This document shows positions 1-33,940 of a DNA stretch of 33,940 bases, one piece after another. The position numbers were made by a program, and so were the translations under genes. The stretch's first letter is position 1; every line of letters starts with the position of its first letter. The DNA comes from Westiellopsis prolifica IICB1 (GTDB lineage Bacteria; Cyanobacteriota; Cyanobacteriia; Cyanobacteriales; Nostocaceae): assembly GCF_004323185.1 (NCBI RefSeq), contig NZ_NAPS01000002.1, positions 205,114-239,053 on the forward strand. Direction: 5' to 3'. Under the pieces are notes generated by a model, which was given only the letters and a program-made list of their open reading frames with translations, was not told where the DNA came from and ran no database searches.

Positions 1-160
1 ATTGAACAAACGCTTTAATGTTCTCTATGGATCAAGGAAGGTTAATAAGCAACGTTGAAGCAAATTGAACAAACACTTTAATGTTCTCTATGGATCAAGG
101 AAGGTTAATAAGCAACGTTGAAGCGGATTGAACAAACGCTTTAATGTTCTCTATGGATCA
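1..160. repeat. 63-bp tandem repeat array (about 2.5 units)
   Basis: Two full 63-bp units (1-63 and 64-126) and a partial third (127-160) are nearly identical; the first two differ at about one position in the body plus a short junction difference. Each unit starts ATTGAACAAACGCTTTAATG and ends with AACGTTGAAGC, which includes the small palindrome CAACGTTG. All six frames of the unit contain a stop, so it is not a protein repeat. The array is cut by the left edge of the window, so its true length is unknown. Confidence 0.9.
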
Positions 161-250
161 GAGATTTTTGTAATCAACGTGAATTTGAAGAGTGCGATCG
201 CCATAGCAATCCTATATGATTTGTAAGAATCACCAAGCCCAATGACAAAT

Positions 251-373
251 GACCATTGTACAGACGCGATTCATCGCGTCTCTAGACCAATGACCATTGT
301 ACAGACGCGATTCATCGCGTCTCTAGACCAATGACTATTGTACAGACGCGATTCATCGCGTCTCTAGACCAAT
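251..373. repeat. Three 41-bp units, each with a GACGCGAT/ATCGCGTC hairpin
   Basis: Units 251-291, 292-332 and 333-373 are identical except for one base in the third. Each carries a perfect 9-bp inverted repeat, AGACGCGAT-tc-ATCGCGTCT, flanked by TGTA and CTAGACCAATG. From general knowledge, this hairpin sequence is a common dispersed repeat in heterocystous cyanobacterial genomes. The last unit ends inside the ATG of the following pseudouridine synthase gene. Confidence 0.92.
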
Positions 374-1001
374 GACCAATCACTATCGATATATCTTGTT
401 CTACAAACCCTATGGGGTTCTGTGCCAGTTTACCCAAGATACTCCAACCCGTAGCACCTTAAAAGATTATATTTCAGTTCCCGATGTGTATCCGGTGGGG
501 CGTTTGGACTGGGATAGTGAAGGTTTATTGTTGTTGACAAATCATGGACAAGTGCAACACCGACTTTGTGATCCTCGATTTGGCCATGAACGTACTTACT
601 GGGTACAGGTGGAACGTATTCCTGATACTGCTGCTTTGCAAAAGTTAGAAGAAGGGGTCATAATTCAGGATTATCGCACTCGACCCGCCAAAGTACAACT
701 ATTGTCAGCAGAACCTAAGTTAAGCGATCGCGACCCGCCGATTCGATTTCGCAAGAATGTACCGACAGCATGGTTAGAGATGACTTTGACTGAGGGAAAA
801 AATCGCCAAGTACGGAGAATGACGGCGGCTGTGGGATTTCCGACTTTAAGATTAGTACGAGTGGCGATCGCTCAGTTACACTTAGATAATTTAAAACCAG
901 GTGAGTGGCGTGATTTGACACCAGAGGAAATCAAGTCATTAAATAACTTATCTTTTCCCAATCGCTCTTTCAGAAAACAACAGCATAAGTTAAACAAGTA
1001 G
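372..1001 (+). CDS. rluE: 23S rRNA pseudouridine synthase, RluE-like (RsuA/RluB/E/F family)
   Basis: This enzyme isomerises a uridine in rRNA (position 2457 in E. coli 23S rRNA for RluE). The 209-residue protein is a stand-alone catalytic domain with no S4 RNA-binding domain, as in RluE. It opens with the family motif around residues 9-17 (FYKPYGVLC) and carries the catalytic motif [15 protein letters not shown] with the nucleophilic Asp46. The later basic motif [10 protein letters not shown] is also typical. The start at 372 fits the family N-terminus, but the ATG straddles the end of a 41-bp repeat unit and no Shine-Dalgarno sequence is visible. The gene is isolated; the next gene is about 150 bp downstream. 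The product is confident; the exact uridine is inferred from the family. Confidence 0.93.
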
Positions 1002-1154
1002 GCGGGGAATAAATAGAACGCGAGTTACTCATGACAAATGACCCATGACCTTTGTCTTGGCTTTTTTCACGCAAATCATGCTATTGGCAGTATAATGTAC
1101 TTTTCTTTTTGACTCCCTTCGTTAACATCGCGCTTGGGTGCAAGTTTAAGTTCT

Positions 1155-2828
1155 ATGAGCCTTAATCAGCCATTTAGATGGCATTACACTTGCCAACAAC
1201 ATAATATAGCCTCTGCAACACCTGCACGCTTGGAACTTGTACCAGAAAGAGCTTCCGAAGTTGAAATTGGCACAGCAGAATCCTGGCATCGTACCCAAGA
1301 AGAACTGTTATTGTATCGCAATCTGTATGAAAATATACCTTGTATTTATTTAACTCTCAATCAACATGGAGTAATATTATCTATCAATAATTTTGGTGCT
1401 ACTAATCTTGGTTATTCTCCAGAAGAACTAGTAAACCAGCCTGTTTCAAATTTCTTTGAGCAATCAGAACAGCAAAGGTTGTCTGATGCATTGCTCTCCT
1501 TATTGGCAAAATCACAAGAAAACGCAATTGTCAATATCGAGTTGCGCTTAAACTGTCCTACCAGTCAAATGGTATGGGTAAAAGTAGGAATGCGGGTATT
1601 GGAATCAGAGAAAGAAAGCCCATTGATTCTCATGGTTTGTGAAGACATAACCGCTCACAAGCTGTCAGAAGATGCTTTACGAGAAAGTGAACACCGCTTT
1701 CAAACCATGGCTAATACCGCACCTGCAATGTTGTGGATGGCTGACTGCCAAGGAAAATGTAGTTTTTTTAACCAGTCTTTACTAGAATTTACTGGACGCA
1801 ATCAGGAACAAAACCAAGATTTGGGTTGGCTAGAGGAAATACATCCGGAAGATCAAAAATCTTTTATACAAACTTATGAATCCGCCCTCAGCACACGTAC
1901 AAAATTTGAGATTGAATATCGCTGCAAGCGTGCAGATGGAGAATATCGTTGGATATTAAATACTGGTGTACCTCAATTTGCTTTTAGTGGTAGCTTTGCT
2001 GGTTATATTGGTTCAGTCATAGATATAACCGAGCAAAAATTAACAGAAGTTGCTCTCAAAAAAAATCAAGAAGCTACACAAGCGCAATTAGAGGAATTAG
2101 AAAGTCTCAATCGCCTCAAAGATGAATTTCTCCGCACAGTGTCCCACGAACTAAGGACACCCCTTACCAACATGAAAATGGCTATACAGATGTTGGGAAT
2201 TGCACTCTCTCAAGAGCAAAACTTGCAATCAGAAATTTCAAAACCTCATCTAGAAAGCTCAAAAGCAGCTCGCTACTTCCAAATTTTAAACAATGAATGT
2301 GACAGAGAAATCAATCTAATTAATAAGTTTCTAGATTTGCAACGCTTGGATATAAATGCCAAACCCCTAGTATTAGAAACTATTCAAATTCAAGAATGGT
2401 TAGAACGGGTAGTAAAGCTATTTCAAGCACGCAACGGCAACTGTTATTCACATAACTTACACATAAGCATAGCTGACGATCTTCCCAGTTTCATCTGCGA
2501 TCGGTTTAACTTAGAGCGTATATTAATAGAACTACTAACAAATGCCTGTAAATTTAGTCCCCCAGGTGCAGAAATTATCATCGCTGCTCAGTCAAAGGCC
2601 AGTTTCATGCAAATTCAGGTTACTAATTATGGTGTCGAAATCCCTGCATCTGAATTGCCACGCATCTTTGAAAAATTTTACCGTATTCCCAGTAACGATC
2701 CTTTGAAACAGGGAGGTACAGGATTAGGTTTAGCATTAGTACAAAAGCTCACCAAATACATAGGGGGAACAATTAACGCTGAAAGTGGGTCTAACTATAC
2801 TTGTTTTACTATTGAGCTACCACTTTAA
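1155..2828 (+). CDS. Soluble PAS-PAS sensor histidine kinase
   Basis: A cytoplasmic sensor kinase with no membrane segment. Counted from the ATG at 1155, residues about 45-165 and 175-295 are two PAS domains (the second with a PAC-like end, RWILNTGVP...VIDITEQK). The HisKA domain follows with the H-box SHELRTPL and phospho-acceptor His331. The ATPase domain has an N-box (LLTNACKFSP) and a glycine-rich G2 box (GGTGLGLALVQKL). The G1 box reads TNYGVEIP instead of DxGxGI, a variant I recall from other cyanobacterial kinases, so activity is still plausible. A TTG at 1134 would add seven residues; I prefer the ATG, although neither has a clear ribosome binding site. No response regulator lies next to it, so the partner is unknown. 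Confidence 0.88.
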   Translation: MSLNQPFRWHYTCQQHNIASATPARLELVPERASEVEIGTAESWHRTQEELLLYRNLYENIPCIYLTLNQHGVILSINNFGATNLGYSPEELVNQPVSNFFEQSEQQRLSDALLSLLAKSQENAIVNIELRLNCPTSQMVWVKVGMRVLESEKESPLILMVCEDITAHKLSEDALRESEHRFQTMANTAPAMLWMADCQGKCSFFNQSLLEFTGRNQEQNQDLGWLEEIHPEDQKSFIQTYESALSTRTKFEIEYRCKRADGEYRWILNTGVPQFAFSGSFAGYIGSVIDITEQKLTEVALKKNQEATQAQLEELESLNRLKDEFLRTVSHELRTPLTNMKMAIQMLGIALSQEQNLQSEISKPHLESSKAARYFQILNNECDREINLINKFLDLQRLDINAKPLVLETIQIQEWLERVVKLFQARNGNCYSHNLHISIADDLPSFICDRFNLERILIELLTNACKFSPPGAEIIIAAQSKASFMQIQVTNYGVEIPASELPRIFEKFYRIPSNDPLKQGGTGLGLALVQKLTKYIGGTINAESGSNYTCFTIELPL

Positions 2829-2835
2829 AGTTAAC

Positions 2836-2943
2836 TAGTGGCCTATCGCATAAGTTCTGAGGGATTACGAGGAGACAGATCCGCAACTTTTTTCAAAAGT
2901 AGCGGATATTGCAGCCCAGCAAAATCAATGCGATAGACCACTA
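2836..2943. mobile_element. MITE-like element with TA flanks (IS630/mariner type)
   Basis: A 108-bp non-coding element bounded by TA dinucleotides. Its terminal inverted repeats are GTGGCCTATCGCAT (2838-2851) and ATGCGATAGACCAC (2928-2941), which match except at one position. Inside is a second inverted repeat, 2879-2907, with 13-bp arms, one mismatch and a TTC loop. TA duplication and nested palindromes are typical of IS630/Tc1-mariner-derived MITEs. It lies just after the histidine kinase stop codon. Confidence 0.72.
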
Positions 2944-3194
2944 AGACTTGTCTGGAAAGTTAAATGTGAAGATTTTTTAAGAAACTAATATCTTTCGCAT
3001 AAACATAAAGATATAAGCACGAAGTAATAAAAGTAATGCATGATTACTTATGCGTCAAAATAAAGACTACCACAAAAAACTCCCTTGTGAAACTACAATC
3101 ATTTGTAGGTCTACTATAGGCAGGGGCTGCCGATTGTGGCACTTTGAGTGTAGTAGCCACAAGCACTTTGGTCGGGAATTAAGGAACTTCCACA

Positions 3195-5228
3195 ATGCTG
3201 ATTTGCCCTCAGTGTCAATTTGAAAACCCCAATTCCAACAAATTCTGTCAAAAATGTGGGGCGTCCCTGACTCATAAATTCTGTCTGCAATGCGATACCC
3301 AAGTGCCTGTGAATGCACAAAAGTGTCATAACTGTGGTGCGGAATGTGGCAGAGTTTGGTGGGCAATTATTACTAAGAAAGAAAATTTAGAAGTCGGGGA
3401 AGTAGACTCTCATGACGCCCAGAAACAGAGCGGTAGTGATACGGAAAGTGAAACTATCCCCACCTCACCGCATCCGGTTGTTTCTGTTTCTTCTTCTAAC
3501 CCATCCCTGCTTCCAGAAGTCCCCTACTTAGATGAACAACAACGTTATCAGTTGCTGTCACTGCCAAATTTGGGAGATTTAACACCTCAGACTCAAGTGT
3601 ATGTAAAAGTTTTAGATTGTTTTCCTTATCAGGTTTCTCCTCTTGAAGCCATAATTGCTAATCAGCATCAAGGGCTAGTCACACCTGTGATGGAGGCTAG
3701 CAGTGTTCCTGCTTCTGCGGCAGCATATGTGGCTTTAGCAGCTTATACTCATCAAGGCATACCACCAATTCATGATGCTTGGCAAAACGAGAATATCGAA
3801 GTCATTCTGATTGAAGACCGTTCTGATTGGCCGTGTTTACTGGATTTGTGGCACGATGAATCAACGACTTCTCTACAAATGGTCAATTGTTGTTATCAGA
3901 TGACACAACTTTGGGCCTTGCTAGAACCTTTAAATTGTTGTCATAGTCTTTTGGATTTGTCGAATCTGCGATTAGATGAAGACCAAGCAGTAGCATTACA
4001 GATGTTACATGGATCGCCATCTAACCAAAATAGTACTGACAACACCCTGACTAATGAAGAGAACAACACATCTGAACAATGGGAAAAAGGTTTGAGTATC
4101 CAAGCTTTGGCCTATGTTTGGCAAAAGCTTTTTAGAGAATCTCAGCGTACACAATTTGGTTCTTTGTTAGAACTATTGACAGATTTGGAAACTGGTAATA
4201 TTGGTACTTTATCGCAGTTACAGTCTGGTTTGCAGGCGATCGCCACAGAATTTCAACCAAACTCTAGTTTTGATCACTCACAGGTGAGTCCAACAGTCAA
4301 TCGCTCTACCAATTCACCTACTATTCTCCAATTAGATGAGTCAGAACCAGACCAAACTTCAAACAATGATGACCTAGCGACAGTAGTCCTACCAATGCAG
4401 CTAATCAGCTTAGAACATGCTGGGTTGACCGATGTTGGGCGTCAACGACATCACAATGAAGACTACTTTGGTATTGATGCCAAAATCAGTAAGGTAGAAT
4501 TGCCCTTTAGCCGCAATGTGCAAGCCCATGCTTTGTATATTCTTTGTGATGGTATGGGTGGACATGCTGGTGGGGAGGTAGCAAGTGCTTTGGCTGTTGA
4601 GACTTTGCAAAAGTACTTTCAAAGTCATGGGATTGACAATGAATTACCCACAGAAGAGCAAATTCGTACAGCAATAGCACAAGCAAACCAAGCAATTTAC
4701 AATGTTAATCAACAAGATGCCCGTTCTGGTGTTGGGCGGATGGGTACAACTTTGGTGATGTTGTTAATTCATGATACTCAAGCAGCTGTGGCTCATGTGG
4801 GTGATAGTCGCCTTTATCGTCTTACCCACAAGTCTGGTTTAGAACAAGTCACAGTGGATCACGAAGTTGGTCAACGGGAAATCTCGCGAGGAATTGAGCC
4901 TAGTGTGGCATATACCCGCCCGGATGCGTACCAACTCACACAAGCCCTTGGTCCGCGTGATCAACACTCCATTTCTGCCGATGTGCAGTTTATTGAGATA
5001 GCAGAAGATACTTTGTTTGTTTTAGCTTCAGACGGTTTATCAGATAATGATTTACTAGAAACTCACTATTCCACTCATTTACTTCCCTTACTCAGTTCTG
5101 GAGCTAACCTGGAAACTGGCGTGAGGAATTTAATTGATTTGGCAAACGATTACAATGGTCATGACAACATCACCATTGTGCTAATTAGGGCAAAAGTATG
5201 CCCAGTATTAGATAGTCAAAAAGTATAG
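3195..5228 (+). CDS. PP2C-type Ser/Thr phosphatase with N-terminal double zinc ribbon
   Basis: A 677-residue protein that probably dephosphorylates Ser/Thr phosphoproteins. Residues 1-55 contain four CxxC pairs (CPQC, CQKC, CLQC, CHNC), forming a double zinc ribbon. Residues about 405-670 are a complete PP2C (PPM) domain: RHHNEDYFG with Asp423, CDGMGGHAGG with Asp452, GTTLV, AHVGDSRLYRL, ASDGLSDNDL and GHDNITIV, so the metal ligands are present. The middle region, about 110-360, is not a phosphatase. It contains CHSLLDLSNLRLDED, which resembles a decayed kinase catalytic loop (inference). The ATG at 3195 has an AAGGAA ribosome binding site at 3181-3186. An FHA-kinase gene follows in the same direction about 120 bp downstream, suggesting a kinase-phosphatase pair. 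Confidence 0.9.
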   Translation: MLICPQCQFENPNSNKFCQKCGASLTHKFCLQCDTQVPVNAQKCHNCGAECGRVWWAIITKKENLEVGEVDSHDAQKQSGSDTESETIPTSPHPVVSVSSSNPSLLPEVPYLDEQQRYQLLSLPNLGDLTPQTQVYVKVLDCFPYQVSPLEAIIANQHQGLVTPVMEASSVPASAAAYVALAAYTHQGIPPIHDAWQNENIEVILIEDRSDWPCLLDLWHDESTTSLQMVNCCYQMTQLWALLEPLNCCHSLLDLSNLRLDEDQAVALQMLHGSPSNQNSTDNTLTNEENNTSEQWEKGLSIQALAYVWQKLFRESQRTQFGSLLELLTDLETGNIGTLSQLQSGLQAIATEFQPNSSFDHSQVSPTVNRSTNSPTILQLDESEPDQTSNNDDLATVVLPMQLISLEHAGLTDVGRQRHHNEDYFGIDAKISKVELPFSRNVQAHALYILCDGMGGHAGGEVASALAVETLQKYFQSHGIDNELPTEEQIRTAIAQANQAIYNVNQQDARSGVGRMGTTLVMLLIHDTQAAVAHVGDSRLYRLTHKSGLEQVTVDHEVGQREISRGIEPSVAYTRPDAYQLTQALGPRDQHSISADVQFIEIAEDTLFVLASDGLSDNDLLETHYSTHLLPLLSSGANLETGVRNLIDLANDYNGHDNITIVLIRAKVCPVLDSQKV

Positions 5229-5240
5229 TTAATGGTTAAT

Positions 5241-5286
5241 TGTTGTTTGTTGTTTGTTGTTTGTTGTTTTTCCAAACAACAAACAA
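5241..5286. repeat. Period-7 TTGTTTG tract ending in a perfect 13-bp hairpin
   Basis: Heptamer TTGTTTG repeats on the + strand end in a perfect inverted repeat: arms 5257-5269 and 5274-5286 with a 4-nt loop. A 14-bp direct repeat (CAACTAGCAACTAC) follows at about 5288-5315. The hairpin lies between the phosphatase and kinase genes. It could act as a weak terminator or mRNA end, but lacks the GC-rich stem of a classical terminator. Confidence 0.75.
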
Positions 5287-5349
5287 TCAACTAGCAACTA
5301 CCAACTAGCAACTACCAAAAATTCCCATTCCCTTAGTTATTTTGTAATT

Positions 5350-6561
5350 GTGGTTACTCTGACCCTGTTAGAACCGCAACAAAAAACGCCCCTCCAAAAC
5401 TGGCATTTTGAAGACGAACCAGTGATTCGGATTGGACGTTCGGCGGATAATCATGTTGTATTAAGCGATACTCTTGTATCCAGACACCATCTTGAACTCA
5501 GACAAATTAGTGCTGATGATGGCGGTTTGTGGCAGGTGATTAGTAAAGGTACAAATGGTACTTTTCTCAATGGTGTGCTGGTTACTCAAAGTCCCATACC
5601 AAATGAATCCCTGCTGCAATTGGCGCGGGGAGGCCCGATTTTAAAGTTCCAGATTGAGCAAATAAAGGTTCCAAATAAACCAGCAAATTCACAGAGTAGT
5701 TGTACTCATGAAGGCAACTCTCCCAAAAATCTATTCTGTATTCATTGTGGTCAACCCTTGTCTGTAATCAAAACCATTCATGATTATCAGGTATTGCGGA
5801 CACTAGGACAGGGAGGTATGGGAACCACTTATTTAGCTTGGGATGATACTGGAAAAATAGCCGGACACCCCCAGCTTTTGGTGCTGAAGCAAATGAATGC
5901 TGATATGGCTAAAATTGCCAAAGCCCGTGAACTATTTGAACGAGAAGCGAACACTCTCAAATCTCTTTACCATCCCGGAATTCCCAAATATTATGATTTT
6001 TTTGAGGAGGGAGGAAAAAGATATTTGGCTATGGAATTAGTTCATGGTGATGATTTGGAAAAATTGATTGCATACAAAGGGCCTGTCACTCCTCTTCAAG
6101 CGATCGCTTGGATGATCCAAACTTGTGACATTTTGGACTATTTACATAGCCAAGAACCTCCGCTGATTCACCGGGACATTAAGCCAGCAAACCTCATGGT
6201 GCGGAATTCCAATAATTGTATTGTTGTGCTGGATTTTGGTGCAGTCAAAGAAATTGTTGGTACTGCACCTGGTACTCGAATTGGTGCAGAAGGATATTGC
6301 GCTCCCGAACAGGAACGGGGACAACCTCTGACTCAATCGGATTTATATGCTATTGGCCCGACATTAATTTATTTACTTAGTGGTGAAAACCCTTTCAAGT
6401 TTTACCGTCAGCAAGGACGAAGCTTTCGTTTTGATGTGGCTAAGGTTCCAACTATTACCCCTAAACTGGCAGAGGTAATTCATCGTGTTACACAACCATT
6501 ACCGCGCGATCGCTATCAAACAGCAAAGGAGCTAGCTACAGCCTTAGCAGCTTGTCAATAA
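5350..6561 (+). CDS. FHA domain - Ser/Thr protein kinase
   Basis: A kinase with its own phosphothreonine-binding module. Counted from the GTG at 5350, residues about 10-95 form an FHA domain (IRIGRS, SRHH, GTNGTFLNG). A short zinc-ribbon-like linker follows (CTH...CIHCG), then a Hanks-type kinase domain at about 138-400. The P-loop GQGGMGTTY, Lys180, HRDIKPAN with catalytic Asp276, DFG with Asp295, and APE in YCAPEQ are all intact. No membrane segment is seen. The reading frame stays open to a TTG at 5254, but those extra 32 residues would be encoded by the heptamer hairpin and short repeats. The frame looks like FHA coding sequence only from MVTLTLLEPQQ, so I chose the GTG. The upstream zinc-ribbon PP2C phosphatase is a likely antagonist (inference). 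Confidence 0.88.
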   Translation: MVTLTLLEPQQKTPLQNWHFEDEPVIRIGRSADNHVVLSDTLVSRHHLELRQISADDGGLWQVISKGTNGTFLNGVLVTQSPIPNESLLQLARGGPILKFQIEQIKVPNKPANSQSSCTHEGNSPKNLFCIHCGQPLSVIKTIHDYQVLRTLGQGGMGTTYLAWDDTGKIAGHPQLLVLKQMNADMAKIAKARELFEREANTLKSLYHPGIPKYYDFFEEGGKRYLAMELVHGDDLEKLIAYKGPVTPLQAIAWMIQTCDILDYLHSQEPPLIHRDIKPANLMVRNSNNCIVVLDFGAVKEIVGTAPGTRIGAEGYCAPEQERGQPLTQSDLYAIGPTLIYLLSGENPFKFYRQQGRSFRFDVAKVPTITPKLAEVIHRVTQPLPRDRYQTAKELATALAACQ

Positions 6562-6640
6562 CCGAAAGTTAATCGTCAGTAGTTAGTACTTGGTAGCTCA
6601 TAGTTATCAACAACTAACCACTAACTACTAACTACTATTT

Positions 6641-6859
6641 CTACTCTTCGTCCCAAGCCTCTACTGCTAGTAAATCACTAACCGGATCTTGCATATTAAA
6701 TCCAAAGTCCAACAATTCTTTTTTCCAATGCTGCCATTCATTACCGAAAAGTAGGGCTATTTTCCAGATACTATCGGTTGGCTTGATAATGTTTGAGTCT
6801 ACGAGTGATTGCACATTACGCTGCAACTTCACCATAGGGTGAATTACTTGCTGAATCAT
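6641..6859 (-). CDS. DUF4327-like small cyanobacterial protein
   Basis: A 72-residue acidic soluble protein of unknown function. Its pattern (QSLVDSNIIKPTDSIWKIA, then EW, a central EL, and a C-terminal D...LLAVEAWDEE) resembles the small cyanobacterial family I know as DUF4327. That family has the same spacing of LV, EW, EL and a final E-x-W-D-E. The ATG is preceded by GAGG about 4 bases upstream, which supports expression. It is convergent with the FHA kinase gene, about 80 bp away. The family assignment is from memory and is moderate; that the gene is real is more certain. Confidence 0.72.
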   Translation of the reverse strand: MIQQVIHPMVKLQRNVQSLVDSNIIKPTDSIWKIALLFGNEWQHWKKELLDFGFNMQDPVSDLLAVEAWDEE

Positions 6860-7502
6860 AACCTCGATTGAATTTGAATTCAGATTTGGTTTGGTAAATG
6901 CTTAGTCAAAACCGCTTTCCGCTTCGGAACTATTGCCGATCCGTAGAGTTGTGTACTTTGGCAAAGCCAGTCTTGGCTTCTTAAATATATCATAACTAAC
7001 TCTACTTAGTTGCTATCAAATTCGGTTTTGTACGGTAATCACCACTAAAAAATTTCAATAGTGAATACCACCTTTTGCAGACACAGATACAAAAAAATTA
7101 CATCTATCCCAAGCATAGATAATATAGCCAGGGAAGGATAGTAAGATTTTATTCTTTTTTTCATTAACATGTGTGCATTATTTAACCCACCCGTTTAAAC
7201 AAGGGCTTAATGATAGATTTTTGAGTAACAGCAAACCTTACAGGATTGAAACATCTACCATGTTTATCAAATTGTTATATAGAATATCGTACTATTTTGC
7301 AGTTGGATAAGATATATCATGTTTTTTATAAAAAATTAATATTTTTCTCAACAATTAAAGTTCAAGAAAAAAATAGACCCCCACAGGCGTTAGCGTAGCT
7401 CCTCTTAAAATAAACTCGCGCCCCAATCCCCTATCCCCTATCCCCCATCCTTATTTTTCAATTACGTTGCAATCTGGTTCTTGCAAGCCCCTACCTCAGC
7501 CG
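6860..7502. other. 643-bp intergenic region without a recognisable gene
   Basis: AT-rich and without a convincing reading frame on either strand. It holds small inverted repeats at 6917-6929 (TTCCG-ctt-CGGAA) and 6964-6979 (AAGCCA-gtct-TGGCTT), upstream of the DUF4327-like gene. Near 7375-7450 is a piece of a cyanobacterial dispersed repeat (AGGCGTTAGCGTAGCTCCTC) followed by a C-rich CCCTATC tract. I see no promoter I would defend. Confidence 0.6.
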
Positions 7503-7518
7503 TTAGGCTCTTAGGGGT
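7489..7518 (-). terminator. Possible terminator hairpin over the epimerase stop codon
   Basis: Read on the - strand, CCCCTA...AGCC-taac-GGCT...TAGGGG folds into a two-part stem that includes the stop codon at 7503-7505. No uridine run follows, so intrinsic termination is uncertain. It may simply be a stable 3' end. Confidence 0.35.
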
Positions 7519-8480
7519 AGTTGACCACAGTCTAAATAAAACGATTGTATCCATTCCCATTCTTGGCTTAACCCTTCATACAGGGAAACTTGTGGCTGAT
7601 ATCCTAAAATACTTCGTGCTTTTGACACATCTGCTGCGGTGTGACGAGCATCTCCCATAGCTCTTTCTATATAGTTCTTTTTGATGGAATGCCCAACTAT
7701 TTCTTCCATTGTCTTCAAAACTTCTGCTAAAACAACTCTACTACCACCGCCAATATTAAATATTTCCCCTATAGCTTCTGGTACAGTCGCGGCGGCTAAA
7801 TTCGCTGCAACAGCATCACTGACAAAGGTAAAGTCTCTAGTTTGCTGGCCATCACCATAAATTGGAATAGCATCATCTGTTAAAACAGCTTTAAAAAACT
7901 TATGGAACGCCATATCAGGGCGTTGTCTTGGCCCATACACAGTAAAGTAGCGCAAAGATACAAATGGTACACCAAAGTTTTTGTGATAAAGTCCACACAA
8001 ACGCTCGGCTGCTAGCTTGGTAATTCCGTAAGGTGAAACAGGTTTGGGACAAATTTCTTCATGGGTAGGTAGAGTTTCAGCGTCACCATACACACTGGAA
8101 GTAGAAGCAAATACCAACCTTTTGAGAGAGGGAGTATCTTTTGCTGCTTCTAACAAAACTTGAGTACTATTAATGTTGCGTTCAGTGTAAGCACGAAAAC
8201 CTTGACCCCAACTGGCTCTCACTCCTGCTTGTGCTGCTTGATGGTAGATGACATCAACATCTTTTAGAAGTTTGCGCCAGTCTAAAACCTGAATATTTCC
8301 CTCGATTAATGTAAACGCCGGATTTTTTTGTAAATGTGCAATGTTCTGATGTTTAATTACAGGGTCGTAGTAATCATTGAATTCATCTATACCAATGACT
8401 TCTTCTCCCTGTTTCAACAATGCGTCTACAAGATGAGAGCCAATAAAACCAGCACATCCGGTAACTATACTCTTAGCCAT
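7503..8480 (-). CDS. NAD-dependent nucleotide-sugar epimerase/dehydratase (extended SDR; UDP-glucuronate 4-epimerase-like)
   Basis: This protein probably interconverts or modifies a nucleotide sugar for cell-surface polysaccharide synthesis. The 325-residue protein has the Rossmann motif TGCAGFIG (Gly8, Gly11, Gly14). It also has the catalytic Ser region ASTSSVYG (residues 125-132) and YGITK with Tyr151 and Lys155. The early segment DEFNDYYDP resembles the LNDYYD motif of UDP-glucuronate 4-epimerases, so that is my best guess, but GDP-sugar or UDP-glucose enzymes of the same family cannot be excluded. It is divergent from purD and no other sugar gene is nearby. No Shine-Dalgarno sequence is visible before the ATG. 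Confidence 0.85.
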   Translation of the reverse strand: MAKSIVTGCAGFIGSHLVDALLKQGEEVIGIDEFNDYYDPVIKHQNIAHLQKNPAFTLIEGNIQVLDWRKLLKDVDVIYHQAAQAGVRASWGQGFRAYTERNINSTQVLLEAAKDTPSLKRLVFASTSSVYGDAETLPTHEEICPKPVSPYGITKLAAERLCGLYHKNFGVPFVSLRYFTVYGPRQRPDMAFHKFFKAVLTDDAIPIYGDGQQTRDFTFVSDAVAANLAAATVPEAIGEIFNIGGGSRVVLAEVLKTMEEIVGHSIKKNYIERAMGDARHTAADVSKARSILGYQPQVSLYEGLSQEWEWIQSFYLDCGQLPLRA

Positions 8481-8664
8481 AGGGTTTTGTTATTTGGATA
8501 TTTTTGCAAATTGATATTCACAGGTTAATCCTTAGAAGCTAATAACTGCCATTACTTTCTAAGTATTTTTCAAAGTCTGATACTTTTACGGAAATAAATA
8601 GTTATTTTTACGGAAAATAGTATTTAATTATTGACTTGCATAAATACTACAATTGGTGAAAAAA

Positions 8665-8703
8665 TTGAACCGCAAGTAGCCATTGGGCATTCTCGCGGTT
8701 CAA
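8665..8703 (+). promoter_or_regulatory. Stem-loop in the purD leader
   Basis: A perfect 9-bp inverted repeat, TTGAACCGC (8665-8673) and GCGGTTCAA (8695-8703), encloses a 21-nt loop that itself can form a small GCC/GGC hairpin. It ends 9 bases before the AGAGGA ribosome binding site of purD (8713-8718). The position suits post-transcriptional control or a protein operator. No known riboswitch class is recognised. Confidence 0.6.
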
Positions 8704-8722
8704 GGGACGCAAGAGGAAATCA

Positions 8723-10012
8723 GTGAAAGTTTTAGTTGTAGGTAATGGAGGGCGCGAACACGCCCTCGTTTGGAAACTGTTGCAATCAAAGCAAATTGAG
8801 CAAGTTGTATGTGTGCCAGGAAATGGCGGTACAGCCAGTATGTCGCGCTGTCGAAACTTGCCTTTACTAATAGATGACTTTGAGGGTATAAGTCAGTTTG
8901 CCCAAAAAGAGGGAATTTCTCTAGTTGTAGTCGGGCCAGAAGTGCCTTTGGCTATGGGTATCTCAGATTATCTCCACTCTCAAGGCTTGAGGGTTTTTGG
9001 TCCAACCAGAGCCGGAGCGCAAATAGAAGCAAGCAAAGCTTGGGCAAAAGCCTTAATGCAGGAAGTAAAAATTCCGACTGCAAAGAGCGCGGTATTTACG
9101 CAAGCAGCAGCAGCTAAATCTTATGTCAAAGATCATGGCACACCCATCGTTGTCAAAGCTGATGGCTTGGCAGCCGGAAAAGGTGTGACAGTTGCTCAAA
9201 CACTCGATCAAGCGATCGCAGCAATTGAGGCTATTTTCCAGGGACAATTTGGTAGTGCGGGAAAATTTGTCGTAATTGAAGAATGTTTAACTGGTCAAGA
9301 AGTTTCCGTTTTAGCTTTAACAGATGGCTTGACAATTCGACAACTATTGCCAGCTCAAGATCATAAACGTATTGGTGAGGGTGATACAGGAGAAAATACA
9401 GGTGGTATGGGAGCTTATGCTCCAGCGCCCATTGCAACACCAGAGTTAATGGCACGAGTTCAAACAGAAGTCTTAGAAAAAGCGATCGCAGCTTTTAGAG
9501 CCAGAAACATTGACTATCGAGGTGTACTCTATGCTGGATTGATGATTACTCCTGATGGTGATTTTAAAGTTTTAGAATTTAATTGTCGCTTTGGTGATCC
9601 AGAAACACAAGTGATTCTGCCGCTTTTGGAAACACCTTTAGAAGAATTAATGCTTGCTTGCATTGAACAGCGCTTGGCACAAATGCCACCAATTGCTTGG
9701 AAACAAGGTGCAGCGGCTACAGTTGTTGCTGCTGCTGGTGGTTATCCTGGAACTTATGAAAAAGGCAAAGCGATCGCTTCAATTGCCGAAGCTGAAGCAC
9801 AAGGAGCAATTGTATTTCATGCTGGTACTAAATTACAAGATCAGCAATTGCTGACAGATGGAGGGCGAGTATTAAATGTTACTAGTACAGGAGAAAATTT
9901 TGAGCAAGCACTAGCACAAGCTTATGCTGCTATTAGATGTATTAACTTTGAAGGAATGTATTATCGGCGAGATATTGGTTATCGACTCAAGGGTTTAGAG
10001 ACTAAGAGTTAG
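8723..10012 (+). CDS. purD: Phosphoribosylamine-glycine ligase (GAR synthetase)
   Basis: This enzyme catalyses the second step of purine biosynthesis, joining glycine to phosphoribosylamine with ATP in the cytosol. The 429-residue length is standard for stand-alone bacterial PurD. The N-terminus has VVGNGGREHAL, the ATP-grasp core has VKADGLAAGKGV near residue 143 and GENTGGMGAYAP, and the metal/ATP site has EFNCRFGDPETQ. The start is a GTG at 8723 with AGAGGA about 5 bases upstream, and the following residues (MKVLVVGNGGREHAL) match the family N-terminus. The gene stands alone. Its leader contains a strong stem-loop, described separately. Confidence 0.97.
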   Translation: MKVLVVGNGGREHALVWKLLQSKQIEQVVCVPGNGGTASMSRCRNLPLLIDDFEGISQFAQKEGISLVVVGPEVPLAMGISDYLHSQGLRVFGPTRAGAQIEASKAWAKALMQEVKIPTAKSAVFTQAAAAKSYVKDHGTPIVVKADGLAAGKGVTVAQTLDQAIAAIEAIFQGQFGSAGKFVVIEECLTGQEVSVLALTDGLTIRQLLPAQDHKRIGEGDTGENTGGMGAYAPAPIATPELMARVQTEVLEKAIAAFRARNIDYRGVLYAGLMITPDGDFKVLEFNCRFGDPETQVILPLLETPLEELMLACIEQRLAQMPPIAWKQGAAATVVAAAGGYPGTYEKGKAIASIAEAEAQGAIVFHAGTKLQDQQLLTDGGRVLNVTSTGENFEQALAQAYAAIRCINFEGMYYRRDIGYRLKGLETKS

Positions 10013-10070
10013 TAGGCAAATACCAGCCCTTTCAAGGTGTAAATCTAGAAAATGAAAATTTCTTGGTGTC

Positions 10071-10196
10071 TTATACCAATTCTTCGTGAAGCTGCTCCCG
10101 AATTTTACCCCTCCCCTAACCCCTAAGCGCAAGCGAGGAGGGGTGGCGAAGCCGGGGTGGGGTCTTTGTATGCGTCTTCAGATTAAATTGGTATTA
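10071..10196. mobile_element. Possible MITE with ATACCAATT ends
   Basis: Perfect 9-bp inverted repeats, ATACCAATT (10073-10081) and AATTGGTAT (10186-10194), bound a non-coding G/C-rich block; with two more bases each side they match 10 of 11. GTGTC flanks both sides (10066-10070 and 10197-10201) as a possible 5-bp target duplication. GTGTC is also part of the surrounding repeat, so this may be coincidence. The inner part has runs of the CCCCTCCCCT/GGGGTGGGG type seen in cyanobacterial repeats. Confidence 0.5.
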
Positions 10197-10246
10197 GTGT
10201 CTTGGTGTTTCAACAATTATTTTTCACCACCAAGACACCAAGACAC
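10197..10246. repeat. GTGTCTTGGTG inverted repeat (ACCAAGACAC dispersed family)
   Basis: GTGTCTTGGTG at 10197-10207 is the exact inverse of CACCAAGACAC at 10228-10238, which overlaps a second copy at 10236-10246. This ACCAAGACAC sequence is a familiar dispersed cyanobacterial repeat. The rest of the gap up to the nblS start (10247-10456) shows nothing else I can name. Confidence 0.65.
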
Positions 10247-10456
10247 AAAGAGCGAAAATAGCTTTTTAACTTAAGAGCATAATTCTTTATTATATTTACC
10301 TTGAAGAGCAAAGCATTTTATGGTTATCGTCCAAAAGCTAGCTGATACCAGACAGGTGCCACATAGGCTTGTACGATAGTCGATAGTTGCTACTTCAAGC
10401 AACAAACGACGTCATTAATAACAATAACCACAGACATAACAAATTTTTATTTTAAG

Positions 10457-12397
10457 ATGCTGGCTCTTTTAAAAAATATCCGAGAAGCGATCGCGAATTG
10501 GTGGTCAGAGTTTACTCTCCAGACTAAGCTTTTGGCTGCTGTAACTTTAGTGGTTTCTTTGGTGATGAGTGGTTTGACCTTTTGGGCGATCAATACCATT
10601 CAGCAGGACGCTCGGTTGAATGACACTCGTTTTGGTCGTGATTTAGGACTACTGCTTGCTGCTAACGTTGCTCCCTTAATTGCTGATCAAAATTTGACTG
10701 AGGTAGCACAATTTTCTCAACGCTTCTACAGTAGTACTTCCAGCGTGCGTTACATGCTTTACGCTGATGAAACGGGCAAAATTTATTTTGGTATTCCCTT
10801 TTGGGAACCGGAAGTTGAAACTTCCTTGACAATTGAACGACGCATCCAACTACCAGAAGATTATGCTGCTGATGCGGAAAAACCCATGGTGCGACAGCAT
10901 ATGTCCCCGGATGGTGTGGTTACAGATGTATTTGTGCCTCTGACGGTGGAAAATAAATATTTGGGTGTTTTGGCGATCGGTATCAACCCGAATCCTAATG
11001 CAGTCATTTCTACAAACTTTACCCGCGATGTCACCATTGCTGTATTTATTTCCATTTGGGTAATGGTGATTTTGGGAGGGGTAATTAATGCTTTGACGAT
11101 CACCAAGCCAATTAAGGAACTATTATTGGGAGTTAAGCAAATAGCTGCGGGTAATTTTAAGCAGCGTATTGATTTGCCATTTGGAGGTGAACTCAAAGAG
11201 CTAATTTTCAGCTTTAATGAAATGGCAGAGCGTTTAGAACGTTATGAAGAACAGAATATTGAGGAACTAACTGCTGAGAAAGCTAAGTTAGAAACTTTAG
11301 TTTCCACGATTGCTGATGGTGCGGTTTTGATAGATGACCATATGCAAGTGATTTTAGTCAACCCTACAGCACGACGCATTTTTGGTTGGGAAGGGGTTGA
11401 TGTTGTGGGTGAAAGTGTTCTAAATTTTTTGCCGTCAGGAGTACAAATCGAAATTAGTCGTAGTTTATACGAAATGGCCGCAGGGGAATGTGAAAGCGCG
11501 GAATTCCGCATTCCTTTTATTCAACCAAGTAAACGCACTATCCGCATTCTCTTAACTACTGTAGTTGACCAACAAAGGGACAGTGTCAAAGGAATCGCCA
11601 TTACTGTACAAGATATCACTAGAGAAGTAGAACTAAACGAAGCCAAAAGTCAATTTATCAGTAATGTTTCCCACGAATTACGCACTCCCTTATTTAACAT
11701 CAAATCTTTTATTGAAACTTTGCACGAATACGGCGAAGAACTGAGTTCGGAACAACGACAGGATTTTTTGTTAACTGTCAATCATGAAACCGATCGCTTG
11801 ACACGTTTAGTAAATGATGTTTTGGATTTATCCAGGCTGGAATCTGGTCGCAGTTACAATCTAGACGGAGTGGATCTGGCGCAAGCTATAGAACAGACAA
11901 TGCGTACATACCAACTAAATGCCAAAGATAAAGGTATTGAACTACATCAGCAAGTAGAACCCAAATTACCTTTGGTAGTGGGTCATTATGATTTGTTGTT
12001 GCAAGTGCTGGCAAATTTATTAGGTAATGCGTTGAAATTCACCAAAGCTGGTGGTAAGGTGATGGTTCGTGCCTATAAACTAGAACATCACTCCCATGAT
12101 GGCGATCGCCCTCCGCAAGTGCGAATAGAAATTGCTGATACTGGTATTGGTATTGGTCCAGAAGACCAACAAGCAATTTTTGCTCGCTTCTTTAGAGTAG
12201 AAAATCGTGTCCACACTCTAGAAGGTACAGGTTTAGGATTATCAATTGTCAGAAATATTATCGAAGAAAAGCATCACAGTAAAGTTCATTTGGTGAGTGA
12301 AGTCGGTGTCGGTACAACTTTTTGGTTTGATCTAGCAGTATTTGAAGAACCTGTATTATCCTCTGTTGAAGTTAATGAAGTAAGTCGGTCTGAATAA
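10457..12397 (+). CDS. nblS: Membrane sensor histidine kinase NblS (Hik33/DspA)
   Basis: NblS/Hik33 senses high light, cold and nutrient stress in cyanobacteria and signals mainly through RpaB. The 646-residue protein has a first membrane helix at about 24-46 and an extracytoplasmic sensor region at about 47-188. A second helix follows at about 189-212, then a HAMP domain (about 213-267) and a PAS domain (about 275-390). The HisKA H-box SHELRTPL carries phospho-acceptor His406. The ATPase domain has the N-box LANLLGNALKF, the G1 box IADTGIGIG and the G2 box LEGTGLGLSIV, all intact. The domain order and the N-terminal sequence match NblS orthologues. It is a single gene, with no response regulator next to it, as is usual for this kinase. 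The next gene is convergent. Confidence 0.95.
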   Translation: MLALLKNIREAIANWWSEFTLQTKLLAAVTLVVSLVMSGLTFWAINTIQQDARLNDTRFGRDLGLLLAANVAPLIADQNLTEVAQFSQRFYSSTSSVRYMLYADETGKIYFGIPFWEPEVETSLTIERRIQLPEDYAADAEKPMVRQHMSPDGVVTDVFVPLTVENKYLGVLAIGINPNPNAVISTNFTRDVTIAVFISIWVMVILGGVINALTITKPIKELLLGVKQIAAGNFKQRIDLPFGGELKELIFSFNEMAERLERYEEQNIEELTAEKAKLETLVSTIADGAVLIDDHMQVILVNPTARRIFGWEGVDVVGESVLNFLPSGVQIEISRSLYEMAAGECESAEFRIPFIQPSKRTIRILLTTVVDQQRDSVKGIAITVQDITREVELNEAKSQFISNVSHELRTPLFNIKSFIETLHEYGEELSSEQRQDFLLTVNHETDRLTRLVNDVLDLSRLESGRSYNLDGVDLAQAIEQTMRTYQLNAKDKGIELHQQVEPKLPLVVGHYDLLLQVLANLLGNALKFTKAGGKVMVRAYKLEHHSHDGDRPPQVRIEIADTGIGIGPEDQQAIFARFFRVENRVHTLEGTGLGLSIVRNIIEEKHHSKVHLVSEVGVGTTFWFDLAVFEEPVLSSVEVNEVSRSE

Positions 12398-12504
12398 ATA
12401 TAGCGGGAGTTACAAAAAGTAAATATACTTGAAATCCTTACCAATGAATGGCAGGTGCTACAATTCTTGGAACCCCCAATGACACTTGACCAATGACACG
12501 TAAT

Positions 12505-12882
12505 TTATAATTGCAATATCGTAATGATTAGACACACTAGTAATAAAGCTAACAGCAAAAGTAAAGGCTGATTGCGTCTAATCCAATTTTTGACAGTATT
12601 GTTAAAGCTGTTTGCGGCGCGTAGCTGCTGTAACTCCAGTTCTCTTTCTTCAATATTTTGATACAACGTACATTCTTTGGCATAAGGACGCTGGGGAAAA
12701 TTACAGCTATCATCAGCATGGTAGGTGCAACTGTCACAGAGGTATTGCTCTCCTGTTGCTCTGTGTAAAGTAATGCCAGGATGACCGTAAGCTTTGAGTT
12801 GAACGCGACAATGAGGACAAGTAATAGCTTGTTTGTCTACAGGTTGATGACAACGAGGACAGGTAGTTTTAGTAATGTCCAC
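12505..12882 (-). CDS. Tail-anchored double zinc-ribbon protein
   Basis: A 125-residue protein of unknown function. The N-terminus is a zinc ribbon (CPRC, CPHC; Cys8, 11, 22, 25). A second cluster follows, CDSC...C...C (Cys49, 52, 60, 71), in the context DDSCNFPQRPYAKECTLY, which could bind zinc or possibly an iron-sulphur cluster. After a short helical segment the last 20 residues (about 105-124) form one hydrophobic helix, so the protein is probably anchored in the membrane by its tail with the ribbons in the cytoplasm. The start is a GTG. It is convergent with nblS and co-oriented with the LysR gene upstream. I believe related proteins occur across cyanobacteria, but no function is known to me. 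Confidence 0.8.
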   Translation of the reverse strand: MDITKTTCPRCHQPVDKQAITCPHCRVQLKAYGHPGITLHRATGEQYLCDSCTYHADDSCNFPQRPYAKECTLYQNIEERELELQQLRAANSFNNTVKNWIRRNQPLLLLLALLLVCLIITILQL

Positions 12883-12942
12883 AGCCTGAGTGTGAGTGAG
12901 TAAATATTTTAATCTTAACTATTCCCAATCCGATTCAAAGTA

Positions 12943-13929
12943 TTAAAACCACAAAGCTTCGACTACCTGCGTAGGATTTTCTTTATTTGCAGACAGATTT
13001 TGACTTTCTGTGAGCAAATACTCTAGAAAAGTGCTAGCAGTGATCGGTAGCTGCTTTTTTTTGGGAAAGATTACGTGCCACTGATGATGAATTGGGAAGG
13101 TTTCAATATCTAATATAGCTAGCTGTTTTCTGACTTCTGAACAATTAAGAGTGTGCATGGAGATGATTGCAACTCCCAACCCATCAATTACAGCTTGCTG
13201 AATTGCTTCATTACTGCCCAGTTCTATGTTAATTTGCAAGTCTATCTGATGCTGTTTAAAAAATTGTTCTATTATCTTGCGGGTTCCCGAACCTTCTTCC
13301 CGCATGATTAAGGGTTCTTCAGCAAAAGCTTTTAGGGATAAATTGCTTTCCTTGGCAAAAGGATGATTTGCAGAAGCGATCGCCACAAGTGGATTAGCTA
13401 AAAATGGTTGTACCTCTATATCTTCTCTGTTTGGTGGACAACTCATGATATACAAGTCATCGAGGTTTTCATGCATTCGTGCCAATAGTGCATCATGGTT
13501 GGTAAATTCTAAAGAAAATTTCACACCAGGGTAGAGTTGACAAAAAGGCTTGAGTAGCTTAGGAAGAAAATATTTAGTCGTAGTCACCGCCGCTAATCGC
13601 AGTCGTCCCTGCTTCATCCCCTTCAAGTCAAAAATAGTTGTCTCTAGGCGATCCAGACACTGTAATATTTCTCGACAAGTATGCAAAACTTCTTGACCCG
13701 CTTGTGTCAAGAAAACACGCTTACCCACTTGTTCAAATAAAGGCATACCAATAGCCTGTGCAAGATGCTTTACCTGCATTGAGACCGTTGGCTGAGTGAC
13801 AAACAACTCCTCAGCAGCACGAGTAAAACTACAGTGTCTCGCTGCTGCTTCAAATACCTGCAACTGGTCGAGAGTAATCGATTTTGAGAGGTTATCTTTT
13901 TGTCTAATTTCTGCCAGAGAACTTTTCAT
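12943..13929 (-). CDS. LysR-type transcriptional regulator, CmpR/NdhR (CbbR) group
   Basis: Regulators of this group control genes for inorganic carbon uptake and fixation in cyanobacteria, responding to metabolites such as 2-oxoglutarate, 2-phosphoglycolate or RuBP. The 328-residue length is normal. The winged helix lies at about 19-78, with LDQLQVFEAAARHCSFTRAAEEL and TQPTVSMQVKHL. The PLFEQVGKRVFLT segment closely resembles CmpR and NdhR. The effector domain follows at about 105-310. Which paralogue it is cannot be settled from sequence alone; no ndh, cmp or rbc gene is adjacent. A perfect 32-bp palindrome 88 bp upstream of the start is a candidate site for self-regulation. Confidence 0.87.
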   Translation of the reverse strand: MKSSLAEIRQKDNLSKSITLDQLQVFEAAARHCSFTRAAEELFVTQPTVSMQVKHLAQAIGMPLFEQVGKRVFLTQAGQEVLHTCREILQCLDRLETTIFDLKGMKQGRLRLAAVTTTKYFLPKLLKPFCQLYPGVKFSLEFTNHDALLARMHENLDDLYIMSCPPNREDIEVQPFLANPLVAIASANHPFAKESNLSLKAFAEEPLIMREEGSGTRKIIEQFFKQHQIDLQINIELGSNEAIQQAVIDGLGVAIISMHTLNCSEVRKQLAILDIETFPIHHQWHVIFPKKKQLPITASTFLEYLLTESQNLSANKENPTQVVEALWF

Positions 13930-14016
13930 AGAACTGTGTGAGCACTGCTTAATAAAAAAATAAAAAAAATTAGCAAGACAAAATTTTGCTTAATTTTTGT
14001 TTAGTTTTAATATACA

Positions 14017-14048
14017 TTACTTTAACAACATTAATGTTGTTAAAGTAA
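14017..14048. promoter_or_regulatory. Perfect 32-bp palindrome upstream of the LysR gene
   Basis: The half-site TTACTTTAACAACATT (14017-14032) is followed directly by its exact inverse (14033-14048), with no spacer. It lies 88 bp upstream of the LysR start and about 200 bp upstream of the divergent gene at 14249. It fits the size and dyad symmetry of a LysR or other dimeric regulator site and could affect both genes. The rest of the 319-bp gap shows no other feature. Confidence 0.7.
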
Positions 14049-14248
14049 AAATCTCCCAAAATTTGTTTTTAATGACCTTTGGTAAGTAAGTTGGCGCAAA
14101 TACACACAGATAGAGTTAGGAAAACTAAAGATTATTGAAGCCCTTACCAATGACAAAGGATAAATAACAAAGGACAAGCCTTGAAGTAGAAGCAGTAAAG
14201 CAAGCGAGCAAGTTATAATTTTTGTGCGGACAAACGTAACAAAAATTT

Positions 14249-14584
14249 ATGAGCAATCCCCTTGTACAAGCATTTTTTGTCGGTAGAGCAGTCGCTGAAG
14301 TCATGACAGAACGCCTGGAAAACTCTTTCACTGATGCTTTGAGCGAAGTAGGCAAATTAGATGCCGAACTCAGAGAACATTTGCGCCAGTTCACAAACGA
14401 AGTGATAGAGCGAGCCAATCGAGCAGCTGATGCTGCTGGTACAGGTGAAAGCACCACGGGATTTAGTAATACAGGTACAGGTACTAATTCCGTTGATTTA
14501 CAAGCGATGATAGATGAACTGCGAGCAGAAATTGCCTTTTTGCGAACCGAGTTACAACGTTATCGCAGCAGTAGAAGTAGTTAG
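14249..14584 (+). CDS. Small coiled-coil protein, DUF6825-like (cyanobacteria/plastids)
   Basis: A 111-residue protein without signal peptide or membrane segment. Residues about 1-60 form an amphipathic helical region (NPLVQAFFVGRAVAEVMTERL, then a charged helix). A Gly/Thr/Ser-rich linker follows at about 62-80. The C-terminal helix (LQAMIDELRAEIAFLRTELQRYR) has heptad leucines and probably forms a coiled coil. I associate this pattern with a conserved cyanobacterial and plastid family (DUF6825), but that is from memory. The gene precedes the ABC1 kinase gene by about 215 bp in the same direction. Confidence 0.72.
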   Translation: MSNPLVQAFFVGRAVAEVMTERLENSFTDALSEVGKLDAELREHLRQFTNEVIERANRAADAAGTGESTTGFSNTGTGTNSVDLQAMIDELRAEIAFLRTELQRYRSSRSS

Positions 14585-14700
14585 TGGTTGGTGGTTAGTA
14601 GTTTTTTGTTTAGAAAATTAACTAGTGACCAAAACTTCTTTGATGGTAAAAGAAAGCGGATTTATCCGTGGACTAATCCACAATCTAAAATCCCCCCATC

Positions 14701-14772
14701 TTCAAGCCCTCGGATTTATCCTTAGGGTCAATCCACACATCCAAAATCTAAAATCCAAAATTGTTTGACTTA
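14701..14772. repeat. Dispersed ATCCAAAATCTAAAATCC repeat, copy 1
   Basis: A segment reading AATCCACACATCCAAAATC then TAAAATCCAAAATTG and TTTGACT. A second copy at 17881-17948 matches but carries about 25 extra bases in the middle. A shorter third copy lies at 30557-30585. All sit close to gene ends in non-coding DNA. Confidence 0.7.
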
Positions 14773-14799
14773 GTTCAAAACCAGCGGTAAGCAAAGCAT

Positions 14800-16485
14800 A
14801 TGGAAAAGGGTTATACAGATAAGGCGTACCGTTGGAATCGCGAAAACTACTCGAGTAGACGGCGGTTTGTGGACATTTGGTCATTTGTGTTGACCTTATT
14901 GTTTAGACTTTGGCTTTACAACAAATCTTGGAGTTATGCAGGCGGAGTTACTGAAGCCAAGCAAGCTGCTAGGCGCAAAGTTTTAGCAGTTTGGATTCGT
15001 AATACTCTGCTGGATTTAGGGCCGACCTTTATTAAGGTTGGGCAGCTTTTTTCTACGCGCGCGGATATATTTCCGAGTGAATATGTAGAAGAATTGTCAA
15101 AATTACAAGACAAAGTACCTGCTTTTAGCTACCAACAAGTAGAAACGATTATTGAGCAAGAGTTGGGTAAAAAGATCCCGGAACTTTTTGCTAGCTTTGA
15201 ACCAATTCCTCTAGCTGCGGCTAGCTTGGGACAGGTACATAAAGGTGTTTTGCGCTCAGGTGAAGCTGTCGTTGTGAAAGTGCAACGTCCAGGTTTAAAA
15301 AAGTTATTTGAAATTGATTTAAGAATTCTCAAAGGTATAGCTCGTTACTTCCAAAGTCATCCGAAGTGGGGACGAGGACGAGATTGGATCGGAATTTATG
15401 AAGAGTGTTGTCGCATTCTTTGGGAAGAGATTGATTATCTGAGCGAAGGACGCAATGCTGATACTTTCCGTCGCAATTTTCGCGCTTACGAATGGGTGAA
15501 AGTACCGCGTGTTTATTGGCGCTATACTTCCTCGCGAATTTTGACTTTAGAGTACGCTCCTGGTATAAAAATTAGTCAATATGAAGCTATAGAAGCTGCG
15601 GGTTTAGATCGTAAGCAAATTGCTCGTCAAGGCGCTCAGGCTTATCTACTTCAGCTACTCGACAATGGTTTCTTTCATGCTGATCCACACCCTGGCAATA
15701 TTGCTGTTAGTCCTGATGGTGCTTTAATTTTCTACGATTTCGGGATGATGGGACGCATCAAGTCCAACGTCCGAGAAGGACTGATGGAAACACTATTTGG
15801 TATTGCTTCCAAAGATGGCGATCGCGTTGTGCAGTCTCTAGTCAATTTGGGCGCATTAGCACCGGTAGAAGATATGGGGCCTGTACGGCGTTCTGTCCAG
15901 TATATGCTAGATCATTTCATGGACAAGCCTTTTGAAAATCAGTCTGTAGCAGCAATTAGTGACGATTTGTATGAGATAGCCTATGATCAGCCTTTTAGGT
16001 TTCCAGCTACATTTACATTTGTGATGCGCGCTTTCTCAACTTTAGAGGGCGTAGGCAAAGGTTTAGATCCAGAATTTAACTTTATGGAAGTTGCCCAACC
16101 ATATGCAATGCAACTTATGACGAATATGAATGGTTCTGACGGCAATAGCTTTTTAAATGAATTAAGTCGGCAAGCTGCCCAAGTGAGTAGCACAGCGCTT
16201 GGACTCCCCCGGAGACTGGAAGATACACTCGAAAAACTAGAGCGTGGGGACGTGCGTCTGCGTGTCCGCTCTCTGGAAACAGAACGTCTACTACGTCGGC
16301 AAAGCAACATTCAACTTGCCATAGCTTACGCGTTAATGATAAGTGCTTTTACAATTTCAGCAACAATTCTATTTGTAAATAATTATTTTTGGCAGGCTGT
16401 TTTTCTTGGTTTGATCGCAACCGCAGTATTATGGTTGCTAATTAGACTGCTAATGCGTCTAGACCGCTATGACCGTATGTATTAA
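14800..16485 (+). CDS. ABC1/UbiB-family atypical protein kinase
   Basis: ABC1 (ADCK/UbiB) proteins are atypical kinases or ATPases that support quinone and prenyl-lipid metabolism; in cyanobacteria and plastids they act at thylakoid membranes and lipid bodies. The 561-residue protein has the diagnostic KxGQ motif at 79-82 (KVGQLFSTRADIFP). It also has the Ala-rich nucleotide loop AAASLGQVH at about 139-147 and Lys160 in VVVKVQRPG. The catalytic-loop equivalent is FFHADPHPGN and the DFG motif is YDFGMMG. Two hydrophobic helices at the C-terminus (about 505-550) suggest membrane anchoring. The PP2C gene starts only 18 bases after its stop, so the two are probably cotranscribed. Confidence 0.93.
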   Translation: MEKGYTDKAYRWNRENYSSRRRFVDIWSFVLTLLFRLWLYNKSWSYAGGVTEAKQAARRKVLAVWIRNTLLDLGPTFIKVGQLFSTRADIFPSEYVEELSKLQDKVPAFSYQQVETIIEQELGKKIPELFASFEPIPLAAASLGQVHKGVLRSGEAVVVKVQRPGLKKLFEIDLRILKGIARYFQSHPKWGRGRDWIGIYEECCRILWEEIDYLSEGRNADTFRRNFRAYEWVKVPRVYWRYTSSRILTLEYAPGIKISQYEAIEAAGLDRKQIARQGAQAYLLQLLDNGFFHADPHPGNIAVSPDGALIFYDFGMMGRIKSNVREGLMETLFGIASKDGDRVVQSLVNLGALAPVEDMGPVRRSVQYMLDHFMDKPFENQSVAAISDDLYEIAYDQPFRFPATFTFVMRAFSTLEGVGKGLDPEFNFMEVAQPYAMQLMTNMNGSDGNSFLNELSRQAAQVSSTALGLPRRLEDTLEKLERGDVRLRVRSLETERLLRRQSNIQLAIAYALMISAFTISATILFVNNYFWQAVFLGLIATAVLWLLIRLLMRLDRYDRMY

Positions 16486-16503
16486 TTTTTGCAGACAAAA
16501 TAT

Positions 16504-17229
16504 ATGAAACTTCGTTTTACCGGTATCAGTGATCCGGGACTTATTCGTTCTAATAATCAAGATGCTTACTATATTGATCCAGAAGGGCGCTTTTTCATAG
16601 TTGCTGATGGCATGGGTGGTCATGCAGGAGGTGAACAAGCAAGTCAAATCGCTGCTCAAGAAGTAAAAAAGTATTTGCTTGACCATTGGGATTGTTCCAA
16701 AACCTCAGCACAATTGTTAGAAGATGCTCTATGGCAGGCGAATCAAGCTATCTTACAGGATCAACAGAATCACCCAGAACGATCAGATATGGGAACAACG
16801 GCTGTAGTGGTGATTTTCCGCAATGGAGAACCCCCTTGGTCTGCCCATATTGGTGACTCTAGGCTATATCGCTTCCGAGATGCACAATTGCAACAAATCA
16901 CTGAAGATCATACTTGGATCGCACGCGCCATCAAAATCGGCGATATTACACCAGAGGAAGCGCGGGTTCATCCTTTCCGTCACGTCTTGTCTCGCTGTTT
17001 AGGGCGTGAAGATTTACATCAGATAGATGTGCGACAACTGGATGTTAAAAGTGGCGATCGCTTGCTCTTATGTAGCGATGGACTCACAGAAGAACTAGCT
17101 AATGAAAATATCGCTTCCTATCTTCAAGAAAATCTATTTGTCGAAAAAGCTGCGATCGCTCTAGTTGAAGCAGCCAAAAAAGAAGGTGGACACGATAACA
17201 TTACTATTGTCATCATTTCTTTTGAATAA
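16504..17229 (+). CDS. PP2C-type Ser/Thr phosphatase (PrpC/Stp-like)
   Basis: A compact 241-residue phosphatase consisting of a PPM domain only. Metal-binding motifs are intact: RSNNQDAYY with Asp20, ADGMGGHAGGE with Asp35, MGTTAVV, AHIGDSRLYR, CSDGLTEEL and GGHDNITIV. It probably acts on soluble phosphoproteins and has no membrane segment. The frame remains open to a TTG at 16489, but the ATG at 16504 gives MKLRFTGISDPG, the usual start for this family, so I chose it. It starts 18 bases after the ABC1 kinase stop codon, an operon-like spacing. Phosphatase action on that kinase or its targets is an inference. Confidence 0.92.
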   Translation: MKLRFTGISDPGLIRSNNQDAYYIDPEGRFFIVADGMGGHAGGEQASQIAAQEVKKYLLDHWDCSKTSAQLLEDALWQANQAILQDQQNHPERSDMGTTAVVVIFRNGEPPWSAHIGDSRLYRFRDAQLQQITEDHTWIARAIKIGDITPEEARVHPFRHVLSRCLGREDLHQIDVRQLDVKSGDRLLLCSDGLTEELANENIASYLQENLFVEKAAIALVEAAKKEGGHDNITIVIISFE

Positions 17230-17230
17230 T

Positions 17231-17325
17231 TGGGGATCAGGGATTGGGGATCGGGGATCGGGGATCGGGAAGAGACTTGTTAAATAATTCTCCCTTGTCC
17301 CCCTTCCCTTGTCTCCCTTCCGCTG
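17231..17325. repeat. Short tandem G/C-rich repeats (STRR-like), copy A
   Basis: GGGGATC-type heptamers on the + strand run from 17231, then a core AGAGACTTGTTAAATAATTC (17271-17290), then CCCTTGTC/CCCTTCC heptamers. The same 24-base core (17271-17294) recurs exactly at 33890-33913. From general knowledge, such short tandem repeats are typical of heterocystous cyanobacteria. Confidence 0.8.
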
Positions 17326-17426
17326 ATTAACACAAGATGAATGCTACTCCCAGCTGAGGAAATATGTCTTAACCCCATAGTATGGTTTAGAGTAGAATTA
17401 GCAACTCCGCTAAACTTAAATTGCCA

Positions 17427-17774
17427 ATGGTGTTTGATCCTGACTTTTTGAATGATAATTTTGAACAACACCCTCGTCAGCATCTGAGCGACGCTTTTGA
17501 GGAACCCTCTAATCAGTTACTCAAATATTTACAGCATCAGTCCCCGGAAGTTTTGGCTAACGTCGCTCAGTCCGTCAGCCCTGAAATCAAGCAAATTATT
17601 TCCCAAAATGTCCAAGGGCTGGTCGGGATGCTGCCTGCTGAAAATTTTAATGTTCAGATTACAACAGACCGAGATAATCTTGCTGGTCTTCTAGCATCGG
17701 CAATGATGACGGGCTATTTCCTGCGCCAAATGGAACAACGAATGCACTTAGATCATTTGGCTAATAATCATTAG
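17427..17774 (+). CDS. DUF760 domain protein
   Basis: A 115-residue protein with the DUF760 pattern (LLKYLQHQSPEVLANVAQSVSPEIKQIISQNVQGLVGMLP, then FNVQITTDRDNLAGLLASAMMTGYFLRQME). The family occurs in cyanobacteria and plants, and plant relatives are plastid proteins; its molecular role is not settled to my knowledge. There is no signal peptide; residues about 85-105 are moderately hydrophobic. The ATG at 17427 (MVFDPDF) is preferred over a TTG two codons upstream. It lies about 200 bp downstream of the PP2C gene, separated by STRR-type repeats, so cotranscription is uncertain. Confidence 0.85.
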   Translation: MVFDPDFLNDNFEQHPRQHLSDAFEEPSNQLLKYLQHQSPEVLANVAQSVSPEIKQIISQNVQGLVGMLPAENFNVQITTDRDNLAGLLASAMMTGYFLRQMEQRMHLDHLANNH

Positions 17775-17880
17775 TCAAGAGTCGATTGTCAATGGTCAAT
17801 TGTCAATGCTCAGTAATTTAATACTCTTGACCATAATTCCGATTAGGGTAAATTCCTCCAGACTTATCATGCTGTCGGGT

Positions 17881-17948
17881 AAATCCACCCATCCAAAATC
17901 GTTTGACTGAGCGCTCACGACGAAGTCTAAAATCCAAAATTCTTTGAC
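17881..17948. repeat. Dispersed ATCCAAAATCTAAAATCC repeat, copy 2 (with insertion)
   Basis: It matches the copy at 14730-14770 at both ends (AATCCACCCATCCAAAATC and TAAAATCCAAAATTCTTTGACT). In the middle it has about 25 extra bases that include GTTTGACTGAGCGCTCACGA, so part of the unit may be duplicated. It lies between the DUF760 gene and the convergent protease gene. Confidence 0.6.
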
Positions 17949-17954
17949 TGTGGA

Positions 17955-19181
17955 CTATTTGTGAGGATAAGCTCCTGACTGAACCTGAAAAGTTTGAACT
18001 TTACCGTCACGGTTGACTTCAATTTGTAAAGTGTCTCCAACGCTGCTAGACTCGACCATTTTCTGTACTTGAGCAGCAGTCTTAACTGGTTTGCCGTTAA
18101 ATTTTTGGATGACATCTCCGGGACGCAGCCCTATTCGCTGTGCAGGTGATTTGTCTAGAACTCCCTTGATGGCAACACCAGCATTTTGCTGGATGTTAAG
18201 GTTATTTTCTTGATTGATTTGCTGTTTTTTGCTGGGAGAAATGTCTACCATTTCAATCCCCAAGAAGGGATGTTCTACGCGCCCTTTAGCAAAAAGTTCG
18301 TCAGCAATGCGAGCAGCAGTTTCTATGGGAATGGCAAAGCCAAGTCCCTGAGCATCGGCGCGAATTGCTGTATTAACTCCAATTACTTCACCTTGGGAAT
18401 TTAACAAAGGTCCCCCAGAGTTACCAGGATTAATGGCGGCGTCGGTTTGGATAAAGCTAACTCGTTTATCTGGTACGCCAACTTGGGAACTAGTGCGGTC
18501 TGTGGCACTGATAATGCCGATAGTAACGGTGTTATCTAAACCCAAAGGATTGCCGATCGCGATCGCCCACTCTCCAGGAATCAAATTTTGTGAATTGCCC
18601 AATTTCACAGATGGTAATTGCTTGGCAGGAATTTTTACCACTGCTACATCTGTCATGGGATCAACTCCCATCACCTTTCCTTCAAAGGTTCTACCATCTT
18701 TGAGGGTAACTTGTACTGTATCTGTGTTCGCCACTACATGAGCGTTGGTGAGAATTTCTCCATTTGTACTGAGGATGAAACCAGAACCTGTACCACGCTC
18801 AATTCTTTCTTGTGGAATTGGTTGTTCATCTTCACCAAAAAATCGACGCAACAGAGGGTTTTTGAAAGCTTCTGAGATGGGATTGGCGACTTTGCGTGTC
18901 GCATTAATTCGGACTACTGCGGGTCCTGTTTTTTGCACAGCAGAGGCGATAAAATTAATGCTTTCAGCCCCAGTTGCGGCGATACTTTTTCCGAAAGAAT
19001 TAGTGACAACTGTTTCTGATGGCGCACCCATACTCACATTTTTGAGTTCCTGAAACGTACGCCTCTGTGTTAGGAAATAGGGACTGGCTAACAACACTGC
19101 ACTACCGCCGAATACGCCGCCGCCCACAACCAAAGAAAAATAAACGGCTAGTTGTTTCTTGGATAACTTCATAATCACCAT
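17955..19181 (-). CDS. HtrA/Deg-type serine protease (HhoA/HhoB/HtrA group)
   Basis: A periplasmic or thylakoid-lumen protease that degrades damaged proteins. Counted from the ATG at 19181, a hydrophobic segment at about 11-33 acts as signal or anchor. The trypsin-like domain spans about 80-290, with catalytic His148 (ILTNAHVV), Asp178 (DPMTDVAVV) and Ser255 (NPGNSGGPL). One PDZ domain follows at about 305-400 (GLRPGDVIQKFNGKPV). This is the single-PDZ architecture of the cyanobacterial HhoA/HhoB/HtrA set; which of the three cannot be decided. The frame extends to a TTG at 19196, and a third possible start is the ATG at 19172 (MKLSKKQ). Confidence 0.92.
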   Translation of the reverse strand: MVIMKLSKKQLAVYFSLVVGGGVFGGSAVLLASPYFLTQRRTFQELKNVSMGAPSETVVTNSFGKSIAATGAESINFIASAVQKTGPAVVRINATRKVANPISEAFKNPLLRRFFGEDEQPIPQERIERGTGSGFILSTNGEILTNAHVVANTDTVQVTLKDGRTFEGKVMGVDPMTDVAVVKIPAKQLPSVKLGNSQNLIPGEWAIAIGNPLGLDNTVTIGIISATDRTSSQVGVPDKRVSFIQTDAAINPGNSGGPLLNSQGEVIGVNTAIRADAQGLGFAIPIETAARIADELFAKGRVEHPFLGIEMVDISPSKKQQINQENNLNIQQNAGVAIKGVLDKSPAQRIGLRPGDVIQKFNGKPVKTAAQVQKMVESSSVGDTLQIEVNRDGKVQTFQVQSGAYPHK

Positions 19182-19430
19182 AGTCAAGGACAGCAATGCA
19201 GATGCTAATTTCTAAGTGTAGTCAAGCAAAAGACAAGTGGACATTTTAATTTTGTTAATTCATTGTAGTTAGTAGTTGGTGGTTAATACCAATCAACTAA
19301 CAACTAAAAACTAAAAACTAACAATTAACTGGTCAAATAAAATATAAAATTTAGCTAGAATCGCAAGAATACTCCCGCCATAGATGAACTGTTGACGTTG
19401 AGTACTCCAATCTTGCTCCATTGAATATAC

Positions 19431-20300
19431 ATGACTGTTAGCGATCGCCTACTTCTACTTGTTTTTTCTAGCTTAATCTCTGCTTTGGGATTTGTATCCA
19501 CAGACCCAAATCCTGTAGTAGCACAGGTGGCTAAATGTCCAACTCCAGCTTTAGAACGCTTTGTGCGTCATAAAGTTGGCCGCGGCGAAACTTTGCAGAG
19601 TATCGCCGCGCTCTACAATTTAGCTCCTGATACTATTATCACCATGAATCCCAGTTTAAAAAACGGTAGGGTGACTACGGGTAGTAATATTCTCATCCCT
19701 CCCTACAATGGTATTGTAGTGGAAGTAGCTCGTGGTCAAACTTGGCGAGAATTAGCACAAAAATACAAAATTCGTGCTGATGCTCTTTTTGAGTTGAATG
19801 GCTGTAAACCACCATCTCAAATTGCATTTATTCCCACATCCAACCAATCATCAAATCCTGCGAGTTCGTCGCCATCCTCAACTCCTGCTGTGCAAATAAC
19901 TGGCTATCCCTTAGCATCTGTGGCTCAGGTAGGATTCCCCTATGGTTGGCAAGTTAACCCTGAAAACGGAGAAGTTTTCTTTCACAGTGGGGTTGACTTG
20001 TTAACTGCGATTGGCACCCCCGTAAATGCGATCGCACCGGGGACAGTAGTTTTTGCAGGCGATCGTGGTACCTACGGTAATTTAGTAATTATCAATCACG
20101 GTGGTGGATTACAAAGCCGTTATGCCCAGCTAGAGAGTATCAAAGTTAGCCTTGGTCAACAAATTAAACAGGGAGATTTACTAGGAACAGTCGGTCAAAC
20201 TGGACAACCAACCATTACTCAACCCCATCTACATTTTGAAATCCGTTCTAACTCTTCTCTGGGTTGGGTTGCTCAAGATCCAAAACAGTATATGAAGTGA
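19431..20300 (+). CDS. LysM-M23 family peptidoglycan peptidase (secreted)
   Basis: A wall-associated protein related to LytM/NlpD-type endopeptidases. Residues about 1-32 are a signal peptide (LLLLVFSSLISALGF...VVAQ). Two LysM domains follow, about 45-91 and 95-135, then a Ser/Pro-rich linker at about 136-155. The M23 domain is at about 175-289. Zinc ligands are present: His185 and Asp189 in HSGVDL, and His268 in PHLHFE with catalytic-type His266. The YAHL position reads YAQL (Gln233), so one catalytic His is missing. The protein may therefore be a weak enzyme or an amidase activator (inference). The downstream gene is convergent, with a cruciform-like repeat between them. Confidence 0.9.
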   Translation: MTVSDRLLLLVFSSLISALGFVSTDPNPVVAQVAKCPTPALERFVRHKVGRGETLQSIAALYNLAPDTIITMNPSLKNGRVTTGSNILIPPYNGIVVEVARGQTWRELAQKYKIRADALFELNGCKPPSQIAFIPTSNQSSNPASSSPSSTPAVQITGYPLASVAQVGFPYGWQVNPENGEVFFHSGVDLLTAIGTPVNAIAPGTVVFAGDRGTYGNLVIINHGGGLQSRYAQLESIKVSLGQQIKQGDLLGTVGQTGQPTITQPHLHFEIRSNSSLGWVAQDPKQYMK

Positions 20301-20319
20301 AGTTTATTAATTTCGAGGG

Positions 20320-20375
20320 TTTGTAGTAAGCACGCTTGGTGCTTAAAAACTCAGGACTTTAGTCCTGACTACAAA
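20320..20375. terminator. Three-stem inverted-repeat element between convergent genes
   Basis: Outer arms TTTGTAGT (20320-20327) and ACTACAAA (20368-20375) enclose two hairpins: AAGCAC-gcttg-GTGCTT (20328-20344) and TCAGGACT-tt-AGTCCTGA (20351-20368). Together they can form a three-way junction. A T-run (20379-20384) follows on the + strand. The position between two convergent genes suits a two-way terminator. From general knowledge, this sequence type recurs in cyanobacterial genomes, so it may also be a small mobile repeat. Confidence 0.65.
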
Positions 20376-20392
20376 TCATTTTTTCCCCAGCA

Positions 20393-21418
20393 TTAAAAAA
20401 CAAATTCGCCAGAATTAACAATGTGCATTCCCGCATCAGCGAATCGTTGAAACGCCTCATCTGCTGCTTCCGTATAATCCACTACACCCGGAACAACAAC
20501 AGCAGAAGTACAATCCTCCAACAAATAAACTTTTTTCGCCAAATTGCTATCTACCTGCCTAATTTCTGTTAACAAATCATCTACTGTCCAAGCAACACAA
20601 TGACTTTTAGCTTGTCCAGCAATAACTACAGCATCAAATTCTAACAGATGCTGAATCAAGCTTATATTCTTTTGGGCAATAGGGCGCTCATCAAAACCTG
20701 ACAAAACTTCTGGGCGTAAAACAGAATAGTTTTCCGTTAAAGGATTATTCCCTTTAATCTCAAATTGAGTTTGACTATGACGTGCGATACAGTGGAAAAA
20801 GATTGCTTCTTCCACAGCAGAAACTAAAGCATGACCGATACCGCCCAAAATCGAATGATAAGGCCATACTGTTAACGGATATTTACCATTTTGAGTCAAC
20901 TGTTTAACGTAGTGATAGGCGTGTTTTTCTAAAAATTCATCATCAAGTCCTAAACTAAAAGCAACATTTGGGTTAACTTTCCAAATTCCTTGCTCAATAT
21001 CTGCTGGAATAATATTAGTTGCAGCAGATATTGGATGTTCACCTGCATTATTTACCCAAAAGATAGGATGAAAAATTTGCATCGCTGTATGGGTATCTAA
21101 AGTTGGTACAATTTTTGTGATGACTCCTAAATTGCGATAAATAAACTCACATAAACGCACATTATCATCTACAGCGCCAGTACCAGTTTTACCCCCAACA
21201 AATAATTCAAATTCGGGGATGCAAAAAGTATTTTGCACATCAATTAAAAGTAGGCAAATACGAGTTTTATCTTCAGAAGCTGGTTTGATGTCGTGTTGTT
21301 TTGCCCATGCTTGTGCGGCTGTGGCGCTTTGTTGGTAAGGTACGCGCCAGACTGTGCCTACTGTTTTGGGGTTAAAGTGTGGGGGAATCGGTAGTTGGAT
21401 GTTTGTTGAGGTGTTCAT
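20393..21418 (-). CDS. Isochorismatase/nicotinamidase-like cysteine hydrolase
   Basis: A soluble hydrolase of the isochorismatase superfamily, possibly acting on nicotinamide or another amide. Asp60 ([11 protein letters not shown]) and Cys274 ([11 protein letters not shown]) match the catalytic Asp and Cys. Asp108, His110 and His117 ([12 protein letters not shown]) match the metal site of nicotinamidases, which favours amidase over isochorismatase activity. At 341 residues it is much longer than the usual 180-220; the extra residues lie at the N-terminus (about 50) and between the metal and Cys motifs. The substrate is unknown. It is followed on the same strand by nothing and convergent with the M23 gene. 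Confidence 0.83.
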
Positions 21419-21457
21419 AAATACAACATTAGAAAAAATCAGATTTTAGATAATTTA

Positions 21458-22030
21458 TTAGGGAATTCCTGCTTGTTGGAAGATTTGTTGAGGTGTAATT
21501 TGCAATCCTTCAAATAGGGAATCTTCTAAACTATTAGTCCCGCGTTTGGTCTGAGGGAGAGCATCAGGATAAAAAATAGTAATAGTTTTGGCTTTAGTAT
21601 CAATAATCCAAACTCGTTGAACTTTAGCATTTAGATAATCGGTTGCTTTTTCTGTCATTTCTCCGAAAGTTTGACCAGGTGAAATAATTTCAATCACTAA
21701 TTCAGGTGCAACAGGACAAGCTTCATCTTGCAACCAATCGACAGAAAGACGGTTATATGAAATATATGTCAAATCTACTACAGGAACCCAATCCTGTTGA
21801 TTTCGTGTTACTTTAATTGCCCATTCAATTACAACTCGCCCTTTTCCTTGCGCCCATGCAGACAATAGTATAAATAAAGCACCTGTAATAGAACTATGAA
21901 AAAATTTTGGTGACATTTGATCATTTTTGAATTTGGGGACAGCTTCTCCATCAATTAGTTCGTAGGTGATGTCTCCTTCGGGGAGCGCAAGGAATTCTTC
22001 GAGGGTGAGTTTGGTTTTGAGTTGAGTCAT
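21458..22030 (-). CDS. Uma2 family putative nuclease (DUF820)
   Basis: A 190-residue member of a family greatly expanded in cyanobacteria, with a restriction-endonuclease-like fold of unknown biological role. The N-terminal TLEEFLALPEGDITYELIDGEAV and the core VVDLTYIS...PELVIEIISP with EKATDYL match the family PD-(D/E)xK pattern. The acidic residues of DL and VIEI are present, while the usual final Lys appears as EKATDY. It lies about 40 bp upstream of the isochorismatase-like gene on the same strand, so the two may be cotranscribed. No partner gene suggests a toxin-antitoxin unit. Confidence 0.88.
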   Translation of the reverse strand: MTQLKTKLTLEEFLALPEGDITYELIDGEAVPKFKNDQMSPKFFHSSITGALFILLSAWAQGKGRVVIEWAIKVTRNQQDWVPVVDLTYISYNRLSVDWLQDEACPVAPELVIEIISPGQTFGEMTEKATDYLNAKVQRVWIIDTKAKTITIFYPDALPQTKRGTNSLEDSLFEGLQITPQQIFQQAGIP

Positions 22031-22283
22031 GGTTAGTTTTAGGGTGCGGATGACTTTATTTTGATGGAGTTTTGTAAGATTGTGCGTCTATGACCAACAC
22101 GGGCGGAGAATAAATTTTTTTAACATTGCAAAAAATAGTTAATATCTGCTTTTCTCTTTGATTCTTAACGTCTATCATTTTTTTTCTAGTTCTTTGCCCA
22201 AAACAGCACTAACTGTGGCAATCTGGGAAACAGAACATTTTCAAATCTGATATTTTCGCTACGGCAATATTACTTAAGAAGTT

Positions 22284-23510
22284 ATGCAAACTCTGCCCAC
22301 ACCCGTTACTTCAAATACTTTACCCAGTCAACCTACTTTTGACACAACAATTAAACGGCGGAAAACCCGTCCTGTGAAAGTAGGAAATGTCACCATTGGG
22401 GGAGGTCATCCTGTGGTGGTGCAATCTATGATCAATGAGGATACTCTTGATATTGCTGGCTCTGTTGCTGCAATTCGACGTTTGCATGAGATAGGCTGCG
22501 AAATTGTTCGCGTTACAGTACCAAGTATGGCTCATGCTAAAGCCCTGGCAGAAATTAAACAAAAATTAATCAAAACCTATCAAGATGTGCCAATCGTCGC
22601 TGATGTGCATCATAATGGACTGAAAATTGCCCTAGAAGTTGCTAAACATATAGAGAAAGTGCGGATAAATCCGGGATTGTATGTGTTTGAAAAACCAAAC
22701 CCAAACAGAACCGAATACAGTAAAGTCGAATTTGACGAAATTGGTGAAAAAATCCGCGAAACTCTAGAACCATTAGTAATCTCTTTGCGTGATCAAGGTA
22801 AAGCCATGCGAATTGGGGTGAACCATGGTTCTCTTGCTGAAAGGATGCTATTTACTTATGGTGATACACCAGAAGGAATGGTGCAATCTGCGATCGAATT
22901 TATCCGTATTTGTGAATCTTTAGACTTCCGCAACCTAGTAATTTCCATGAAAGCCTCACGAGTTCCTGTGATGATTGCTGCTTATCGTCTCATGGTACAG
23001 CGAATGGATGAATTGGCCATGGATTACCCCTTGCACTTAGGTGTGACGGAAGCTGGAGATGGTGAATACGGAAGAATTAAATCCACTGCTGGTATTGCTA
23101 CCTTGTTAGCTGATGGCATTGGCGATACAATTCGAGCGTCACTGACTGAATCTCCAGAAAAAGAGATTCCAGTCTGCTACAGTATTCTGCAAGCTTTAGG
23201 ATTGCGGAAGACAATGGTAGAATATGTGGCTTGTCCTTCCTGTGGACGTACTTTATTTAATCTTGAAGAAGTACTGCACAAAGTCCGCGAAGCTACCAAC
23301 CATCTCACCGGGCTTGACATTGCAGTCATGGGTTGCATTGTGAATGGCCCTGGAGAAATGGCAGATGCTGACTATGGTTATGTCGGTAAGACTCCAGGTT
23401 ACATTTCTCTATATCGCGGTAGAGAAGAAATTAAAAAAGTCCCAGAAGAACAAGGTGTAGAGGAGTTAATCAATTTGATTAAAGCAGATGGACGCTGGAT
23501 AGAACCGTGA
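22284..23510 (+). CDS. ispG: 4-Hydroxy-3-methylbut-2-enyl diphosphate synthase (GcpE)
   Basis: This enzyme catalyses the penultimate step of the MEP isoprenoid pathway, converting MEcPP to HMBPP with a [4Fe-4S] cluster. The 408-residue length is standard for cyanobacteria. Residues about 22-300 form the TIM-barrel part ([32 protein letters not shown]). The C-terminal part binds the cluster through Cys317 and Cys320 (CPSCGRTLF), Cys351 and Glu358 (GCIVNGPGE). In cyanobacteria electrons usually come from ferredoxin. The gene stands alone, with about 250 bp upstream and a repeat tract downstream. Confidence 0.97.
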
Positions 23511-23516
23511 AGAAAT

Positions 23517-23635
23517 TAGGGAAAGGGGATCGGGGCATAGGAATAAATTCTCCCTTGTCCCCCTTGTCTCCCTTATCTCCCTTGTCTCCCTTCCCCTTTC
23601 CCCTTTCCTCGATCCCTGATTCCCTTTCCCTAATA
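23517..23635. repeat. Short tandem G/C-rich repeats (STRR-like), copy B
   Basis: After GGGAAAGGGGATCGGGG, a core AATAAATTCTCCC leads into repeated CCCTTGTCTC heptamers and CCCCTTTC runs. It resembles the tracts at 17231 and 33799 but its core is shorter. It fills most of the space between ispG and the protease gene. Confidence 0.75.
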
Positions 23636-23741
23636 ACTTTGTCGAAATAACAAGATATGTTCATTCTGTACAGTATTTGCCTGTGTTAGATTGAGCATAC
23701 TGAGCATATAAAATTTTGTCCCTAGCCACGCAGCTATCATT

Positions 23742-25025
23742 ATGGTAATTACAAGAAATGGACTTGTTTTGAGTGCTACGGCGGTGACGCTATCCACAAT
23801 CGCTGTTACTAGTCTTGGCATTCACTCGCAAGGACAAGCTCTTTTTAAAGAAAGTCCAAAGGAATTAATAGATGAAGTTTGGCAAGTTATTAATAAACAA
23901 TACGTAGACGGTAATTTTAATAAGGTAGATTGGAAAGCTGTTCGCAGTGAGTACCTGAACAAGTCTTACAAAAACAACGAAGAAGCTTATAAGTCCATCC
24001 GGGAAATGCTGAAGAAGTTGGGCGACCCATACACCCGGTTTATGGATCCAGAGGAATTCAAAAATATGCAGGTTGATACCTCTGGAGAACTGACGGGTAT
24101 TGGTATCCAAATCGGTCTGGATGAAAAAACCAAAAAGCTAACTGTAATTTCTCCTATTGAGGATACACCAGCATTTAAAGCTGGCATCCTTGCTAAGGAT
24201 ACCATTATCTACATCAATGGTAAAAGTACTGAGGGGATGGATACTAATCAAGCAGTAGCTTTGATCCGAGGTGAACCTGGGAGCAAAGTTAATTTAACTA
24301 TCCTGCGTCAGGGTCAAAGAAAAGAATTTACAATTACGCGGGCGCGGATTGAAATTCATCCAGTAGAATTTTCTCAAAAGCAAACGCCTGTAGGTAATGT
24401 TGGCTACATTCGCTTAAAGCAATTTAGTTCAAATGCTGCCAAAGAAATGCGGGATGCAATCAGAAATTTAGAGAGTAAGCAAGTATCTGGATACGTGTTG
24501 GATTTACGTAATAATCCAGGTGGTCTTCTTTACTCAAGTGTAGATATTGCCCGGATGTGGATGGATAGAGGCACGATTGTTTCTACTATTGACCGTCGGG
24601 GTGAGGTAGAACGAGAAATTGCCAATGGACGGGCTTTGACAAATAAACCCTTGGTGGTATTGGTAGATAAAGGTAGTGCCAGTGCTAGTGAAATTCTTTC
24701 AGGTGCATTGCAGGACAACAAGCGTGCAGTTGTAGTGGGTAGTCAAACTTTTGGTAAAGGCCTAGTACAATCTGTGCGCCCCCTAGATGATGGTTCAGGA
24801 TTAGCAGTAACGATCGCCAAATACCATACCCCCCTTGGTAGAGATATCAACAAACATGGGATTGACCCGAACATAGTAGTGGATTTAAGCGATAAGCAGC
24901 GACAAGACCTGTGGCTCAAAGAACGAGAAAAAGTCGCGACTTTAGCAGATCCACAATTCGCTAAAGCTGTGGAAGTGTTAGGCAAAGAAATTGCAGCTAA
25001 AGGGACAAATGCACAAAGAAATTAA
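23742..25025 (+). CDS. Carboxyl-terminal processing protease (CtpA/CtpC-type, family S41)
   Basis: A lumenal or periplasmic protease; CtpA in this family trims the D1 protein of photosystem II, while CtpB and CtpC have other substrates. A signal peptide or anchor spans about 1-33. The PDZ domain is at about 105-190 (GIGIQIG, GILAKDTIIYING). The S41 domain has GSASASEI with Ser314 and FGKG with Lys339. The 25-residue spacing equals that of the Ser372/Lys397 dyad of algal D1 protease. The 427-residue length fits. I cannot tell which paralogue it is; I lean to CtpC or CtpB. It is convergent with the next small gene, only 9 bases apart. Confidence 0.92.
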   Translation: MVITRNGLVLSATAVTLSTIAVTSLGIHSQGQALFKESPKELIDEVWQVINKQYVDGNFNKVDWKAVRSEYLNKSYKNNEEAYKSIREMLKKLGDPYTRFMDPEEFKNMQVDTSGELTGIGIQIGLDEKTKKLTVISPIEDTPAFKAGILAKDTIIYINGKSTEGMDTNQAVALIRGEPGSKVNLTILRQGQRKEFTITRARIEIHPVEFSQKQTPVGNVGYIRLKQFSSNAAKEMRDAIRNLESKQVSGYVLDLRNNPGGLLYSSVDIARMWMDRGTIVSTIDRRGEVEREIANGRALTNKPLVVLVDKGSASASEILSGALQDNKRAVVVGSQTFGKGLVQSVRPLDDGSGLAVTIAKYHTPLGRDINKHGIDPNIVVDLSDKQRQDLWLKEREKVATLADPQFAKAVEVLGKEIAAKGTNAQRN

Positions 25026-25034
25026 TTTTTGCCT

Positions 25035-25226
25035 CTAGACTGGTTGGCATTTACCTGCTCTAATCAGTCCAACACGACGAGCGATCGCTTCCCCTTGCGA
25101 TTCAAAGGGACCCCACTTCTCTATAATCTCAGGATTGTCATCCCCAGTAACTTCATCGCTGGGGATGATTTCGCAATTTCCAGCAGGGCGCTTGACAATA
25201 TATAAGTTTTGTAGTGTTGTTTCCAT
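25035..25226 (-). CDS. Small conserved cyanobacterial protein of unknown function
   Basis: A 63-residue soluble protein. The N-terminal half has NLYIVKRPAGNCEIIPSDEV and the C-terminal half WGPFESQGEAIARRVGLIRAGKCQPV, a pattern that looks like a compact beta-beta-alpha domain. I recall similar short proteins in cyanobacteria but no function. No Shine-Dalgarno sequence is visible. It is divergent from the phytochelatin-synthase-like gene, 144 bp away, and the two could share a regulatory region. Confidence 0.7.
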   Translation of the reverse strand: METTLQNLYIVKRPAGNCEIIPSDEVTGDDNPEIIEKWGPFESQGEAIARRVGLIRAGKCQPV

Positions 25227-25370
25227 AATTTTGAGTACTTATTTGCTTGCTGAAGAAATTTTAAAGCTTCGGTGCATCCGATGGAATTGATGGGTTAATA
25301 GTCAATAGTAGCAAGCACTACGTTAATTATTTCAATTAATAAACCTGCTCTAATATCAAGGATCTTTCCC

Positions 25371-26039
25371 ATGACTTCCCAACAATTAGCCACCGATAAC
25401 ACAACAGATTTAGATGCGATTAAGCAATCTGGTTTTGAACCATCTGATCAAGTTGTAGGTACTCTTGTTACAAAAGTTGTTACCAAAGATTTAAATGGTA
25501 TTAAGCTGTGTGAATTTCAACAGCCCATCAACTGCTGTAACATCACTTCTATCGCCTATGCACTCACAGCACTAGGCTATCCAACAACAGTGGATGAGGT
25601 TTTCTATGTTACTAGATTACCGATCGCTACTGTTTTAGATGATGGAATGACCCTCGCTGAGACTTATGACACTTGTGTTAATTATGTGAATGGCGCAAAA
25701 TTAGATGTCAGTGTCAGACTCGAACATTTTGACAAAGTTTCTATGAGTTTAGATGCTTTTGTCAAAGAAATTGAAAACGCTGTCCAGGATGACAAAGACA
25801 TTCATATTTTAAATTTTAATGTTGGCATTGCCCATGAAGTTAGCTTTGCGGGTGGTCATTTCTCCCTAGTAGCAGATTACAATCCAACAACAAAGGAGAT
25901 CACTGTAGCTGACACCAACCCCAAAAAATATACACGCTTCTGGAAATGTCCAATAGACAGAATGTACAAAGCTTGTGTAGACAAAGATTTATCTGCTACC
26001 CGCTCTCGTGGGATGATCGTCATCCGGAAAAATTCTTAG
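25371..26039 (+). CDS. Divergent phytochelatin-synthase-like papain-fold protein
   Basis: A 222-residue cytoplasmic protein without signal peptide that looks like a short phytochelatin synthase. Such enzymes cleave glycine from glutathione or transfer gamma-Glu-Cys. Candidate active-site residues are Gln50 (oxyanion hole), Cys56, His163 in GGHFSLVADY and Asp181 in VADTNPKKY. Two spacings match those I recall for the Nostoc enzyme alr0975 (Gln64, Cys70, His183, Asp201): 6 residues Gln-Cys and 18 residues His-Asp. The CGVAS motif reads CNITS and is preceded by another Cys (Cys55). The C-terminal RSRGMIVI resembles the family ending. Substrate and reaction are unknown, and the divergence argues against simply naming it phytochelatin synthase. 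The ATG at 25371 has only a weak AAGGAT upstream. Confidence 0.75.
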   Translation: MTSQQLATDNTTDLDAIKQSGFEPSDQVVGTLVTKVVTKDLNGIKLCEFQQPINCCNITSIAYALTALGYPTTVDEVFYVTRLPIATVLDDGMTLAETYDTCVNYVNGAKLDVSVRLEHFDKVSMSLDAFVKEIENAVQDDKDIHILNFNVGIAHEVSFAGGHFSLVADYNPTTKEITVADTNPKKYTRFWKCPIDRMYKACVDKDLSATRSRGMIVIRKNS

Positions 26040-26064
26040 TCAGGATTTTGGAATTTGGATAAGT

Positions 26065-26256
26065 GAACTACCCACACTGACCTTACGGGTGAGATGTGAG
26101 GCTTCTTGCGGTTTTAGCTAAAAGCCTGGAAATAGAAGCAAGTAGAGCGATCGCATCAATTAAGATAGTGAGTGTACGAATTACCCAGCGCGATCGCTCA
26201 CTAGATATTTTCTCACAGTGTGAACTACCCCGCCGCACAGGCGGACGGGGCTTCTG
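26065..26256. mobile_element. Relic of IS200/IS605-type or palindrome-associated element
   Basis: Two motifs about 155 bp apart both begin GAACTACCC and end GGCTTCT: 26065-26106 and 26222-26255. The second forms a strong imperfect hairpin, CCCCGCCGC-acag-GCGG-a-CGGGG (26228-26250), followed by CTTCTG. Such a hairpin before GGCTTCTG is typical of IS200/IS605-family ends in cyanobacteria. No tnpA or tnpB reading frame is left between them, so it is a relic or a non-autonomous derivative. Confidence 0.55.
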
Positions 26257-26301
26257 TCAGAATAGTAAGCGTTTACCTTTGAAGAATTACCAGGCATCCA
26301 A

Positions 26302-26793
26302 CTAGTAAACACTCACATGAAGTGTGTAGGTTAATACCCCAGTTCCACTGCTTTCCTGAGTCACATTGACACCGGGACCTCTAAATTTGACATTTACTGA
26401 AGATGATGCAGGAGAATAACGTGCAGATATTTTTACTGTATGTTTTCCCACAAAAAGATAGGGCGACAGGTTAACATCGGTTCTGTTACCACGTATCTGT
26501 CTAATAACTTTGCCATTGAAAGTGACCTTACCTTGTAATTGAGATCCTGAAGTACTAATGCTAAGGATGTGTGGATGACTCAGATTGACTGCACTAAGAC
26601 TGATGGTAATTTGTTGGTAATCAGATGAACTGCGATAATTTTGGCTCTTAATAGCTGTGGCACTATTGACATCAATATTGTTGTGATACTGAATGATAGA
26701 ATTTTGGGCATTGGGGATAATATTGTGGGCTACAGCCGTGTTCCCCACAGTTATTAAAACTACACAGGCTGCAAGAGCCCTTGGAGTTTTCAT
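26302..26793 (-). CDS. Secreted beta-rich protein of unknown function
   Basis: A 163-residue protein starting with a clear signal peptide (MKTPRALAACVVLITVGNTAVA). The mature part is rich in Ser, Asn, Val and Ile and alternates polar and hydrophobic residues, which predicts a beta-sandwich. The segment FNGKVIRQIRGNRTDVNLSPYLFVGKHTVKISARYSP is the most structured; SPYLFVGKHTV is reminiscent of carbohydrate-binding-like modules, but I cannot assign a family. No Cys remains in the mature protein. It is the last of three co-oriented genes for secreted proteins, 103 bp after the next one, with a perfect 12-bp hairpin in that gap. Confidence 0.75.
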   Translation of the reverse strand: MKTPRALAACVVLITVGNTAVAHNIIPNAQNSIIQYHNNIDVNSATAIKSQNYRSSSDYQQITISLSAVNLSHPHILSISTSGSQLQGKVTFNGKVIRQIRGNRTDVNLSPYLFVGKHTVKISARYSPASSSVNVKFRGPGVNVTQESSGTGVLTYTLHVSVY

Positions 26794-26829
26794 ACATATT
26801 CAGATGACGAATAAAATCTTACTCTGGCT

Positions 26830-26864
26830 TGTTCTTGAGTTGGTTAATGAGTAACTCAAGAACA
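26830..26864. promoter_or_regulatory. Perfect 12-bp inverted repeat between two secreted-protein genes
   Basis: TGTTCTTGAGTT (26830-26841) and AACTCAAGAACA (26853-26864) enclose an 11-nt loop; another AACTCAAGAGC lies at about 26886. It sits 37 bp upstream of the 26302 gene and just after the 26897 gene. No U-run follows on the - strand, so an operator or mRNA-stabilising hairpin is as likely as a terminator. Confidence 0.6.
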
Positions 26865-26896
26865 TTTGCCAAGTTGTGCGCGATTAACTCAAGAGC

Positions 26897-27394
26897 TTAA
26901 TTCTGAGTTCCAGCTTGAGCTATTCCTAGAGCTTCATTAGCTTTAACAATTGCTTTAGATATTGCCTGCACAGAGCCAGTATCTCCTTTGGCTTCAGCTT
27001 GTGCCTCACCCATAAAAGCTACTGCTTGAGAGACTGCTGTAGCCACTTGAAAGTTATCCCCTTTCTGAGCTGAACTTTGAGCTGTAGCCATCGACTGTTG
27101 AGCCTGTATGAGCTTCGGTAGAATAATATCTCTGTACTTCGATGGGACGTTGACTGGTACGGTCTGTGCCACTGTTTGAACTACAGTTACTGCCTGATTC
27201 AATACCTTTACTGCCACGGCAACAGCAACCCCTACCGATATATTCTCTTGAGTAACAACGAACTCGGAGTCACCCAATGCATTACCATTACTTAACTGTT
27301 GGTAATTAGATGAGAATGATAATGCTTGATCAGAGAAAATTACCAGCAAACCCATCACTAAAGCTGTTACTTGACTTAAGTGATTGTTTTCCAT
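26897..27394 (-). CDS. Secreted Ala/Gln-rich helical protein
   Basis: A 165-residue protein of unknown function. A signal peptide covers about residues 1-28 (QVTALVMGLLVIFSDQALSFS). A Val/Ala-rich segment follows (ISVGVAVAVAVKVLNQAVTVVQTVAQTV). The C-terminal half is two Ala-rich helical units (QAQQSMATAQSSAQKGD, then VSQAVAFMGEAQAEAKGD and AISKAIVKANEALGIAQAG). The ending is similar to that of the neighbouring gene at 27526 (ASAKTAVGSATAIAQSS), so the two are probably distant paralogues. The frame extends to 27436, but the ATG at 27394 has AGGAG 9 bases upstream and gives a proper signal peptide. Confidence 0.75.
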   Translation of the reverse strand: MENNHLSQVTALVMGLLVIFSDQALSFSSNYQQLSNGNALGDSEFVVTQENISVGVAVAVAVKVLNQAVTVVQTVAQTVPVNVPSKYRDIILPKLIQAQQSMATAQSSAQKGDNFQVATAVSQAVAFMGEAQAEAKGDTGSVQAISKAIVKANEALGIAQAGTQN

Positions 27395-27525
27395 CCTGCT
27401 CATCTCCTGATTCAAAAACCGAGAGGGTGCGTCCATCCTCGTTGAAATCAGAGATTGTGTGCGCCCTCTCCAACCTCTCGTGAAGATAAAGCTTTCTAAA
27501 TTTGCAATTAACTCACTTATGAAGT

Positions 27526-28056
27526 TTATTGAGTACTGCTTTGAGCAATAGCAGTCGCGCTACCCACAGCAGTTTTTGCACTAGCTAGTGATTTGGCAAT
27601 AGCTGGTTTACCGGGTCCACTAATAGCGTCCGATTGTGCTATGGCTAACGCATCACCAAGGACTGTTTCTGCTTGCGATAGCGAAACAGCAACTGCTTTT
27701 TTGTCACTGATAGCCGTTGAACCAGAAATAGCAGTAGCATTCCCAATTAAAGTTTTGGCCTGAGCGATCGACTCAGCTAAAGCATCTTTCTTAGGTCCAC
27801 CAATAGCTTGTGATTGAGCAGCAGCTAAAGCATTTCCTAATGAAGTTTCTGCGATGGCTACTGATTGTGAATACGCTTTTACGTTTCTGAGAGCAATATT
27901 ATGAGGGACTTGAGCAATAAGGATCTCGGTGTTACCTAATCTATTTATACGGGTTATTTCTGCAATTCTATATGTACTTGCAAATGCCGTACCTGAGAAA
28001 CTAAGAAGTGATCCGATCGCTACAGCAGTAACTTTGTAAAAAAGTGTATTTTTCAT
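27526..28056 (-). CDS. Secreted protein with four Ala-rich 30-residue repeats
   Basis: A 176-residue protein of unknown function. A signal peptide ends near residue 26 (LLSFSGTAFAS). From about residue 62 to the end there are about four units of 28-32 residues with the pattern S-x-x-x-A-[EK]-T-x-[LV]-G-[ND]-A-x-A-I-A-Q-S-x-A-I, then [GD]-x-x-K-x-A-[LIV]-A. Compare AETSLGNALAAAQSQAI and AETVLGDALAIAQSDAI. Each unit would form amphipathic helices with small side chains that can pack closely. The ATG has AGAGGT about 6 bases upstream. A 16-bp perfect palindrome lies 96 bp upstream. The repeat family is not one I can name. Confidence 0.8.
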   Translation of the reverse strand: MKNTLFYKVTAVAIGSLLSFSGTAFASTYRIAEITRINRLGNTEILIAQVPHNIALRNVKAYSQSVAIAETSLGNALAAAQSQAIGGPKKDALAESIAQAKTLIGNATAISGSTAISDKKAVAVSLSQAETVLGDALAIAQSDAISGPGKPAIAKSLASAKTAVGSATAIAQSSTQ

Positions 28057-28645
28057 ATTTACCTCTAGAGAGTTTAACTCTCATTTGTGTAAAAACTAAT
28101 TAATTTTTAGCTTTGATAAATTATCTATCTAGCTTAAAATCCTTTCTTTTAACTCTATTAATAGAGTAAAAGATAAATATGAAGAAGCTGTGAGGATATA
28201 TCTGCTATTCACAAAAGAAAACAATTAATAGCAAACAAGAAAAGTATATTTTTCATAATTTTTGTTTCTTAAAACTTACAGTATTTTTCGGAAAATATAT
28301 TAATTTTTAAGTTAATCAATCTTTTGATTACAAAATATTTATCACACTTTTTGAGTACTCAGACAATTGGCTATCTTCTAATAGTAATTAACAAATAAGT
28401 TGGCAACTCCAACGTTACCTGGTGGCACGATGACTCAAAGCTAATTGTTCACATTTGCATATGGAGTCGAGTATTTTAAACTAAAATTAGCGTCATCAGA
28501 TATTTTGCTGGAGTTTAAATTGCAATCAGGCTTATTTAAGAGGCAGAATATAAAGTCCATAAGTATGGCCTGTAGAGTTAAAATGCAAGCCCTACTTAAC
28601 TACTACAGTATATGGACTAGTTGTAAGCAACGTGCATTTTAATTT
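28057..28645. other. 589-bp AT-rich intergenic region with a 16-bp palindrome
   Basis: It contains a perfect palindrome, ACTCTATTAATAGAGT (28152-28167), in the upstream region of the secreted repeat-protein gene, and a small hairpin near 28282-28300. A 65-codon open frame at 28445-28642 has no coding character. I see no RNA gene or transposon end here. Confidence 0.6.
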
Positions 28646-30400
28646 CTATAAAATATGCCATACTTTTTTCGCCAATTGAGTAAGCATTTCTTGACGTCTT
28701 TCAATATCTTTAGAATTCCATTCATCAAACACTTCCAAATCTCTAACAGCACGGTCTACTGCTGTGTTTACACCAATATTTATTTTCTCGGTGATAGACT
28801 TCGTAAGCAAAAATTTAGATTTAACGTAAGCAAATTGTTTTTCCTTAAAAATTTTATTTTTAATTGAAGTATTAATTGATTTTTCAATAAGTGTAAGATT
28901 GCCAAGTCTTTTTGTGTAATTATCTATTTCATCAGGTTTGTCAAAAAAAGTTTTTATTTTATCGTTTTTTTGAGGTAGTATATGTTCTATTTCTACTTTA
29001 GAGTTTATATAATTTTTTAAATCGCTGTGTGCTGCAATACTACCATAAGCTTTTTCATCAATATATTGTGTCATTTTGGCTAAAATATATTGCAAAATCT
29101 TTTTCTGTACATCAGATTCATTCATCTGACGGAAAGATTCTTCAAAGCGCTTGGCCAATTTTTGTTTAGCAGGCTGAATATCTTCAGATATAAAAGTTTC
29201 AAGATCAGATTTACTATAGACTTTTCTTAGCTTTTCACTCCATTGAGTCAATAAATTTTCAAGTTTACTAGTTCCTTCTCTTGTTACAATATGTACAAAT
29301 AAAAAATCTTCAATTTGTCTACATAGTTCTGTAAATATATCTATTGATAAATGCTGCGATGCTAATAGCAGTATCAAATGCTGTTTAGTAGAAAAATAAG
29401 ATATGTTTAGCAGGTAGCGGTTCGCTTCCCCAGATTTGTTCTTACCTTTTTTAAAATTGAAAAAAGCTTCTGCCGAATTGACAAGATTATCCACAAATTC
29501 TAGTGGCTGTTCTACATAGTTGCACTTGTCCTTGTTTTCAATAAACCAATCATATATTCTATCTTCTCTGAGTCTCTCTCCTGTATCAAATTTTGCAGTT
29601 ATATAGTATCTAAGAAACCGCAAAGGTTTTTCATCTGCCTTAAACAATATATCAATCATTTCTTTCCATTGCATTTTAAGCTTGTCAAAATTTTTACCTT
29701 CTAAATGCATAAACATAAGGTTTTTAAGCAAATCCATAGCATTGAGACTTACTCCGCGATTATTGATAGTTGCAAAAACTGTAAGTGCATGTGATATATT
29801 CTTTGTTTCTACACGCACTAGTTTGACATTTTTAATCAAGCACGCATAAAACTGCTTTACCTGTTGGATATCTTCATCAAATTTTTCTTTTAAGAATTCC
29901 ACAATAGAAGTATAGGCATTTTTTATTTTTTGAACAGAACTAGTATTAGGTACATCATTAAAACTTTCTTGCCGTGCAATTTTTTCTAAAACACCACGGC
30001 TATCTTCATACTGAAGCTCTATTCTATCTCTAAATCTTTCATTACCATATTGATCTACATACGAAGAAGCTATAAATGATTTCAGAGAATCTAGAGATTC
30101 TTGAGGTTTTACTTGTTCTCGATAATCTCTTACTGCACAAAGAATTAAGTATGCTGTAGTCATTCTTTGTTGCCCATCAATTAATTCAAAGGCTCCTTGA
30201 TATTCACATACAATAATGCTGCCAATAAAATACTCCCAATCTGAGCCAGATTTATTTCTATAAAATTCTCGATAAATATCTTCAAGAAGTTCACGAACTT
30301 GTTTCTCTTCCCAAACATACTCGCGTTGATAAGCTCTAACTACATAAAAATCCCTAAATACTTGTTCTAAAGTATAGTCATGAGATTCAATTATTGCCAT
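28646..30400 (-). CDS. DUF262/DUF1524 protein (GmrSD-like, putative anti-phage nuclease)
   Basis: Proteins with this pair of domains include the type IV modification-dependent restriction enzyme GmrSD and related anti-phage systems. The 584-residue single chain has the DUF262 N-terminus, with RAYQREYVW (22-30) and the nucleotide-binding motif DGQQRMTTAY (Asp75-Arg79). The DUF1524 C-terminus has the HNH-like site KVEIEHILPQ (His473) and RLGNLTLIEKSIN...N, followed by IFKEKQF. The coding sequence is AT-rich and I saw no HIP1 site in it, unlike its neighbours, which suggests transfer. GAGAT lies about 4 bases before the ATG. No partner gene is adjacent, so it appears to act alone. The specificity for modified phage DNA is inferred from the family. 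Confidence 0.9.
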   Translation of the reverse strand: MAIIESHDYTLEQVFRDFYVVRAYQREYVWEEKQVRELLEDIYREFYRNKSGSDWEYFIGSIIVCEYQGAFELIDGQQRMTTAYLILCAVRDYREQVKPQESLDSLKSFIASSYVDQYGNERFRDRIELQYEDSRGVLEKIARQESFNDVPNTSSVQKIKNAYTSIVEFLKEKFDEDIQQVKQFYACLIKNVKLVRVETKNISHALTVFATINNRGVSLNAMDLLKNLMFMHLEGKNFDKLKMQWKEMIDILFKADEKPLRFLRYYITAKFDTGERLREDRIYDWFIENKDKCNYVEQPLEFVDNLVNSAEAFFNFKKGKNKSGEANRYLLNISYFSTKQHLILLLASQHLSIDIFTELCRQIEDFLFVHIVTREGTSKLENLLTQWSEKLRKVYSKSDLETFISEDIQPAKQKLAKRFEESFRQMNESDVQKKILQYILAKMTQYIDEKAYGSIAAHSDLKNYINSKVEIEHILPQKNDKIKTFFDKPDEIDNYTKRLGNLTLIEKSINTSIKNKIFKEKQFAYVKSKFLLTKSITEKINIGVNTAVDRAVRDLEVFDEWNSKDIERRQEMLTQLAKKVWHIL

Positions 30401-30473
30401 TTATATCTCCATTGCACGTTAACCCTTATACCAAAATACTATACGTAATATTTTTTGAAAGCTAGCATAAAAT

Positions 30474-30505
30474 GCGTAAAATAAAAGACACCCCCAAAGG
30501 GTGTC
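30474..30505 (-). terminator. Intrinsic terminator of the EF-G-like gene
   Basis: On the - strand, GACACCC-tttgg-GGGTGTC (30505-30487) is followed directly by TTTTATTTT. The perfect 7-bp GC-rich stem and U-run are those of a rho-independent terminator. It lies about 75 bp after the stop codon of the EF-G-like gene and before the separately transcribed DUF262 gene. Confidence 0.85.
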
Positions 30506-30556
30506 CCTAAATTACTGCCAAAATCAGCAGCTTGAAAAATTCACTGGACTTAAAAT

Positions 30557-30585
30557 TTATCCAAAATCTAAAATCCCAAATTATT
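30557..30585. repeat. Dispersed ATCCAAAATCTAAAATCC repeat, copy 3
   Basis: A short copy of the repeat at 14701 and 17881. It overlaps the last codons of the EF-G-like gene, so it may have supplied the present stop codon. Confidence 0.55.
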
Positions 30586-32629
30586 TGCTACTACCATTAC
30601 CTCCATTACTACTATTAGTAGTCAAAATGCGTTCAGCTAGTTTATCGGGAACTTCTTGGAGATGGTCGAATTCCCAGTGGAAAGAACCGACACCGAGAGT
30701 TTGCGATCGCAATTCAACGATAAAATTATGCATCTCGGCTTGTGGCAAGTAGGCTGTAACACTATCCCAACCTTGCCAATCATGGATGGCTTCGTAACCT
30801 AAAATTTGCCCGCGTCTACCAGTCACCAACTGCATAACTTTAGAAGTGAATTCGCTGGGGGCTGTCACTTGCACCCGTAAAATTGGTTCTAGCAGAGTGG
30901 GTTGACACTGAGTCATTGCGGTTTGCATTGCTGCACGAGCAGCTTGCTTAAATGCTTGTTCGGAACTATCAACGGTGTGGTAAGAACCGTTAGTTAAAGT
31001 TACCGCCACATCTACAACCGGGAAACCTAAAGGCCCATGTGCTAAAACTTCCCGCACACCCATTTCCACACCGGGAATATACTGTTTGGGAACTACGCCA
31101 CCAACAATGGTTTCCTTAAAGTTAAAGCCTTCGCCCCGTGATAAAGGTTGGATGTCGAGATAAACATCACCAAACTGACCATGACCACCACTTTGGTGTT
31201 TGTAGCGTCCGTGAACGGATGAAGCTGGTTTGCGGATGGTTTCTTTATAAGGTATTTGTGGTAAGTGGGTTGTCATCGGCAGATTATACTTGCGGCGCAG
31301 GCGGTCTAGTGCCACTTGTAAATGAATCTCGCCTTGACCCCAAAGGATAACTTCGTGGGTATCACCGTGTTGTTCCCAAGCTAGCGATGGATCTTCTTCT
31401 AATAATTTGGTGACAGCACCACTCAGTTTAACTTCATCGTTGCGTTTTTCAGGAATAATGGCTAGCGCATAAACTGGTTCGAGTTGTCCAGTTTTAGGTA
31501 ATTCCTTCGCACCATTGTTAGATATTGTATCTCCTGTCTTGATACCCTCCATGCGGCTCAAAGCCACAATTTCCCCAGCCCCAATTTGATTAATTTGGTG
31601 TAGCTGTTGTCCCATCAAATGATAAATACCACCAGCACGAACACCGTTGAGGACTATACCATCGGTGAGTTTACCTTGCCAAACCCGCACCAAGGAAAGT
31701 TTCCCGCCTTGGGGAGTGTAATAAGTTTTTAAGACTTGGGCAATAGTAGCATCGTTTTTTTTGCTGCTACCTAAGCGACGTTCGGCTGTGGTTTCTGGTT
31801 CTGGTGCTTCCCGCACTAAAGCTTCTAGTAGGGGTCTAACTCCATAATCTTGTTCGGCGACACCAAAAAATACTGGTACCACCAAATCAGCCCCTAATTC
31901 CATTTTTAAATCTTTAAGAATTTCCTCTTGGGGCGGTTCAATGTCTTCTAAAAGTTCTTCTAGTAAGTGGTCGTCAAAATTTGCTAAAGCTTCAAGCATT
32001 TCTGCTCGTGCAATGTGTTCTTCTTCTTTTAATTCTTCAGGAAAAGGGACGGGGTCAGCAGGTGCGCCGGAATGATAGTGATATGCTTGTTCGGTAACTA
32101 AGTCAATAAAACCAATTAGCTGTTCTTCCCGCATAATTGGGTATTGATGGGCAACTAGGGGACGACTAGAAACAGCTTTGAGGGCGTGCAATGTTTCCAA
32201 AACATGGATGTTTGCCCGATCCATTTTGTTAACAAAGACTAGGTGAGGAATTTCCCAATCATCGAGGAATTTAAATAGAGGTGCAAGAGTAAGGACTCGA
32301 TCATTGATTGGTTCGCAAACTACAATTGCTGCATCGACTCCGATGAGAGCGTTATAAGTTTCTTGAGCAAATTCTACACTGCCGGGACAGTCAATAAAGG
32401 TGAAGCGGATATCATTATATTCAGTGTTAGCAGTGCTGACTTCTACGCTCATTTGGCGATCGCGTGCTTCTTGAGAGCTATCGCCGACTGTGTTACTATC
32501 CTTAACGCTGCCTTTACGAGAAATCGCACCTGTTACAAATAACAAGCTTTCTAGTAAGGTCGTTTTTCCACTCAAATAAGGGCCAACAATTGCGACGTTT
32601 CGCGAACCCGATTTTACTTTTTCGTTCAT
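30581..32629 (-). CDS. Elongation factor G-like GTPase (EF-G paralogue)
   Basis: A 682-residue protein with the full EF-G layout: a GTPase domain with P-loop GPYLSGKT (16-23), DCPG (80-83) and NKMD (134-137), then domains II to V through to the C-terminus. Several motifs depart from canonical EF-G. The P-loop lacks the AHIDAGKT sequence, the DTPGH motif reads DCPGS with Ser84 in place of the catalytic His, and the switch I RGITI region is RQMSVEV. It is therefore a paralogue of the EF-G2 type rather than the main translocase; its role on the ribosome is unknown. The start has a strong AAAGGAG about 6 bases upstream, and an intrinsic terminator follows. Confidence 0.9.
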   Translation of the reverse strand: MNEKVKSGSRNVAIVGPYLSGKTTLLESLLFVTGAISRKGSVKDSNTVGDSSQEARDRQMSVEVSTANTEYNDIRFTFIDCPGSVEFAQETYNALIGVDAAIVVCEPINDRVLTLAPLFKFLDDWEIPHLVFVNKMDRANIHVLETLHALKAVSSRPLVAHQYPIMREEQLIGFIDLVTEQAYHYHSGAPADPVPFPEELKEEEHIARAEMLEALANFDDHLLEELLEDIEPPQEEILKDLKMELGADLVVPVFFGVAEQDYGVRPLLEALVREAPEPETTAERRLGSSKKNDATIAQVLKTYYTPQGGKLSLVRVWQGKLTDGIVLNGVRAGGIYHLMGQQLHQINQIGAGEIVALSRMEGIKTGDTISNNGAKELPKTGQLEPVYALAIIPEKRNDEVKLSGAVTKLLEEDPSLAWEQHGDTHEVILWGQGEIHLQVALDRLRRKYNLPMTTHLPQIPYKETIRKPASSVHGRYKHQSGGHGQFGDVYLDIQPLSRGEGFNFKETIVGGVVPKQYIPGVEMGVREVLAHGPLGFPVVDVAVTLTNGSYHTVDSSEQAFKQAARAAMQTAMTQCQPTLLEPILRVQVTAPSEFTSKVMQLVTGRRGQILGYEAIHDWQGWDSVTAYLPQAEMHNFIVELRSQTLGVGSFHWEFDHLQEVPDKLAERILTTNSSNGGNGSSK

Positions 32630-32907
32630 AAAAACTCCTTTGCGGCCTATTGTTTCTAACCGCCTAATAGTTGAGTTATGAAGAGTTCAAAACCGTTATT
32701 TAGAAAATTATCCCGTCTTTAATTTGACATTAACTCGCCTTTAACCCAACGGCAAAGAATCGTATTTTGTTGTAAGATTTCAGTTATTAATAATTACAAT
32801 CTACAAATTTATTTATATAAAATTGAAGTTTAGTAAATATATTGCCATCCTCACCAAAACTTTGTTAAGAGAACGTAACTAAATGTAGTTGCAAGATAGT
32901 AAAGCAT

Positions 32908-33798
32908 ATGCAGGCATTAGTCTATAAATATCGCCTTCGGACATTGGTGAGTTTAATATTTATAAGTGGAATAATTTTCTTCCCTTGTTCTTTACTGGCA
33001 CAGAATGCCCCTAATAAGGCTACAGACTATTTAAATCAGGGATTGCAAGCTGTGCAGACCGGGAGAATACAAGATGCGATCGCGTCTTTTCAACAAGCTA
33101 CCCAATTAGATCCCAGCCTTGCTCCAGCACATTACAATTTGGGTTTAGCACTACGACAAGCTGGACAGTTACAACCTGCGGCGGATGCATTTTATCGCGC
33201 GACCCAAGCCGATCCCCAGTTTGCTTTAGCTTACGCAAATTTGGGCGGTGCATTGTTAGAAGGCAAAAATTTACAGCAAGCAAATGATTATTTACAAAGA
33301 GCAATAGAACTTGACCCCAAACTAGGGGTAGCTCACTATAACTTGGGATTAGTAAGAGAAGAGCAGCAAAATTGGGATAAAGCGATCGCATCTTTTAAAA
33401 AAGCAATGGAATATAGCAAAAATGCACCAGAACCAGCCTATCATTTAGGCATATGTTATCTACAACAAAACAAAATCGATAAAGCTAAAGAAGCTTTTCG
33501 TAAAGCAATACAAATAAATCCGAAATATCCAGAAGCTTATTATAGTCTTGGTTCAGTTTTATATAACCAAGGTAAGTCAAAAGATGCCCTAGAAGCCTTT
33601 AGAAAATCTGCGGAAGCTAATTCCAATTATCCCAATGCTTATTATGGTGCAGGACTAGCTTTTATACAATTACAAAAGTACACAGATGCGGTACAAGTAC
33701 TGCAATTCGCCAGAGATTTATACAAAATCCAAAATAATCTTGAATGGGCAAATAAAGCAGAACAATTATTACAACAAGCGCAACAAAGAGGGAATTAG
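32908..33798 (+). CDS. Secreted TPR-repeat protein
   Basis: A 296-residue protein with a signal peptide or anchor (LVSLIFISGIIFFPCSLLAQ, about residues 13-32). The mature part consists of about seven tetratricopeptide repeats from residue 37 to the end (for example APAHYNLGLALRQAGQLQPA and PEAYYSLGSVLYNQGKSKDA). Such proteins serve as scaffolds for protein complexes, in cyanobacteria often at the thylakoid lumen or periplasm. The partner is unknown. The Cys in FPCSLLAQ is not in a clear lipobox. The 278 bp upstream show no further gene. The EF-G-like gene is divergent. Confidence 0.9.
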   Translation: MQALVYKYRLRTLVSLIFISGIIFFPCSLLAQNAPNKATDYLNQGLQAVQTGRIQDAIASFQQATQLDPSLAPAHYNLGLALRQAGQLQPAADAFYRATQADPQFALAYANLGGALLEGKNLQQANDYLQRAIELDPKLGVAHYNLGLVREEQQNWDKAIASFKKAMEYSKNAPEPAYHLGICYLQQNKIDKAKEAFRKAIQINPKYPEAYYSLGSVLYNQGKSKDALEAFRKSAEANSNYPNAYYGAGLAFIQLQKYTDAVQVLQFARDLYKIQNNLEWANKAEQLLQQAQQRGN

Positions 33799-33940
33799 GG
33801 ATCGGGGAAAGGGGATCTAGGATTGGGTATTGGGGAAGGTAGGGGTCCCCTTTGGGGATAAGGGGCGAAGGGGTAACGGGGATTGGAAAAGAGACTTGTT
33901 AAATAATTCTCCCCACACTCCCCACACTCCCCACACTCTC
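33799..33940. repeat. Short tandem G/C-rich repeats (STRR-like), copy C
   Basis: GGGGATCGGGG and related runs, then GGGGTCCCCTTTGGGGATAA, then the core that is identical over 24 bases (33890-33913) to 17271-17294. CCCCACACT nonamers follow, cut by the right edge of the window. Confidence 0.8.

Follow-up and report, generated by a model that had tools for sequence, protein, structure and literature searches.

The gene at 25371..26039 (+) of the window, the 33,940-nucleotide stretch of DNA that was analysed, encodes a protein that belongs to the phytochelatin-synthase family and represents a branch that is, judged by its sequence, distinct within that family. Comparison of conserved positions suggested that the two halves of the active site had separate fates: the donor half looks inherited from the family, while the acceptor half looks rebuilt.

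Gene structure and family membership

The reading frame starts with ATG and codes for 222 amino acids plus a stop. An AAGGA resembling a ribosome-binding site (25358..25362, +) lies 8 bases 5' of the ATG and is identical in the window and three relatives, and a comparison of the start region with these relatives (Fischerella and Pelatocladus loci L033-L035) found the ATG likewise common to all four. Residues 1-36 (25371..25478, +) form an N-terminal extension that is common to the Fischerella/Pelatocladus members, has low model confidence, and is missing or different in the rest of the branch, where the start codons of the relatives were chosen by rule. Over residues 37-222, the window gene and its three closest relatives (L033-L035) differed by a dS of 0.14-0.35 per site and a dN of 0.005-0.019, so that dN amounted to ~2-5% of dS and strong purifying selection on the protein can be deduced; synonymous sites were saturated in two more distant relatives, and the figures rest on the three closest. 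The earlier note had stated that a signal peptide is missing, which fits the weakly hydrophobic N-terminus of the window protein; as a distinction from other members of the family it is less clear, as this crude measure of hydrophobicity gave -0.53 to 1.67 for the branch and 1.1 to 2.92 for the short canonical rows, two ranges that overlap. The branch protein is probably cytosolic. A truncated copy was seen in Fischerella muscicola PCC 7414 (L043, ~1807-1959), which matches residues 3-53 only and stops just 5' of the Cys motif, a natural truncation unless it is an assembly fault. Directly upstream of the focal gene, an antisense 63-aa frame (25035-25226, -; METTLQNLYIVKRPAG...) may be an unlisted small gene, and the start of a like frame was found in L034. 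No Rfam RNA element scored over the gathering threshold in 24900-26500.

A Pfam profile search, proposed beforehand as a check of family membership, returned PF05023 (Phytochelatin) for the window protein at 49 bits compared to a cut-off of 24.9, and PF05023 was matched at E <= 0.01 by 11 of the 11 branch members scanned. The sole other Pfam match was Peptidase_C39_2 (PF13529) at 19 bits, below its cut-off of 24, and it was matched at E 0.01 by 5/11 members compared to 11/11 for PF05023. NCBIfam gave no match for the window protein and PHROGs gave weak matches only (E 0.02 or more); no stronger match to another peptidase family was thus found in the libraries scanned. Profile-profile comparison of the branch with the canonical enzymes yielded 98.4% probability (E 7e-15), pairing Q50, C56, H163, D181, D206 and R213 with canonical residues. 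Among solved structures, the entries of Alr0975, the Nostoc enzyme, were the only significant sequence matches (E ~1e-4 with the single sequence, 4e-8 with the profile).

AlphaFold models, built only from the window and the loci of the peptide-based genome scan, reached a pLDDT of 73.9 for the whole protein and a pLDDT of 81.5 with a pTM of 0.81 for residues 37-222. In Foldseek searches against the PDB, ranks 1-9 were occupied by Alr0975 chains with both the whole-protein model (E 9e-11 to 1e-9, TM by query 0.58-0.64) and the model of residues 37-222 (E 1e-11 to 4e-10, TM by query 0.72-0.76), and the identity to Alr0975 in these alignments was 22-25%, in agreement with the earlier remark that the remainder of the protein is poorly alike. 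The nearest fold after Alr0975 was 22oc, a 2026 PDB entry of P210 CD lyase (E 2e-7 and 3e-6, TM by query 0.55 and 0.65 for the two models, 12-13% identity), below which other papain-like proteins followed at E 3e-5 or weaker. The stretch around Gln50 had a pLDDT under 50 in the model of residues 37-222, so this model gives no confirmation of the place of Gln50; in the sequence alignment, the triad and the oxyanion Gln are in register with the family. Overall, the family match is not owed to chance, which we consider ruled out.

Phylogeny, carriers and gene neighbourhood

Residue counts were taken from one alignment of 79 rows, namely 20 branch sequences and 59 other family rows; the tree also has 79 rows and leaves out the truncated copy L043 and identical sequences, and long-type rows were trimmed to 250 aa. 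The 20 distinct branch sequences formed one group with 100/100 support, which bears out the earlier expectation that CNITS-type proteins are a clade of their own. The stem of this group is very long (5.85 changes per column) and joined weakly (68) to two cyanobacterial rows, with a bootstrap that had not yet settled; because the stem is so long, no sister group was taken from the tree. A CCN[IV]T motif is invariant in 20/20 branch sequences, 71 positions are identical throughout them, and a profile of 11 members scored 333-381 bits on branch members but no more than 40.5 bits on those canonical enzymes within its reach.

Spread was sampled within the phylum of the window and that of Polyangium, and the contig scan for relatives, which used short exact peptides from one query, finds close relatives only. 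Of 388 genomes sampled from the order of the window, 14 have a branch member, the window's genome among them, and two Polyangium species have one as well. In the sample of the Polyangium phylum, the branch profile matched 4/282 genomes, of which the search centre (G669) scored 350 bits and the other three were canonical-type at ~38 bits or less. In the 79-row alignment, two PF05023 relatives from this phylum (L100 and L101) have Ser and Gly where the catalytic Cys would stand and therefore may not be Cys enzymes. Nine of the 14 cyanobacterial carriers also have a full canonical gene and one (G168) has canonical fragments, while four, including the window's genome, lack another PF05023 match at E 0.001. 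When the limit was relaxed to E 1, one further match, of 13.3 bits and under the cut-off, appeared in the window's genome. The full canonical gene of G383 lies ~4.5 kb from its branch gene (L085), and in G168 the fragments of the canonical gene lie ~5 kb from an intact branch gene (L078).

Neighbours were compared across 18 loci, five genes being taken in each direction unless the locus was too short; the two Polyangium loci were left out because the gene caller had missed the gene in GC-rich DNA. An operon or system was rejected, as gene order was common only to close relatives in these 18 loci (the window with L033-L035; L076 with L088 and with L091; L078 with L079 and L085). Broad families recurred at differing places, namely ABC importer parts (L086; L078/L079/L085), methyltransferases (L083, L080) and an ATPase family (L077, L080), and their recurrence in unrelated loci was taken as chance. 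No supporting glutathione-metabolism neighbours were found among the 18 loci. A mobile or viral origin was likewise rejected: tblastn with the window protein gave no plasmid match at 1e-5 and no phage match at 1e-2, viral contigs gave nothing by either the branch or the canonical profile, and a viral structure library returned weaker papain-like matches only (best E 8e-8, 14% identity, an unnamed protein). An anti-phage role of the gene was discarded, with no PADLOC match at E 0.01. Elsewhere in the window, a gene at 28646-30400 (-) encodes a 584-aa GmrSD-type protein (PF03235 and PF07510; best PADLOC model Orf5, 740 bits); it sits in a GC-poor stretch (29.7% at 28001-30000 compared to 42.4% and 41.1% in the flanks) and is also present in 2/3 Fischerella/Pelatocladus loci. 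The stretch 26302-28056 (-) codes for three small proteins that begin with signal-like sequences and are not matched by Pfam; the products of 26897-27436 and 27526-28056 are mutually similar, and in L033 and L034, the related Fischerella loci, this place is taken by different genes.

Active-site residues and possible chemistry

The earlier note had placed Gln50 and Cys56 six residues apart and His163 and Asp181 18 apart, as in the Nostoc enzyme Alr0975, and had pointed to a rewritten Cys motif. All four residues stand at these positions of the reading frame, the Alr0975-type relative L026 has the same spacing (Q66/C72 and H185/D203), and a Gly-His followed by Asp 18 residues on was found in all 74 of the 79 rows that could be placed, the other five being without the Cys motif sought. 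The motif itself reads NCCNITS in the window compared to QAYCGVAS in Alr0975. The residue table gives the five commonest letters per group, and the absence of the branch Cys at position 55 from other rows was also read from the motif table and the rows printed; since the motif table requires the branch motif that it tabulates and 5/59 other rows are without a motif, the counts below are those of the unselected alignments.

On the donor side, Gln50 (25518..25520, +), the oxyanion-hole Gln, aligns with Q66 of L026 and corresponds to Gln64 of the Nostoc and Gln50 of the Arabidopsis enzyme (numbers from the available text of PMC3855540). The alignment assigns Cys56 as nucleophile and His163 (25857..25859, +) and Asp181 (25911..25913, +) as the remainder of the catalytic triad, and Asp206 and Arg213 (25986..26009, +) align with Asp225 and Arg232 of Nostoc. 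The triad, Gln50, Asp206 and Arg213 are invariant in 20/20 branch rows, and they are also highly conserved in the other rows (His163, Asp181 and Asp206 in 59/59, Gln50 in 58/59, Cys56 in 57/59 and Arg213 in 56/59). In the Nostoc acyl-enzyme, the Asp225/Arg232 pair grips the gamma-glutamyl group.

The surroundings of the nucleophile are rewritten. Within Cys55-Cys56-Asn57 (25533..25541, +), the outer two residues are branch-specific and invariant (20/20): the residue before the nucleophile is Cys, compared to Tyr, Phe or Trp in 54/59 other rows, and the residue after it is Asn, compared to Gly in 56/59. The available text of PMC3855540 describes the second-substrate cavity of the Nostoc enzyme as lined by Gln64, Arg173, Lys206 and Tyr207, and reports that the Arabidopsis substitutions R152K, K185R or both abolished activity. 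Residues 151-155 (25821..25835, +) contain the position of Arg173, where the branch has Thr (12/20) or Val (8/20, the window included) compared to Arg in 58/59 others, as well as a branch-specific His155 that falls at a gap of 58/59 other rows. In residues 184-189 (PKKYTR; 25920..25937, +), Pro184 replaces the Arg of a DVxR motif present in 50/59 others, position 186 (Lys206 of Nostoc) is Lys in 8/20 and Arg in 12/20 compared to Lys in 51/59 others, Tyr187 (Tyr207 of Nostoc) is kept, and the new invariant Arg189 stands two residues past this Tyr, where 55/59 others have Pro. Cys193 and Cys202 (25947..25976, +) are invariant in 20/20 branch rows and occur in 0/59 other rows among the five commonest letters listed per group; F49, P52 and D169 are further new invariant residues. 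The second-substrate site is thus not intact: Gln and Tyr are retained and position 186 is Lys or Arg, but the counterpart of Arg173 is gone in 20/20.

The acceptor-site residues changed and the residues for the gamma-glutamyl group did not, which makes plausible the earlier proposal that the substrate is another gamma-glutamyl or peptide compound. The reading that we favour, at about even confidence, is a cytosolic enzyme that would form a gamma-glutamyl-peptide acyl-enzyme, hand the acyl group to water or another acceptor and make no phytochelatins. In such a single-domain papain-fold enzyme, His163 and Asp181 would activate Cys56, with Gln50 contributing to the oxyanion hole, for attack on the peptide bond in a gamma-glutamyl donor; the first candidate for this donor is glutathione or one of its conjugates. 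The resulting thioester (gamma-Glu-Cys or gamma-Glu-X) would be gripped by Asp206 and Arg213, and because the site of the second glutathione is rebuilt, its acyl group would pass to water or a different acceptor and not to Cd-glutathione, so that the enzyme would not be a phytochelatin synthase. A glutathione-synthetase-type gene was found in 7/7 carrier genomes tested; the PF02955 model used also responds in 8/14 control genomes, where it matches other ATP-grasp proteins as well. Some of the control genomes so matched are not known to have glutathione. The counterparts of Lys206 and Tyr207, kept or nearly so, favour the presence of some acceptor site like the original one, and inheritance of the substrate is uncertain because of the very long branch stem.

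The main rival, possible but clearly less probable than the favoured reading, is that the branch left gamma-glutamyl chemistry and reused the papain-fold scaffold on another peptide, an amide or a protein side chain. The length of the stem, the rewritten nucleophile surroundings (F49, P52, C55, N57), the new invariant residues H155, D169, R189, C193 and C202 and the weak Peptidase_C39_2 match are all consistent with it, as are the lower-ranked folds, which comprise endoisopeptidases, C39 domains and a CtaG enzyme. It is opposed by the retention of the D206/R213 pair in 20/20 and by the fold searches, where the top Alr0975 chain had a better E than the nearest fold of another protein by over three (whole-protein model) and five (residues 37-222) orders of magnitude, the ninth chain being ahead by two orders only with the whole-protein model. 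A more specific possibility, which we advance tentatively and consider rather unlikely, is a gamma-glutamyl-peptide acyltransferase with a dedicated new acceptor, in which the rebuilt second site (Arg189, His155, Asp169, the vicinal Cys55-Cys56 and Cys193/Cys202) would serve to join gamma-Glu-Cys from glutathione to some peptide or small molecule that is not itself glutathione. If true, some cyanobacteria and Polyangium would have a novel thiol compound in common.

It is improbable that the branch is simply a cytosolic counterpart of Alr0975 without a new substrate, releasing gamma-glutamylcysteine and glycine as a glutathione peptidase. Alr0975 is reported in the available text of PMC7411734 as mainly a peptidase with weak PC2 formation, and 4/14 carriers are without another PF05023 match at E 0.001, so that the branch gene could replace the canonical enzyme there. 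However, Alr0975-type rows retain the acceptor Arg and the aromatic-Cys-Gly motif, both missing in the branch, and 9/14 carriers have both genes, whose roles therefore probably differ. An ordinary phytochelatin synthase of divergent sequence is highly improbable: the Pfam family name and the retained Lys186 (or Arg) and Tyr187 would suit it, and half-size forms are not barred from phytochelatin synthesis, given that the half-size Nostoc enzyme had a PC2 rate like that of the Schistosoma enzyme (PMC3561135, available text), but the second-substrate Arg is missing in 20/20, Pro184 takes the place of the usual Arg, and the nucleophile is preceded by Cys instead of an aromatic residue. Loss of catalysis or decay of the gene, of which the first part alone in L043 might be a sign, is scarcely credible with a triad invariant in 20/20 and a dN/dS of ~0.02-0.05.

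Comparison with known enzymes

No description of the branch was found in the open-licence literature, to the extent that its text was available. A 2024 survey of cyanobacterial and algal enzymes (PMC11314372) distinguishes, in its available text, two groups, which differ in having Asn or Glu/Asp at the fourth position ahead of the catalytic Cys. Pro52 holds this position in 20/20 branch sequences, which places them outside the N and E/D groups, and the new branch that the earlier note had suggested stands as a very divergent one outside both. As far as its text describes, the survey collected sequences by BLASTP with a Chlamydomonas enzyme and then compared them with PROSITE patterns, a procedure that may explain why a third group is missing from it.

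Alr0975 (NsPCS) of Nostoc sp. PCC 7120, the half-size or 'primitive' phytochelatin synthase (PDB 2BTW, 2BU3, 6TH5, 6THO, 6TJL), is the best structural match of the modelled branch protein. A lone PF05023 domain, the Gln-Cys-His-Asp order and spacing and the Asp/Arg and Lys/Tyr pairs are common to both, whereas the branch has CCN[IV]T for YCGVAS, is without the Arg173 counterpart, carries the new R189, H155, C55, C193 and C202, and has no evident signal sequence. In the available text of PMC7411734 and PMC3101182, Alr0975 acts chiefly as a glutathione peptidase and forms PC2 very weakly; in contrast, PMC3561135 has it, in the part available, making PC2 about as fast as the Schistosoma enzyme. 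The residues gripping the gamma-Glu group are not given in the available portions of PMC3561135 or PMC2812823. Plant-type synthases (AtPCS1 and the long cyanobacterial form, which is the E group of PMC11314372) also have the triad and oxyanion Gln, as seen in the 19 long cyanobacterial rows aligned, but the branch is without their C-terminal part. By the Arabidopsis numbers in the available text of PMC3855540, it has Phe at the place of Thr49 and Pro at that of the Glu four before the Cys, lacks an Arg152 counterpart, and has Pro where the spacing puts Arg183. With Peptidase C39-like proteins (PF13529), the branch shares the papain-like fold class, its match staying below the Pfam cut-off as given above.

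Databases may already list branch members as 'phytochelatin synthase family protein', as they do other divergent relatives, and the name 'phytochelatin synthase' should not be given to the branch. Under such a plain annotation, work on cyanobacterial metal tolerance would go astray, for instance by crediting the window's genome with this trait on the strength of the branch gene alone. The branch may also point to a metabolite derived from glutathione that has so far gone unrecognised. Phytochelatin synthase is the classic example of a protease fold that became a peptide maker, and the branch, in which the first half of the machinery appears kept and the second rebuilt, would provide a natural test of the residues that decide between cutting and joining.
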